From: Streptococcus suis
Lineage (GTDB): Bacteria; Bacillota; Bacilli; Lactobacillales; Streptococcaceae
Reading direction: 5' to 3'
DNA: 64,000 bases
NCBI GenBank assembly: GCA_022354845.1
Contig: CP031970.1
Location: 1,054,001-1,118,000 of the forward strand
Shown here in pieces: positions 1 to 64,000 of the stretch. The notes under the pieces were generated by a model. That model was not told the DNA's origin. It searched no databases and saw only the letters and a program-made list of their open reading frames with translations. Within the stretch, counting starts at the first letter, position 1. Each line of letters begins with the position of its first letter. A program made the position numbers and the translations under genes.

Positions 1-869
1 AAATCGAACCAGAGAATCTTTGAGTCTTCATTTCCATATGATTGAGAAAGAAGTATCTGATGTCCATGAACTGCAATTCCTTGAATTTGGTCAGGAGTAT
101 CGATGATTGTCGTTGGTTGATAAGCTTCTGAGTCAAGATTTTTTCCAGTTGGATAACCCTCAGAATCCAACTGGAAAATTCCCAAATGCCCATGGTCATC
201 TTTATCAAAATATCCAACTAGTAACTTTTCTTGGTCATAAGCCATGTAGGAAGACCGTTCTATCTGACCAAGACTAACCTGAAAATCAAACTCCACAGGT
301 TTTTTAGTTTTACTAAATTGATCTGTCTTTATTGTGTTCAAATTCAAGGCTGATATTTGAGAAGTATCATCACCTTCAGTCGTTGTAATCCACAAACGAT
401 TATTTAGATGGTCGTACGCAATGCCCCCAACGTGACTTGTTGTTGGAAGAACAATTGTTTTGATGTATTTACCAGTTTTCTTATCTAATACCCAAAGAAC
501 AGAATTAAAACCACCACCATTACTATAGGCGGATATAACGACATAATCCTCTAGAAAGCTTAAACCTTGAGGTGTCATATCTTCAGTCTGATCTGAATCT
601 CCTTCTTCCTCACCTGTTGATTGTATTGTTTCAGCTTGCACTAATCCTGGTATGACATAGGTTGCCCGAATGGAGGTTGCAATGTTTTTATAGAATTCTG
701 GGTAATATTCTTCTAATTCATTATAGAACTCTTTTAAATCTTTGCTTGCTGAGTTGGTATTTGTACCGGTCTCCTCTTTATATTTTGTCCCGGTATATAG
801 AGAATATCCATAATAAAGTATAGAGCCAGTGCAAAGCAGAGCAATTATCCACCAAATAATTTTTTTCAT
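1..869 (-). CDS. Membrane-anchored extracellular beta-propeller-like protein (C-terminus beyond window)
   Basis: The frame stays open from an ATG at 869 to the window edge, giving at least 289 residues. Residues about 4-22 form one hydrophobic segment after MKK, so the protein is probably a signal-anchored or secreted protein. The rest carries repeated strand-like units (VLWVLDKKTGKYIKTI, GGIAYDHLNNRLWITT, LGIFQLDSEG) as in NHL/WD40-type propellers. AGAAAGGA lies at good spacing before the ATG. I do not recognise a specific family or substrate. It has its own predicted promoter, overlapping the terminator of the parC transcript. Function unknown; a binding or scaffold role at the cell surface is inference. 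Confidence 0.6.
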   Translation of the reverse strand, partial: MKKIIWWIIALLCTGSILYYGYSLYTGTKYKEETGTNTNSASKDLKEFYNELEEYYPEFYKNIATSIRATYVIPGLVQAETIQSTGEEEGDSDQTEDMTPQGLSFLEDYVVISAYSNGGGFNSVLWVLDKKTGKYIKTIVLPTTSHVGGIAYDHLNNRLWITTTEGDDTSQISALNLNTIKTDQFSKTKKPVEFDFQVSLGQIERSSYMAYDQEKLLVGYFDKDDHGHLGIFQLDSEGYPTGKNLDSEAYQPTTIIDTPDQIQGIAVHGHQILLSQSYGNEDSKILWFD

Positions 870-896
870 ATTGTATCCCATTCCTTTCTACACTTT

Positions 897-926
897 AGTA
901 TAACAAAAAAGATTGTCCGAAGACAA
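897..926 (-). promoter_or_regulatory. Promoter of the propeller-like gene, overlapping the upstream terminator
   Basis: On the minus strand TTGTCT (926-921) and TATACT (902-897) are separated by 18 bases. The -35 hexamer and most of the spacer lie within the terminator hairpin at 905-931. A start site would fall about 20 bases before the ATG and leave the AGAAAGGA ribosome site in the mRNA. Confidence 0.45.
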
Positions 927-931
927 TCTTT
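905..931 (-). terminator. Rho-independent terminator after parC and the small membrane peptide
   Basis: A perfect 10 bp stem (AAAGATTGTC / GACAATCTTT) with a four-base loop is followed on the minus strand by a run of six T. It is 137 bases beyond the stop of the 46-residue peptide gene. Confidence 0.8.
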
Positions 932-1067
932 GATCGGTAAACTTCAATCTATAGCTAGGTTCCAATACACCATCTATTTTGAGGAAAAACAGTTTGATGA
1001 AATAAATATATACATGATTATGTTATCAAACTTCTTCGTAACATAATTGATATCATCTAAATCCTAC

Positions 1068-1208
1068 TTAATACCAACCTAAAAAATCGTGAAGAAAAGA
1101 TTCAAATGCTGGGATGAGTTTAATAGCAATAAATACTAGAATAACTACAAATCCAATAGTAAGAGCCAACTTTGTAACAGATGACGTTTTTTTAATCCAT
1201 CCAAGCAT
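1068..1208 (-). CDS. 46-residue single-pass membrane peptide
   Basis: The ATG at 1208 follows GAGGAGG at ideal spacing, which decides this start over longer upstream options. The peptide has a short polar N-terminus (MLGWIKKTSS), one hydrophobic helix at about residues 13-32 and an aromatic end (LGWY). Its first 17 bases overlap the 3' end of parC, so it is probably translated from the parC mRNA. No family recognised. The strong ribosome site is the main reason to believe it is real. Confidence 0.6.
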   Translation of the reverse strand: MLGWIKKTSSVTKLALTIGFVVILVFIAIKLIPAFESFLHDFLGWY

Positions 1209-3645
1209 GGAATACCTCCTCATTAGAAATAGTATCCGAAATGAAACTACCATTGCTAGTCCTTTCAGAGAAACTTAGCTGAGTCACATCTACATCATAA
1301 CTTTTGCCTGTATTAGACAGGACATGGAGCACTTGCCCATTAGTTTGTTCCTCAACCTGACTCGTAAACAAATCAAAATCCCCCTGAACTGTCAAGACTG
1401 GTCCTGCCAAAAAGACACGGTGAGGTTTAGCCTTGAGTTCGCGAAGCACCTGTAAACCACGCTTGGCACGACTGGTCACAGGGATTTCCTCCGTCGCCAT
1501 CCGCTTCAAGCTACCACGATGGGTCAGAAGATAGATTGAGCTGGTATTACTGATGAAAGCCGCAACCACCACATCGTCATCCTTGAGGTTGACCGCCTTG
1601 ACACCAGCTGCCTTAGCACCGATGACTGGCACTTCTTCGATGTTAAATCGCAGAGCGTAGCCCTTCTCAGTGATGAGCATAATGTCGTCCAAAACTACAG
1701 GTGATACAGTAACAACCACATCTTCATCATCTTTGAGTTTGGCATACTTGGTTGACTTAGACTTGTAAGTCCGCCATGGAGCAAACTCCTTCCGCTCTAC
1801 ACGTTTAATTTGGCCAAATTTAGTCACCGCGAAATAAGTTCCCTCATCAAAATTCTCAACCAATTCAGCAAAGATAACCTCTTCATTGGTATCAAAATTC
1901 ATCAAGGTCTGACTCAGGTGTTCACCAATGTCCTTCCAACGAATATCTGTCAACTCATGAACAGGTCGGTAGATGACATTTCCAAGATTAGTAAAGAGCA
2001 AGAGGTGCTGAGTTGTCTTTGCATTCTGCAAGAAAATCAGTTGATCATCATCTCGCTTGCCCATTTCTTCTAGCGTTGAGGCATTGAAAGAACGAGGACT
2101 TGTCCGTTTGATATAACCTGCCTTGGTCACGCTGACAAAGGTTTCTTCTTCGACAATCAGGCTGGCAGTATCAATCTCAATCGTTTCTGCCTGAACCTGC
2201 AATTCACTCAAACGAGGGTTGCCAAACTGCTTTTTGACCTCACGCAATTCCTTCTTCATAAGATTAAACATGGTCCGCTCATCACCGATAATAGCTGCCA
2301 AGGTCTGAATCTGCTCGCGTAGGGCTGCTTCTTCATTTTCCAAGGTCACAATGTCGGTATTGGTCAAGCGGTAAAGTTGCAAGGTTACGATTGCCTCTGC
2401 CTGCTCTTCGCTGAAATCATAGCTGATTTTCAGATTTTGCTTGGCATCAGACTTGTTTTCAGATGCACGGATAAGAGCAATAACTTCATCTAAGATGGAA
2501 ATGACACGGATTAAACCCTCAACGATGTGAAGACGTTTCTCTGCCTTTTCCTTGTCGAACTTAGAACGAGCAATGATAATCTCACGGCGGTGGGCAATAT
2601 AGCTAGAAAGAATCTTCTGCAAGCCGACCTGACGCGGTGTGAAATTATCAATCGCCACCATGTTGAAGTTGTAATTGATTTGCAGATCGGTGTATTTGTA
2701 GAGATAGTTGAGAATGGTTTGCTCGTCGCTGTCTTTTTTCAGCTCAATGGCAATCCGCAGACCTGTACGGTCTGACTCGTCACGTACCTCAGCAATTCCA
2801 GGCAACTTGTTGTTGACACGGACATCATCAATCTTTTTAACCAGTACAGCCTTATTTACTTCGTACGGAATCTCCGTCACAATGATCTGTTTCTTTCCAC
2901 CCTTAAGCTGTTCAATGTCACAACGGCTACGGACTACGACACGGCCCTTTCCAGTTTCATAAGCTTTCTTAATTTCGTCAGCCCCTTGGATAATGGCACC
3001 TGTTGGGAAGTCTGGTCCAGGCAAGAACTCCATTAACTTTTCTAACTTAGCAGTAGGATGATCAATCATGTAAACAACAGCATCGATTACCTCCGCCAAA
3101 TTATGTGGCGGGATGTCAGTCGCGTACCCTGCTGAAATTCCTGTCGCTCCATTGACCAATAGATTAGGAAAGGCAGCTGGTAGCACCGTGGGTTCTTTTT
3201 CCGTATCGTCAAAGTTCCAGGCAAATGGTACTGTCTTTTTCTCGATGTCGGCCAGCAAATAACTTGCTATTTCGGACAGACGAGCCTCGGTGTAACGCAT
3301 CGCCGCAGGCGGATCGCCGTCCATGGAACCGTTGTTTCCGTGCATCTCCACCAAAATCTCGCGATTTTTCCAGTCCTGACTCATACGGACCATGGCATCA
3401 TAAATAGAGTAGTCACCGTGCGGGTGGAAATTCCCCATGATATTCCCAACTGACTTGGCAGACTTACGGTAGCCCTTGTCAAAAGTGTTGCCGTCCTTAT
3501 TCATGGAATAAAGAATCCGACGTTGCACGGGCTTGAGACCGTCACGAATATCCGGCAAAGCCCGCTCCTGAATAATGTATTTGGAGTAGCGACCAAAGCG
3601 CTCTCCCATGATGTCCTCTAGGGACATGTTTTGAATGTTTGACAT
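1192..3645 (-). CDS. parC: DNA topoisomerase IV subunit A, carrying Tyr79
   Basis: ParC (817 aa) is the breakage-reunion subunit that decatenates daughter chromosomes with ParE. The N-terminal type IIA domain has the catalytic tyrosine in AAMRYTEARL (Tyr118), followed by the C-terminal beta-pinwheel repeats. The quinolone-resistance region reads HPHGDYSIYDAM: codon 79 (3411-3409) is TAC, Tyr, where streptococcal ParC normally has Ser; Asp83 is kept. No Shine-Dalgarno precedes the ATG; a short palindromic repeat ends 3 bases upstream. parE lies 2.4 kb upstream on the same strand, separated by decayed genes. Identification is certain. The resistance phenotype is inferred from established S79F/Y data in streptococci. 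Confidence 0.97.
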   Translation of the reverse strand: MSNIQNMSLEDIMGERFGRYSKYIIQERALPDIRDGLKPVQRRILYSMNKDGNTFDKGYRKSAKSVGNIMGNFHPHGDYSIYDAMVRMSQDWKNREILVEMHGNNGSMDGDPPAAMRYTEARLSEIASYLLADIEKKTVPFAWNFDDTEKEPTVLPAAFPNLLVNGATGISAGYATDIPPHNLAEVIDAVVYMIDHPTAKLEKLMEFLPGPDFPTGAIIQGADEIKKAYETGKGRVVVRSRCDIEQLKGGKKQIIVTEIPYEVNKAVLVKKIDDVRVNNKLPGIAEVRDESDRTGLRIAIELKKDSDEQTILNYLYKYTDLQINYNFNMVAIDNFTPRQVGLQKILSSYIAHRREIIIARSKFDKEKAEKRLHIVEGLIRVISILDEVIALIRASENKSDAKQNLKISYDFSEEQAEAIVTLQLYRLTNTDIVTLENEEAALREQIQTLAAIIGDERTMFNLMKKELREVKKQFGNPRLSELQVQAETIEIDTASLIVEEETFVSVTKAGYIKRTSPRSFNASTLEEMGKRDDDQLIFLQNAKTTQHLLLFTNLGNVIYRPVHELTDIRWKDIGEHLSQTLMNFDTNEEVIFAELVENFDEGTYFAVTKFGQIKRVERKEFAPWRTYKSKSTKYAKLKDDEDVVVTVSPVVLDDIMLITEKGYALRFNIEEVPVIGAKAAGVKAVNLKDDDVVVAAFISNTSSIYLLTHRGSLKRMATEEIPVTSRAKRGLQVLRELKAKPHRVFLAGPVLTVQGDFDLFTSQVEEQTNGQVLHVLSNTGKSYDVDVTQLSFSERTSNGSFISDTISNEEVFHAWMD

Positions 3646-3648
3646 AAA

Positions 3649-3758
3649 TTAAGATACAAAGCCCATAAAAGACAAAGTCAAAATAGGAAATCGGCAGAAA
3701 ATCCTGATTTTCTAGACGATTTATCTTTTTGACACAGTCTTTAGGGCGTGTTCAGTTG
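3649..3758. repeat. Short imperfect palindromic repeat, copy A (next to parC start)
   Basis: Copy A shares with the copy at 20711-20820 the outer blocks AAGATACAAAGCCC, GTCAAAATAGGAA, ATCTTTTTGACACAG and AGGGCGTGTTCA. The two inner blocks are inverted relatives (GTCAAAATAGGAAATCG against GTCAAAAAGATAAATCG read from the other strand). The centre is a perfect stem AGAAAATC / GATTTTCT (3696-3713) with no sequence match to the centre of the other copy. The element resembles the small non-coding repeats reported in S. suis and pneumococcus; I cannot name it with certainty. Confidence 0.7.
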
Positions 3759-3785
3759 TTTCTACTAACTGAACATTCCTTTCTT

Positions 3786-4382
3786 TCACATTGTTTTGAA
3801 AAGATAAAAATTTACCTCGACATACCCCACAAACTTCCTCATATACTTGATATGAATGGTAATATTGCCCTCTAAATCATTCTCATCCCACAGTTGTAAT
3901 TCCCATGGTTAGTAGAAATTGCTCTTATTTTTGAAATAGATATGAATGCCGACTTAGCCGTCCATATCTCGCAGATACCAGTTTTTCAGACCATATCGTA
4001 CCTGCCTGTCGTCCAGACGCTCCATGACCTCTGCAATTTCTTCAGAAGTCAGAATCATACGGGCACCGAAGATATCATTCAGAATGGAATTAACAGGGTA
4101 CCCCTCTCTTCTCTCTTTAAAACGCTCAATCTTATCCAAAATCGATTCCGATGTTTTGACACGATAAAAATAAGCAATATCTTTGACATCAGCACGCATC
4201 AAATAGTCATTGATAGCCTCGTGTAAGTTAAGCCGATAAGCCCGAATAGGCTGAATAGGCACCTTGGTAAAGGTATGCTTAAGATTGACTTTTTCAACCT
4301 TACCAGTTTCAAAATAGTCCTTTGAATACTCCAGATGAATACGGTTAATTTCACTTATTAAGCGTTCAACTTTCTCTAACAT
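3786..4382 (-). pseudogene. RelA/SpoT-domain (small alarmone synthetase-like) pseudogene
   Basis: Starting at ATG 4382 (GGGGA upstream) the frame encodes RVKTSESILDKIERF and NSILNDIFGARMIL, which match the conserved R-x-K..S-I..K and D-x-x-G-x-R blocks of the RelA/SpoT nucleotidyltransferase domain. A TAA at 3956-3954 ends it after 142 residues. The same frame continues with VGIHIYFKNKSNFY, a second TAA (3911-3909), then PWELQLWDENDL up to a TGA at 3788-3786; these match the family's H-x-x-x-x and E-x-Q blocks. So a ~198-residue gene has two nonsense codons within its catalytic domain. It lies between parE and parC. Loss of (p)ppGpp synthetase activity from this copy is inferred. Confidence 0.75.
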
Positions 4383-4423
4383 CTTCTTTCCCCTTTTGAA
4401 CTCAACGAGATCATTTTCAAGAA

Positions 4424-4908
4424 TTATTTATCCAACCTCAACATGAAAATCAGAGAATCTCGATCAGGGAAGTCATAGCGAATGGGCAGTTCTTCTTTTT
4501 CAATCCGCTGGAATCCTTGCTTCTCATAAAAGCTGTGGGCAGCATAGCACTTAGATGGAGTGTCCAAGACAATACTTGTGACACCCTTTGCCTGTCAGTC
4601 AGCAACCAAAGCTTGGTAAAGCACGGCCGAAACACCCTTTTCACGACCACGAAAGTCTTGGTGAACAAAGTATTTTTTTTAAACGCAGACATGGTCTTTG
4701 ACAAGTAGTCCAATCGTACCAACCACCATATCGTCATCGGTTACGACCAGTCAAAAGTTACCACCTATCACCGTATAATAGTCCTCAATAGCATTCATAT
4801 CTGGTTGCTCTTTCAAGGACAAGTCCACCTGATTACCATAATTTTGCAGATACAAAATCAAGGCAATCACTTGATTTTATAAGGACTTTCATAAGGTATT
4901 GGTTTCAT
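4424..4908 (-). pseudogene. GNAT-family acetyltransferase pseudogene
   Basis: Read in one frame the region gives DDDMVVGTIGLLVKDHVC, YFVHQDFRGREKGVSAVLYQ, TSIVLDTPSKCYAAHSFYEK and QGFQRIEKEELP, the order of strands and the acetyl-CoA loop of a GNAT enzyme (R/Q-G-x-G/K block then A-x-x-F-Y-x-K-x-G-F). That frame is broken by TGA (4753-4751), TAA (4681-4679) and TGA (4597-4595), and the probable start ATG at 4908 is in another frame, so a frameshift also separates the N-terminus. The TAA sits beside a run of eight T on the plus strand. Substrate unknown. A non-functional remnant. Confidence 0.75.
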
Positions 4909-4941
4909 TAATACTACTTTCTTTTTTGGTAAATAGCAAAG

Positions 4942-5445
4942 CTACTCACTCATTTTCCGTTGACTTGCTTGCCAGTTTCTAAAATCATCAACGTCTGACT
5001 TAACTAGTTTCAAACAGGCATTTAAGACAAAGGCATCATCTAAGAGTCCAGGTCCAAATAGAAAATCCGGAAGGACATCTAGCGGACTAAAGAAATAAAT
5101 CAAGGCTCCAGTAATCGCTAGTAAGGTACTTTTTGGAATAGCAGTATATTCACGCTTTATAAAACTACGTAATAAAGAAATGAAACCTGGAATTGCTGCG
5201 AATTTGTCCCCACCAAAAGGTAAACGAGCCAATTTTCGTTCAGTATTTTGTAAGAAATGTTCTAATTTTCCCTCATCCGATAGTAAATTCTCTGCTCGTT
5301 GTTTTGTTTTAGATGACTTCCAACTTTCTATAGCCTGATCAAATTTTTCTTCCAGTTCTTTTTTATTCTTAAAAGGCTTGTGTATTATTGACCATTGCTG
5401 CAATCGGTCAGTTAATTGTTTTTTTATTGTTACTCGTAATGGCAT
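4942..5445 (-). CDS. DUF1232 (YkvA-like) membrane protein
   Basis: A 167-residue protein with the DUF1232 signature near residues 110-150: a hydrophobic segment followed by SPLDVLPDFLFGPGLLDDA. The N-terminal half is charged and helical. Function of the family is not established. AAGTGAGGTGAC gives a good ribosome site before the ATG. It is the only intact gene between parE and parC and starts 30 bases after the broken Fic gene, so it was probably co-transcribed with parE. Confidence 0.8.
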   Translation of the reverse strand: MPLRVTIKKQLTDRLQQWSIIHKPFKNKKELEEKFDQAIESWKSSKTKQRAENLLSDEGKLEHFLQNTERKLARLPFGGDKFAAIPGFISLLRSFIKREYTAIPKSTLLAITGALIYFFSPLDVLPDFLFGPGLLDDAFVLNACLKLVKSDVDDFRNWQASQRKMSE

Positions 5446-5475
5446 AAGTCACCTCACTTTATTTATCGTTACATT

Positions 5476-6076
5476 TTACAAGTCCTCAGTACGATAAAGG
5501 TTATAACCCTCATAGTAATAAGAATGGTCGATGCCTTTGAAATAAGTAGCCTGACCAAGATCGTCAGTCAAAGAATGTAGCAAGAGGTATTTGAGTTCAC
5601 CTGTTGATACATGACTTCTAATCATCGCATTGAAATATTCATCTTTATCAATACTATTTCAATCAACCACCTTGCCCAAACTATCCTGTAGCATAAAATC
5701 CAACCAGATACGCATACTGCGTTCATTTCCTTCTCGGAATTGATGTGCTATGTTCATATCCGCATATTTTTCAACGAATTCGTCAAAGGTTTCATGAGGC
5801 AGCTTGTCAATATAGGCCAAAGACTGCTCAAAAAAGATTCGTGGGGCGAATTGAAAATTATCTTTGGCAATATTGACATCACGAATTTTCCTTGCAAAGT
5901 CGTAAATATCCTCAAAAAAAGCCTGATGAATGTGTGCTAAACCTGCAAAAGTCTCAACTTCTATCCGGAATAACTGACTTTTTTTAACAGTTGAGCTGCT
6001 TTCTTCTTGCTGATTTGTTCTTCAAGACGAGCTAATTCAGCCGAATTTTCAATCCCCAATTTTTTTTAAAAACCAT
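5476..6076 (-). pseudogene. Fic/DOC-family protein pseudogene
   Basis: The main frame contains VETFAGLAHIHQAFFEDIYD and the Fic catalytic motif HQFREGNERSMRIW, the signature of Fic AMP-transferases (H-x-F-x-x-G-N-x-R). It is damaged three ways: a TGA at 5661-5659 where Trp or similar fits (VVD*NSID), a one-base loss in an A8 run just after the ATG (6076), and a second one-base loss in an A7 run; restoring one A at each rejoins MVFKK..LGIENSAELARLEE and AAQLLKK..SQLFRIEVET. The gene starts 22 bases after parE with a GAGGTG site. Two of the lesions are homopolymer changes, so sequencing error could account for part of the damage, but not for the stop. Confidence 0.8.
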
Positions 6077-6098
6077 ATCGCACCTCATCTTCCATAGA

Positions 6099-8048
6099 TT
6101 ATTTGGTAAATGCAGTTGCTTCTTCCAAAGTAAAGGTTACATTATCCTCAATCCACTTACGGCGTGGCTCTACCTTGTCCCCCATAAGAACAGATACACG
6201 GCGTTCCGCACGCGCCAAATCTTCAATCGTCACACGAATCAATGTTCGAGTCTCAGGGTTCATAGTCGTTTCCCAGAGCTGATCAGCATTCATTTCACCA
6301 AGACCTTTATAGCGTTGAAGGGTAGAGCCTTTGCCAAAATCCTTGCGGAGATCTTCTAGCTCTCCATCAGACCAAGCGTAGGCAATCTTTTCTGTCTTCC
6401 CTTTTCCTTTAGACATCTTATATAAAGGAGGCAATGCAATATAAACTCGCCCTGCTTCTACTAAGGGTCTCATATAGCGATAAAAGAATGTTAACAATAG
6501 CGTCTGAATATGGGCACCATCTGTATCCGCATCGGTCATGATAATAATCTTGTCATAGTTGACATCTTCCAGCGTAAAGTCTGATCCAACACCTGCACCA
6601 ATTGTATAAATCATGGTGTTGATTTCTTCGTTTTTGAGGATGTCCGCCATTTTTGCCTTGGCTGTGTTGATAACCTTACCACGCAATGGTAAAATGGCTT
6701 GGAACTTGCGGTCACGCCCCTGCTTGGCAGACCCACCGGCTGAGTCCCCCTCGACCAGAAAGAGTTCGTTTTTAGCAGGATTTTTTGATTGCGCCGGGGT
6801 TAATTTCCCAGATAATAGCCCCTTATCCTTCTTATTTTTCTTACCATTTCGAGATTCATCACGGGCTTTACGTGCTGCTTCACGGGCATCACGCGCTTTT
6901 ATAGCCTTACGCACTAAGTTTGATGCTAAATCGCCATTTTCTAAGAGAAAGAACGTTAATTTCTCTGAAACGATTCCATCTACAATCGGACGGGCAAGCG
7001 GGCTTCCAAGTTTATCTTTAGTTTGACCTTCAAATTGAAGATGTTCTTCCGGAATGAGAACTGACAAGACAGCTGACAAGCCTTCACGGTAATCAGAGCC
7101 TTCCAGGTTTTTATCTTTTTCTTTTAACAAACCTGTCTTGCGCGCATAGTCATTCAATGCCTTGGTAATAGCTAGTTTCAATCCTGTCTCATGAGTACCA
7201 CCATCCTTGGTGCGAACATTGTTTACAAATGAGAGTATGTTATCTGAATAGCCATCATTGTACTGCATGGCAACTTGTACTTGAAAACCAGATTCTTCAC
7301 CTTCAAAATAGAAGACTGGTGTCAGAGTTTCCTTGTCTTCATTTAAATAAGATACAAAATCCTGAACACCATTTTCGTAGTGATACTCTTCTTGTTCACC
7401 AGTTCGCTCATCTGTCAAGGTCATCGTCACTTGCTTGAGCAAGAAGGCAGATTCCTTCAACCTCTCTGCAATGGTATTAAATTTAAAATCAATTGTAGAG
7501 AAAATGGTATCGTCAGGCATAAAGGTAACTTTGGTACCTGTTTTTGATTTTGGTGCTCTACCAATTTTTTTCAAGGTAGTAACAGGCTTACCCCCCTGCT
7601 CAAAGCGTTGTTTATATACTGCACCTTCACGGGTAATTTCCACTTCTAACCAACTAGATAGGGCATTAACCACCGAAGAACCAACCCCATGCAGACCACC
7701 TGACGTTTTATACCCACCCTGGCCAAACTTACCACCTGCATGGAGAACGGTGAAGATGACTTCAACTGTTGGCTTGCCTGTAGCATGCATACCAACTGGC
7801 ATACCGCGACCACAGTCTGTTACGGATAAACTCCCATCTTTAAGAATCGTTACTTCAATTCTATTCCCGAATCCAGACAATGCTTCATCTACTGCATTAT
7901 CGACAATCTCCCAGACCATATGGTGTAGACCGTTGCCATCTGTTGATCCGATATACATCCCGGGACGTTTACGAACAGCATCTAGTCCTTCCAAGACCTG
8001 AATGGCGTCATCGTTATAATTATTAATATCAATCTCTTTCTTAGCCAA
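6099..8048 (-). CDS. parE: DNA topoisomerase IV subunit B
   Basis: ParE (649 aa) supplies the ATPase of topoisomerase IV. Visible are the GHKL ATP site (EIVDNAVDEAL, GRGMPVGMH, GGLHGVGSSVVNAL), the transducer domain, and the TOPRIM/QRDR region (LVEGDSAGGSAKQGRDR, PLRGKVINTAKAKM, IIMTDADTDGAH). It starts with TTG at 8048 after GGAGGTCAAAT, giving MAKKEIDINN. The downstream Fic remnant follows by 22 bases. plsY is divergent. Length and motifs are normal for the family and I see no lesion. Confidence 0.97.
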   Translation of the reverse strand: MAKKEIDINNYNDDAIQVLEGLDAVRKRPGMYIGSTDGNGLHHMVWEIVDNAVDEALSGFGNRIEVTILKDGSLSVTDCGRGMPVGMHATGKPTVEVIFTVLHAGGKFGQGGYKTSGGLHGVGSSVVNALSSWLEVEITREGAVYKQRFEQGGKPVTTLKKIGRAPKSKTGTKVTFMPDDTIFSTIDFKFNTIAERLKESAFLLKQVTMTLTDERTGEQEEYHYENGVQDFVSYLNEDKETLTPVFYFEGEESGFQVQVAMQYNDGYSDNILSFVNNVRTKDGGTHETGLKLAITKALNDYARKTGLLKEKDKNLEGSDYREGLSAVLSVLIPEEHLQFEGQTKDKLGSPLARPIVDGIVSEKLTFFLLENGDLASNLVRKAIKARDAREAARKARDESRNGKKNKKDKGLLSGKLTPAQSKNPAKNELFLVEGDSAGGSAKQGRDRKFQAILPLRGKVINTAKAKMADILKNEEINTMIYTIGAGVGSDFTLEDVNYDKIIIMTDADTDGAHIQTLLLTFFYRYMRPLVEAGRVYIALPPLYKMSKGKGKTEKIAYAWSDGELEDLRKDFGKGSTLQRYKGLGEMNADQLWETTMNPETRTLIRVTIEDLARAERRVSVLMGDKVEPRRKWIEDNVTFTLEEATAFTK

Positions 8049-8174
8049 ATTTGACCTCCATACTTATCATCTTTTCTATATTACAAGTTTTTTTGTATTT
8101 TTGCAAAATATTTCTGTTCTTTTCCGGTGCAACAAGATAATTATTATCCAATTCAAAATTCTTGATAAAAAATA

Positions 8175-8183
8175 TGCTATAAT
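8175..8183 (+). promoter_or_regulatory. Extended -10 promoter for plsY, predicting a leaderless mRNA
   Basis: TGCTATAAT is a perfect extended -10 element. Only six bases (GAAACT) separate it from the plsY ATG, so the expected start site, seven bases downstream, is the A of the ATG. No clear -35 and no Shine-Dalgarno are present. Confidence 0.6.
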
Positions 8184-8189
8184 GAAACT

Positions 8190-8831
8190 ATGTTAAAGAT
8201 TGTATTACTATTCATTACTGCCTACTTATTAGGCTCAATACCATCTGGTCTTTGGATTGGACAAGCGTTTTTTAATATCAATATTCGTGACCATGGATCT
8301 GGCAATACGGGAACAACTAATACATTTCGGATTCTGGGACCAAAAGCAGGGACAGTTGTATTTATTGTTGATTTCTTAAAAGGAACCATAGCAGCCCTTT
8401 TACCTATTCTTTTCCATGTGCAAGACATTTCACCAATCGTTTTCGGTCTTCTAGCTGTTCTAGGACATACCTTTCCAATTTTTGCTCAATTTAAGGGTGG
8501 AAAGGCTGTTGCTACGTCTGCAGGAATGCTTTTGGGAGTTGCACCTGCATTTTGCCTCTATCTAGTAATCGTTTTCGCAGTATCCCTTTATTTGACGTCT
8601 ATGGTCTCTTTCTCCAGTGTCTTTTCAGCCGGCTTAGCCATTTTGGGAGTCTTAGTCTTTCCAGCATTTGGATTCCTCATTGATGAATATGATTGGATAT
8701 TTACACTGATTATTGTCTTCCTCGGACTCTTTGTGATTATCCGTCATAAAGAAAATATCAAACGAATTCTTCGCAATGAAGAAAATTTAGTCCCCTTTGG
8801 ATTGAACCTAACGAAACAAAAGAAAAAATAG
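8190..8831 (+). CDS. plsY: Acyl-phosphate:glycerol-3-phosphate acyltransferase
   Basis: PlsY (213 aa) transfers an acyl group from acyl-phosphate to glycerol-3-phosphate, the first step in phosphatidic acid synthesis, in the membrane. The family motifs are visible: [11 protein letters not shown] near the N-terminus, [13 protein letters not shown] at about residues 34-46, and [19 protein letters not shown] at about 91-110. Several hydrophobic helices span the rest. It is divergent from parE, the usual streptococcal order. The ATG lacks any ribosome site and sits six bases after a consensus extended -10, so translation is probably from a leaderless transcript. Confidence 0.95.
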
Positions 8832-8844
8832 CCTAATCAAATGC

Positions 8845-8886
8845 CCCTTACACTCTTATTAGGACCCTCGACCTAGTAAGGGTTTT
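8845..8886 (+). terminator. Probable terminator of plsY
   Basis: CCCTTAC (8845-8851) pairs with GTAAGGG (8876-8882) around a loop that can itself form TTAGG/CCTA(G), followed by TTTT. It lies 14 bases after the plsY stop. Confidence 0.55.
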
Positions 8887-8917
8887 ATTATGGAAAAACA
8901 TAGTCATCTGAATAAAT

Positions 8918-8977
8918 ACTCTACGAGAGTGACTTGTTTCGCAAGTCATATTTCCAACCTAGAAAAGCCTCAAGGCT
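8918..8977. repeat. Small palindrome cluster related to the array at 43.3-43.8 kb
   Basis: Three perfect short hairpins follow one another: ACTCT/AGAGT (8918-8930), GACTTG/CAAGTC (8931-8947) and AGCCT/AGGCT (8966-8977). Between the last two lies ATTTCCAACCT, the reverse complement of the AGGTTGGAAAT that separates two hairpins at 43525-43535. The rest of the gap up to 9159 holds further short repeats and no convincing gene. Confidence 0.5.
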
Positions 8978-9159
8978 GCTCTAGCTACCTGCACCAAAGT
9001 CCAGATCTGAAAGCTCTTCATTCGACTAAACAACAATTGAAACGAGAGTCACACTTCCCAAGAAAAGGAAATCTAACATCCCAAAATACTGGTAGAATCT
9101 TGAACACCATACTTGAGTTTAACATATTAAACTTTTTGGTAGATTTGAAAATTCATTTT

Positions 9160-9168
9160 TGATATACT
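9160..9168 (+). promoter_or_regulatory. Extended -10 promoter placed for a leaderless mRNA
   Basis: TGATATACT ends six bases (AATTGT) before ATG 9175, the same spacing as at plsY. No Shine-Dalgarno precedes the ATG. Confidence 0.5.
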
Positions 9169-9174
9169 AATTGT

Positions 9175-10031
9175 ATGAAAACATTAACACTTGGAAAACT
9201 ATTAGATTACCAAATATTCATCATTTTTATTCGGTTCCTGTGAAGAGACTTGAGCATACCGCAGACAATTATATACTTGTTTTTAAACAGGATAAAGAAC
9301 TTGTTTTTGTCGACTTAGAAAGTGAGACCGGAAAGACTCAGGAAGCTAGATTTGCTAGTCATTTTCAGAACGATCATCTGTTAATCGGTTTGGGAGCAAT
9401 TCCTGTTTCTGCATGGTCTACCTGTCAAGTCCTTGAAGTAAGTAAAAATACTAATCAACGAGGAGTCAGTCTCTCACATATGATGGAAAGCCACGGACAA
9501 TTACCTATTTTTAAGTCAATAGCAGAGCAATATCGAGCACGTGAACAAGCAACAGTTTATGATCCCTACCGCTACTCCTACACTGTTGATGAGAAATCTG
9601 CTATTAAAGACAATCAATTAAAAATCATTCCTAGAAAAGAATATGAAAAAATAAAAGATTTTCATCCCTTTTTGAAAACAAGACATGGAAATGTTTATGC
9701 TGTTCCCTGCCTCTATCAAGACATAAAACGAAAGCAAGTGACTAAGATTTATATCATGGGATGGTATTTTTATGAAAAACAACTGAAAATATCTTGGAAG
9801 CCATCTCATACAAGAAAAAGTCGATGGCGTTCCTCACTTCTTTCTGTTGATAAACTGTCGGACCGCTACTTCTTCCAAGGTGAATTGTACAAGAAAGGCT
9901 CATATCCAGTTTTTCTAGACCAGCTAACAATAAAAAATAAGGCTTACCAACAACGTCTAGACGACGAGTTTGCAGCCTTTATAAGTATCATTGAAAATCA
10001 AAAACAAAAAGCGCAGCTCCGTTTGAGATAA
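9175..10031 (+). pseudogene. Unknown protein gene with an N-terminal frameshift
   Basis: The expected ATG at 9175 opens MKTLTLGKLLDYQIF but stops after 22 codons (TGA). One base to the other side, a frame runs uninterrupted to 10031 and contains HHFYSVPVKRLEHTADNYIL onward, about 280 residues. Adding one T to the T5 run near 9224 joins the two into a single ~285-residue protein. The body is charged and soluble, with aromatic-rich patches (DRYFFQGELYKKGSYPVFL) and no motif I recognise. Either a true frameshift or a one-base assembly error. A TTG at 9171 could start the long frame but lacks a ribosome site. Confidence 0.55.
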
Positions 10032-10049
10032 GGTATCGATGGACACCTC

Positions 10050-10394
10050 TTATTTCCGACGTTTGTCTTTTAATTTCACAACTACGCGAAATTGGCGATC
10101 TGGATGGTTCTCTGTGTTAGACATTTGAATACGAGCCTCAAGAATATCTCCATGTTCAAAGTAAATCAATCGGCTGATCAAAGAATTTTTATCAGATGGA
10201 ATATAGCCTAATTTGGTACCCTGATAAAAGATTGCTACCGCTTCAGAATCGTGTGGGTTAGAAGGTTCCCTTACTAATTCTACTGGTGTTCCTGGTTTTA
10301 GTTAATCAATCACATCAAGCCCATCATAATAGGCAAATGCATCCAAATGAAAATGTTGCACATTGCGTGTTGGTTCAAAAGTAGTATAAGTCAT
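10050..10394 (-). pseudogene. HIRAN-domain protein with one internal stop
   Basis: From ATG 10394 the frame encodes a ~114-residue protein whose core LKPGTPVELVREPSNPHDSE plus AVAIFYQGTKLGYIP is a HIRAN domain, a small DNA-end or ssDNA-binding fold known alone or fused to helicases. A TAA at 10304-10302, just before LKPGT, interrupts it. Everything else is intact up to KDKRRK and the TAA at 10050. It follows the lipoprotein gene by 21 bases. A single substitution or sequencing error would suffice. Confidence 0.75.
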
Positions 10395-10415
10395 GTGTTG
10401 ACTTCCAAAAATTTC

Positions 10416-11171
10416 TTATGGTTGGTAGACAATTTGATAATTAGCATTGATAATAACCCCATTCTGATAGACAGTATACAGACTTTCGTCATTCCCCTCT
10501 ATAACATTGTATGGGATAGATTCTGTGCGGGTATAATTTCCCTCAATCACATGCCAGTTGTTTTCACCTAAAATAGTGTTTGCGTATTCAATCGTCTTGG
10601 GACCACTTTCCAGCTTAATCCCAGTTTCAGTATTCTTTAGCGGATCAATACCACTATCAGCTGATTGAGATAGACGATAATAGACTTCCATTGAATCTGC
10701 AGACGCCGGGCTAATCACTATCATTCTATCACGTGTGGAGTCAGATGTATCTGTACCAGTTGTTAGGTAGGTTGCGCTCAATTGAGTTCCTCCCGGAACC
10801 ATCAGTAATGTTACATCTCCAATTTTTGCATCTACATAGCCTGTTTCAAATACCCCGTCCATAATTTTTCCGCGTCCAAGCAATGCACGATCCTCTGTGA
10901 CCAAGCCCTTGCTATTAAATATCAAGGAATCTCCCTGAGTATTCTGCCAAGTAGCAAGAATACTGTCGTAATTTCCCTGCATCAAAGCATCTATATCTAT
11001 CGAAATTGGAAGAATGTCTTTCTGACTGGTAGATGAGGTACTCGTGCTTGAGAATTGACTTGTTGATGAAATAGTGTTTGACGATGTCGTAGACGTCTTA
11101 TTGGCATTGCAAGCTGGAAGTACAAAAACTGTAATCACACCCAGAAAAATACATAAAATTCTCTTTGACAT
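10416..11171 (-). CDS. Ser/Thr-rich lipoprotein, probably with a DUF6287-type domain
   Basis: A 251-residue protein with a lipoprotein signal: MSKR, a hydrophobic stretch and the lipobox VLPAC (Cys21). A Ser/Thr-rich linker (residues ~24-50) follows, then DIDALMQGNYDSILATWQN, a motif I associate with the DUF6287 domain of streptococcal lipoproteins, and a second globular part. It would be anchored on the outer membrane face. AGGAGAA precedes the ATG. It starts 9 bases after the SDR gene, so the two are probably one transcript. Ligand unknown. Confidence 0.75.
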   Translation of the reverse strand: MSKRILCIFLGVITVFVLPACNANKTSTTSSNTISSTSQFSSTSTSSTSQKDILPISIDIDALMQGNYDSILATWQNTQGDSLIFNSKGLVTEDRALLGRGKIMDGVFETGYVDAKIGDVTLLMVPGGTQLSATYLTTGTDTSDSTRDRMIVISPASADSMEVYYRLSQSADSGIDPLKNTETGIKLESGPKTIEYANTILGENNWHVIEGNYTRTESIPYNVIEGNDESLYTVYQNGVIINANYQIVYQP

Positions 11172-11180
11172 GCCGTTCTC

Positions 11181-11939
11181 CTATTCTCTATGAATAGTAA
11201 ATCCAGTTGCCTGTTTGGTTGCCATAATAGTCATATCAGAAATCTGAACGTGTGCAGGTTGATTTGCAACGAAAAGAGTACATTGTGCAATATCGCTAGC
11301 TTGCAAAGCATCAATCCCTTGATAAACTGTCGCTGCTCTCTCCTTATCTCCATAAAAACGAACTTGGCTAAAGTCAGTCTCAACAATACCTGGTTGTAAG
11401 GTGGTTACCTTGATATTTTTATCAATCGTATCAATACGAATACCGTCTGAAAGCACCTTGACAGCTGATTTGGTTGCAGCGTAGACAGCAGCTCCTGCAT
11501 AGGCGTAAATACCAGCCGTTGATCCAATATTGATAATATGACCTTCATTATTTTCAACCATTTGTGGCAATAACTGACGTGTCACAGTTAGTAATCCTTT
11601 AATATTAGTATCAATCATTGTCATCATGTCAGTCAAATCATAGTCTTGAAATTTGTCCAATCCCAATGCCAGGCCAGCATTGTTTAGCAAAATATGAATT
11701 TGTCCAACTTCTTCTATGATTTTTTGACAATTTATGATTGTTTGCTCCATATTTGTAATATCAAATGAATAAATAGATACTTGGACATGGAATTGCTTTT
11801 CAATATCATGTTTAATTTCTTCTAGTTTGTCAAATCTGCGACCCGTAATAACGAGATTATCACTATTTTCTGCAAAGGCGTAAGCGATTGCTTTACCGAT
11901 TCCGCTACTTGCACCTGTAATCAATACATTTCGTTTCAT
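11181..11939 (-). CDS. Short-chain dehydrogenase/reductase (YdfG-like)
   Basis: A 252-residue classical SDR. The N-terminal nucleotide-binding motif is TGASSGIGKAIA (residues ~7-18), the structural NNAG is present, and the catalytic triad appears as IGSTAG then YAATK (Ser, Tyr, Lys). Similarity to the YdfG group suggests NADP-dependent oxidation of 3-hydroxy acids or serine, but the substrate cannot be read from the sequence. GATAGGAGA gives the ribosome site. A TATAAT lies about 20 bases further upstream. Transcription continues into the lipoprotein gene. Confidence 0.9.
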   Translation of the reverse strand: MKRNVLITGASSGIGKAIAYAFAENSDNLVITGRRFDKLEEIKHDIEKQFHVQVSIYSFDITNMEQTIINCQKIIEEVGQIHILLNNAGLALGLDKFQDYDLTDMMTMIDTNIKGLLTVTRQLLPQMVENNEGHIINIGSTAGIYAYAGAAVYAATKSAVKVLSDGIRIDTIDKNIKVTTLQPGIVETDFSQVRFYGDKERAATVYQGIDALQASDIAQCTLFVANQPAHVQISDMTIMATKQATGFTIHRE

Positions 11940-12003
11940 TATTTTTTCTCCTATCTCTATATTATACTACTTTTTTGAATAGAATAGAAAATCACAGAGC
12001 ACA

Positions 12004-12037
12004 AAATAAGATCCCCTATCGACAGGGGACCTTATTT
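12004..12037. terminator. Bidirectional terminator between the amylase and SDR genes
   Basis: AAATAAGaTCCCCT pairs with AGGGGAcCTTATTT around a six-base loop, with one mismatch. T runs flank it in both directions. It lies 19 bases past the amylase stop. Confidence 0.9.
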
Positions 12038-12055
12038 TTTAGGAAAGAAACACAC

Positions 12056-14899
<2,844 letters not shown>

Positions 14900-14911
14900 C
14901 TAAAAAATAAA

Positions 14912-14927
14912 ATGAAAACGTTCGCAT
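14912..14927. promoter_or_regulatory. cre site (CcpA operator) in the amylase leader
   Basis: ATGAAAACGTTCGCAT fits the cre consensus WTGNAANCGNWNNCWW at every fixed position. It lies 22 bases before the amylase start codon, within the transcribed leader. Confidence 0.75.
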
Positions 14928-14934
14928 TTTCTTG

Positions 14935-14984
14935 AAAAAATATATCTACAGTTGATGACCTTGAACCTAGCAATCAACTGTAGA
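14935..14984 (-). other. Leader hairpin with T tract, possible attenuator of the amylase gene
   Basis: A perfect 12 bp stem (TCTACAGTTGAT 14945-14956 with ATCAACTGTAGA 14973-14984) and a 16-base loop lie in the 5' leader. On the minus strand it is followed by TATATTTTTT, as in a weak intrinsic terminator. The stem is AU-rich, so it may instead be an mRNA-stability or regulatory fold. Confidence 0.5.
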
Positions 14985-15028
14985 GGAATAAGTACTCTCC
15001 TTTCTTTCAAAATTAAATCATTCGCCAA

Positions 15029-15044
15029 ATGCAAACGGTTGCAA
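15029..15044. promoter_or_regulatory. cre site overlapping the amylase transcription start
   Basis: ATGCAAACGGTTGCAA is a full match to the cre consensus. It begins five bases downstream of the predicted -10, so bound CcpA would cover the start site. Confidence 0.85.
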
Positions 15045-15048
15045 AATG

Positions 15049-15077
15049 ATAATATCATATTTGTTGGTTAATTTCAA
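15049..15077 (-). promoter_or_regulatory. Amylase promoter
   Basis: On the minus strand TTGAAA (15077-15072), a 17-base spacer and TATTAT (15054-15049) with a TG one base before it. It predicts a ~150-base leader containing both cre sites and the hairpin. Confidence 0.75.
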
Positions 15078-15150
15078 ATAGCTAAAAAATCATGAAAAAC
15101 CACTCTGTATCAGGTTTTACTGTCAATTTATGCTACTTTAGGGAAAATTT

Positions 15151-15164
15151 TGTTACCGATAACA
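15151..15164. promoter_or_regulatory. Operator-like palindrome TGTTACCGATAACA
   Basis: Twelve of fourteen positions are palindromic, in the style of LacI/GalR-family operators. It lies ~75 bases upstream of the amylase -35, between it and the lysozyme-like gene's terminator. The cognate regulator is unknown. Confidence 0.3.
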
Positions 15165-15177
15165 TTTTTTGACAAAC

Positions 15178-15201
15178 AAAAAGCTCATTGAACGTCAACG
15201 A
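15178..15201 (-). terminator. Terminator of the glyA-lysozyme transcript
   Basis: CTCATTGA / TCAACGAG (one mismatch, two-base loop) is followed on the minus strand by TTTTTGTTTG. It lies 15 bases after the lysozyme-like gene. Confidence 0.7.
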
Positions 15202-15215
15202 GTTTTTGTATATCA

Positions 15216-15815
15216 TCAGAAAAAATTAAAGAATTGCATGAGTCTCATATTGAACTGAACCTGTCTTGCATAATAAATATTGCCGCCATTTACATATAAC
15301 TTACCACCATTTAGCAAAGCCAAAGGATGAAAATAGGTATACGTTTCTTCTGTAGTATTCCCTAAGCTTGGTGCTACTACTGTTCTGGAGTATTCTTTCG
15401 CTAAAGAGAGTGTATGTTCTCCACCATGCTCAGCAATATAGTCAATATAGGCTGGCCCAAAATTATAGGCTTGAACTGCTGTCCAAACTTCTACCCCTTT
15501 TTCTTCTGCCAGTCGCAAATTTTCAGTGAGATAGATTACACCTTGGCGAATACTTTCTTTACTATCTGTAATTGTATTCGTATAACCAGTTGCGGACTCA
15601 CTAGATTGCATGACATCAGCTTCTAATCCTTTTGTTTCTGTATAAATCATGGCCAAAACCAATTCTTCATTGGGAGGTGTATCATTTTCAGCTAGTACTT
15701 CTTGTACCATTGATTGATAGGACATTACTTGCTTGACAGCGTGATAGGTCTGGAAACCTTTATAGCCAAGAAAAATCAATAAAAGAATCACTAGAATCCG
15801 TTTCAGTTTTTTCAT
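15216..15815 (-). CDS. Membrane-anchored lysozyme-like cell-wall hydrolase (PvaA-like)
   Basis: A 199-residue protein with an N-terminal membrane anchor (residues ~8-20) and a lysozyme-like/lytic transglycosylase domain: [20 protein letters not shown] carries the likely catalytic Glu, followed by [16 protein letters not shown] and AYNFG, typical of the PF13702-type group that includes the pneumococcal vaccine antigen A homologue. It probably cleaves peptidoglycan glycan strands at the cell surface. The ATG directly abuts the stop of the nucleoid-associated gene, so the two are translationally coupled. The same neighbour order occurs in pneumococcus. Confidence 0.85.
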
Positions 15816-16790
15816 TTACTTACTCTTTATATCTTCAATATTTTTGATAAGAATAGAATAGGTTCCGTTTTCATTTTGAATAAATTCAACAGATTCAGCA
15901 TCCTCATAGATTGCGTTAGGTACAATCAATTCAATGCCATTTGATAAAGAAAGCTTTTGGTTTTCAAATTTCTTGAGTTGACGACTACTATCAATCTCAT
16001 CAAATGAAATCTTATCAGGTATGACCTCTTTCAGTTGATCGACGAAATTTAAACGAGCAGTCAGGTTGTTATCGAATAACTGATCAGCCAATTTTTCTGG
16101 AGAAAGCTCATTATCTTCTTCCAAATTGTTGAAAATAGCTGATTTGACTTTCGATTGAAATTGAAAATCTCCTTGATGGAAATTGTCAGCAATCTTCTGT
16201 GCAGTTTGCTCTACTGCTTTGATTGATTTCTTTGCAGAAATAGCTGGTGTGACTTGTAAAAGATTATCTGAGAAATAATTGAGGAAGGCTCCATTGTGTT
16301 TGATTCTTTTCTCAATCAAATGATACTTCCGCGTTTGAAGATTGACAATCAAAGCTTCATCAGGTGCTGAACCTGCTCCAGGTAAATTATTCTGGGTGAG
16401 TTTTAAAGGACTTCCGCTTTCCAGACCAATGTGGGCGAGATTTTCACGCAGTGAGATTCTCAAAAAGGCAAAATGTTCAACACCATTTCGTTCAAACTCT
16501 ATGAAAATAAGGTCATTGGTTTTTAAATTCTCAGAAATTGAAAATTCTTCTTTCCAGAAATTAGCAATCTTTACTGAATTCGACAACAAATCACCCTGTA
16601 GATGATCTAGAAAGGGATTCTCAGAATTGAATTGACCTGTTTTAGCCTCATCAGAAAAAACACGTTCAATTTTTTTGCGCAAATATTCTTCTATTTTGGG
16701 ACTAACAGTCAAAAGCTGGTCGGCAAGGACCAGCTCTGTATCATCGGGACTAAATTGATGTATAATAGCTTTTTTAACAAATATATCCAT
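15816..16790 (-). CDS. Nucleoid-associated protein (NdpA/YejK family)
   Basis: A 324-residue soluble protein that resembles the 37-kDa nucleoid-associated family: MDIFVKKAIIHQFSPDD at the start, the conserved FLRISLRENLAHIG block near residue 130 and a charged C-terminal domain. The family binds DNA in E. coli; the role in streptococci is not settled. It begins 3 bases after the glyA stop without a strong ribosome site, which suggests coupling to glyA translation. Confidence 0.85.
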   Translation of the reverse strand: MDIFVKKAIIHQFSPDDTELVLADQLLTVSPKIEEYLRKKIERVFSDEAKTGQFNSENPFLDHLQGDLLSNSVKIANFWKEEFSISENLKTNDLIFIEFERNGVEHFAFLRISLRENLAHIGLESGSPLKLTQNNLPGAGSAPDEALIVNLQTRKYHLIEKRIKHNGAFLNYFSDNLLQVTPAISAKKSIKAVEQTAQKIADNFHQGDFQFQSKVKSAIFNNLEEDNELSPEKLADQLFDNNLTARLNFVDQLKEVIPDKISFDEIDSSRQLKKFENQKLSLSNGIELIVPNAIYEDAESVEFIQNENGTYSILIKNIEDIKSK

Positions 16791-16793
16791 ATT

Positions 16794-18050
16794 TTATTTT
16801 TCGTAAAGAGGGAATTGATCTGTTAAAGCACGAACTTCTTGGCGAACTTCTTCAAGAACTGCATCATTCTCAGCATTTTCAAGTGCTTTAATTGTTAATT
16901 GAGCAACCTTACGAGCTTCTTCAACACCAAAACCACGGGCTGTAATAGCTGCTGAGCCGATGCGGATACCACTTGTCTTGAATGGTGAAAGTTTTTCATA
17001 AGGAATTGAATTTTTATTAAGTGTTATATTTACTTCATCGAGGAGATGCTGAGCAACCTTACCGTTTTCAACGACTTTTGTCACGTCAACTAGGAAGAGA
17101 TGGTTGTCTGTTCCTCCTGTGATGACTTTAAAGTTAGGGTTTGCAAGGAAGACTTCAGCCATGGCCTTGCTGTTTTCAATCACTTTTTGAGCATAGTCTT
17201 TGAAAGCGGGGTCCAAAACTTCTTTGAAAGATACAGCTTTTGCAGCAATAACATGCTCTAATGGACCACCTTGAATTCCAGGGAAAATGGCTGAGTTGAT
17301 TTTCTTAATAAGTTCTTCGTCATTCGTCAAAATCAACCCACCACGAGGACCACGAAGAGTTTTATGTGTTGTTGTAGTAGTGATATGAGCATGCGGAACC
17401 GGGTTTGGATGGAGGCCAGCAGCTACTAGTCCAGCAATATGTGCCATATCCACCATCAATTTTGCACCGACTGCATCAGCAATCTCACGGAATTTAGCAA
17501 AGTCAATCGTACGAGCATAGGCAGAAGCACCTGCTACAATCAATTTTGGTTGTACTTCTTTTGCTTGTTCTAAAATGGCAGCGTAATCAAGCAAGCCAGT
17601 TTCTTCGTCAACATTGTAAGCGACAAAGTTGTAAGTTTGTCCTGAGAAGCTAACTGATGCACCGTGAGTCAAGTGACCACCTGCTGCTAAGTCCATTCCC
17701 ATAACAGTGTCTCCTGGCTCAATCAAGGCCATGTAGGCAGCACAATTTGCCTGGCTTCCTGAGTGTGGCTGAACATTAGCAAATTTTGCACCGAAAATTT
17801 CTTTAGCACGTTCAATAGCTAAACTTTCAACTACGTCAACGCATTCCGTACCGCCATAGTAACGACGGCCTGGATAGCCTTCAGCATACTTATTGGTCAA
17901 AATAGAACCTTGAGCTGCCATAACAGCTTTAGAAACAACGTTTTCAGACGCGATCAATTCGATATTATTTTGTTGGCGTTTTTCTTCAGCTTGAATAGCA
18001 TCCCAAACCTCTTTATCTAAGTTTTTAAAGTCAACTTTATCAAAAATCAT
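16794..18050 (-). CDS. glyA: Serine hydroxymethyltransferase
   Basis: GlyA (418 aa) interconverts serine and glycine with tetrahydrofolate and feeds one-carbon units to thymidylate and purine synthesis. PLP-binding Lys lies in [29 protein letters not shown] and HSGSQAN are also conserved. The ATG at 18050 is chosen because AAAGGAG stands seven bases upstream and the product starts [10 protein letters not shown], as in relatives. An in-frame ATG 46 codons upstream exists but has no ribosome site. The 150-base gap to sua5 holds no gene; pneumococcus has an acetyltransferase here. Confidence 0.97.
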
Positions 18051-18204
18051 ATGCGTTTCTCCTTTATTAGTGCTTGATATAATGGTTATGCGACTTGTCA
18101 GATTGGCATCCCTAGTGTTAGCAAAAAACTTATATTTGAATTTCTTAGATATAAATGATGGTTTAAATATGTGAATGAACCTATTCATCTACTCGAAACA
18201 TTCT

Positions 18205-18807
18205 TCAATCCTCGAATTCAATTTCAGGTATTTCTATTTGAATGAGCTCACGACTTATTGCACCTTGACGCAAAATCCGCGCTTTCTGTCCAGAAAGGTC
18301 CAAAATCGTTGAATCAATGCCTGTCAAGGCTTGGTCGTCCTCAATGCCAGGCAAATCAACTGAAAATTGTGCCTGGATGTCCGAAAACTTCTTGCCGCTT
18401 TCATTTCCTGAAATATTGGCGGACGGTCCAATAAGTGGACCAGTCTCAGAAATCAATTGTAAGGTTTTTACGTGATTAGGCACACGGAATCCAACAGTAT
18501 CCAGTCCAGAATTAACCCAAAAAGGAACATTGTCATTCGCTTTTAGGATAATCGTTAGCGGTCCTGGCATAAACCTATTATACAGTTTTTCCAGAAAAAA
18601 GGGTATATTTTGACTGAAAAAATAAATATCGTTCAGATTTGAGACATTTAAGTTCATTGCCTTGTCCCTAGGGCGCTGTTTCAACTGATAGACACTATTG
18701 ACCGCCTCTTCATTTAAAGCTTGGGCAAACAGTCCATAGACTGTTTCAGTGGGAAGAACGACAGCCCCTCCACTAGTTAGAATTTTTCGGAGTTTATCCA
18801 TTATCAT
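18205..18807 (-). CDS. L-threonylcarbamoyladenylate synthase (Sua5/YrdC/YwlC family)
   Basis: A 200-residue YrdC-domain protein that makes threonylcarbamoyl-AMP for the t6A37 modification of ANN-decoding tRNAs. Visible motifs: PTETVYGL near residue 20, KxR (LKQRPRDKAMN), SGLDTVGFRVPNH and GPSANISG. It overlaps prmC by 14 bases. ATG 18807 is preferred to the ATG two codons later because AAAGG is 9 bases upstream. Member of the prfA-prmC-sua5-glyA transcript. Confidence 0.93.
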   Translation of the reverse strand: MIMDKLRKILTSGGAVVLPTETVYGLFAQALNEEAVNSVYQLKQRPRDKAMNLNVSNLNDIYFFSQNIPFFLEKLYNRFMPGPLTIILKANDNVPFWVNSGLDTVGFRVPNHVKTLQLISETGPLIGPSANISGNESGKKFSDIQAQFSVDLPGIEDDQALTGIDSTILDLSGQKARILRQGAISRELIQIEIPEIEFED

Positions 18808-19627
18808 CCGCTACGACCTTTCTATCCTGTCCAAATTGGTCTTTGAGGACTCGAATTCGCTTTTTGGGGAAATGCAGAGTAAGTAAGTCGGTTAGGTCTT
18901 GCCCTTGTTTATAGCCAATTTCAAAGTAGAGTTTTCCATTTTTCTTCAAGAATGCCCCTGCTTGCTCCGCAATTTGTCTATAAATAGCCATGCCGTTTTC
19001 TTCCGCAAATAAGGCCAGATGGGGCTCAGAAGTCAATACATTGAGCCCAACTTCATCTGTGTCATCTTGCGAGATATATGGTGGGTTGGAAACAATGATG
19101 TCAAATTTCCCTGTCACAGCTTGCAAGACATCCGATTCTAGAAAGTGGACAGAGACTTGGTTATTTCTTGCATTTTCCTGAGCCACTGCTAAGGCATCCT
19201 CTGAAATATCCACCGCTACCACTTCCCAATCAGGTCTAGCTTTTGCAAGGGAAATAGCTATGGCACCGCTTCCTGTACCGATGTCTAAGATACGCAAATC
19301 TGCTCCAATATTTTCCTGCAAAATCAAATCGACTAATTCTTCCGTTTCAGGTCTTGGAATCAAGACTCGCTCATCTACCACGAACTCCAAGCCATGAAAA
19401 TCAGCCTTGCTGATAATGTATTGGGCAGGTCGGTGCTGGGAAAGTTGCTGAAAAATCGCATCAATCTCTTCTTTGTCAGTCGGTGTGACTTCCTGACGGA
19501 GCAGGAGGAGAAATTCCGTAAAGTTCAATCCCTTTAAGCCACGAAAGGTGAAGGACAGGGATTCTGCCTCTTCACCGATTGCGACTAATTGTTCTTCGTA
19601 TGCTGCAAATAATTGAGCGTAATTCAT
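18794..19627 (-). CDS. prmC: Peptide chain release factor N5-glutamine methyltransferase
   Basis: PrmC (277 aa) methylates the Gln of the GGQ motif in release factors. It has an N-terminal helical domain and a Rossmann methyltransferase domain with LDIGTGSGAIAISLA (AdoMet site) and IVSNPPYIS (NPPY catalytic motif). Its start overlaps the prfA stop as TAATG, so its substrate gene is directly upstream and coupled. Confidence 0.96.
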   Translation of the reverse strand: MNYAQLFAAYEEQLVAIGEEAESLSFTFRGLKGLNFTEFLLLLRQEVTPTDKEEIDAIFQQLSQHRPAQYIISKADFHGLEFVVDERVLIPRPETEELVDLILQENIGADLRILDIGTGSGAIAISLAKARPDWEVVAVDISEDALAVAQENARNNQVSVHFLESDVLQAVTGKFDIIVSNPPYISQDDTDEVGLNVLTSEPHLALFAEENGMAIYRQIAEQAGAFLKKNGKLYFEIGYKQGQDLTDLLTLHFPKKRIRVLKDQFGQDRKVVADDNG

Positions 19628-20706
19628 TATTTGTTAAGCTCTTCTAGTTTTTGCGTTTGATCGTAGAGAACAAGGGCATCTACGACTTCATCCATCTTAC
19701 CTGACAAGATAGTATCCAGCTTTTGCAAGGTCAAGCCGATACGGTGGTCTGTCACACGGTTTTGTGGAAAGTTGTAGGTACGGATACGCTCTGAACGGTC
19801 ACCTGTACCGATAGTTGATTTACGCTCTGCATCCTGCTCATCTTGGGCAATCTGTGCAAAGTGGTCCGCAACACGGGCACGGATAATTTTCATTGCCTTT
19901 TCACGGTTTTTCTGCTGGGTCCGTTCTTCCTGCATTTCTACCTTGATGTTGGTTGGCAAGTGAACGATACGCACGGCAGTTGCAACCTTGTTGACGTTCT
20001 GTCCACCAGCACCAGATGCGTGGTAAATATCGACACGAAGATCTTTTGGATCGATGTCATATTCCACTTCTTCAACTTCTGGCATGATGAGAACGGTTGC
20101 TGTTGAGGTGTGGACACGACCTTGGCTTTCTGTCACAGGGACACGTTGGACACGGTGAGCTCCTGATTCATACTTGAGTTTTGAATAAACGGATTGACCA
20201 GAGACCATGGCAACCACTTCCTTGATACCGCCGACACCATTATAAGAAGCCTCCATGACTTCAAAACGCCAGCCTTGACCTTCTGCATACTTTTGATACA
20301 TGGTTAAAAGGTCTCCAGCAAAGAGGGCAGCTTCATCACCACCTGCGGCACCACGGATTTCCAAGATGATATTTTTGTCATCGTTAGGGTCTTTTGGTAA
20401 AAGAAGAATTTTGAGCTTTTCTTCGTAAGCCTCTTTATCAGCTTTAGCTTGTTTAAGTTCTTCCTTAGCCATTTCCTCCAGGTCAGCATCACCAGAAGAT
20501 TCCTTAATCATCTCTTCTGCATCGACAATATTTTGAAGTACAGTCTTATATTCACGGTAAGCTGTAACCGTATCACGAGTTGCAGATTCTTCCTTAGATA
20601 ACTCCATAAAACGCTTGGTATCGCTGACTACATCTGGGTCAGACAACAATTCACCAAGTTCCTCATAGCGGTCTTCCACCGCCTGTAATTGATCGTAGAT
20701 GTTCAT
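19627..20706 (-). CDS. prfA: Peptide chain release factor 1
   Basis: RF1 (359 aa) ends translation at UAA and UAG. The anticodon-like motif appears in [13 protein letters not shown] (P-V-T) and the peptidyl-hydrolysis motif in [10 protein letters not shown]. The start ATG 20706 gives [10 protein letters not shown]. No Shine-Dalgarno is present: the palindromic repeat copy B ends 4 bases upstream (GTATCTTAAAATT-ATG). The frame also extends five codons up to a TTG inside the repeat. Confidence 0.96.
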
Positions 20707-20710
20707 AATT

Positions 20711-20820
20711 TTAAGATACAAAGCCCGTTAAGCAAGCACAGTCAAAATAGGAATTTTGACCAAGTGTTATAAACACTTGGAAAAATTATCTTTTTGACAC
20801 AGCTTGTAGGGCGTGTTCAA
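20711..20820. repeat. Short imperfect palindromic repeat, copy B (next to prfA start)
   Basis: Same outer blocks and same orientation as copy A at 3649-3758, again with AAGATACAAAGCCC a few bases from a start codon. The centre is a perfect CCAAGTGTT / AACACTTGG stem (20760-20780), different in sequence from copy A's centre. From 20850 to 20885 a degenerate partial copy follows (ACAGTTCGTAGCCCGTATTC against ACAGCTTGTAGGGCGTGTTC). The rest of the gap to tdk shows no gene. Confidence 0.7.
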
Positions 20821-20952
20821 TTCCTTTCTGTAATATGTAGGTCATGAAACAGGCACAGTTCGTAGCCCGTATTCAGTTTTTTCTAAAAATTGTTTGGAAT
20901 GAAACTCACGCTAAAATTTCTTTTACGTACATTCAGTCCATTAACTAAATGA

Positions 20953-21534
20953 TTATTTTATTTCTGGTGAAAAATAATGTTTGCGACAGACAGGAATGTA
21001 GGTTTCATTGCCGCCAATTTGGATTTGTTCTCCTTCATAAGTAGGTTTTCCATCCTGCGTTCTCAAAACCATTGTCGCTTTTTTAGAACAATATTGGCAG
21101 ATTGTTTTGATTTCATCTAATTTATCAGCCAATAAGAGCAAATGTTGGGAACCTTCAAACAGTTCATTTCGAAAATCATTTTTAAGACCGAAAGCCATAA
21201 CAGGTACATCCAGTTCATCTACAACACGCGCAAGAGCATATACATGATGACGTCGAAGAAATTGAGCTTCATCAATCAGAACACAATAAGGTCGGGGTTC
21301 CATTTTTTCGATAAAAGCAAAAATATCCATCTCATCGTCAATAGCTACTGCTTCACGTCGCATGCCAATTCGACTGGATACAACACCAAAGGCATCACGG
21401 GTATCAAGCGCAGATGTCATGATAACAACAGGTTTTCCTTGTTCTTCATAGTTGTGGGCAACCTTGAGAATTTCAATGGTCTTACCTGAGTTCATTGTCC
21501 CATATTTATAATATAATTGAGCCACTTTTCTCAT
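20953..21534 (-). CDS. tdk: Thymidine kinase
   Basis: Type II thymidine kinase (~190 aa), salvaging thymidine to dTMP. Walker A is GTMNSGKT, the catalytic Asp/Glu region CVLIDEAQF, and the lasso domain has zinc ligands CQYC and a later Cys (PVCRKH). Relatives start MAQLYYKYG. Here the corresponding codon is GTG at 21525; ATG 21534 is three codons earlier. The only strong ribosome site, AAAGGAG, is over 20 bases upstream of either, so the start is uncertain. Confidence 0.93.
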
Positions 21535-21592
21535 TCCAATCTTAAAATTTCACTCCTTTCATTCTATCATAAATTGGAGTTTATGGGAAATA

Positions 21593-21617
21593 GAAAAACA
21601 AGCTCAATCCAGCTTGT
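21593..21617 (-). terminator. Terminator after the Excalibur pseudogene
   Basis: ACAAGCT / AGCTTGT with a six-base loop, followed on the minus strand by TTTTTC. Confidence 0.75.
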
Positions 21618-21658
21618 CTAATCTATGAATACTACCTAATTTTTACTTTGAAAAAATC

Positions 21659-22995
21659 TTACTCACATCCAGTGCCGTCACCATCACGGTCCAAATGTGG
21701 GCATACCCCGAATCACCAATTCGTACTGGGGCTGCTCCTGCATTCCGAGCTTCAGTGCAATTTTTATAGGAGACACTTCCAGATGTTGTTCCAGCAAACT
21801 GCTGTATTTGACTTTGTGCTTGTGCCTGTGATTCTAGTATTCTTTGCACTTCAGCTGCTTTTTGGGCTTAGGCAGCAAGCCGAGCTTCCTCTTCCTTGCG
21901 AGCCTTCTCAGCGATTGCTTTTTCTGCATTCCAATATTTTATGATTACCTTACTGTTTTTTGTTATTACTTTATCGTTAATGCTATTAAAATCTTTCCCA
22001 TCAATTTCAACTGCAATCATTTGCCCATTTTTAGAAATATCATTTGTTTCAGTTGCTTGTTCAGAAACCTGTGAAAAACCACCATCTGTATATAATTTCT
22101 TTGTATCAAAGACTGTCGTGGTTGAAATAGCATTTGGAAGTTCTGCAAAACTAGAAAAATCAGAGTAAGTCACTGTGATAGGGACATTTTTCTTAACCAC
22201 CATTTCTTGTTTTGTATCTAGCTTTAATTCCTTTCCATCTAACATGATTGACTGGATCTTCTCGTGCATGGTTTTATCTTTATCAGCTTTCGGTGTTAGG
22301 GTTATATTAACAAATCCTGCTGATTTTAACTGTTTTTCAATTTCTGATTTACTAGATCCTTTTGACATATTTTCAGGTATTTTTACATTGTCATTGCTCA
22401 CATCAAAGTATGTTAAAGTGACTGGTAAACTCTTTGAATAAAAATAGCCAAGCTGATAGCCATATGAGCCAATCTTGATACTATCCACAATATCTTTCTT
22501 TTTTTCGTTTCCTTCAGCAACCAATAATATTGGTGTTAATGTAATATTTTCAAATCCTAGTTGAATAAATTCTTTTTCAACATCCTTTATATTACCATTT
22601 TCAGTAAGCTGAGGTTCCATAGTATCTTTCATAGCACTATGGTAAGTAATTTCAATCGGAGTATCTTTTGCTACACTTCCTTCTTTCCATTCCTCGCCAT
22701 CGACTGATACGGTTTCAACAAAAGTTATTTCAGAAACTTTTCCATACTCTAAATCGCTTATCTTCACAGCTTGAACATTTTCAAAACCAGCATCATTATA
22801 TTCTTGCAAAACAGTTTCAATATTTTTTTCAAAAATATGTTCTTTAGCTGGAAGTTTGGCAGTTGTAAGGTATGATCCTGCTAAGGCTGTCACGACTACA
22901 CCACCTAAAATGGCACCTGTTTTACGATTAAAAAATTTACGTTTTTTATTAGTTGTAAAATCAATACTTGCTTGTAAATTTTTACTCTTAGATAT
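21659..22995 (-). pseudogene. Membrane-anchored repeat protein with C-terminal Excalibur domain, broken at three points
   Basis: The frame encodes a basic N-terminus, a membrane helix (GAILGGVVVTALAGSYL), about four tandem repeats of ~75 residues with the pattern G-F-x-N-I/V...G..W/L..D..V-x-I-T-Y (PASTA-like), a coiled QKAAEVQ/QAQAQSQ linker and an Excalibur motif YKNCTEARNAGAAPV. Lesions: the start position after AAGGAGAAGAAGT is ATA (22995-22993) rather than ATG; a TAA at 21870-21868 in the linker; and a one-base loss in a C run that removes the Excalibur end (PHLDRDGDGTGCE is read only in the shifted frame, ending at 21659). A surface protein that is probably no longer made. Confidence 0.7.
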
Positions 22996-23072
22996 ACTTC
23001 TTCTCCTTGAATATTCCTAATAATATTATATAAAATTAGCAAACTTATTTACAATAATTTGTAGAAATATCT

Positions 23073-23101
23073 TTGGAGAATCCTAAAAACTATGGTACAA
23101 T
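23073..23101 (+). promoter_or_regulatory. Promoter of the tautomerase gene
   Basis: TTGGAG, 17 bases, TACAAT, with TG one base before the -10 hexamer. Confidence 0.65.
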
Positions 23102-23126
23102 AAACGAAAAATAAAGGAGGAAATAT

Positions 23127-23309
23127 ATGCCATTTGTACGTATTGATTTGTTTGAAGGACGCACAGAAGAACAAAAGATTGCTCTTGCACGTGAAGTAAC
23201 TGAGGTTGTATCTCGTAATACCAACGCACCCAAAGAAGCCATACATGTTTTCATCAATGATATGCCTGAAGGGACTTACTACCCACAAGGTGAAATGAAA
23301 CGTAAATAA
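23127..23309 (+). CDS. 4-oxalocrotonate tautomerase family enzyme
   Basis: A 60-residue tautomerase of the 4-OT fold. After Met removal Pro1 is the catalytic base (MPFVRIDLFEGRT); the conserved arginine near residue 11 is present. Family members act as hexamers on enol/keto acids; the substrate here is unknown. AAAGGAGG precedes the ATG and the gene has its own promoter and terminator. It is one of few plus-strand genes, convergent with lepA. Confidence 0.9.
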   Translation: MPFVRIDLFEGRTEEQKIALAREVTEVVSRNTNAPKEAIHVFINDMPEGTYYPQGEMKRK

Positions 23310-23312
23310 GAG

Positions 23313-23347
23313 AAAACACTCTTGCAACAAAATGCAGGAGTGTTTCT
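23313..23347. terminator. Bidirectional terminator between the tautomerase gene and lepA
   Basis: AAACACTCTTGC pairs with GCAGGAGTGTTT (one T-G wobble), flanked by T-rich sequence on both sides. Confidence 0.8.
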
Positions 23348-23358
23348 TTATATCAAGA

Positions 23359-25191
23359 TTATTTCTTATCGTCTTCATCCATACTGAGAACACTGAGGAA
23401 GGCTTCTTGTGGAACTTCGACAGAGCCGATGGCTTTCATCCGTTTTTTACCGGCTTTTTGTTTTTCTAGGAGTTTGCGTTTACGGGAAACGTCACCACCA
23501 TAACACTTGGCCAAAACGTTCTTCCGAAGAGCCTTGATGTCGCTACGGGCAACGATTTTTTGACCGATTGCAGCTTGGATTGGCACTTCAAACTGTTGAC
23601 GAGGGATGATTTTCTTGAGTTTGTCCACGATGATTTTCCCACGTTCGTAAGCAAATTCCTTGTGGACGATAAAGCTGAGGGCATCTACCTTGTCGCCGTT
23701 CAAGAGAATATCCATTTTCACTAACTTAGATGAACGATATTCAGAAATTTCATAGTCAAAGCTAGCGTATCCACGAGTAGATGACTTGAGTTTATCAAAG
23801 AAATCAAAGACAATCTCCGCAAGTGGAATTTGGTAGATAACATTGACACGGTTATCATCGATATAATCCATTGTCACAAAGTCACCACGTTTGCGTTGGG
23901 CCAATTCCATGACCGCACCGACATATTCCTGTGGCACCATGATTTGTGCCTTAACATAAGGCTCCTCAATACTTGCAATTTTTGTAGGATCTGGGAATTC
24001 TGAGGGGTTGGCTACATCAATCGTTTCACCGTCCGTCATGTTAATATGGTAAACTACCGACGGTGCTGTCATGATGAGGTCAATGTTAAATTCACGCTCT
24101 ATCCGTTCTTGAATAACATCCATGTGCAAGAGACCTAAGAAGCCACAACGGAAACCAAAGCCGAGGGCCTGCGATGTTTCAGGTTCGAACTGCAAGCTGG
24201 CATCGTTGAGCTGGAGCTTTTCCAGGGCTTCACGGAGGTCATTGTACTTGTTGGATTCAATTGGATAGATCCCAGCGAAGACCATTGGGTTCATCTGCTT
24301 GTAGCCTGCTAGTGGTTCGCTAGCAGGATTTTCCGCTAAGGTCACCGTATCACCGACACGGGTATCTGCCACGGTCTTGATAGAAGCTGCGATATAACCA
24401 ACATCTCCAACTGCTAGGAAATCACGACCAATAGCTTTTGGTGCAAAAATTCCGACTTCCGTAACATCGAAGGTCTTGCCATTGCTCATCATTTGGATGG
24501 TTTCACCAGGCTTTACAAACCCATTAACAATACGGACTTGGAGGATGACCCCGCGATAGGGATCATAGACAGAGTCAAAAATTAAGGCCTGCAATGGGGC
24601 TTCAACATCACCTGTTGGAGCGGGAACTTTCTCTACGATTTGTTCAAGAATCTCCTCAATACCAATTCCTGATTTAGCTGAAGCCGGAACCGCTTCCGAA
24701 GCGTCCAAACCAATGACATCTTCAATTTCTTGACGAACACGCTCAGGATCTGCAGCTGGTAGATCAATCTTATTAATGACTGGCAAGATTTCAAGATCAT
24801 TATCCAGAGCCAAATAAACATTTGCAAGTGTTTGTGCTTCAATGCCTTGGGCTGCATCAACTACCAGAATTGCTCCTTCACAGGCAGCAAGCGAACGAGA
24901 AACTTCATAGGTAAAGTCAACGTGTCCTGGAGTGTCTATCAAATGGAAGATATAGGTTTCTCCATCTTTGGCAGTATAGTTAAGCTCAATAGCATTTAGC
25001 TTAATGGTTATGCCACGTTCACGCTCCAAATCCATGCTATCTAACAATTGAGCCTGCATTTCACGACTAGAAACTGTTTCTGTCTTTTCGAGTATGCGGT
25101 CAGCCAAGGTTGATTTGCCATGGTCAATGTGGGCAATAATGGAGAAATTACGGATTTTCTCCTGTCGTTTTTTTAATTCTTCTAAATTCAT
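23359..25191 (-). CDS. lepA: Elongation factor 4 (back-translocating GTPase)
   Basis: LepA (610 aa) is a ribosomal GTPase. G motifs: [17 protein letters not shown] and NKIDLP; then domain II, EF-G-like domains III and V, and the LepA-specific C-terminal domain ending near [18 protein letters not shown] precedes the ATG. Full length, no lesion. Confidence 0.97.
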
Positions 25192-25256
25192 GTTTCATCC
25201 TTTACAAGGGTATAATACTCTTCATTATATCAGATTTGGCTAGAACTTTCCATAAG

Positions 25257-25279
25257 AAAAACACCTAGAAATATAGGTG
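25257..25279 (-). terminator. Terminator of ndk
   Basis: CACCTA / TAGGTG with a six-base loop followed on the minus strand by TTTTT, 9 bases beyond the ndk stop. Confidence 0.75.
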
Positions 25280-25288
25280 CCTACACTG

Positions 25289-25702
25289 CTATTGTCCTAA
25301 CCATAAAGAAATTTCACGTTCAGCTGCTTCTGAGCAATCTGATCCATGTACAATATTCTCTACCATTCCACCAACTGGTGCCGTTGCAAAATCCCCACGA
25401 ATAGTTCCTGGAAGTGCATTGACCGGATTAGTAGCACCCATCATATCTCTCCATGATTTGATCACTTCTGGACCTTCCAAAATCCCAGCAATGACAGGAC
25501 CACTAGTCATATATTGAACCAATTGCGGAAAGAAAGGTTTGTCAGTCAAATGATCATAATGTTGCGCAATTAATGCTTCTGTTGCAGTCAGCATCTTCAA
25601 ATCACGAATCTTGAATCCTCTACGCTCAATACGTGTAAGAATTTGTCCTACCAATCCTCGCTCAAGAGCATCCGGTTTGATAATGAAGAATGTACGTTCC
25701 AT
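25289..25702 (-). CDS. ndk: Nucleoside diphosphate kinase
   Basis: Ndk (137 aa) exchanges gamma-phosphates between NTPs and NDPs. FIIKPDALERGLVG at the start and NIVHGSDCSEAAEREI with the phospho-His are diagnostic. AGGAGAAAAG precedes the ATG. It follows engB by 21 bases and may share its transcript. Confidence 0.96.
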   Translation of the reverse strand: MERTFFIIKPDALERGLVGQILTRIERRGFKIRDLKMLTATEALIAQHYDHLTDKPFFPQLVQYMTSGPVIAGILEGPEVIKSWRDMMGATNPVNALPGTIRGDFATAPVGGMVENIVHGSDCSEAAEREISLWLGQ

Positions 25703-25723
25703 GGCTTTTCTCCTGTCTATAAA

Positions 25724-26311
25724 TTAGATATTTTTCAAGATTGCATCCCAAGCCTGATCATAGCCATGACGAGTTTCAGAAGAAAACACAACAAATTGAT
25801 CCTTCATATCAAAGTCCAACTTTTTCTTGATCATTGATTCGTGTTTGTTCCACTTGCCACGCGGTATTTTATCAGCCTTCGTTGCCACAATAATAACAGG
25901 AATGTCATAATATTTCAAGAAATCATACATCTGAACGTCATCAGCTGAAGTCTCATGACGCATATCCACTAAACTAACAACAACCCGTAAATTCTCTCTT
26001 GTTGTCAAATATTCTTCAATCATTTTGCCCCACTTGGCACGCTCCGTTTTTGAAACTTTTGCATAACCATAACCTGGAACATCCACAAAACGAATTTTAT
26101 CATCTATGTTGTAAAAATTAAGTTGTTGAGTTTTTCCAGGCTTTCCTGATGTACGAGCAAGATTTTTTCTACCTAAGAGGGTATTTATAAAGGAAGACTT
26201 CCCAACGTTTGATCGTCCAGCAAGGGCGATTTCCGGAAGGTCGTCTTCTGGATATTGGGCTTTCGAAACCGCACTAAGCAGAATTTCAGCATTATGTGTA
26301 TTGATTTCCAT
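25724..26311 (-). CDS. engB: Ribosome-biogenesis GTPase EngB/YsxC
   Basis: A 195-residue GTPase needed for 50S subunit assembly. Motifs: [12 protein letters not shown] (G1), [12 protein letters not shown] (G3) and ATKADK (G4). It follows clpX by 60 bases, the common Firmicute order. Confidence 0.95.
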
Positions 26312-26371
26312 TTTGTACCTTTCATAAAGAAGGGGAGAAAGTCAAAACCTATCACCCCTTATTGTACTTAT

Positions 26372-27598
26372 TTAAGCAGTTTCTAGCAAAGGTTTTTCCT
26401 TACCATCTACTGCATCTTTTGTAACACGAACACGTTTTACATTCTCTTGACTAGGAACTTCAAACATCACATCCATCATGGTTTCTTCAATAATCGAACG
26501 AAGCCCCCGTGCACCTGTTTTCCGTTCAATAGCCTTTTTGGCAATTTCCTCCAAGGCATCCTGGTCAAATTCTAACTCCACATTATCGTAGGATAAAAGA
26601 GTTTGGTACTGTTTTACCAAAGCATTCTTCGGCTCAGTCAAAATACGAATCAAATCCTCTGTCGTTAATTGGTCTAAGGCTGCCAAAACAGGTAATCGTC
26701 CAATCAACTCAGGAATAATACCAAATTTTTGAATATCATCAGCAATGATATGTTGCATGTATGATTCTTTTTCATCAATAGCACGATTGTTTTGACCAAA
26801 ACCAATGATTTTCTCTCCTAATCGTTGCTTAATAATTTCCTCGATACCATCAAACGCACCGCCAACGATGAAAAGAATGTTTTTCGTATCGACTTGAATC
26901 ATTTCTTGATTAGGGTGTTTTCGTCCACCTTGTGGAGGTACACTAGCAACGGTTCCTTCAATAATTTTTAAGAGAGCTTGTTGGACACCTTCACCCGAGA
27001 CATCACGGGTAATGGACACATTTTCACCTTTTTTGGCAATTTTATCAATTTCATCCACATAGATGATACCTCTTTCAGCACGGTCAATGTTAAAATCTGC
27101 TGCCTGCAATAATTTAAGTAAAATATTTTCAACATCTTCACCCACATAACCAGCCTCAGTAAGAGCGGTCGCATCAGCAATAGCAAACGGGACATTCAAA
27201 CTTTTAGCCAAGGTCTGAGCTAGGAAGGTTTTTCCTGAACCAGTCGGGCCAATCATCAAGATGTTAGATTTTTGCAAATCAACATCATTTTCATCGCGAC
27301 TATCTTGGAAATTAATACGTTTGTAGTGATTATAAACAGCCACTGCCAATGCACGTTTAGCACGATCTTGTCCAATGACATAATTGTTTAAAATATTGAG
27401 TAATTCTTGTGGCTTTGGTGTGTCTGCCAAATCTGTCAGTACTTCTTCAGCCAATTCTTCACGAATGATTTCTTGAGCTAACTCAACACACTCATTACAA
27501 ATGAAAACATTATTTCCTGCAATAATTTTTTTAACTTCTTCTTGGTTTTTACCACAAAATGAGCAATAGATAAGCTCTTGTGTATGCTTGACAGCCAT
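26372..27598 (-). CDS. clpX: ATP-dependent Clp protease ATP-binding subunit ClpX
   Basis: ClpX (408 aa) unfolds substrates for ClpP. N-terminal zinc-binding domain with [11 protein letters not shown] and [12 protein letters not shown]+ domain with Walker A GPTGSGKT, pore loop GYVGEDVE and Walker [12 protein letters not shown]-terminal sensor 2 [19 protein letters not shown] precedes the ATG. Confidence 0.97.
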
Positions 27599-27619
27599 GT
27601 GTTTCCTCTTTCATATATC

Positions 27620-27793
27620 TTATCTGAATAAAAAGCCATAAATTGCATGAATACTATTAACCAAATTGGTAAAAGCATTCAGTAAAAATAAAATAGCCAG
27701 ACCAAAACGTTTCTTTCTAAAGGCTTGAACAGCACAAAGAACGCATATACCGCAGAGAAACGCTGTAAATAAACCGAATAAACTTCTCTCCAT
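27620..27793 (-). CDS. 57-residue membrane protein between folA and clpX
   Basis: Starts MERSLFGLFTAFLCG and has two hydrophobic segments (residues ~5-22 and ~31-52) split by FRKKRFG. Its ATG lies 3 bases beyond the folA stop with a purine-rich GAAGAGAAAG inside the folA end. A similar small gene sits between folA and clpX in other streptococci, which supports it being real. Function unknown. Confidence 0.7.
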   Translation of the reverse strand: MERSLFGLFTAFLCGICVLCAVQAFRKKRFGLAILFLLNAFTNLVNSIHAIYGFLFR

Positions 27794-27795
27794 GC

Positions 27796-28308
27796 CTAAC
27801 TTTCTCTTCTTTCGTAGGTTTTTATAGTAAAATCAAATGGATTTTCCTCATCTTTTAATCGGAGTGTTTTCTTCTGCAGGCAAAATTGTTCCATCGGAAA
27901 ATCTTTCGGAAAGAAGGTATCTCCATCAAATTGACCATGAATATCTGTCACAATCAATTGGTCGATATATGCCGCAAATGCCATATAAATCTGACTCCCA
28001 CCAATTACAAATAAAGTCTGCTCTTGATGTGCATACCAATCCAACACTTCCTCCACACTATGAACAACTGTAACCCGATCATTTTCCGCTACATATGATT
28101 GATCCTTTGTCAAAACGATAGTGTGACGATTTGGAAGTGCACGCTTGCCCATACCATCAAAAGTTATACGTCCCATCACCATCGTGTGACCAGTTGTCGT
28201 TTCTTTAAAATGAGCGAAGTCAGCGGGCAAGTACCAAGGTAGTTTATCGCCTTTTCCAATCAATCCATTTTCATCTTGAGCCCAAATAGCAACAATCTTT
28301 TTTGTCAT
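27796..28308 (-). CDS. folA: Dihydrofolate reductase
   Basis: DHFR (170 aa) reduces dihydrofolate to tetrahydrofolate. Motifs: IVAIWAQDENGLIGKG, LPWYLPADFAHFK and FVIGGSQIY. The residue preceding GG is Ile (102), equivalent to pneumococcal Ile100, so the classic trimethoprim-resistance change I100L is absent. Supplies the cofactor cycle consumed by thyA, which lies just upstream. Confidence 0.96.
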   Translation of the reverse strand: MTKKIVAIWAQDENGLIGKGDKLPWYLPADFAHFKETTTGHTMVMGRITFDGMGKRALPNRHTIVLTKDQSYVAENDRVTVVHSVEEVLDWYAHQEQTLFVIGGSQIYMAFAAYIDQLIVTDIHGQFDGDTFFPKDFPMEQFCLQKKTLRLKDEENPFDFTIKTYERRES

Positions 28309-28431
28309 TTTCTCTCACTTTCCGTCCTATCATTCTATCAAAAATTCACAAAAAATGCACTTTCCAAGTAGGTCTAGTGCAAATTTTTATAGCTCTAAAA
28401 ATGTAGCAGTACTCAAAGAATACTTGGAGAG

Positions 28432-28459
28432 TGAAACAGTCTTAGTATAGACTGTTTCA
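28432..28459. repeat. Perfect 10 bp inverted repeat between thyA and folA
   Basis: TGAAACAGTC / GACTGTTTCA with an eight-base loop. The block TGAAACAGTCT also occurs at 43391-43401 in the large palindrome array. No T tract follows on either strand. The surrounding 28309-28518 gap contains AGTACTCAAAGAATACTT, another near-palindrome, and no gene. Confidence 0.6.
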
Positions 28460-28518
28460 GCCCGAGTCTAAAAATAATGAAGCGAGGTAAAAGATCGAAG
28501 TCTTCACTGCTAATCCAG

Positions 28519-29358
28519 TTAAATTGCTAAATCGAATTTTAACTGCGGTTTAACTGGATTGTAGTCCACCAACTCAAAATCTTCTGCTTTAATATCAAAA
28601 AAATTTGTTCCGTCTGGGACGTTGAGCACTAAACGAGGCTCAACTTCTGAAGGAGTCCGACGTAGCAATTCTTCAGCTTGTTCAAACTGGTTGTCATAGA
28701 TATGAAGATTGTTGATGAAATAGAAAAACTTCCCAACCTTCCAGCCGAAATGTTTAGCAATCATCATCTGAAGGGCTACATACTGCATCGCATTGATATG
28801 ATGGGCAACCAACATATCATTTGATCGTTGAGTAAGGGTTGCGTCCAGATAAATGTCCCCATCCACTCGTCGAACGTCAAACATGGTCTGAAAGGCACAT
28901 GGCAACAGACCTGCAGATTGGTCAAAAGCCTCATAGTCCCATAACGAAATGACATTGCGGCGATTCCAAGGATTTTCTTCCAATTGTTTGAGAATCTTGG
29001 AAATGATGTCATGCTTCTTAACAATAGCACCATAGCGTTCGCCAATCGTGCCGGTTCCTTCCACTTCCCAGTCATTCCAATACTGGACACCGTACTTTTC
29101 TTGTAAAACAGACAAGTCATTGGTCTGGTCTTGGTAAATCCAGAGAATTTCTTTAATGGATGACTTGATTGGGATAGGTCTTAATGTAGTAATAGGGAAC
29201 TCGCCCTTGGCCAAGTCATACTCTGCAAAGGAACCAGTAATGTATTTGGAATTGGCTATATTCCCATCCTTGTAACGGGGGCGAGCATTTTCTGAAAAAA
29301 CGCCCTCTTCCATAATCTTACGAATGTTTTCTTTAAAAATACTATCTGCTTTTGTCAT
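28519..29358 (-). CDS. thyA: Thymidylate synthase
   Basis: ThyA (279 aa) makes dTMP from dUMP with methylene-tetrahydrofolate. Active-site Cys lies in [31 protein letters not shown] and [14 protein letters not shown] are conserved. The start [13 protein letters not shown] matches relatives. There is no Shine-Dalgarno: an extended -10 (TGCTATACT) ends six bases before the ATG, predicting a leaderless mRNA. Confidence 0.96.
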
Positions 29359-29364
29359 AGTTTT

Positions 29365-29373
29365 AGTATAGCA
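29365..29373 (-). promoter_or_regulatory. Extended -10 promoter of thyA, leaderless spacing
   Basis: TGCTATACT on the minus strand, then AAAACT, then the ATG. A weak -35 (TGGAGT, 29393-29388) is the 3' arm of the upstream terminator, with its T run as spacer. Confidence 0.6.
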
Positions 29374-29382
29374 AATCTTAGC

Positions 29383-29408
29383 AAAAAACTCCAGTTTTGA
29401 ACAGGAGT
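29383..29408 (-). terminator. Terminator of the two membrane-protein genes, overlapping the thyA promoter
   Basis: ACTCC...GGAGT stem with an inner GTT/AAC pairing, followed by six T on the minus strand. It starts 3 bases past the stop at 29411. Confidence 0.65.
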
Positions 29409-29410
29409 CC

Positions 29411-29713
29411 TCATTTATACAGCAAGGGGTAGAGATTGAGCTGAAATAGACCAGAAAGGGCAGTTACTAGACTGAACAATATAAAATACAAAACAACCAA
29501 GACGGTACTCAATAATATCTTGCGAATATTTTTCGTGTAAATAGCCGTTGGTAAACTGGCTAGACCGAAAAAGGGAATGATGAAAAATGTTAGTTTGAAA
29601 TTCACATTTACAATGTCAAACCATTGACCTATTGGTAAAAATAGCATGACAATGAGAAATGCTGCAACGCTGTACAAGCCTAAATTTAACCGTTTTAATA
29701 GTGTCAAACTCAT
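29411..29713 (-). CDS. Small membrane protein with three hydrophobic segments
   Basis: A 100-residue protein with hydrophobic segments at about 10-28, 37-55 and 67-90 and a short polar N-terminus. AGAAGGA lies before the ATG. It follows a similar-sized membrane protein by 12 bases; the pair may work together. No family recognised. Confidence 0.6.
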
Positions 29714-29725
29714 AAGAAAATCCTT

Positions 29726-30004
29726 CTAGGGACCAAATATAAAGTAGTCAATACCGAATATCAAAGGAAATGACATAATTAAAAAGATACTGATTAAATC
29801 AGTCCACAATTTTTTATAGTAGATAGATAGTATAAGAATTAGAGTACCCAGCAGAGGGAGAATCAACATGGTTGCTACGTTTCCCCAGCTAGACATGAAT
29901 AACCAGTCTCGAATCCAGTTATCAAGGAAAAAGGCAGATAACAAAATCAATAAACCAAGAATAGTCAGATAGTTGATTATTTTAGACATGTTTACCTGTT
30001 GCAT
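29726..30004 (-). CDS. Small membrane protein with three hydrophobic segments
   Basis: A 92-residue protein beginning MQQVNMSKIINYLT. ATG 30004 is preferred because AAAGGAG lies ten bases upstream; an earlier in-frame start lacks a site. Hydrophobic segments at about 10-27, 36-58 and 68-85. Shares size and topology with the next gene downstream. Function unknown. Confidence 0.6.
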   Translation of the reverse strand: MQQVNMSKIINYLTILGLLILLSAFFLDNWIRDWLFMSSWGNVATMLILPLLGTLILILSIYYKKLWTDLISIFLIMSFPLIFGIDYFIFGP

Positions 30005-30096
30005 AAGGTGACACTCCTTTCTCTTTACACTTTCATTGTACACTTAAATACTACATTTTTTAATATATGTATATAAGGAAATTGTCACAGCAGATT

Positions 30097-30120
30097 AAAA
30101 AAAGCAGAGTTTCCCCTGCT
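30097..30120 (-). terminator. Terminator of glk
   Basis: AGCAG / CTGCT stem closed by a short GC-rich loop and followed on the minus strand by seven T, 9 bases after the glk stop. Confidence 0.7.
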
Positions 30121-30128
30121 TCTGACAA

Positions 30129-31088
30129 TTATTTTAATACAAGTGATGCTGCGCCTAATACACCTGCATCATTGCCACGTGTTGCCAAGACGATTTGTGT
30201 ACTTTCCTTAATTTGTGGGAAGCTATTGTCGGCAAATACATTACGAACACCATCTAATAGGAATTCACCTGCAGCTGAAACACCACCACCAAGAACAATG
30301 TAGGCTGGATTTAAAACTGCTGCAATATTTGCACAAGCAACACCGAGGTAATTTGAAAAATGACGGTAAACAATTAGTGCCAAATCGTCACCTTCTTTAG
30401 CTAAGTCGAACACATCTTTTGCAGTAACTTCTTCTCCGTCGTCAATCAATTGTTTCAGTTTGGCATCACCTGCGTATTCTTCAGCATAACGGCGTGTCAA
30501 ATTCACAATACCTGTTGCTGAAGCAACAGTTTCCAAACAACCTTTTTTACCACAAGTACATGCAAATGGTGCATCAAAGTCAACTGTGATATGGCCCAAT
30601 TCACCACCAGCACCTTTGACTCCACGAATCAAGTTTCCTGCAGCAATAACACCGCCACCGACACCTGTACCAAGAGTCATGAAGACAACATTCGGATTGT
30701 TATTTCCTGCACCAACCCATTGTTCACCAAGAGCCGCTACGTTGGCATCATTGTCAATGAAAAAAGGTAAGCCGAGGGCAGATTCAAACTGATCTTTAAC
30801 CAATTGTAAGGTTTTCCAATTGAGGTTATAGGCACCTATAACAGTACCAGCTTCACTATCAACGACACCTGGAGACCCCATACCAACACCAAGAAAATCT
30901 TCTTTCGTTAAACCATATGTTTCAAAACGATGTTTGATGCTGTCAATGATATCAGGAACAATATGGCTTCCCTCATCTAAAATATTTGTTTTGATAGACC
31001 ATTTTTCTTGAATTTCACCTATGGTAGTCAAAATCGCTAATTTAACAGAAGTTCCCCCAAGGTCAATTCCGATGATTTTTTTAGACAT
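30129..31088 (-). CDS. glk: Glucokinase (ROK family)
   Basis: Glk (319 aa) phosphorylates cytosolic glucose with ATP. ROK features: IGIDLGGTSVKLAI (phosphate 1), the GELGHITVDF block with the catalytic His, and the zinc motif CTCGKKGCLE. Glucose released by the amylase or taken up by non-PTS routes would enter glycolysis here. A cre-like palindrome overlaps its promoter. AGGAGT precedes the ATG. Confidence 0.95.
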   Translation of the reverse strand: MSKKIIGIDLGGTSVKLAILTTIGEIQEKWSIKTNILDEGSHIVPDIIDSIKHRFETYGLTKEDFLGVGMGSPGVVDSEAGTVIGAYNLNWKTLQLVKDQFESALGLPFFIDNDANVAALGEQWVGAGNNNPNVVFMTLGTGVGGGVIAAGNLIRGVKGAGGELGHITVDFDAPFACTCGKKGCLETVASATGIVNLTRRYAEEYAGDAKLKQLIDDGEEVTAKDVFDLAKEGDDLALIVYRHFSNYLGVACANIAAVLNPAYIVLGGGVSAAGEFLLDGVRNVFADNSFPQIKESTQIVLATRGNDAGVLGAASLVLK

Positions 31089-31116
31089 AAGATACTCCTA
31101 AAATCTTTTTTTTACA

Positions 31117-31145
31117 ATTATACCACAATGCAAACATTTGCGTAA
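31117..31145 (-). promoter_or_regulatory. glk promoter with overlapping cre-like palindrome
   Basis: TATAAT (31122-31117) with a weak TTACGC 17 bases upstream. GCAAACATTTGC (31130-31141), a perfect palindrome differing from the cre consensus only at the central CG, covers the -35 and spacer. Confidence 0.5.
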
Positions 31146-31246
31146 AGCCATTTCATGGATAAAATAATCCTTTGTTCAAGATTATCATTTCTATGAAATA
31201 GCTTTTATTCCAAAGAACCGTATTTAAAGTATTCTAAAAATAAGAA

Positions 31247-31268
31247 GCCCTATCGAAAAAGATAGAGC
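31247..31268 (-). terminator. Terminator overlapping the stop of the 31.25 kb membrane gene
   Basis: GCCCTATC / GATAGAGC with a six-base loop; on the minus strand TTCTTATTTTT follows. The stop codon lies within the stem. Confidence 0.6.
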
Positions 31269-31585
31269 AAGATAATAAATTGAATATGCAAAATAAATCG
31301 ACCCACGGAAAATAGCATCACAGTCGCAAATTGACTGCCTTCTTTGGTACCATTATATAAAAATAAGGTCGAGATAAAGGTAAATCCTAATGCAAACCCG
31401 AGCATTTGCAAATCATGATAGGATTGAGCATAAAAATAAAGGGTTATGGCTAGTAATATCATAGACAAGACTGTCAAAACAAGTCTGAGTCCATTCATTC
31501 TTCTTGTTTTAAAATAACTAAATAAGGCTGAAACCAACGTAACTAGCAGATAAATGACCATATAGGAAATGACAAGAATTTTCAT
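31250..31585 (-). CDS. Four-helix membrane protein of unknown function
   Basis: A 111-residue protein with four hydrophobic segments (about 3-22, 33-52, 58-76, 88-109). TTGGAGGG precedes the ATG, which directly abuts the stop of the ABC-F gene. Last gene of the DUF1149-degV-dapB-cca-ABC-F transcript. No family recognised with confidence. Confidence 0.65.
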   Translation of the reverse strand: MKILVISYMVIYLLVTLVSALFSYFKTRRMNGLRLVLTVLSMILLAITLYFYAQSYHDLQMLGFALGFTFISTLFLYNGTKEGSQFATVMLFSVGRFILHIQFIILLYLFR

Positions 31586-33454
31586 CTAGCCCTCCAATTC
31601 ACTTAAGTATTCATAACGCTCATATTTTTCCAATAGAGAATTATTTTTCTCTTCCAACTCCTTTTGCAAGTCGGACAACTTTGTAAAATCACTTCCGCAA
31701 GTGAGCATATCCGATTCAATCACCTGAATTCGATCTTCTAAACTAGTGATTTCATCTTCAATACTTGCCCATTCCTGCTTCTCAAAATAGGACATCCGCT
31801 TCTTGCTTGCCTTGACCTTTTCTGTTTTTTCCTTTGGCATTTCTAGCGAAATAGCAGAGCTGGAAGCCAGAAAGGCCTTCTCATCCAAATAGTCTGTGTA
31901 GTTGCCAAAGAAGGTCTCGATACCGCTATCTTCGAATGCCAAAATTTTATTTGCTACCTTATCTAGGAAATACCGATCATGGCTAACGATAATCACTGGA
32001 CCAGAAAAACCTTGTAAGAAATGTTCGAGTACTGTCAAGGTTGCAATATCCAAATCATTTGTTGGCTCATCTAAGAGAAGTACATTTGGTCGTTGCAAAA
32101 GAATTTTGAGTAAATAAAGCCGCTTCTTCTCCCCGCCTGACAACTTTTCGATCAGCGTGCCATGCATATTCCGCGGAAAGAGAAATTGTTCTAGTAGCTC
32201 CGCAATTGAGACCATGCCAGAACTTGTCTTAGCTTCATCAGCCACTTCTTGTAAGAAACTGATAACACGCTTGCTTTCATCTAATCCTTTGATGGTTTGC
32301 GAGAAATAGCCGATTCGGATAGTTTCCCCAATGTCCACTTTTCCGCTATCTGCTTGTAACTCACCAGCAATCAGATTCAAAAGGGTGGATTTTCCTTTAC
32401 CATTTTCTCCGACAATCCCAATGCGATCCTTATTTTGAATGAGTAAATTAAAGTCTGATAAAATGGGCTTATCTGGATACGAAAAGCTGACGTGATCAAA
32501 GTTGATGACTTTTTTACCAATACGTGAGGTTTCAAAATTTATTTCCAGCTCACTGTCATCTATTGACTGAGCTAAATCACCCTTTAGGTCATGAAAACGA
32601 TTGATACGAGCTTGTTGCTTTGTTGCACGCGCTTGTGGCTGTCTTCGCATCCATGCCAGTTCCTGCTTGTACAATTGCTCTTTCTTATGACGAAGAGCTA
32701 CGTCGCGCTCATCCTGTTCAGCTTTTAAGCGCACATAATCTTGGTAATTTCCCTGATATTCAGTTAAATTTGCACGGTCTAGCTCAAAAATCCGTGTTGC
32801 AACATTGTCCAAGAAATAGCGATCATGGGTAATAAAGAGGACAGACTTTTTAGAATTTTTTAAAAACGTTGTCAACCATTCAATCGTATCAATATCTAAG
32901 TGGTTGGTAGGTTCATCGAGTAATAAAAGGTCTGCATGACCAAGAAGGACCTGGGCCAATTGAACACGTCTACGCAAACCACCTGAGAGTTCAGAAACAG
33001 TCATATTTAACTCAGTAAGGCCTAGCTTTGAAAGAACCGTTTTGACCTGACTTTCGATTTCCCAAGCATTTAATGCATCCATTTCAGTCATTATAGTTTC
33101 TAACTTTGATTGACTTGCTTCATCATAATTCGACATGAGCAACTCGTACTCACGAATCAACTGTATTTCGCGTAAATCCGAAGATAAAACCGTATCTAAA
33201 ACTGTTTTACTCTCATCAAAAACAGGCTCCTGAGTCAAATATGAAATTTTATATGTATTTTTTGTACGAAATGGAGATACATCCCCATCAAATCCAATTC
33301 GACCTGATAAAACATCCAAGAGAGTTGTTTTTCCCGTTCCATTGACACCGATTATCCCAATGCGATCTCCTTGGTGAATAATGAAAGAAAGGTCAGAAAA
33401 GACCGTCTTATCTCCTACTGACTTGGTAAGATGCTCAACGATAAAATCACTCAT
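31586..33454 (-). CDS. ABC-F family ATPase (Uup-like)
   Basis: A 622-residue soluble protein with two ABC domains: Walker [12 protein letters not shown] and [11 protein letters not shown], signatures [13 protein letters not shown] and [13 protein letters not shown], and Walker [13 protein letters not shown] and [12 protein letters not shown]. The C-terminal ~80 residues form a coiled coil ([15 protein letters not shown]...[13 protein letters not shown]), as in Uup rather than EttA. ABC-F proteins act on the ribosome; Uup-type members are linked to ribosome rescue and DNA-structure phenotypes. Overlaps cca by 8 bases. Confidence 0.92.
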
Positions 33455-34658
33455 TATCTAAGATTCCTTTCACAAATGTCATAATTTCTACAGATGAATT
33501 AGCCAAGGTCCCCTCAACAATTTGGAATTCAATTTCTTTTAATAACTCACCTAGAACTGGCCCTGGTTTAAGACCAAAGGCTTGCATGAGATGACCACCA
33601 TTAACAACAATTTCGTGTCTATCATGTATTGTTAAAGATTGATCAACTCTTTCTATTGCTTTGAAATCTGTAGAGAAACCTTGAGCTTGACGCAATTCCT
33701 CAACCAAATAGAGCAATTCTTTGCCATACTTGAAACAAATTTGTTTTGTGACAGTTCCTGCATGCCGCAGGTGGTATATTTCTACTAATTGAATAACCGT
33801 CCGTTGAAAATCATTACTGGTCTTCCATTTTTTCAGGAAAGATTTGATATTTTCAATTTCCAGGCAAACAAAAAGCATGGCCCAAGCTTGTTCAGAAGTT
33901 GAAAATCGGAAAGCCTCATCTAAACGAGTCAACATGGTCTCTAACTGTTCACCTTTTCCTGCCAAATCAGGCAAGAACTGATAAGCCTTAGAATCTATCA
34001 TCGCACGCAAGCCATTTTGCCAATATTCAGCGACCAGGAGCTTATCAAATTCGATAAAAATCCGTTCTACAGATATTTTTTCCAAGAGCGGTGCAGTATC
34101 TACCATTGCTTTAAAAGTGATTTCCTCGATTTTAAAGTTCAGTGTTGCTGCAAAACGAAAGCCCCGCATGATTCGTAAGGCATCCTCATTAAAACGTTCG
34201 GACGGAATACCAACAGCCCGAAGTGTATGATTTTCTAAGTCAGAAAGCCCTTGAAATAGGTCAATGATTGTTGACTCCTCATCAAGTGCGAACGCATTCA
34301 CTGTGAAATCACGTCGTTTCAAATCTTCTTCCAGGGAGCGCACAAAAGAAACCTGACTCGGTCGCCGGAAGTCAACATAGTCCTCTTCCGTCCGAAAGGT
34401 GGTAATTTCATACTCTTTTTGTCCTTCCAAAACCAAGACTGTTCCGTGTTCAATGCCAACATCAAATGTGCGTGGAAAAATTTGCTTGGTTTCTTGCGGA
34501 TAACTGGATGTGGCAATATCGACATCATGAATTTGCCTTCCAAGAATTGCGTCACGAACAGACCCTCCTACAAAATAGGCCTGATATCCAGCTGATTTAA
34601 TTTTCTCTAAAATCGGCAAAGCCTCCTGAAACTCAGAAGGCAGATTGGTTAATTTCAT
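33447..34658 (-). CDS. cca: CCA tRNA nucleotidyltransferase
   Basis: A 403-residue class II enzyme that adds or repairs the 3' CCA of tRNAs. Motif [22 protein letters not shown] (split as G-G-x-V-R-D and D-x-D); [11 protein letters not shown] and the head-neck region follow. ATG 34658 overlaps the dapB stop by 4 bases, so translation is coupled; a ribosome site is weak. Confidence 0.94.
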
Positions 34659-35422
34659 AATAAGTGTTCCAAACCATAAACGAGTTGTGAGCGATGAACA
34701 ACCTCTTTAATGCCAAGGTTAACACCACTCATAAAAGAAATACGATCATATGAATCATGTCGAATTGTCAGACCCTCACCTTGTGCACCAAAGATGACCT
34801 CTTGGTGAGCGACCAAGCCTGGTAAGCGAACGGAATGAATGCGGAACCCATCGAATGCTGCGCCACGAGCTCCAGCAATTAATTCTTCTTCATCTGCAGC
34901 ACCCTGAAGCAGGTTTGGCCGTACTTGAGAAATCAGCTCGGCTGTTTTTACAGCTGTACCACTTGGTGCATCTTTCTTCTTATCATGGTGAAGTTCAATA
35001 ATTTCAAGATTAGGGAAATACTTAGCTGCTTGTGCGGCAAATTGCATTAACAAGATCGCTCCGATTGCAAAGTTTGGTGCAATCAATCCACCTAAACCTT
35101 TTTCAGCAGACAAAGCTGTCAATTCTTCAATTTCTTCCGATGTAAATCCAGTCGTCCCAACGACAGGTGCAAACCCATTTTCTAAAGCAAAACGAGTATT
35201 TTCGTAAGCAAATTTTGGTGTGGTAAAGTCAACCCAAACATCCGCTTCCACGCCCGCAACTTCTTCCTTGTTTTTGAAAACAGGAACACCACCAACTTCG
35301 GTCTCGGTTGCAAATGGATCCACTAAGGCAGCCAACGAGAGGTCTGTATCACCATTGACCATTTCTACGGCTGTTGATCCCATTTTCCCTTTAAAACCAG
35401 CAATAATCACATTAATTGTCAT
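34655..35422 (-). CDS. dapB: 4-hydroxy-tetrahydrodipicolinate reductase
   Basis: DapB (255 aa) catalyses a step of lysine and cell-wall precursor synthesis. NAD(P)-binding [13 protein letters not shown] at the N-terminus, [17 protein letters not shown], and the substrate-binding [21 protein letters not shown] precedes the ATG. Confidence 0.95.
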
Positions 35423-35430
35423 ATGAACTC

Positions 35431-36282
35431 CTATTCAATAATGGGTGAAATACCAAAGGCTATGGCACCTTCGCCTAAATGAGTACCAATTACAGATCCA
35501 AATGTGACGATTGGTAACTCGCTAGTAACCCCAGCTTCTTCCAACAAATCCTTGAAATTATCTGCTTTTTCAGGTGCATTCGCATGAATAATAGCTAATT
35601 GATAGTGTCCATCCGCAGTTTTTTCCTGTAAAATTTCAAGAAGTCGTTTCACAGCCTTTTTCTCTGTACGAACTTTTTCGTATACTTCAATCTTCCCTTC
35701 GGAAGTAAAATAAAGAATTGGTTTGATACTCAAAAGGTTTCCCAGAATCGCAGCAGCATTCGACAAGCGTCCCCCTTTTACCAAATGATCTAAATCATCT
35801 ACCATAATAAAAGCAGAGGTTTGTTCAATTTGACAGTTAAGTTTTTCACAAATCGTTTCAAAATCCTGACCTGCATCAGCCCATCTAAGAACATTCTCTA
35901 CCATCATGCCAAGCGGTGCAGAAGTAATTTTTGAATCTGGGATTGCAATGGTTAGATTTTCAAATTCATCAACTAAATACTGAATATTTTGATAAAAACC
36001 TGAAATTCCTGACGATAAAAACAGACCAATTGCATGAGTAAATCCTTGTTGCGATACTTGAGATAGGATTTCTTCCAATTTCATCAAACTTGGCTGACTC
36101 GTTTTTGGTAATTCTGCTGAAGCAGCCATTTTTTGATAGAATTCTGATACTGTTAAATTCTGTCCTTCTATATAAGACTCCCCATCAATCGTAACAGAAA
36201 TTGGTAGAACAAAGACACGCTCATCAGAAAAAATCGTTTCGCTTAAAACAGCCGAGCTGTCCGTAATAACTGCTATTTTCAT
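35431..36282 (-). CDS. DegV family fatty-acid-binding protein
   Basis: A 283-residue DegV-fold protein. TDSSAVL at the start, PKTSQPSL near residue 80 and [14 protein letters not shown] carry the conserved Ser/Thr that contact the fatty-acid carboxylate. In staphylococci the related FakB proteins present fatty acids to the kinase FakA; a similar role is likely but no kinase gene is nearby. Starts directly after DUF1149 with TTTGGAGAT as ribosome site. Confidence 0.9.
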
Positions 36283-36657
36283 TTAAATCTCCAAATTCAC
36301 ACCAGGTGCATCAAATGCAATCTCGGTTACGTCATAGGTCATTCTCTTTAAGATATCCAAAAGTGGTTCAGCCAAGACACGCTTATCTTCGTTTGTAAAT
36401 TCAGTTGGTTCTTCAACGAAACGGTTTTGCAAGTGAACAGCTTGGCTCATCGCTCCAGTAATAACATGTTGATTCAATACAATCATAAATCGGAGAATTG
36501 TAATCATAGATGTTTTATTTTCCTCACGACTATGCTTGAGCAATTGAAAATCAACGTTCAATTTTGTCACTGGGACTCCATTTTCTTTTTCCCATTCATG
36601 ATTACGAGCATCAAAATGATATTGATTAACAAATTCTTTTTCGCGAATAATTTCCAT
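36283..36657 (-). CDS. DUF1149 family protein
   Basis: A 124-residue soluble protein, typical of DUF1149 (MEIIREKEFVNQYHFDARN start; LKHSREENKTSMITILRF). It resembles SecB-like folds, but function is not established. ATG 36657 follows TTGGAGAAAAAAG; an in-frame start six codons upstream has no site. First gene of the five- or six-gene transcript to 31250. Confidence 0.85.
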   Translation of the reverse strand: MEIIREKEFVNQYHFDARNHEWEKENGVPVTKLNVDFQLLKHSREENKTSMITILRFMIVLNQHVITGAMSQAVHLQNRFVEEPTEFTNEDKRVLAEPLLDILKRMTYDVTEIAFDAPGVNLEI

Positions 36658-36687
36658 CTTTTTTCTCCAATACACAGTTATAGAATT

Positions 36688-36696
36688 ATTATACCA
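36688..36696 (-). promoter_or_regulatory. Extended -10 promoter of the DUF1149-degV-dapB-cca transcript
   Basis: TGGTATAAT on the minus strand, about 30 bases before the DUF1149 start; no good -35. Confidence 0.55.
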
Positions 36697-36715
36697 TAGT
36701 TTGTGGTGAAAATGA

Positions 36716-36744
36716 AAAAAACCTTGCCAACAGACAAGGTTTTT
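36716..36744. terminator. Terminator of the fructose operon
   Basis: AAAACCTTG / CAAGGTTTT with an eight-base loop; T runs on both strands. Six bases past the fruA stop. Confidence 0.85.
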
Positions 36745-36750
36745 ATATTC

Positions 36751-38706
36751 TTATTTAGTTTGACGTAGTGCTCCGTAAAGGACACCTGAAACTACTGCAC
36801 CGATTGCAACATAAGCAAGGTAGAGAAGTGGATTAGATGTAAGAGCAATTACGAAGATACCACCGTGTGGAGCCATCAATTGGATGCCTGACAAACCAAC
36901 CAAGGCACCTGCAAGGGCAGAACCTGCGATAAAGCTTGGAATTGCACGAGCTGGGTCAGCAGCACCAAACGGAATCGCACCTTCAGTGATGAATGAAAGC
37001 CCCATAACGATGTTAGTCAAACCTGAATTGCGCTCTTCTTGAGTAAATTTATTTTTGTAAAGCAAGGTAGCAACGAATACTGCCAATGGTGGAACCATAC
37101 CACCAGCCATAACGGCAGCCATTGCAACTGAACCACCATTTGCGACAGTTGCTGCTAGTGTACCAGTACCGAAAACATAAGCCGCTTTATTGACAGGTCC
37201 ACCCATGTCAACTGCCATCATTCCACCAAGGACAAGTCCAAGTAAAATAGCTGAACTACCTTCAAGACCAGATAAGAAATTGTTCATACCTGTGTTGATA
37301 GCTGCCATCGGAATATTGACGAAGAACATCAAGAAACCTGTGAGTCCTGTACCTAAAAGTGGTAAGAGCAAGATAGCATTCAAACCTTGAAGGGATTTTG
37401 GAAGGTTGCGCAAAGCGTTGCGAAGAACGAGCACTACACCACCAGCAAGGAAGCCACCGACAAGGGCACCCAAGAAACCAGATGATACACCAGCAAGAGC
37501 AAGGGTTTCTTCACCACCAGCTGCATAAGGAATTTTACCGAAAGCAAGGCCACTATTGGCAATAGCACCAGCTACGAAGCCTGCAACCAAACCTGGTTTT
37601 TCAGCGATTGAGTATGCAATATAACCTGCAAGAAGTGGCAACATGAAGCCAAAGGCTGCTCCACCAATCTTCATAAACATGGAGGCTAATTCATTGTAAG
37701 AACCAAGACTACTTAAACTATCATTAGGAACACCAAGTAAGTTATCGACTAAGAAGGCTAAAGCAATCAGGATGCCACCACCGATAACGAATGGTAACAT
37801 TTGAGATACACCGCTCATCAAGTGCTTATAGAAAGCTTTACCAAGACTAAGTTTTTCTGAAGATTCCACAGTAGCTGCTCCTTCTGACGCTGTATAAGCT
37901 GATGCTTTACCTTCCAAGATAAGGTCAATCAATTCCTCTGGCTGTTTGATACCAGCTGCAACTGGGCGAGATACCAATGGCTTACCATTGAAACGTGGCA
38001 TATCGACAGCCTTATCTGCTGCGATGATGACACCTGCAGCATTCTTGATATCTTCAGCAGTCAATTTATTACCCACACCTGAGGCACCATTTGTTTCAAC
38101 TTTGATGTCAACTCCCATTTCTGCTGCTTGCTTCTTCAGAGCTTCTTCCGCCATATATGTGTGTGCAATCCCTGTTGTACATGCAGTAACAGCAACAATA
38201 AATGGACGGTCACCGCTTGGAGCCGCAACCACTTCTTCTGCGACCTTATCTGCTGCTTCGGCTTCGTCAAAGACTGCAATGACTTCTTCAGGACTAGATA
38301 CACTACGAAGTTTGTCAGCAAAACCTGGTTTCATCAAGTATTTTGACAATTCAGCAAGAGCAGCCAAGTGAGTATCATTAGCACCTTCTGGCGCTGCAAT
38401 CATAAAGAACAAGTCAGTAGGTTGACCATCAAGGCTTGCATAGTCAACGCCTTTATTTGATTTTGCAAAGAGAACAGTCGCTACTCTCACAGCAGCATTC
38501 TTAGCGTGTGGCATTGCGATCCCGTCACCAAGGCCTGTTGTAGTCTGTGCTTCACGATTGAGGATTCCTGTTTTAAAAACTTCAAAATCAGTAACACATC
38601 CCTTATCTACCAAGCTGGTAATCATTTCATCAATGACTGCTTCCTTGCTTGTCGCTTGCAAATCAAGCAACATGACATCTTTTCTCAAAACGTCTTGAAT
38701 TTTCAT
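36751..38706 (-). CDS. fruA: PTS fructose transporter subunit IIABC
   Basis: A 651-residue fusion that imports and 1-phosphorylates fructose. EIIA-type domain (1-~150) with GIAMPHAKNAAV (phospho-His), EIIB (~170-270) with AVTACTTGIAHTYMAEEAL (phospho-Cys) and an EIIC membrane domain (~300-650) rich in helices. TTGAGGTAGAATC precedes the ATG. It overlaps fruK by 4 bases; its product fructose-1-phosphate is the FruK substrate. Confidence 0.96.
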   Translation of the reverse strand: MKIQDVLRKDVMLLDLQATSKEAVIDEMITSLVDKGCVTDFEVFKTGILNREAQTTTGLGDGIAMPHAKNAAVRVATVLFAKSNKGVDYASLDGQPTDLFFMIAAPEGANDTHLAALAELSKYLMKPGFADKLRSVSSPEEVIAVFDEAEAADKVAEEVVAAPSGDRPFIVAVTACTTGIAHTYMAEEALKKQAAEMGVDIKVETNGASGVGNKLTAEDIKNAAGVIIAADKAVDMPRFNGKPLVSRPVAAGIKQPEELIDLILEGKASAYTASEGAATVESSEKLSLGKAFYKHLMSGVSQMLPFVIGGGILIALAFLVDNLLGVPNDSLSSLGSYNELASMFMKIGGAAFGFMLPLLAGYIAYSIAEKPGLVAGFVAGAIANSGLAFGKIPYAAGGEETLALAGVSSGFLGALVGGFLAGGVVLVLRNALRNLPKSLQGLNAILLLPLLGTGLTGFLMFFVNIPMAAINTGMNNFLSGLEGSSAILLGLVLGGMMAVDMGGPVNKAAYVFGTGTLAATVANGGSVAMAAVMAGGMVPPLAVFVATLLYKNKFTQEERNSGLTNIVMGLSFITEGAIPFGAADPARAIPSFIAGSALAGALVGLSGIQLMAPHGGIFVIALTSNPLLYLAYVAIGAVVSGVLYGALRQTK

Positions 38707-39614
38707 AGTGATTCTACCTCAACTTTTTCATAAATTTCCTTAATCAATTCGATACTTGCCAGATCATCTGAAAAGGCTGTTGCCGTACCGCAAGCAACTC
38801 CCCATTTGAGCGCTTCGATTGGGTCTTGTGAGCGAACGTATTCACCTGTAAAACCTGCCACCATGGAATCTCCAGCTCCGACAGAGTTTTTCACTGTACC
38901 CTTGATTGGTTTAGCAAAGTAAGTAGCTGCTGGAGTGACCAACAAAGCACCATCACCAGCCATAGAAATGATTACATTCTGAGCACCCATTTCTAAAATT
39001 TTCTTAGCATAGGTCTCGATGTCTGCAATGCCATTCAATTCGACATTGAAGATTGCTTCAAGTTCATGGTTGTTTGGCTTGACCAATAGTGGTTGGTGTG
39101 CTAGTGAGTCAAGAAGCGTTTTACCTTCAAAGTCACAGACAACCTGTGCCCCTGTTTCTCTCACAACTGGAATTAATCGGTTATAAACTTCGTTACCAAG
39201 GCTTGCCGGTGCAGAACCTGCAAATACAACAATGTTGTCTTTGGTAAGACCTGCAAGAATCATCTCTAATTCTGCCAACTGTAAATCCGTCACGACTGGT
39301 CCCAATCCATTGATTTCAGTTTCTTGATCAGCCTTGATTTTCACATTTATCCTTGTATCTTGATCTACTTGAACAAAATCAGTTTCAATCCCTTCGGCTA
39401 CCAATCCATCCTCAATAAACTGACCCGTAAAGCCTCCAAGAAAGCCAGTTGCTGTATTGGAATACCCTAAACGCTTTAAGACACGACTAACATTAATTCC
39501 TTTACCACCAGCATACTTATCATCGCTCTCCATACGATTGACACTGCCTGTTTCGACATGTTCTAAACGAACAATATAGTCAATAGCTGGATTGAGCGTA
39601 ACTGTATAAATCAT
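38703..39614 (-). CDS. fruK: 1-phosphofructokinase
   Basis: FruK (303 aa), PfkB family, converts fructose-1-phosphate to fructose-1,6-bisphosphate. TLNPAIDYIV at the start, GGKGINVSRVL, and the catalytic GAGDSMVAGF near the C-terminus. Overlaps the end of fruR by 4 bases. Confidence 0.96.
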   Translation of the reverse strand: MIYTVTLNPAIDYIVRLEHVETGSVNRMESDDKYAGGKGINVSRVLKRLGYSNTATGFLGGFTGQFIEDGLVAEGIETDFVQVDQDTRINVKIKADQETEINGLGPVVTDLQLAELEMILAGLTKDNIVVFAGSAPASLGNEVYNRLIPVVRETGAQVVCDFEGKTLLDSLAHQPLLVKPNNHELEAIFNVELNGIADIETYAKKILEMGAQNVIISMAGDGALLVTPAATYFAKPIKGTVKNSVGAGDSMVAGFTGEYVRSQDPIEALKWGVACGTATAFSDDLASIELIKEIYEKVEVESL

Positions 39615-40360
39615 ACCTCGATAACCCTCGTTTTCTCTTTTATTATATCCAATAAACTGCTTTCTGATGTTTGGCAGATAATGTTGGCTTTTTCGATTGC
39701 AGCAACCTTCACGAAGGAAAATTGTCCAATTTTAGATGCATCCACAAGTACATAACTTTCTTTTGAGTTATCAATAACAGTCCTTTTTATAGTTGCCTCC
39801 TCAACATCTGGTGTTGTCAAGTAGTGTTTGCCAATACCATTCATACCAAGAAATGCCTTGTCAAAATTGAGTTGCCGTATTTGATCTATTGCTACCGCAC
39901 CAACGGAAGCATCTGTTGATTGCTTGACAAACCCACCAATAATAATGGTTTTTATCTTGCGTTCAACTAACTTAACCGCGTGATGAACCGAATTTGTCAC
40001 AACTGTAAGATTCTCTTGATGAAGATAGTCAATCAGCAGTCCTGTAGTGGTTCCGGCGTCTAAAAAGATTACATCTCCATCTCCAATTAGCTGAACCGCT
40101 CGTTCAGCAATCTCTCGTTTTTCTTGAACGTTTTTGACAGATTTCTCCAGTATCGATTCTTCTAACTGTAAATTGCCTGTTGATTCAGCCCCTCCATGCA
40201 CACGTCTCAGTTTTCCCTCATTTTCTAGTTCATCTAAATCCCTACGAACAGTGGACTCAGATGTTTCAAGAATCTCAACTAACTCTTCTAAACGAACATA
40301 CTGTTGTGCCTGTATTCGCTCTAAAATTAGTTGTTTTCGCTCTGATTTGAGTATGTCCAA
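39611..40360 (-). CDS. fruR: Fructose operon repressor, DeoR family (start codon uncertain)
   Basis: A DeoR-type regulator: N-terminal winged helix with SESTVRRDLDELENEGKLRRVHGG, then the sugar-phosphate sensor domain (GDVIFLDAGTTTGLL). The best ribosome site, AGGAGG (40368-40363), is followed eight bases later by ATA, in the position where relatives have ATG-CTC-AAA (MLKSER). TTG at 40360, two bases after the AGGAGG, and GTG at 40363 are alternatives; a GTG at 40396 lies in the promoter -10 and is excluded. The coordinates given use TTG. Likely represses its own operon, relieved by fructose-1-phosphate. Confidence 0.88.
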   Translation of the reverse strand: MDILKSERKQLILERIQAQQYVRLEELVEILETSESTVRRDLDELENEGKLRRVHGGAESTGNLQLEESILEKSVKNVQEKREIAERAVQLIGDGDVIFLDAGTTTGLLIDYLHQENLTVVTNSVHHAVKLVERKIKTIIIGGFVKQSTDASVGAVAIDQIRQLNFDKAFLGMNGIGKHYLTTPDVEEATIKRTVIDNSKESYVLVDASKIGQFSFVKVAAIEKANIICQTSESSLLDIIKEKTRVIEV

Positions 40361-40387
40361 CACCTCCTGCAATCGTTTACAAAATCT

Positions 40388-40415
40388 ATTATACACGAAA
40401 AATTTATCCTGTCAA
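40388..40415 (-). promoter_or_regulatory. Promoter of fruR-fruK-fruA
   Basis: On the minus strand TTGACA, 16 bases, TATAAT: both hexamers are consensus. The start site falls ~15 bases before AGGAGG. Confidence 0.85.
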
Positions 40416-40490
40416 TCATTTTCTTTCAAATACCGTCAATAAACTTCAATTTTAAAATTTTGTCACTTTCCCATTTCAATGTAGCAGGAT

Positions 40491-40513
40491 GAAAAGCTCC
40501 ACTTGAGCTTTTC
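40491..40513. other. Perfect 9 bp hairpin upstream of the fru promoter
   Basis: GAAAAGCTC / GAGCTTTTC with a five-base loop. It lacks a following T tract. The gap 40416-40590 contains no convincing gene. Confidence 0.5.
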
Positions 40514-40590
40514 ACTCATCAAGGCTCTTGACAACGGATATTTTTTCATTTTCGAAGAGAATAAATGGTTCCTATTATTTTATAATGACG

Positions 40591-40621
40591 AAAAAACCGA
40601 TCCATCAAACGATGAATCAGT
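40591..40621 (-). terminator. Terminator of hisC
   Basis: ACTGATTCATC / GATGGATCGGT, 11 pairs including G-U pairs, loop GTTT, then TTTTTT on the minus strand. Confidence 0.8.
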
Positions 40622-40666
40622 CTTATACTTTTTCTCTGTACCATTAAATATTAAACAGAAGATCTA

Positions 40667-41731
40667 CTATTCGGCAGTGGCAATGTTACGTATCATTTCT
40701 TTCATCATTTCCATCTCTTCTTTTCTGCCAATAGCCATTCGAATATGGTTGGACAATTTTCCACTTGGATAATACTTAAAATTCCACTCTTTTTCCAATG
40801 CATAATGATGCAATTCTTGAGCCCATGGTGCAGAAAAAGTTACAAAGTTTGTCTGACTTGGCAGAACACGACAGTTTGGCATTGTTTCCAAAAATTCAAC
40901 AAATGTTGCACGACTACTTTTTATTTCCAGGATTTTTTCTTGAACCAAGTCAGTATATCCAAGGGCCATTGTCCCTATTTTAGCTGTCAGGTTTGGCAAA
41001 CTGTAAGGAGGAATAACCCGATCTAATTCAAAAATAAGTTGCTCGTCTGCAACTGCAAATCCCAGACGGATACCAGCTAAACCAAATGCTTTTGATAAGG
41101 TTCGCAGTACTATCAGATTCTTATATTGATTGATTTGATTAACAAAACTAGTTGTGTCAGAAAATTCTATGTAGGCTTCATCGATCACGACTAAGCCATC
41201 AAAATTGCGTATGAGTTCTTCGACCTCTTTTTCATCAAATGCCACTGAAGAAGGATTATTCGGATTAGAAAACATAATCATTTTCGCTCCTACAAGATTC
41301 GCATAAGCTAGTATATCATCAGCTTTCAGGCGAAGTGTTTCTCCATCACTAGGCAATTCATATTGTTTGAATCGGCTACCATGTAACTGATTGTAAACTT
41401 CGTACATAAAGAAATCAGGATCAATGGTTAAAAAGACCTCATCCACTTTCAGAACCCCTGAAATTAGCATATGGATGATGAAATCTGATCCAACCCCAAC
41501 CGTCAATTGCTGAGGCTGCACCCCAAGATAGGTCGCATAAGTCTCAATCAATTCAGCATACCGATTATCTCCGTAGAAAGATAACTCGCCAGCTGTAACA
41601 GCCTCTAAGGCCTCCTGTAAGAGAAAAGACCAATTAATCAGTCGATTCTCATTATCACCTAAATTGTACTTTGCCTGACCCGGCAATTTATAGGGTTCTA
41701 AATTTTCTATATCTGTTCTAAATAAGCTCAT
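40667..41731 (-). CDS. hisC: Histidinol-phosphate aminotransferase family enzyme
   Basis: A 354-residue fold-type I PLP enzyme. The PLP Lys lies in VLRTLSKAFGLAGIRLG; FSNPNNPSS and VVIDEAYIEF are conserved. No other histidine genes are near, so it may work on other substrates such as aromatic amino acids or phosphonates; the name reflects sequence family. Monocistronic with its own terminator. AAGTAAGAGAAA precedes the ATG. Confidence 0.88.
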   Translation of the reverse strand: MSLFRTDIENLEPYKLPGQAKYNLGDNENRLINWSFLLQEALEAVTAGELSFYGDNRYAELIETYATYLGVQPQQLTVGVGSDFIIHMLISGVLKVDEVFLTIDPDFFMYEVYNQLHGSRFKQYELPSDGETLRLKADDILAYANLVGAKMIMFSNPNNPSSVAFDEKEVEELIRNFDGLVVIDEAYIEFSDTTSFVNQINQYKNLIVLRTLSKAFGLAGIRLGFAVADEQLIFELDRVIPPYSLPNLTAKIGTMALGYTDLVQEKILEIKSSRATFVEFLETMPNCRVLPSQTNFVTFSAPWAQELHHYALEKEWNFKYYPSGKLSNHIRMAIGRKEEMEMMKEMIRNIATAE

Positions 41732-41879
41732 TTTCTCTTACTTTCTATTGTTTTGAACCTATCACATACTTTGGTTCGTTATAAAGCCTCAGGCGCTGAA
41801 AGAAAATTCTCGACAGTTACTATGATACTCTTCGAATAGTGCCAATGATAGATACAAACAAATAACTGATAAAATTTCC

Positions 41880-43223
41880 CTACTGAACCGTTCGTTTTTC
41901 TACAATATGCATACGAATGTTTAAGGTAATACCACAGGCAAAAATACCAACAATCAGACCAACCCAGTAAGCCTTAGGACCTAAATCTGTCGTTCCTTCT
42001 AATAAAAATGCAATTGGAAACGTCAATGACCAAAAAGAAATGAGGCCTAATAAAAATGGGACAGTTGTGTCTTTGTACCCGCGTAGGATTCCCTGTATCG
42101 GAGCTGTAAACGCATCTGCTAACTGGAAGAATAAAGCAAAAACTAAAAAATCTGCCGTCAAACTGATAAACACCGGATTTTGACCATACCAACCCGCCAC
42201 CATTTGCCGATTAAAATAGAGAAATGTTAGGGTTAAACCAGCAAATAAAATGGCGGTCAAACGACCGATAATTGCATACTGACGCGCCGCTTGAGGCCGG
42301 TTTGCACCGATTTCATATGAAATCACAATCGGTAAGGCCATAGAAACACTAACTGGGAAAGCATATAACAAGGTAGCAAAATTCATTGCAGACTGGTGAG
42401 CAGCAATGACCTGAGAAGAAAATTTTGCCATTTGTAAACTGACAACTGCAAAAATAGCAACTTCAGCAAAGACTTGCAAACCAATTGGAAGGCCCAATTT
42501 TAACCCAGCCTTTAAGAGGGAGGATTGAACAGGGCTCCATTGCCACAGTTGATACGAAGCGATAAGCTTATTTTTAAGCATGACTAAGATAATGACCACT
42601 AGGACAGCCCAATAGGCTAAAGCAGTTCCCAACCCAGCTCCTGCCCCGCCCAAAGTCGGGAATCCCAGCTTACCATAAATAAATAGATAATTGAATAAGC
42701 TATTAAAGGGAACTAGCAATAACATTAATTTCATAGACAAGCGTGTCATCCCTAAAGCATCGAAAAATGAACGGCAGACACTAAAGAGTAAAAGAGGCAA
42801 AATTCCAATAGAAATGTAGTTAAGATACGATTTTGCTATAGACTCTACCTCAGCGTCCAAGTGCAACAGACCAAGGACCGGACCCGCAACAACCTTTACC
42901 AATACAAACAAGATGACTGCCAAACCAAGAGCTAGATAAACAAATTGGTGGAATTCCTCTCTGATTTTATCACGTTTTCCCCGCCCTAAGTGATGACCAA
43001 TAATAGGAACCATAGCGGAAACAATTCCTGTTAGAAAAGAGAAAAACGGATTCCAAAGACTTGTTGCCATAGAAACTCCTGCTAAATCAAGGGTCCGATA
43101 TTGACCAGTCATCATTGTATCAATAAAAGATGCAGAAAAATTAGCAAATTGATAAATGAGAATGGGGAGAAAAATCTTTAAAAAAAGCAGAAACTTTTCT
43201 TTTCGAGTGTGAGTTGGATACAT
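41880..43223 (-). CDS. MATE family multidrug/Na+ antiporter
   Basis: A 447-residue protein with twelve predicted helices in two MatE halves. The N-terminal helix IYQFANFSASFIDTMMTGQY and the VPIIGHHLGRGKRDKIREE cytoplasmic loop are typical. ATG 43223 (MYPTHTRKEK) is chosen for its spacing to AAAAGGA; an ATG two codons earlier overlaps that site. NorM/DinF-like drug or toxin export is inferred; substrate unknown. Confidence 0.9.
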   Translation of the reverse strand: MYPTHTRKEKFLLFLKIFLPILIYQFANFSASFIDTMMTGQYRTLDLAGVSMATSLWNPFFSFLTGIVSAMVPIIGHHLGRGKRDKIREEFHQFVYLALGLAVILFVLVKVVAGPVLGLLHLDAEVESIAKSYLNYISIGILPLLLFSVCRSFFDALGMTRLSMKLMLLLVPFNSLFNYLFIYGKLGFPTLGGAGAGLGTALAYWAVLVVIILVMLKNKLIASYQLWQWSPVQSSLLKAGLKLGLPIGLQVFAEVAIFAVVSLQMAKFSSQVIAAHQSAMNFATLLYAFPVSVSMALPIVISYEIGANRPQAARQYAIIGRLTAILFAGLTLTFLYFNRQMVAGWYGQNPVFISLTADFLVFALFFQLADAFTAPIQGILRGYKDTTVPFLLGLISFWSLTFPIAFLLEGTTDLGPKAYWVGLIVGIFACGITLNIRMHIVEKRTVQ

Positions 43224-43273
43224 AATCATTCCTTTTTATTCTAAGGTACCTTTTTATCGAAAACAATCGAATT

Positions 43274-43808
43274 ATACTCATCGAAAATCAAAATTAACTG
43301 TTGTCTAGAGCCTTGATGAGTGGGAGTGGGAAAGAACTCGACCACTCAAAAAAGAGTTCGTCAACAAGTCTTTATTTCAAGTTGTTGAGCTGAAACAGTC
43401 TATTCCCAGACATCAATTTATGTGAGCTGACGGCAGTCAGCTTATATCTCCCACTTTAAAAGGTCTCCCAGACCTTTTAAACTCCCACCCACGCACAGCT
43501 CAAACTGTCTGGGAGACAGTTTGAGGTTGGAAATGGAGCGAACTTTGTTCGCAACAGTCGTAATGGTCAGATTTGGAGTGTGAAACACGAACAAATCTGC
43601 CAACCAACCACTGCGCTGAGATGTTGACACGAATTCTGAGAAGCGAGGCTGGACTTTCTGTCCACCCTCAACCTGTTACCTTGAAACAAGAAAGTAACAG
43701 AGTTCTGTCTTCTGCTCAATGACGAGAACACAATTCTCTATATTTTCCAGCCTTCAACTATCTCCCAGATAGGTGAAGTTATGCTACTTTTGATTCTCAT
43801 TGACTATT
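43274..43808. repeat. 0.5 kb array of perfect hairpins with imperfect terminal inverted repeats
   Basis: The ends TACTCATCGAAAATCAAAA and, from the other strand, TAGTCAATGAGAATCAAAA are inverted relatives. Inside are at least eight palindromes: 43425-43442, 43455-43481 (12 bp arms, loop CCC), 43499-43525 (12 bp, loop GGG), 43538-43552, 43568-43599, 43650-43664, 43673-43700 and 43752-43778 (12 bp, one mismatch, loop CCC). Three share TCT-CCC/GGG-AGA at the tip with unrelated arms. No open frame of note is present. It could be a MITE-like element or a composite of several. Confidence 0.6.
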
Positions 43809-43865
43809 ATTTTCTAACTGTCAAAGGGGGCCTCTATTATTGTATCAGGACTGAAAGCATTCTGC

Positions 43866-43895
43866 AAACAAAGAAAGGACCTGCAATGCAAGTCC
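43866..43895 (-). terminator. Terminator of guaC
   Basis: GGACTTG / CAGGTCC stem with G-U pairs and a five-base loop, followed by TTTCTTTGTTTG on the minus strand. Confidence 0.7.
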
Positions 43896-43902
43896 AATGG
43901 AA

Positions 43903-44886
43903 TTATAAGGAGTCACCGTTCCAAATTGAATTTTTTACTACAACATAATCCACATGTTTTAAGCTTGTGAGATCACGCCCACCAGCATAAGAAATAGAAG
44001 ATTGCAAATCTTGCTCCATTTCAATCAGAGTATCTTTCAAGTGACCTTTAGCAGGCAATAAAATTTTCTTACCCTCAACGTTTTTATAATCACCTTTTTG
44101 GTATTCAGATGCAGAACCATAGTACTCTTTAAACTTCTCACCATCTACTTCTACTGTTTTTCCTGGGCTTTCAATATGTCCTGCAAAAAGCGAACCAATC
44201 ATAACCATGCTTGCCCCGAAACGAATGGATTTAGCAATATCTCCGTGGGTACGGATACCGCCGTCCGCAATGATTGGTTTACGAGCTGCTTTTGCACACC
44301 AACGTAGCGCAGCCAATTGCCAACCACCTGTACCAAAACCTGTTTTTACTTTAGTTATACATACTTTCCCTGGGCCGATACCAACTTTCGTGGCATCTGC
44401 ACCAGCATTCTCCAATTCACGGACCGCTTCTGGTGTGCCAACATTTCCAGCAATCACAAATGTTTCTGGCAATTCTTTTTTAATATGCTGAATCATATTT
44501 ATCACACTATCAGCATGACCATGAGCAATATCAATGGTAATAAACTCAGGAGCATCTGCTTTCAAACTTGATACAAAGTCATATTCATATTCTTTTACAC
44601 CAACAGAGATAGAAGCTATCAAGCCCTGTTCATGCATGCGTTTGATAAATGGAAGACGGCCGGCTTCATCGAAACGGTGCATAATATAGAAATAACCATC
44701 CTTTGCTAACATCTCTGCAACATCTTCATCTATTATCGTCTGCATATTGGCCGGAACTACAGGTAACTTAAAGCTGTACTTTCCCAGAGTTACACTTGTA
44801 TCTGCCTCTGAACGACTATTGATAATACATTTATTTGGGATAAGCTGAATATCTTCGTAGTCAAAAATTGGAGTCTCGTTAATCAT
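43903..44886 (-). CDS. guaC: GMP reductase
   Basis: GuaC (327 aa) converts GMP to IMP with NADPH, recycling guanine nucleotides. IMPDH/GMPR fold: [19 protein letters not shown] carries the catalytic Cys, and [19 protein letters not shown] binds the phosphate. No CBS domains, as expected. GAGGTGCG precedes the ATG; a consensus promoter lies 75 bases upstream. I see no purine riboswitch in the AT-rich leader. Confidence 0.95.
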
Positions 44887-44959
44887 AATCGCACCTCTAT
44901 TTCATATAATTTTCAGAAAAAACGATAAATTTTCGTAATTAAACGAATTCATATGTATT

Positions 44960-44988
44960 ATTATAGTTTATTGTTTGGTTTTTGTCAA
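44960..44988 (-). promoter_or_regulatory. guaC promoter
   Basis: TTGACA, 17 bases, TATAAT on the minus strand. The 44989-45140 stretch upstream is AT-rich with two inverted repeats (GATAAT/ATTATC; TTCAGAAT/ATTCTGAA) and no gene. Confidence 0.85.
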
Positions 44989-45140
44989 TGATAATTAAGA
45001 ATATTATCAAATCATTCGTATATTCTATTATTTTTTATTTTTCTGATAAACAAATATCGTGATTGTTCAGAATTTAAGAAAGATTTCTAGTATTTTCAAA
45101 TAAATATTCTGAATTTACCATATATTTCTGTCTCAAAAAC

Positions 45141-45168
45141 AAAAAAATCTCCAAAAACGGAAGATTTT
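45141..45168 (-). terminator. Terminator of nth
   Basis: AAAATCTTCC / GGAGATTTT around a T-rich loop, followed by TTTTTTG on the minus strand; it overlaps the nth stop. Confidence 0.7.
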
Positions 45169-45791
45169 TAATCAAATTTATATAATTGCGGATATTTGTG
45201 ACACTCAGGATTCTTTGGATGGCATACTTCTCTTCCAAAATAAATCATCGCCTGATGAGCTGGAAGCCAGAGTTCAGGAGGTAAGACTTCCATGACTCGT
45301 TTTTCTGTTTCCAGGGGTGTAGCCGATTTTTTGACAATATCGTGGTGTTTACAAATCCGTCCCACGTGGGTATCAACTGCAAAGGCTGGGATTCCGAAAC
45401 CGACACTTAAGACAACATTGGCCGTTTTTCTTCCCACTCCTGCCAGAGCTTCTAATTCCTCACGAGTCTGCGGAACAATGCCATTATGCCGTTCAATCAA
45501 CTGCTGGGCACAGTCTTTTAAAAACTTTGCCTTGTTTCGGTACAAACCCAAACGAGAAATATAAGGCTCAATATCCTTCACTTCTGCTACCGCCATGGCT
45601 TGGGGCGTAGAGAAAGCTGCGAACAAACCAGGTGTTGCCTTATTCACCGCAGCGTCTGTAGTTTGAGCAGAAAGTAACACAGCGCACAACAGCTCGAAAT
45701 GATTATGAAAATCCAAACTAGGTTTGGCATCAGGATAGAGTGCAATAATTTCTTCAATAACTTTTCTAGCACGTTTTTTTGATAATACCAT
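45168..45791 (-). CDS. nth: Endonuclease III
   Basis: Nth (207 aa) is a base-excision glycosylase/AP lyase for oxidised pyrimidines. HhH motif with catalytic Lys, ALAGVGRKTANVVLS, and catalytic Asp in FAVDTHVGRI. The C-terminus reads CHPKNPECHKYPQLYKFD: only two of the four Cys of the usual [4Fe-4S] loop are present, so the cluster is probably absent. The start MVLSKKRAR has no Shine-Dalgarno; TGTTATAAT ends six bases before the ATG, predicting a leaderless mRNA. Confidence 0.94.
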   Translation of the reverse strand: MVLSKKRARKVIEEIIALYPDAKPSLDFHNHFELLCAVLLSAQTTDAAVNKATPGLFAAFSTPQAMAVAEVKDIEPYISRLGLYRNKAKFLKDCAQQLIERHNGIVPQTREELEALAGVGRKTANVVLSVGFGIPAFAVDTHVGRICKHHDIVKKSATPLETEKRVMEVLPPELWLPAHQAMIYFGREVCHPKNPECHKYPQLYKFD

Positions 45792-45797
45792 AAAACC

Positions 45798-45806
45798 ATT
45801 ATAACA
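45798..45806 (-). promoter_or_regulatory. Extended -10 promoter of nth, leaderless spacing
   Basis: TGTTATAAT on the minus strand, then GGTTTT, then the ATG. No clear -35. Confidence 0.6.
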
Positions 45807-45880
45807 TACGATAAATGAGAAACGAAATCAGAATGCCTAAGGTATTAACAACCTTTCGATGGAAAATTGATACTAACTAT

Positions 45881-47419
45881 CTAAGCACCTTCGAGTATCT
45901 TACGAACAGTGTGAATTTTTGAAATTGGAACTGCAACGAGCAAGGAATCACCCATAAAAAGTTGGCTGTTTCCTTTCACAATCCTAGACTTTCCGTGATG
46001 AATTTGGCTGGTAATCAAGCATGAATCCGGCAAACGTAACTCACTTACAAAGGTTTGATCCAAAGTTTCGTTGACCACAACCTCTATTAAGGTCATATGT
46101 TCTTGCTGTTCTACTTCTACTGGCAGAATTTTTTCCAACATCGCTTCGTAGACAGGCGCGCCACCTAAGATGTCCATTATCACATAGGAACTCAAAGCCA
46201 CCAACCCAATGACCATCAATTGATTCAAACTTCCTACCATTTCAGTTACTAGAATAATAGCAGTTAGAGGAGCTTTGGAAATCGCTGAAAAGAAGCCTGC
46301 CATCCCCAATACAATAAACAATAGCATCTGGTCCTGACTGATGAAACCAATATCAAGGAAGAACCGTGCAACAAATAGACCAAGGAGACTTCCCAAGGTT
46401 AATATAGGCAAAAAGATCCCCCCTGGTAAACCAGAACCATAAGAAATCATACTCCATACAAATCGTATTAAAATCAAGATTGCTAATGTCAGTAGCCCTT
46501 GATCCAGATGTGGAAGCTCTAAAATCAACTGATGCCCGCCACCCAATAGATTAGGGAAATAATAACCAATCGGCATGATGAACAAAAAGGCAAATACACT
46601 ATAATACGGAGCTGGGAGAGGAATGATTTTTGCAAGCATGGTATAGAAAACTTGTATGTTGAGGATAACAACTTCATATACATATCCAGCAAGCCCAAGG
46701 AAAATACCAAGTAAGATATAGATCCAATATTGGTCAAGAGATAGTAGCTGCAAATCTTCCGGCATGTGCAAAACAGGTGTTAATCCAAAAACATGTAAGG
46801 AAATAAAGTTTGCAGTGATACTAGCAGCTAAGGCTGAGACCCAAACCAGCCGCGAAAACTGATGATAGACTTCCTCTACAACAAATAAAAGTCCAGCTAT
46901 TGGGGCATTGAAAGCCGCTGCCAAACCAGCCGCGGCACCACTAGCAATTAAACTCCTTCTTTCCATTTCACTGGATTTAAGAAGAACTGATACACCTTTA
47001 GCTGTTACAGCACCTAGTTGAATACTGGGACCTTCTCGACCCAGCATTAAGCCCGGTGCAATGGATAAAACGCCACCGATAAATTTTTTCCAAAGAACTG
47101 ACCACCAACTTAAATCCATCAATCCTTTTAGTTCCGCTTCAACTTGAGGAATTCCGGAACCTTTTGCATTGGGTTCGTACTTAATCAAGAGGCCAACAAG
47201 TAAAGCTATAACCAGATAAAGCCCTCCAATAAGAAGTAAATAGATTGGATTGTCTGTTGCCAGAGAATAGAGGTGTGAAAAAACACCAAATAGTTTTTCA
47301 ATGGCTAAGCGAAATACAACAACCACTAAACCAGCAGCAATACCAACTATACTACCACGCAGAACCGAATAGAGGATTGATTGCGAAATAAAACTAACTT
47401 CTTTCCGGTGATTTTCCAT
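45881..47419 (-). CDS. ClC family chloride channel/H+ antiporter with TrkA-C domain
   Basis: A 512-residue protein. ClC selectivity motifs: GSGIPQVEAEL, GREGPSIQLG (with the gating Glu) and GLPGGIFLPILTLG. The C-terminal ~75 residues form a TrkA-C type ligand-binding domain. ATG 47419 (MENHRKEVSF) follows AAAGGAAAT; the frame extends further up but without a site. The gating Glu suggests an exchanger, perhaps for chloride or fluoride; not decidable here. Confidence 0.92.
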   Translation of the reverse strand: MENHRKEVSFISQSILYSVLRGSIVGIAAGLVVVVFRLAIEKLFGVFSHLYSLATDNPIYLLLIGGLYLVIALLVGLLIKYEPNAKGSGIPQVEAELKGLMDLSWWSVLWKKFIGGVLSIAPGLMLGREGPSIQLGAVTAKGVSVLLKSSEMERRSLIASGAAAGLAAAFNAPIAGLLFVVEEVYHQFSRLVWVSALAASITANFISLHVFGLTPVLHMPEDLQLLSLDQYWIYILLGIFLGLAGYVYEVVILNIQVFYTMLAKIIPLPAPYYSVFAFLFIMPIGYYFPNLLGGGHQLILELPHLDQGLLTLAILILIRFVWSMISYGSGLPGGIFLPILTLGSLLGLFVARFFLDIGFISQDQMLLFIVLGMAGFFSAISKAPLTAIILVTEMVGSLNQLMVIGLVALSSYVIMDILGGAPVYEAMLEKILPVEVEQQEHMTLIEVVVNETLDQTFVSELRLPDSCLITSQIHHGKSRIVKGNSQLFMGDSLLVAVPISKIHTVRKILEGA

Positions 47420-47536
47420 TGGAATTTCCTTTCCATTATTTCTATAGTATACACGCCCAAAAAATGGAAGCAATATGTACTTAGTAAAGAACCTCACTCC
47501 CATTCTTATATTTTTGTTGCTACCTGTCCAATCAAA

Positions 47537-48607
47537 TTATTTACGATACATTTTAAATTGGAGGTACAAATCATTGTAAGAACCAAGTAGTTCTTTTCCT
47601 AAATTTTCATAAACTTCCATCTGCTTCATCGTTTCCTCAGAAGGATAGAAAGCTTCATCACTTTGTGTTTCTTCATCCAACATAGCCTTGGCTGAAGGAA
47701 TTGGAGTGGAATAACCCACGTATTCTGCATTACGCAATGCATTTTCAGGACGGAGCATGAAACTTATAAAAGCATAGGCGCCATCAATGTTATTAGCTGA
47801 TTTGGGAATTACCATGTTATCAAACCAAAGGTTCGATCCTTTCGATGGCACGACATAGTGAAGATGTTCATTTCCATCCAACATTTCACTGGCTTCACCT
47901 GAGAAAGACACCGCAATGGCTGCTGCATCTTGTATCATATAGCCCTTTATTTCATCAGCAACAATAGCCTTGATATTTGGTGTCAGGTTGTAGAGATGTT
48001 CAGCTGCTTCTTCAATCTCTACAGGATTTTTAGAATTCAGGCTATAACCTAGGGATTGTAGACCAAAGCCCATAACCTCACGCACGCCATCAATTAACAT
48101 GATGTTGTCACGGTATTCGTCGGACCATAGGTCTTCCCACTCTTGAGGAGGATTTTCAACCATAGTATCGTTGTACACAATCCCCAAGGTTCCCCAGAAG
48201 TAGGGGATAGAATAGTCATTATTCTTATCAAAGCTCAATCCCATAAATTGAGGGTCAATGTTCTCCAAACCTTCGATTTTAGACTTATCGAGCTTAACCA
48301 GCATATTTTCTTCCGTCATTTTGGAAATCATATATTCTGATGGAACTGCTAAATCGTAGGTTGTTCCACCCTGCTTGATCTTTGTGTACATGGACTCATT
48401 GGAATCAAAAGTCTGATAATCAACCTGAATTCCTGTCTCGACAGTAAATTCATCTAGTAATTCAGGATCAATATAATCGCCCCAATTATAGATAACCAAT
48501 TTATCTATCATTCCTTGTGTCGAATCAGCTTCTAACTTGTAGCTGATTCCCCATAAAACAAGAATAATAGCTACAATACCTACAAAAAATGAATACAGTC
48601 GTTTCAT
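47537..48607 (-). CDS. potD: Spermidine/putrescine ABC transporter substrate-binding protein
   Basis: PotD (356 aa) with an N-terminal hydrophobic anchor (~3-20) and no lipobox Cys, followed by LVIYNWGDYIDPELL, the conserved start of polyamine-binding proteins, and WGTLGIVYNDTMV. It captures polyamines outside the membrane for PotBC. Its ATG overlaps the potC stop by one base. Confidence 0.95.
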   Translation of the reverse strand: MKRLYSFFVGIVAIILVLWGISYKLEADSTQGMIDKLVIYNWGDYIDPELLDEFTVETGIQVDYQTFDSNESMYTKIKQGGTTYDLAVPSEYMISKMTEENMLVKLDKSKIEGLENIDPQFMGLSFDKNNDYSIPYFWGTLGIVYNDTMVENPPQEWEDLWSDEYRDNIMLIDGVREVMGFGLQSLGYSLNSKNPVEIEEAAEHLYNLTPNIKAIVADEIKGYMIQDAAAIAVSFSGEASEMLDGNEHLHYVVPSKGSNLWFDNMVIPKSANNIDGAYAFISFMLRPENALRNAEYVGYSTPIPSAKAMLDEETQSDEAFYPSEETMKQMEVYENLGKELLGSYNDLYLQFKMYRK

Positions 48608-49377
48608 TAGTTGGCCTCCTTTTCACGTGAAATGAAATAATAACCCACTACCAACAAGATAGAGAAAAGGAACACAACCGCTGACAAGGCATTGATTTCT
48701 AAAGAAATACCTTGTCGAGCCCTTGAGTAGATTTCAACCGAAAGATTTGAATAGCCATTTCCTGTTACGAAAAAGGTTACAGCAAAGTCATCCAAAGAGT
48801 AAGTAAAAGCCATGAAATAACCCGCGATAATTGCCGGCGTCAGATAAGGCAACATAATTTCTTTCAGCATTTGTGGCTGAGTTGCGCCCAAATCATATGC
48901 AGCTGAAATCATGTCCGCGTTCATTTCTTTCAAACGGGGTAAAACCATCAAGACGACGATTGGAATCGAAAAGGCAATGTGACTGAGTAAAACAGAAACA
49001 AACCCCAATTGAAATCCAATCATGGTAAAGAGAATCAAGAAACTTGCCCCAATCATAACGTCAGGTGCCACCATCAAGATATTATTGATAGACAAGAGGG
49101 CATTTTGAAAACGAAGTTTTGCCTGATAAATATAAATTGCTCCAAATGTTCCTATAATGGTTGCAATCAAAGAACTTAAGAAAGCAAGTAAGAATGTCTG
49201 AGCTAAAATCAGCATCAGTCTGCTGTCACCAAGCATCGAAGAAAAATGCTCTAAGGTAAAGCCAGTAAAACCATTCATATCTCCTCCAGCATTAAAGGCA
49301 TAGAAAATGAGATAAAAAATGGGTAAATAAAGCACGAGGAAGGCAATGGTTAAGTAGACATTTGCAAATTTCTTCAT
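48607..49377 (-). CDS. potC: Polyamine ABC transporter permease
   Basis: PotC (256 aa), six predicted helices; the EAA loop AAYDLGATQPQMLKEIMLPY contacts PotA. The ATG overlaps the potB stop as TAATG, which decides the start. Confidence 0.94.
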   Translation of the reverse strand: MKKFANVYLTIAFLVLYLPIFYLIFYAFNAGGDMNGFTGFTLEHFSSMLGDSRLMLILAQTFLLAFLSSLIATIIGTFGAIYIYQAKLRFQNALLSINNILMVAPDVMIGASFLILFTMIGFQLGFVSVLLSHIAFSIPIVVLMVLPRLKEMNADMISAAYDLGATQPQMLKEIMLPYLTPAIIAGYFMAFTYSLDDFAVTFFVTGNGYSNLSVEIYSRARQGISLEINALSAVVFLFSILLVVGYYFISREKEAN

Positions 49378-50177
49378 TATTTCTTCCTCTCTTTCGTCAT
49401 CCACATAATCAAGAGCATGGCTAAAATCAAGACCACACCAATGGTTGAACCCATTCCCCAGTTTTGTGTTGTGAGGAAGTGCTGCTCGATGGCAGTACCC
49501 AAAGTAATCACTCGGTTACCTCCAATCAAACGAGTCAACATAAAGAGGCTTAAACTTGGAATAAAAACAGCCTGTACCCCAGAACGGACGCCATTCATAG
49601 AGAGAGGAAAAATAACCTTTGAAAAGGTTTGCCAAGAAGTTGCACCCAAATCACGACTAGCGTTGATAAGATTCTTATCCAAGTCATCCAAAGCGTTAAA
49701 GATTGGCAAAATCATAAATGGAATCTCAATATAGGCTGCAACAGCAATAAAGGAGAAATCTGTAAAGAGAATTTGTTGAGTCCCTAACCCCAGAAACTCT
49801 AAAAATTGATTAATGGAACCATGTTGACCGAAAATACCGATAAAGGCATAGGCTTTCAGCAAAAGATTTACCCAGGTTGGCAAGATAATCAACATGAGCC
49901 ATAGTTGTCGATGCTTGAGCTTGGTCAAGAAATAGGCAGTCGGATAGGACACCAAAAGGGTGACCAAAGTAATAATACCTGCGTAAAAAATGGAGTTGAA
50001 ACTCATTCGCAGATAGGTAATATTTGGTGAATTAAAATAGGTTTGATAGTTAGCCAAAGTGAAATTGCCATGAATATCAAAGAAAGATTTAAAGATAATC
50101 AAAGCAACGGGTGCTAGTACAAAGAGAAAGACCCATAAGGCATAAGGAATTGCAAAGAGCCTAGAGGTTTTCTTCAT
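49377..50177 (-). CDS. potB: Polyamine ABC transporter permease
   Basis: PotB (266 aa), six predicted helices with the EAA loop [23 protein letters not shown] 50177 follows GAGGAGGAACGCA; it overlaps the end of potA by 17 bases. Confidence 0.94.
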
Positions 50178-51315
50178 TGCGTTCCTCCTCGATGGCATTA
50201 ATCAAACCATCTTCCACTTCATCCACCTCAACATACTCTTCAATACGAGCATCAAATTCTTCTTCAGTTTCATTGAGGCGCATGATATGAATATCTTCTG
50301 GCTCAAAACTGAGACCAATCACCTCACCCACAATGGCTTTACGAGTGGAATGAATCATCCATTCGTTGCCCAAATCATCGTAGGCTATAATTTCGTAGTG
50401 AACACCACGGAAGAGCTGTGTATCGACTTTAACCTGTAGTTTTCCTTCTTCAGGTAAGGTAATTCGTAAATCCTCTGGGCGAATGACTACCTTAACTTCC
50501 TCATTCGGTCGCATACCACCGTCAACAGCTTCAAACCGTTTGCCATTGAATTCTACAAGATAGTCTTCAATCATACGCCCCGGAAGAATGTTGGACTCAC
50601 CGATAAAGGTTGCAACAAAATAGTTAATCGGCTCATCATAGATATCTACAGGTGTTCCAGATTGAACAATCTCACCCTCATTCATGACAAAAATCCAATC
50701 GCTCATGGCCAAGGCTTCTTCTTGATCATGCGTTACGAAAACGAAAGTGATTCCAAGGCGCTGTTGCAACTCACGCAATTCATACTGCATTTCAGTCCGA
50801 AGTTTTAAGTCTAAGGCAGATAAGGGTTCATCCAGCAAGACAACGCGTGGTTGATTGATAATGGCACGCGCGATTGCAACACGCTGCCGTTGTCCACCAG
50901 ACAATTTCTGAATAGAACGTTTCTCATAGCCAGAAAGGCGAACCATTTGTAAGGCTTCTGTCACACGACGTTCAATTTCTGACTTATCTACCTTACGCAA
51001 TTTTAGAGGAAAAGCCACATTTTCAAAGACAGTCATATGAGGGAAAAGGGCATAAGACTGAAAAACGGTATGGACATCACGCTTGTTGGTTGGCACATCA
51101 TTTATCCGTTGACCATCCAAATAAATATCGCCAGAGCTTGCATCCAATAAGCCAGCGATAATATTCAAAATAGTTGATTTTCCAGAACCAGAGGCGCCTA
51201 ACAAAGTGTAAAATTTGCCCTCCTCTAATTCAAAACTAATGTCCTTTAAAACAGTTGTTCCACTATCTTCAAAAACTTTAGATACATGTTTAAATTCAAT
51301 AATCGGCTTTTTCAA
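50161..51315 (-). CDS. potA: Polyamine ABC transporter ATP-binding protein
   Basis: PotA (384 aa): Walker [10 protein letters not shown], signature [14 protein letters not shown], Walker [13 protein letters not shown], then a TOBE domain (from ~290) and an acidic C-terminal tail ([20 protein letters not shown]) longer than the family minimum. Powers polyamine import by PotBCD. Follows murB by 37 bases in the conserved murB-potABCD order. Confidence 0.95.
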
Positions 51316-51352
51316 TTCACATAAATCCCTTCTTTATACAGTAGCCAATTGG

Positions 51353-52261
51353 CTAAAGAGTTTCGGCAGGGTCGCCAATAATACGTACTTCACGCTCTAA
51401 GGTAATGCCTGAAGATTTTTCTACAGTTTCAATGACATGTTTAATGAGACTTTCATAATCATTTGCAGTCCCATTTTCAACGTTTACCATAAAACCTGCA
51501 TGTTTTTGAGAAACTTCTACACCACCAATGCGATAGCCTTTCAAGCCTGCTTCCATTATCAGTTGACCAGCAAAATGGCCAAGTGGCCGTTTAAAGACAG
51601 AACCACATGATGGTAATTCCAATGGTTGTTTTAACTCACGCAAATGGGTCAGACGGGCCATTTCTTGCTCGATAACTGTGTAATTACCAGGACGAAGAGC
51701 AAATTTCGCAGATAAAACAATTGCGCCATTTTCCTGTAAAATAGAAGAACGATAGCCAAAGCGTAATTCACGATTATCTAATGTTTCTACATAGCCAGCA
51801 GGCGTCAAAATTTGTGCAGATACTAAAATATGCGATACTTCGCCACCATAAGCGCCAGCATTCATATAGACAGCTCCACCGATGCTACCAGGTATTCCAC
51901 AAGCAAACTCGAAACCGGTCAGTGAATGAAATAGCGCAACTCTAGTTGTCTCAATCAAGTTAGCTCCAGCCTCTGCTTCGATAGTATAGCCAGAAACAGT
52001 TACCGTATTTAATTTATCCATACGGATAACAAAACCACGAATACCACCATCACGAACGATGACATTACTTGAATTCCCAAGCACTTGCCAGGGAATCCCT
52101 TCACGTTTCGCAAATTCAATGACACGAACAATTTCATAACGGTTACGAGGAAATACTAAATAATCAACTGCCCCACCGACATTTGTGTATGTGTACTCTT
52201 TCAAAGGCTCATCAAAACGGATATCGATACCTTCAAGTTCAACTCTTATTTTATTTTTCAT
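51353..52261 (-). CDS. murB: UDP-N-acetylenolpyruvoylglucosamine reductase
   Basis: MurB (302 aa) makes UDP-MurNAc for peptidoglycan. FAD-binding [13 protein letters not shown] and [19 protein letters not shown]; catalytic Ser in [11 protein letters not shown]. First gene of the murB-potABCD transcript. An extended -10 (TGGTATAAT) lies ~35 bases upstream. Confidence 0.95.
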
Positions 52262-52294
52262 ATCCTTCTCTTTTCCAAGTTATATACGGAGAAT

Positions 52295-52303
52295 ATTATA
52301 CCA
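52295..52303 (-). promoter_or_regulatory. Extended -10 promoter of murB-potABCD
   Basis: TGGTATAAT on the minus strand; the -35 is weak. Confidence 0.6.
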
Positions 52304-52360
52304 AAAATTCGGATAAAAAACGAATAGAAAATAAAATATATTAAATTGAAGCTTTAAATA

Positions 52361-52380
52361 AAAAAGCCCAGAACTGGACT
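52361..52380 (-). terminator. Terminator of hom-thrB
   Basis: AGTCCAG / CTGGGCT (one G-T pair, two-base loop) followed by six T on the minus strand, 6 bases past the thrB stop. Confidence 0.8.
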
Positions 52381-52385
52381 TTCAT

Positions 52386-53249
52386 TTATAAAATAACTTG
52401 AATTCCCTTTGTATCAACTGTTAGGGAATGGACAGAGCCATCTAGCTGCAGAGCTTCAATCGCCGCAATAAGTTCAGCCTCTTTCTCAGCAGGTGCCAAT
52501 ACCATCACGGTCGGTCCAGCTCCAGAGAGATAGGTTGCATAAGCGCCAATTTCTTGCGCTAACTGCTTAATCGGACAAAACTCTTTAACAAGTAGTTGCC
52601 GATAGGGTTCATGAAACATATCTAACTGAATCAGTTGACCCGCTTTTTCAATATCTCCTGACATAAGGCTTGCAATTGCAACGTTAGCTATCGAACTAGC
52701 AGCAACCGCCTTTTTATAGCCCATTTGTGTAGGAAGAATACCTCGACTTTCACTTGTACGAAGAGGATAATTTGGAATAAACGCAATAAAACTTGTTGGT
52801 GGAAAGTCAGTTACAACTGCTTGAACATTTTTGTTGACATAGCTTGAAATGACCAAATTTCCATAAATAGCTGGAGCTACATTATCTGGATGTCCTTCAA
52901 TCTTTGTAGCCAATTGCAACTTTTCATCTTGGCTCAGGTTAAGTTTTCCTAACTGATTGGCCAGTTCGATACCTGCAACAATGACTGAACTAGATGAACC
53001 TAAGCCACGAGCTAAGGGAATATCGCTTTCCATTTTTAAACGATGTGGTTGTATATGTTTTGCAACTGTCAGGGCAGTCCGGATGAGTAAATTATTTTGA
53101 TCAGAGGGAACATGTTCTAATTGATGCTCAACAATCCACTCATTAGTATGTTCTAGAACTTCAACCGCAAGATATTTTGAGAGTGCTACACCAACAGAAT
53201 CAAATCCTGGTCCAATATTTGCTGATGTCGCTGGAACAATAATTTTCAT
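52386..53249 (-). CDS. thrB: Homoserine kinase
   Basis: ThrB (287 aa), GHMP kinase family, phosphorylates homoserine for threonine synthesis. [16 protein letters not shown] at the start, ATP loop [16 protein letters not shown] and [12 protein letters not shown] near the C-terminus. Starts 3 bases after hom; no thrC is adjacent. Confidence 0.95.
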
Positions 53250-53252
53250 AGA

Positions 53253-54539
53253 CTATTCCCCCAAAACCTTAAAGGTGTTAACGAGTGTGAAATCAGTCGC
53301 TTCTGCTAATTTTCTAGTTACCTGCTCCAACTGTGTTTTGTTCATCGCATGTGTAACAATTACAAGGCGAGCTGTGTCGTCCTTTGTACCTTTTTGTAGG
53401 ATTTGTTTAAATGAAATTCCCTCAGAATGGAAGATCTCTGCAATTCGTAACATTTTTCCACTTGTGTCTGGAGTCAGAATTGAGAAATAGTATTCGCTTG
53501 TCACATCTTCTGGTATAGCTAATTGAAGAGGGCGAGAATATTCATTAAATGGTTTACCTACAGTTTTATCTTTCATCCTGCGTACAATTCGAATGATATC
53601 AGCGGTCACACTGGTTGCAGTTGGCTTTTGCCCCGCACCTGGCCCATAATACATGGATTGGCCAATACCGATAGACTCAACAAAGACCGCATTCATTACT
53701 CCATTCACACTTGCTAACGGATGGTTCTTAGGCAAAAAGGTTGGTGAGACTTCAGCAGCTATTCCTGAAGCTGTTTCTCGGACATCACCCACCAGCTTGA
53801 TGACATACCCCAGCTCTTGAGCTACCGCAACATCTTCAGGTGTTATAGTGGTAATTCCTTTATGTCCTACAGCATCAAAATCAACGGTCATCCCAAAACC
53901 AAACTGACTCAAGATAACTGCTTTATAGGCAGCATCAATTCCTTCTACGTCATTTGTTGGATCAGACTCAGCATAACCCAACTCTTGGGCTGTTTCCAAT
54001 GCTTTCTCATATGTCCAACCTTCATCTACCATTTTGGTCAGCATAAAGTTTGATGTACCATTTAAGACACCCAAAATGCGGGTAATTTTATCCGCAGCAA
54101 ATGAATTCACAAGCGTACGCAAGATAGGAATGCCCCCAGCTACTGCTGCCTCATAATAAAGTGCTAACCCTTTCTCTTCAGCAAGTGTACGCAACTCTGT
54201 ACCATGAACGGCCAATAAATCTTTGTTAGCTGTTACAACATGTTTGCCAGCTTCTAAAGCAAGAATGATAAATGTTTTTGCCGGTTCAATTCGCCCCATC
54301 AATTCTACAACAAGAGCAATCTCTGCATCTTCTAAAATATCATCAATATTGGTCACAAAATGAAACTGGTGACCAGCAGCTACCAAACGGTCTTTTTCAG
54401 CCTCATCTTTTACCAATACCTTAGCAATTTCAATCGAATCCCCAGCAGCTTTTTCAATTTTTTCTTTATTTTCTTTCAATAGAAATGGTACACCACTTGC
54501 TACTGTACCGAATCCTAATAATCCTACCTTGATAGCCAT
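53253..54539 (-). CDS. hom: Homoserine dehydrogenase
   Basis: Hom (428 aa) reduces aspartate semialdehyde to homoserine. NAD(P) site [12 protein letters not shown], catalytic core [14 protein letters not shown] and [16 protein letters not shown], and a C-terminal ACT domain (~350-428) that usually mediates threonine feedback. GAGAGAAC precedes the ATG. Confidence 0.95.
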
Positions 54540-54569
54540 GTTCTCTCCTTATTTAAATGTATTTCGACT

Positions 54570-54614
54570 ATTATACCAAATATTCTGATAATTTTCCAAA
54601 TAATTTGATATAAT
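54570..54614. promoter_or_regulatory. Overlapping divergent promoters of hom and the deacetylase gene
   Basis: Minus: TTGGAA, 18 bases, TATAAT (54575-54570) with TG before it. Plus: TGATATAAT (54606-54614), weak -35. The region is a near-duplicate: CCAAATATTCTGATAATTTT followed by CCAAATAATTTGATATAATT. Confidence 0.6.
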
Positions 54615-54644
54615 TAATTTATCTAGACTCAAAGGAGAACAATC

Positions 54645-55580
54645 ATGGCGCGTAGACGTAGAAAACAACCTAAACCATCCAAGAAATATATTCATTATAT
54701 TTTTCTCTCTCTTCTTACAATTCTTGTACTAAGTTTGATTTATCTTCTACTCCCCACCTTGATTCCTCGCTCTTCAAATGCTTCACAGACTACTGTTTCT
54801 AGCCAATCAAGCAGTCAAGCATCTACTCAAAATACTACTACAGCTGATTCCAATTCATCAACCCAAACAAGTTCTGTAAACTGGGTTAAAGCGGATGAGC
54901 CTGTCCAAATACCGATTCTCATGTACCATGCGATTCACGAAATGGCTCCTGAAGAGGAAGCAAATGCCAACTTAATCGTCTCACCAGCAGTTTTTGAAAG
55001 TCATTTGCAAGTTTTAGAAGAAAATGGCTACTACGCTCTTACACCGGAAGAAGCCTATAAAGTTCTAACAGAAAATGTTCTTCCACAGGACAAAAAAGTC
55101 GTTTGGTTAACCTTTGATGATAGCATTTGGGATTTTTATTCTTATGCCTATCCTCTTTTGGTAAAATACCACATGCAGGCGACAAACAATGTAATAACTG
55201 GTTTTACCGAAAATGGAATTGAAGGATATTTAACCCTTGATCAGATGAAAGAGATGCAAGTAAATGGGATGTCTTTCCAAGGACATACAGTCAATCATCC
55301 TGACTTAGAGGTAAGCAGCACTGATGATCAGATGAGCGAATTGATCCAATCCAAAAATTATTTAGATAGCCAACTTAATCAAGAGACTATTGCAGTAGCT
55401 TATCCATCTGGTAGCTACTCACAAGATACCCTAAACATCAGTGAGCAAGCCGGTTATAAATTAGGTTTAACTACAAATAATGGCTTGGCTAGTCTAGCGG
55501 ATGGCTTATTAAGTCTTAATCGTGTTCGCGTTCTTCCAACTACAAGTGCTGAAGGACTCCTAAATGAAATAACACCATAA
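54645..55580 (+). CDS. Membrane-anchored polysaccharide deacetylase family protein
   Basis: A 311-residue protein: basic N-terminus (MARRRRKQPKPSKK), one membrane helix (~20-40), a Ser/Thr/Gln linker and a NodB-type domain. Motif 1 is WLTFDDSIWDF (the two Asp) and motif 2 FQGHTVNHPDL (zinc His pair H-x-x-x-H). IPILMYHAIHE is also typical. Likely removes acetyl groups from peptidoglycan or a surface polysaccharide. AAAGGAG precedes the ATG. Divergent from hom, with its own terminator. Confidence 0.9.
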   Translation: MARRRRKQPKPSKKYIHYIFLSLLTILVLSLIYLLLPTLIPRSSNASQTTVSSQSSSQASTQNTTTADSNSSTQTSSVNWVKADEPVQIPILMYHAIHEMAPEEEANANLIVSPAVFESHLQVLEENGYYALTPEEAYKVLTENVLPQDKKVVWLTFDDSIWDFYSYAYPLLVKYHMQATNNVITGFTENGIEGYLTLDQMKEMQVNGMSFQGHTVNHPDLEVSSTDDQMSELIQSKNYLDSQLNQETIAVAYPSGSYSQDTLNISEQAGYKLGLTTNNGLASLADGLLSLNRVRVLPTTSAEGLLNEITP

Positions 55581-55610
55581 TATCCACTGGTAGATACCAT
55601 ACTTTTTTCA

Positions 55611-55647
55611 AACCATGTCCTTTCAAAGGGGCTTGGTTTTTTCTTTT
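55611..55647 (+). terminator. Terminator of the deacetylase gene
   Basis: AACCATGTCC pairs imperfectly with GGGGCTTGGTT, followed by TTTTCTTTTT on the plus strand. Confidence 0.75.
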
Positions 55648-55676
55648 TGTAATTGCTGATGATACACATTTTCTGA

Positions 55677-55706
55677 AAAAAATAGAGATACCCATTTAGG
55701 CATCTC
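55677..55706 (-). terminator. Terminator of rimM-trmD
   Basis: GAGATACC / GGCATCTC (one mismatch) with a seven-base loop; on the minus strand TATTTTTTTC follows. Confidence 0.7.
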
Positions 55707-55722
55707 ATTTGAACTCATCTAA

Positions 55723-56439
55723 TTATTGTTCTGCTATGATCTTATCCAAAATGAAGCGTTCTTCATCCGATAATTCATAGCAAGCTAGTAAATCTGGACG
55801 TCGATCGTAGGTTTTTCTAATACTTTGTTCCAGTCGCCACTTCCGAATATTTTCATGATGACCACTCATCAACACATCAGGTACGACCATGCCACGATAT
55901 TCATAGGGACGAGTATATTGTGGGTATTCCAATAAACCAGAAGAGAAACTATCATCTGTATGACTGGCTTCTTTCCCAATGACCTCTGGTATGAGACGAA
56001 CAGTCGCATCTATCATGGTCATCGCCGCCAATTCTCCACCTGTCAAGACATAATCACCCAGTGAAATTTCATCGGTGACTAGTGTCTTGATACGCTCATC
56101 ATAGCCCTCGTAATGCCCACAGATAAAAATTAACTGGTCTTCTTTTGATAATTCTTCTGCATGGGTTTGATTAAATGCCCGACCAGCAGGATCCAATAAA
56201 ATAACGCGAGGATTTGTCTTTTCAATCGCATCCATTGTATCAAAAATTGGTTGAGCCCTTAATAGCATCCCTTGCCCGCCACCATACGGCTCATCATCAA
56301 CATGTCGCGCTTTCTCTGCTTTTTCTCGAAAATTATGGTAGTTTACTTCGAGAATTCCTTTCTCTCTCGCCTTTCCGACAATTGAGTGCTCTAACGGGGC
56401 AAACATCTCAGGAAACAGCGTTAAAATATCAATTCTCAT
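55723..56439 (-). CDS. trmD: tRNA (guanine-N1)-methyltransferase
   Basis: TrmD (238 aa) methylates G37 of tRNAs reading CUN, CCN and CGG. SPOUT trefoil-knot fold: [23 protein letters not shown] and [18 protein letters not shown] 56439 ([13 protein letters not shown]) follows TTGAGGG and overlaps the rimM end by 11 bases. Confidence 0.96.
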
Positions 56440-56947
56440 CGTCCAAACCCTCAAGTAATTCCACATCTACACGATTGTTTGGAATGTCAATATTCAACAC
56501 AACTGGTGGGATATATGGTAAAAGCAAATCTTTCTTGCCTTTTCGCTTAACCACCCAAACATCATTGGCACCTGGCTGAAGAATTTCCTTTATTTGACCA
56601 ATAACTTGATCATTTTCATAGACATCTAAACCAATAATTTCATGATAGTAAAATTCACCATCTTCAAGATCTGTCAGTTTTTCTTCAGCGATTTTTAAAC
56701 TGTACCCTTTATATTTTTCAATATCATTAATATAGTACATTCCCTTAAACTTGATAATATCAAAATTCTTTGCCTTGCGATGATTAGCAATTTCCACATC
56801 CATAACAAATTGGTCTTTTTCATCGAAAAGTGCTAGGACTGAACCTTTTTTAAACCGTTCCTCCGCGAAATCTGTTACTGATAAAACCCGCATTTCTCCT
56901 TGTAAACCTTGAGTATTAACAATTTTACCGACATTAAAATAATTCAT
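56429..56947 (-). CDS. rimM: 16S rRNA processing protein RimM
   Basis: RimM (172 aa) helps 30S head maturation with S19. N-terminal barrel ([19 protein letters not shown]) and C-terminal PRC domain ([13 protein letters not shown]...LLPYIPPVV). ATG 56947 follows AAAGGAAGTT. Together with trmD and the nearby rpsP this is a common ribosome-maturation cluster. Confidence 0.95.
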
Positions 56948-57059
56948 GATAACTTCCTTTGTATTTCTATCCATTTATTTTAACATGTAGCGGAAGAATG
57001 CACAAGGTTTAGAAAAAGTACCAATTGAATCGATACTTTTCACTGTACACTATTATCCC

Positions 57060-58829
57060 CTATTTAGACTGGCTGAACTGGCTTTGATAGAGGTTATAAT
57101 AGAAACCTTTGTCAGCCAAAAGACTTTCATGATTACCTTGTTCGATAATCTGTCCATCTTTCAAGACCAAAATCTTATCAGCTTCCTGAATGGTTGATAA
57201 GCGATGGGCGATGACGAAACTTGTCCGCCCCTTCATCAATCGTTTCATAGCCTTTTGAATCAAAAGTTCCAAGCGAGTATCAACTGAAGAAGTCGCTTCA
57301 TCAAGGATAAGAATGGATGGGTCCGCCAACAAGGCACGCGCAATGGTCAAAAGCTGTTTCTGACCTTGGGAGATATTGCTGGATTCCTGGTTCATTTCCA
57401 TATTATAACCGCCAGGCAGGGTACGAATAAAATGGTCAACGTTGGCGGCTTTAGCAGCCTCCACAATTTCCTCATCCGTCGCATCCAGACGCCCAAAACG
57501 TAAGTTTTCCTTAATCGTCCCTTCATAAAGCCAAGCATCCTGCAAGACCATACCAAATTGGCTACGGTAGGATTGACGAGAAATATTACGAATATCCTGA
57601 CCATCCACCTTGATAGCACCGGATGTGACATCATAGAAACGCATGAGTAAGTTGATGAGGGTTGTCTTACCAGCCCCCGTTGGTCCAACGATAGCTACCA
57701 TTTCACCAGGTTTAACTTCAAGATTAAAGTTACGGATAAGTGGCTTGTCTTCTGAATAGCCAAATTCGACCTGTTCAAAGCTAACTTGTCCGATCAGACT
57801 AGCTGTCAACTCCAGCGCATTGGCGTCTTCTTCGTCAAGCTCATCTAAGACTGAAAAGATGCGTTCAAGGGAAGATTTGGCAGACTGTAACTGAGGAGCC
57901 AACTGGGTCAGGGTTTGAACAGGCTGAGAAATCTGCCAAACGTATTGGACGAAGGCCTGCATGTTACCAACCGTTAGTTTGCCTGCTAGGACTTTCAAAC
58001 CAGCAAGTAAGGCTACGACGACATAGGCAATATTAGAAAAACCGTGGACTAAAGGCATAAGTAAACCTGATACGAAACTGGCTTTAAAGCCGACTTCCTG
58101 CAAATCTGAGGTAATCTGGCGAAATTCTTCTGTAGAGATTTCCTCTCGTCCATAGAGTTTGAGGACGTTGAAACCAGTTAGATTTTCCTGCACAAAACCG
58201 TTCAATCGTCCCAATGCATCCGCCTGTTGTTTAAAGTAGGGCTGGGACTTGCCCATGACAAACTTGGAACCCAAATAGGTCAATGGAACCAAGGTTGCGA
58301 CTACGAGAGCCAGGGATATATCCAACCAAAAACACATAAACATGGCTAAAAAAAGGGTTAGTACAGCATTGACGAGCTGAAGAAAACTTTGCTGCAAGGC
58401 ATTTGAGACTGTCTCCACATCACTTGTAAATCGACCTAATAGGTCACCATACTGGTGTTTATCGAAATAGGAAATGGGAATTTTGTTAATCTGGTGACTC
58501 AAATCCTGACGCAGTTCCTTGGTTGCTCCCTGTACCGCCTTAGTCATGAAATAGGTAGAACCATAGGCGCCGATTTCATACATAAGGGCACGAAGGGCAT
58601 AGAGCGCAAGCATGATGGCAATATAGGAAACATTGATATGGGCACCTTCTACTCCATTTGCTATATCTAACAGATTTTTAGTCAATTCTGTAATAATCAG
58701 TCCCAAAACGAAGGGTTCCAGGGCATTCATCACTGCGCTAATGGTTTTTAGAAAAACAGCCAAAAATACTGAAGATTGATAATGACGTAAATAGTCCCAA
58801 ACACGGATAAATACTGATCTATTCTTCAT
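57060..58829 (-). CDS. Heterodimeric ABC exporter, subunit with degenerate signature
   Basis: A 589-residue half-transporter: six membrane helices then an ATPase domain with Walker A GPTGAGKTTLI, Walker B LILDEATSSVD with the catalytic Glu, but signature ISQGQ in place of LSGGQ. It begins 8 bases after its partner gene with AGGAGG. It pairs with the upstream subunit to leave one consensus and one degenerate ATP site. Resembles LmrCD/EfrAB/PatAB-type multidrug pumps (SatAB in S. suis); which of these it is cannot be decided here. Confidence 0.9.
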   Translation of the reverse strand: MKNRSVFIRVWDYLRHYQSSVFLAVFLKTISAVMNALEPFVLGLIITELTKNLLDIANGVEGAHINVSYIAIMLALYALRALMYEIGAYGSTYFMTKAVQGATKELRQDLSHQINKIPISYFDKHQYGDLLGRFTSDVETVSNALQQSFLQLVNAVLTLFLAMFMCFWLDISLALVVATLVPLTYLGSKFVMGKSQPYFKQQADALGRLNGFVQENLTGFNVLKLYGREEISTEEFRQITSDLQEVGFKASFVSGLLMPLVHGFSNIAYVVVALLAGLKVLAGKLTVGNMQAFVQYVWQISQPVQTLTQLAPQLQSAKSSLERIFSVLDELDEEDANALELTASLIGQVSFEQVEFGYSEDKPLIRNFNLEVKPGEMVAIVGPTGAGKTTLINLLMRFYDVTSGAIKVDGQDIRNISRQSYRSQFGMVLQDAWLYEGTIKENLRFGRLDATDEEIVEAAKAANVDHFIRTLPGGYNMEMNQESSNISQGQKQLLTIARALLADPSILILDEATSSVDTRLELLIQKAMKRLMKGRTSFVIAHRLSTIQEADKILVLKDGQIIEQGNHESLLADKGFYYNLYQSQFSQSK

Positions 58830-58837
58830 AATTCCTC

Positions 58838-60574
58838 CTATTCTTCTGTCAAAGATTGACGGTTGAGCTGAGAATTCGCGATTTCACTATAAATCTCGTT
58901 GTTCTCCATCAATTCATTGTGGGTTCCGCGACCAACAATTTCACCTTCATTCAGTACAATGATTTGGTCTGCATCCATAATGGTTCCAACACGTTGGGCC
59001 ACAATCAACACTGTCGCATTTTCCGTTACTTCCTTCAAACGACTCCGCAAAATTGCATCCGTCTTATAATCCAATGCTGAGAAGGAATCATCAAAAATGT
59101 AAATATCCGGCTTCTTCACAATAGCACGCGCAATCGAAAGACGTTGTTTCTGCCCACCAGACAAATTGCTTCCGCCCTCAGCAAGATGGGTGTCAAATTT
59201 CTCTTCCTTGCTCTCGATAAATTCTTTAGCTTGAGCCACATCCGTCGCTTCGTGAAGCTCCATAAGACTAGCATCTACCTTACCGTACTTTAAGTTTTCC
59301 GCGATAGTTCCGGTAAATAGCAGAGCTTTCTGCGGAATAAAACCAATCTTACTACGAAGTGCTTTTAGATTGTAACGTCTGACATCCACACCGTCCACCA
59401 AGATACGACCAAGTGTCACATCATAGAAACGTGGAATCAAGTTGACCAAGGAAGACTTGCCAGAACCTGTTGAACCAATAAAGGCAATGGTTTCACCGGG
59501 CTTAGCCTTAAATGAAATATTGTGTAGAACAGGCGACTCCGTTTCCCCTGGATAAGCAAAGGTCACATTTTCAAATTCCAAATAACCACGTGAATCAGTC
59601 TCAGTTATGCCATCTTCATTCTTAGAAATGGAAATGGACATATCCAAGACTTCCTGAATCCGATGACTCGATACCGACATACGTGGATACATGTTAAACA
59701 AGTTAGCAAAGAGCAAGAAAGAGAAAAGTGCATGGAAACTATATTCAATAAAGGCTACCAAATCACCAATTTGTAAACTGCCCTCCTGTAGAGGAGTCAA
59801 AGCAAACCAAATGATTGACACGATCATAGCAATGATAATCTGCACAAACAAGGGCTCCGTCAACCCAGTAAGGTTGAAAAGCTTTTTAGATGTTTCTGTA
59901 TATTGTTCATTGACATCTGAAAAACGCTCTTCCTGAAACTCCTCGCGCGTAAATGCACGAATGACACGAAGTCCCATTAAGTTCTCACGAACATACTGGT
60001 TAATGGTATCCAACCGTTTTTGTTGTTTTTCGGATAAGGGACGTGTTTTAGTCGCAACATAATAGATAACGAAAATAAGGAAGGGAATAGCGACCGCCAC
60101 TGTCCATGCTAAACTTGGACTCGTAACCAAGGTCATCACAACGCTGGCTACCATCATCAGCGGAGTAATAATTCCCAATTTCAAAACCATTTCAGAGAAT
60201 TGCATCAAAACAAAGGCATCATTTGTCATACGAGCAACTAGGGAAGAAACACCAATTTGCTCGTATTCATGATGAGAATAGTCTTGGATTTTCTCATACA
60301 TATCATTCCGAATATCTTTTACGATAGTTGTCGTTAACTTCCCAGCTGCATAAGTCAAAATCATCCGACCAGCAATTCCTAATAAGACAATAAACCCCAT
60401 CATCCCAGCCCAGAAATAGAGCTGACTGGCATCATTTTTGGTAATACCTTGGTCAATCATCCTTGCCAAAAATGTAGGCAAGCCTAAGTTTACTACAACA
60501 AATAAAATAGCTCCCAACAAATCTAATGCTAACCATTTTGGATATTTTTTCCAATAAGTCCAAATCAGATTCAT
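58838..60574 (-). CDS. Heterodimeric ABC exporter, subunit with non-catalytic Walker B
   Basis: A 578-residue half-transporter: six membrane helices, Walker A GSTGSGKSSLV, consensus signature LSGGQKQRLSIARA, and Walker B IYIFDDSFSALD, where Asp replaces the catalytic Glu. Complementary to the partner's degenerate signature, as expected of a heterodimer. ATG 60574 follows GAAAGGATGAAAAG. Confidence 0.9.
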   Translation of the reverse strand: MNLIWTYWKKYPKWLALDLLGAILFVVVNLGLPTFLARMIDQGITKNDASQLYFWAGMMGFIVLLGIAGRMILTYAAGKLTTTIVKDIRNDMYEKIQDYSHHEYEQIGVSSLVARMTNDAFVLMQFSEMVLKLGIITPLMMVASVVMTLVTSPSLAWTVAVAIPFLIFVIYYVATKTRPLSEKQQKRLDTINQYVRENLMGLRVIRAFTREEFQEERFSDVNEQYTETSKKLFNLTGLTEPLFVQIIIAMIVSIIWFALTPLQEGSLQIGDLVAFIEYSFHALFSFLLFANLFNMYPRMSVSSHRIQEVLDMSISISKNEDGITETDSRGYLEFENVTFAYPGETESPVLHNISFKAKPGETIAFIGSTGSGKSSLVNLIPRFYDVTLGRILVDGVDVRRYNLKALRSKIGFIPQKALLFTGTIAENLKYGKVDASLMELHEATDVAQAKEFIESKEEKFDTHLAEGGSNLSGGQKQRLSIARAIVKKPDIYIFDDSFSALDYKTDAILRSRLKEVTENATVLIVAQRVGTIMDADQIIVLNEGEIVGRGTHNELMENNEIYSEIANSQLNRQSLTEE

Positions 60575-60596
60575 CTTTTCATCCTTTCTATATGTT

Positions 60597-60613
60597 AAAA
60601 GGGGCAAGGCCCC
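60597..60613 (-). terminator. Second of two tandem terminators after khpA
   Basis: GGGGC / GCCCC with a three-base loop followed by TTTT on the minus strand. It lies 23 bases before the ABC start codon. Confidence 0.65.
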
Positions 60614-60626
60614 TGACTGTAAATTT

Positions 60627-60648
60627 AAAAGCCACCAAAAGGTGACTT
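60627..60648 (-). terminator. First of two tandem terminators after khpA
   Basis: AAAGTCACC / GGTGGCTTT with a TTTT loop, followed by TTTAAATTT on the minus strand, directly after the khpA stop. Confidence 0.65.
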
Positions 60649-60649
60649 T

Positions 60650-60892
60650 CTATTCTTTCTCGTCGATCACTAAACGAACTTTTTTATCACTTGTAGGGAC
60701 AGAATAAACAATCGTTCTGATTGCAGAAATGGTACGTCCTTTTTTACCGATGACACGGCCGATGTCCGATTGATCTAAATCCAAATGGTATTCTAAGAAT
60801 TCAGGTGTATCAACGATTTTAATCGTCAAGTTTTCAGGCTGTGAAATCAAAGGTTTCACAATCGCAATAATGAGATTTTCAATCATGTCCAT
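60650..60892 (-). CDS. khpA: KH-domain RNA-binding protein KhpA
   Basis: An 80-residue single KH-domain protein with the GxxG loop in [16 protein letters not shown]. In pneumococcus KhpA with KhpB/EloR controls cell elongation through RNA binding. It follows rpsP by 21 bases, the usual order. Confidence 0.93.
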
Positions 60893-60913
60893 AAGTGTTC
60901 TCGCTTACTGTTC

Positions 60914-61186
60914 TTATTTAGAGAATTTTTGTTCGTGGAATTTTTTCAATACGCCAGCGTGTGAAAGAAGAGCACGAACAGTGTCAGATGGTTGTGCACC
61001 TTTTGCCAACCACTCAAGTACACGTTCTTCTTTAAGAGTTACTGAGTTTTCAGCCAAAAGTGGGTTGTAAGTACCAACTGTTTCAATGAAACGACCATCA
61101 CGTGGTGCACGTGAGTCTGCAACGTTAATACGGTAGAAAGGTTTCTTTTTAGAACCCATTCGAGTCAAACGGATTTTTACTGCCAT
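60914..61186 (-). CDS. rpsP: 30S ribosomal protein S16
   Basis: S16 (90 aa), recognised by [20 protein letters not shown] and VGTYNPL. First gene of the rpsP-khpA transcript. Its 5' leader contains the perfect palindrome AAATAGC-AGA-GCTATTT (61227-61243), which could be a fold involved in regulation. Confidence 0.97.
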
Positions 61187-61255
61187 TTTTTAATGTCTCT
61201 TTTCTTTTAATTTTTATTATTCGGTGAAATAGCAGAGCTATTTAGCACATGTTCT

Positions 61256-61283
61256 ATTATAACACACTTTAACAGTGTGTCAA
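61256..61283 (-). promoter_or_regulatory. rpsP promoter between two palindromes
   Basis: TTGACA, 16 bases, TATAAT on the minus strand. ACACACT/AGTGTGT (61262-61280 region) fills the spacer and GTGTCAAG/CTTGACAC overlaps the -35. Confidence 0.8.
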
Positions 61284-61314
61284 GAAAAAAACTTGACACT
61301 TTTTAAAAATTTTA

Positions 61315-61620
61315 TTAATCCAGCATATCCGCTAGTTCTCTCAGTTGACTTGCTAAATTCGGGCGGTCAAAAAGCAAATTATAGACTCCATCTTCACTCA
61401 ATACACCGCAAGGAATACCATCAAAATAACCCTTATTGGATAAATCAAGATCTTCCATATAGGTCTGGCTTTGATAATAATCTAGTAACCGTAAATAACT
61501 TGATTGTGCCTGATTGAGTTGGGTAACACTATCAGCAAGGGACTTGTTCATCTCCAGATGCATATTAAATATTTTTTCCATCTCCTCGATACGTTTCCTA
61601 ACTTCCATACAATCCGCCAT
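61315..61620 (-). CDS. DUF4298 family protein
   Basis: A 101-residue helical protein with the family's DYYQSQTYMEDLDLSNKGYF and PCGVLSEDGVYNLL blocks. Function unknown. ATG 61620 overlaps the pcp stop as TGATG; GGAGGTG in the pcp end serves as ribosome site. Confidence 0.8.
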   Translation of the reverse strand: MADCMEVRKRIEEMEKIFNMHLEMNKSLADSVTQLNQAQSSYLRLLDYYQSQTYMEDLDLSNKGYFDGIPCGVLSEDGVYNLLFDRPNLASQLRELADMLD

Positions 61621-62267
61621 CAATGTGTTGCACCTCCAACGTTCTTCACATCCTCTTTGCCTTTAAATGCAACTATTGCTCCAATGGATGCTTCAACTCC
61701 TCTGACAATATCGGCTAGAGGCATAGAGGCAAAGCCTGGTTTGTCAAGAACCTGATCCGGTAGAAACGGAATATGAAGAAAACCAGCCTTAGTCTTTGGA
61801 ATTTGTTTATCAGCTAAGTAAAGAGCTTGGTACATGAGATGGTTGCAGACAAAGGTCCCTGCGGTATTAGAAACAGAGGCTGGAAGACCTGCTGCACGAA
61901 TAGCTTCAACCATTGCTTTGATGGGTAAGGTTGAAAAATAAGCAGGTTGCCCATCTTCACGAATCATAGTGTCAATTGGTTGTTGTCCTAAATTATCTGG
62001 AATGCGAGCATCGTCTTGATTAATGGCTACACGCTCAGGTGTTAATTCCGTCCTTCCACCAGCCTGTCCAATACATAGCACAATATCTGGTACATACTTA
62101 ACCATGGCTTTTTCAAGAACACTTGCGGCTTGATAAAAAACAGTTGGAATCTCCTCAAGAAGAATCTCTGCGCCTGCAATCTGCTTTGGTAAAGATTTAA
62201 TGACCTCCAGTGCAGGATTGATAGACTCACCTCCAAATGGATCAAAACCAGTTACTAATATTTTCAT
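61620..62267 (-). CDS. pcp: Pyrrolidone-carboxylate peptidase
   Basis: Pcp (215 aa), C15 cysteine peptidase that removes N-terminal pyroglutamate. Catalytic Glu in [17 protein letters not shown], Cys in [12 protein letters not shown] and His in [20 protein letters not shown] precedes the ATG. Follows the methyltransferase gene by 7 bases. Confidence 0.95.
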
Positions 62268-62274
62268 TCTGTTC

Positions 62275-63030
62275 TCACTCCTTCAAACGAATTTCTCCAT
62301 AATGAAATTTTTGACTGGGTCTTACATGACGTTTAAAGCCAAATTCTTCAAAAACACTGTCTCTGAAATGAGCCTTGACAAGAATTTTTTCCCTTGCAAC
62401 CCGTTTTGCCTCAAGAAGCAACTCTTTTGACAATCGACTTCCGTCAGCCATCTGCACTAAACCAGAAAGATTGTTTGATTCCTTGATTTCTTCTGAAAAC
62501 ATGGGATCAAAGTAAATGACATCAACAGAGTTATCTATTTGTTCTTTCAGATAGGTCAAACTATCTATCCATTTGGTTTGAATGGATCGCATAGCACAAT
62601 CCACCAGCACATTACTACTGTTGAAATCCTGTAAACCACGACTAACAATAAAATGAATAAGCCGTGAACTCTCCAAGGATGTCACCTGATGACCTGCACT
62701 AGCTAATACAATACTATCAGAAGCTAGTCCCATGGTACAATCTAAAATCGTTTTCTTTGATGGCCCAATTAGATCTAATAGCGGATCATGTCCTGCTTTT
62801 ATTCGCAACATCGCTGTGTCAGGGTGGAAAAAGAAGGTTTGACCATTTCTCTGCTCTAAAACAAGCTTATTTTGATAGAGCACAAGCACCTTTTCTACTT
62901 CTTTTAATAACGACGAAACGGACCGCTTGTTTCTTTTCAAGTATTCTATACCTAAATCCTCAGCCAGCTGTTTCGCCTTTGCAACAAGATTATCGTCCAT
63001 CCTCAGACTCGTAGTGATTATTACTTTCAT
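62275..63030 (-). CDS. Class I SAM-dependent methyltransferase (RsmJ/YpiP-like)
   Basis: A 251-residue protein with an N-terminal domain (residues 1-75), an AdoMet-binding block [19 protein letters not shown] and [10 protein letters not shown] as the catalytic D-P-x-F motif, which points to RsmJ-like rRNA guanine methyltransferases; the substrate is inferred. ATG 63030 ([13 protein letters not shown]) has no Shine-Dalgarno; a -10 element ends nine bases upstream, so the mRNA leader would be about three bases. Confidence 0.8.
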
Positions 63031-63039
63031 ACTGTATCT

Positions 63040-63068
63040 AGTATACTCAAAAAACAGAATGAACTCAA
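63040..63068 (-). promoter_or_regulatory. Promoter of the methyltransferase-pcp transcript inside the carB terminator
   Basis: TTGAGT (63068-63063), 17 bases, TATACT (63045-63040) on the minus strand. The -35 is mostly the loop of the carB terminator and the T run is part of the spacer. Confidence 0.6.
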
Positions 63069-63079
63069 CATTCATCCTG
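63050..63079 (-). terminator. Terminator of carB
   Basis: CAGGATGAA / TTCATTCTG (one mismatch-like G-T pair) with a seven-base loop, followed by TTTTTT on the minus strand, 14 bases past the carB stop. Confidence 0.8.
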
Positions 63080-63092
63080 TTTTTAGGTCCTA

Positions 63093-64000
63093 TTAAATCG
63101 CCTGTGTCATGAAGCTACGGCTTTCTAGAACTTTAACCATGGCTTCAGCAGTATCAAGAGCTGTAAAGAGAGGAATTCCTCCTTCGATAGCAGAACTACG
63201 AATCACTTGTCCAGCACTATCTGCTACACGCTTTTTACCAACTGTGTTAATAATAGCTTGGACTTTCCCAGCTCGAACGAGACTAGGAATATCTTGATTT
63301 TCAGGATCTCCTAATTTTCCAATGAGCGTAACAGGTAAGCCATTTTCAATCAGATAGTCTGAAGTACCAACTGTCGCAAATAGACCATAACCCAATTCGT
63401 AGAACCGTTTTGCAAGAGCAAGGGCCTCTTCCTTATCTTCATCTGCAATAGTGAAGACGATGTTCCCAAATTCTTCTAAATGCTGGTAACTTGCTTCAAA
63501 AGCCTTATATAGGGCTTTTTCGAGTGTGGCGTCTGAGCCCATAATTTCACCAGTTGACTTCATTTCTGGGCCTAAAAGACTATCTACTTTAGCTAATTTT
63601 GAGAATGAGAAGACAGGAGCTTTGACATGGACTTGTTGACTTTCAGGATAGAGTCCATCTTCATAACCAAGTTCTGAAAGGCGTTGCCCCAAAATCAATT
63701 TCGTTGCCACTTGCGCCATCGGAATATCTGTTACTTTTGACAAGAATGGAACCGTACGACTGGCACGTGGATTTACCTCAATGACATAAACTATTTCGTC
63801 TTTGATGACAAACTGAATATTCATCATACCAATACAGTTCAAGCCGATAGCTAGACGTTTTGTATAATCCACAATCGTTTCTTGCACCTTTTTCGATAAA
63901 GTCTGTGGTGGATAAACTGCCATTGAGTCTCCTGAGTGAACCCCAGCACGTTCAATGTGCTCCATGATACCAGGAATTAAAACATCAGTACCATCTGATA
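63093..64000 (-). CDS. carB: Carbamoyl-phosphate synthase large subunit, C-terminal part
   Basis: The last ~302 residues of CarB, open to the window edge. The second ATP-grasp half is seen in [23 protein letters not shown] and [17 protein letters not shown], then the MGS-like allosteric domain ([19 protein letters not shown]). It makes carbamoyl phosphate for pyrimidines and arginine. The start lies outside the window. Confidence 0.96.

Follow-up and report, generated by a model that had tools for sequence, protein, structure and literature searches.

The four motif sites and their genes

The window, by which the whole 64-kb stretch analyzed here is meant (positions 1054001-1118000 of G000, a Streptococcus genome made up of a single contig of 2.03 Mb), contains four 18-base matches to the pattern TGNTATAMT-N6-ATG, which are located at 8175-8192 and 9160-9177 on the forward strand and at 29356-29373 and 45789-45806 on the reverse strand, with no others. 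An earlier note on this DNA had singled out precisely these four sites, and its list proved exact; only 0.06 matches are expected in the window, and none of 100 shuffles reached four. At each site a TGn lies directly 5' of the -10 hexamer, as the search pattern requires, and the six-base spacing positions the -10 box for a transcription start (+1) on the start codon.

Three of these sites precede genes whose proposed names, plsY, thyA and nth, are all upheld by scores above the curated NCBIfam cut-offs. The gene plsY, encoding a glycerol-3-phosphate acyltransferase (8190..8831, +; TIGR00023, 171.6 bits against a cut-off of 137.2), follows the extended -10 element TGCTATAAT at 8175..8183 (+) and is predicted to be leaderless, with its +1 at the A at 8190. 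The thymidylate synthase gene thyA (28519..29358, -; NF002495, 519.9 bits against a cut-off of 327) lies behind the element TGCTATACT at 29365..29373 (-), and its predicted leaderless transcript would begin with the A at 29358, while nth, coding for endonuclease III (45168..45791, -; TIGR01083, 233.8 bits against a cut-off of 211.7), is preceded by TGTTATAAT at 45798..45806 (-) and has its predicted leaderless +1 at the A at 45791. All three genes start with ATG, and the lack of a Shine-Dalgarno (SD) sequence that had been reported for them was borne out, no SD match of at least 4 bases being detected at any of the three.

The fourth site fits less well into the gene list of the earlier note, in which it had stood beside plsY, thyA and nth as a gene at 9.2 kb. 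Its extended -10 element TGATATACT is located at 9160..9168 (+), but the predicted leaderless ATG at 9175 opens merely 22 codons (9175..9243, +), which leave the frame of the parent gene early and then run into a stop. This ATG is out of frame with a 286-codon open reading frame (ORF) at 9171..10031 (+), the body of the frame-broken gene, which occurs in 4 of the 30 genomes searched, G000 included, and matches no NCBIfam or Pfam family at an E value of 0.001. At the same place in the close relatives G013, G015 and G021, TGTTATACT-N6-ATG opens an intact gene, so the signal belongs to a leaderless-type gene that is broken in G000.

Spacing and start codon specificity

Counted over the whole of G000, the pattern TGNTATAMT-Nx-ATG yielded 6, 7, 32, 20, 5 and 7 sites at N4, N5, N6, N7, N8 and N9, respectively (77 in total), and N7 is a second enriched spacing beside N6. 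The genome thus carries a mean of 1.0 N6 site per 64 kb, and the occurrence of four in one window is somewhat lucky (Poisson P 0.02). The looser pattern TATAMT-N{0,30}-ATG showed no excess in the window, with 49 matches against 42.6 in shuffles, which indicates that the TG and the fixed spacing are what matter.

The same preference was observed throughout the genus. Among 98 sampled Streptococcus genomes, 2756 N6 sites were found (mean 28.1 per genome, range 16-60), whereas the reversed pattern gave 175 (mean 1.8), and the N6 count exceeded this control in all 98; for N7 the figures were 1521 sites (mean 15.5) against 242 (mean 2.5). When the six bases were followed by GTG or TTG instead of ATG, the counts in these 98 genomes stayed at background (587 versus 559 for the reversed pattern, means of 6.0 and 5.7), and in 27 Streptococcus genomes N12 gave a mean of 5.2 where N6 gave 28.3, from which it follows that both the spacing and the ATG are specific. 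The claim that the sites form a defined class and are not a product of chance is thereby sustained by a sharp N6/N7 peak that is restricted to ATG and rises above the control in every Streptococcus genome sampled.

The methyltransferase gene at 62 kb, which had been described as similar, was excluded from the class. Its site at 63028..63045 (-) reads TATACT-N9-ATG without an adjoining TG before the box and marks an internal start, at 63030, in the frame of the methyltransferase-like gene 62275-63075 (PF04445, 61.9 bits); the N9 spacing, with its 7 sites, is not enriched and stays at the level of N4, N5 and N8.

Sequence features of the genes behind the motif

A reading frame no shorter than 60 codons begins at 37 of the 52 N6/N7 sites of G000, compared with 2 of 13 at N4, N5, N8 and N9 (Fisher 4e-4; 13 of the 25 sites with these control spacings were scored). 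With the limit set at 50 codons, 39 of the 52 sites qualify, and these constitute the 39-gene set used below, of which some of the shortest frames, matching no family, may be non-genes. The other 13 sites open ORFs shorter than 50 codons, and the motif alone therefore yields false positives. Two N7 sites, at G000:C1:1189496 and 1657273, share the same motif and near-identical upstream sequence, and each is followed by a 2-codon frame; they are probably copies of a repeated element and, as leaderless genes, false positives.

SD sequences are nearly absent from this set. Under a rule that requires 3-13 bases between SD and ATG and leaves strings abutting the ATG uncounted, an SD 4-mer was scored at 2 of the 39 genes, namely GGTG at rsmD and a GTGA that overlaps the -10 box, while the GGAG-like strings of two other genes, which reach or almost reach the ATG, were left out of the score. 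In a 364 kb sample of G000, by comparison, an SD of at least 4 bases precedes 271 of 328 genes, which is an upper figure because the picking of starts favours SD.

The base immediately before the ATG provides a further signature. In G000, G011 and G087, a pyrimidine occupies position -1 in 38 of 39, 30 of 32 and 27 of 29 genes, respectively (37 of the 39 N6/N7 sites of G087 being covered); this amounts to 95 of 100 genes over the three genomes, and G never occurs there. Among N6/N7 sites with frames below 50 codons the proportion is 19 of 36 (P 5e-8 against the pooled genes), and among the SD-led genes of G000 it is 99 of 178 (P 7e-8 against the genome's own 38 of 39). Bacterial RNA polymerase usually prefers an initiator with a pyrimidine at -1 and a purine at +1, and the bias observed is what a start on the A of the ATG should produce. 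From the first T of the box to this A, the N6 and N7 spacings give 12 or 13 bases. No -35 signal could be detected in the 39 genes, the mean number of matches to TTGACA being 2.64 of 6, compared with 2.56 +/- 0.14 in shuffled sequence, with a single gene reaching 5 or more.

Conservation of the individual genes

The earlier note had regarded the absence of the spacing from related species as evidence against its reading, and on this point the result is mixed, since the arrangement is kept by plsY in 30 of 30 Streptococcus genomes, whereas thyA has it in 9 and nth in 4. In the case of plsY, TGnTATAAT stands 6 bases (29 genomes) or 7 bases (1 genome) before the ATG, and by the 3-13-base rule an SD was found in none of the 30 genomes. 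The plsY spacer of G001, G012 and G028 contains an AGGAG that nearly touches the ATG, and in many relatives a second ATG follows the first immediately (ATGATG).

For thyA, the N6 box is present in G000 and 8 of the 29 other genomes, and in all of the remaining 21 an SD of at least 4 bases was found. Among the best 80 of 226 matching named thyA loci, the N6 box is seen at 20 and an SD at 60, and no locus is devoid of both; at 3 of the 20, as well as in G009, the scored SD is a GTGA that overlaps the box. The twelve named loci with the highest thyA scores all come from Streptococcus suis, at 94-98%, which places G000 within or near that species complex. In a tree built from the PlsY and ThyA proteins, the nine genomes with leaderless-type thyA occupy one side of one branch (support 85/87), and the split, which corresponds to one change, is present in 86% of the bootstrap trees. 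A single switch between the SD-led and the leaderless form is consequently enough to explain the predicted state of thyA in the 30 genomes, and several independent switches were dropped as an explanation for this placement of the nine genomes. The switch would have run from SD-led to leaderless, as suggested by the occurrence of SD-led genomes to either side of the midpoint root. Thus, thyA offers a clean natural experiment, in which one passage between the two modes of initiation accounts for 30 genomes.

The N6 arrangement of nth is limited to G000, G013, G015 and G021. The other 26 genomes comprise 22 with an SD match of at least 4 bases and 4 with none, and the identity of the best nth match does not exceed 44-45% in five of these 26. 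Neither thyA nor nth was scored as an operon head by the rule used, and a read-through transcript from the preceding same-strand genes could also provide either of them with a leader.

Distribution beyond Streptococcus

The sample of Streptococcaceae outside Streptococcus comprised 37 genomes of seven genera. In three of these genera (g54, g59 and g60), 47-84 N6 sites per genome were counted over 29 genomes, which is about twice the number in Streptococcus; four genomes of one further genus have 21-26 sites, and four genomes of the three genera g56-g58 have 1-8. In eight other families of the order (171 genomes), N6 averages 4.2 sites, compared with 2.6 for the control; the family means range over 2.9-6.3 with controls of 0-3.5, and the highest of them, among families with more than one genome, is 6.3 against 2.2. 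On these motif counts the leaderless class would be largely a feature of the Streptococcaceae.

Gene content of the set

The 39 genes include eight of DNA repair or recombination (ruvB, recG, dinG, mutY, nth, uvrC, ligA and polA; recG, dinG and polA are cut by the end of a stretch and have partial scores, which for recG and polA are below the cut-off) and at least five of RNA modification (tadA, rsmD, truB, rlmB and tsaE). Three further genes are trhP-like, rsmC-like and trmN-like, with scores below the curated cut-offs, and the others include plsY, thyA, hslO, yaaA, hemW, birA, ylxM, a Tex-like gene and an MscS-like channel. Among 29 random putative operon heads taken as background, none belongs to repair or RNA modification (Fisher test: 0.008 when repair is taken alone, 2.6e-4 when the five RNA-modification genes are added); these are 29 of 30 sampled, rsmD itself with a longer start having been left out.

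The set is in part shared with distant genomes. After one paralogue-like hit in each genome was set aside, 15 of the 32 leaderless-type genes of G011 and 13 of the 29 of G087 have a blastp homologue in the G000 set, and the overlap of 15 compares with 0.8 expected for random sets when 1500 genes are assumed.

Two loci deserve separate mention. At L032 (G000:C1:383449-383466, -), the ORF behind a leaderless-type N6 start has 116 codons and encodes the helix-turn-helix domain of an IS630-type transposase; it is perhaps a mobile element making use of the leaderless arrangement. At L188 (G011:C1:166586-166634), two divergent leaderless-type genes are preceded by N6 promoters placed back to back within about 50 bases.

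Proposed mode of expression and alternatives

A defined leaderless class is the best reading of the motif and is supported by the sharpness of the spacing, the restriction to ATG, the link to ORFs and the pyrimidine at -1. It is accordingly held to be highly probable that plsY, thyA and nth, together with the 9.2 kb gene in the relatives where it is intact, are leaderless genes with their +1 on the A of the ATG. We infer the following course of events. The housekeeping sigma factor would read the extended -10 element TGnTATAMT in promoters with no recognisable -35 element, and RNA polymerase would begin at the A of the start codon, which lies 12 or 13 bases 3' of the box's first T. An mRNA that starts in this way would open with 5'-AUG and be free of an SD; the ribosome, probably an undissociated 70S particle, would then bind this terminal AUG directly, a route that is taken from the literature. 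These genes would form part of a conserved Streptococcaceae leaderless set, with up to 39 members in G000 by the strict motif.

One of the alternative views goes further and regards the leaderless starts as a functional regulon, in which genes of genome maintenance and RNA modification would be kept leaderless so as to shift together in translation with the initiation machinery, for instance with the IF2/IF3 ratio, the availability of 70S ribosomes, cold or stress. The abundance of repair and RNA-modification genes relative to the operon heads and the overlap with the distant genomes G011 and G087 speak for it. However, the functional test was chosen after the list had been seen; the background is small, relies on a crude operon-head rule and is unnamed in 14 of 29 cases, with a stricter naming threshold (1e-25 versus 1e-10 for the 39-gene set). 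Moreover, plsY, thyA, birA, hslO, the MscS-like channel and the transposase-like gene do not fit, and the conservation may simply reflect that an indel cannot be accommodated between box and ATG. The idea is accordingly rated as rather improbable, and slightly less credence still is given to its more specific form, in which the conserved Streptococcaceae set would be a translational regulon, serving genome maintenance as well as RNA/ribosome modification and acting through shared 5'-AUG mRNAs. If it were true, one change in the initiation machinery, perhaps ribosomes lacking the modifications made by the products of these genes, would shift all of them together; and if the bias toward repair and RNA modification holds, the question becomes what leaderless initiation does for such proteins.

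A second alternative accepts the promoters as real and places the true translation starts further downstream, behind ordinary leaders. The tandem ATGATG in plsY of many relatives could be read in this way, as could the ATG at 9175, which does not start an intact gene in G000. This proposal was judged to be very unlikely, because the placement of promoters alone leaves unexplained an N6/N7 excess that is specific to ATG and disappears with GTG or TTG. The thyA data also weigh against it: the protein matches begin at residue 1 in 29 of 30 genomes, and where the N6 box is missing from thyA an SD stands before the same ATG, in all 60 such loci among the best 80 of the 226 named ones and in 21 of 21 genomes. 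Chance, by which AT-rich spacers would often bring an ATG near a TATAAT, could draw on the near-background count of the loose motif in the window and has practically no standing left, being rejected by the shuffles, the reversed pattern, the other spacings and the GTG/TTG starts, with four extended N6 sites where 0.06 were expected, 28.1 against 1.8 per Streptococcus genome and low N6 means in the eight other families.

With the leaderless reading retained, leaderless genes of low-GC bacteria such as those considered here should be readable from sequence with fair confidence, provided that TGnTATAMT, six to seven bases, ATG, a pyrimidine at -1 and an open frame occur together, and such a signature would fix start codons and promoters without RNA data.

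Comparison with known leaderless systems

The pneumococcal DpnII operon, described by Sabelnikov, Greenberg and Lacks in 1995, is reported to be transcribed from the start codon by an extended -10 promoter without a -35 element, and it would be a single-operon counterpart of the class considered here.

Transcript mapping in streptococci has disclosed many more cases. According to the published accounts, S. pyogenes has 67 leaderless mRNAs (8.6%; PMC6431027), S. agalactiae 78 (8-9%; PMC4448216) and S. pneumoniae D39V 70 leaderless operons (9%; PMC6212727), with 54 common to S. pyogenes and S. agalactiae and 39 to all three species (PMC6431027, PMC4448216, PMC6212727). As far as these accounts go, the mRNAs mapped by dRNA-seq or Cappable-seq begin, as is predicted for the present class, at or beside the start codon and have a leader too short for an SD (PMC4448216, PMC6212727, PMC6431027), and in S. 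pyogenes and S. agalactiae they are transcribed, as would be the case here, from sigma-70 promoters with an extended -10 element (PMC6431027, PMC4448216). The leaderless transcripts of S. agalactiae are reported all to use AUG, and 90% of them to start at its A (PMC4448216); in S. pyogenes, 93% of the mapped starts are given as 11-13 nt from the predicted box (PMC6431027), where the counting end is not stated and the first base of the box is assumed; the 12 or 13 bases of the N6 and N7 spacings would then fall within this range. At the leaderless start of pbp2A in S. pneumoniae D39, an added ribosome binding site is described as leaving the luciferase output unchanged (PMC6212727), and the 70S ribosome on a 5'-AUG is quoted from other work as the route of translation (PMC6431027). 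The word leaderless is absent from the main text of the TIGR4 paper (PMC6296669). The mapped class is described as strongly conserved between species and is known there from 5' ends, whereas the class here is predicted from sequence.

One gene differs in its mode of initiation between the present genome and a mapped relative. In S. agalactiae, thyA is reported to have a mapped 12-nt leader with an SD and to undergo reiterative transcription (PMC4448216), in contrast with the leaderless start predicted here, and the SD-led state of that gene fits the direction suggested above for the switch.

Zheng et al. (2011; PMC3160421) also predicted leaderless genes, using a -10-like signal close to the start, and they point out that in several low-GC genomes this box is preceded by TG. 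Their prediction for the Lactococcus-Streptococcus clade agrees with the concentration of the class in the Streptococcaceae, and over all genomes with leaderless genes they find these to be biased toward information storage and RNA processing; for the streptococcal genes specifically, no functional bias is stated in the open-licence literature searched or in the available text of PMC6431027. Compared with that study, the specificity of the spacing, of the ATG and of the -1 base was here tested separately, and conservation was followed gene by gene.

A leaderless class has thus already been published in streptococci, and the finding made in the window is right but mostly known. The present analysis adds to it the pyrimidine signature at -1, the specificity for ATG and spacing over 98 genomes, the single switch proposed for thyA and a functional bias that was identified post hoc.
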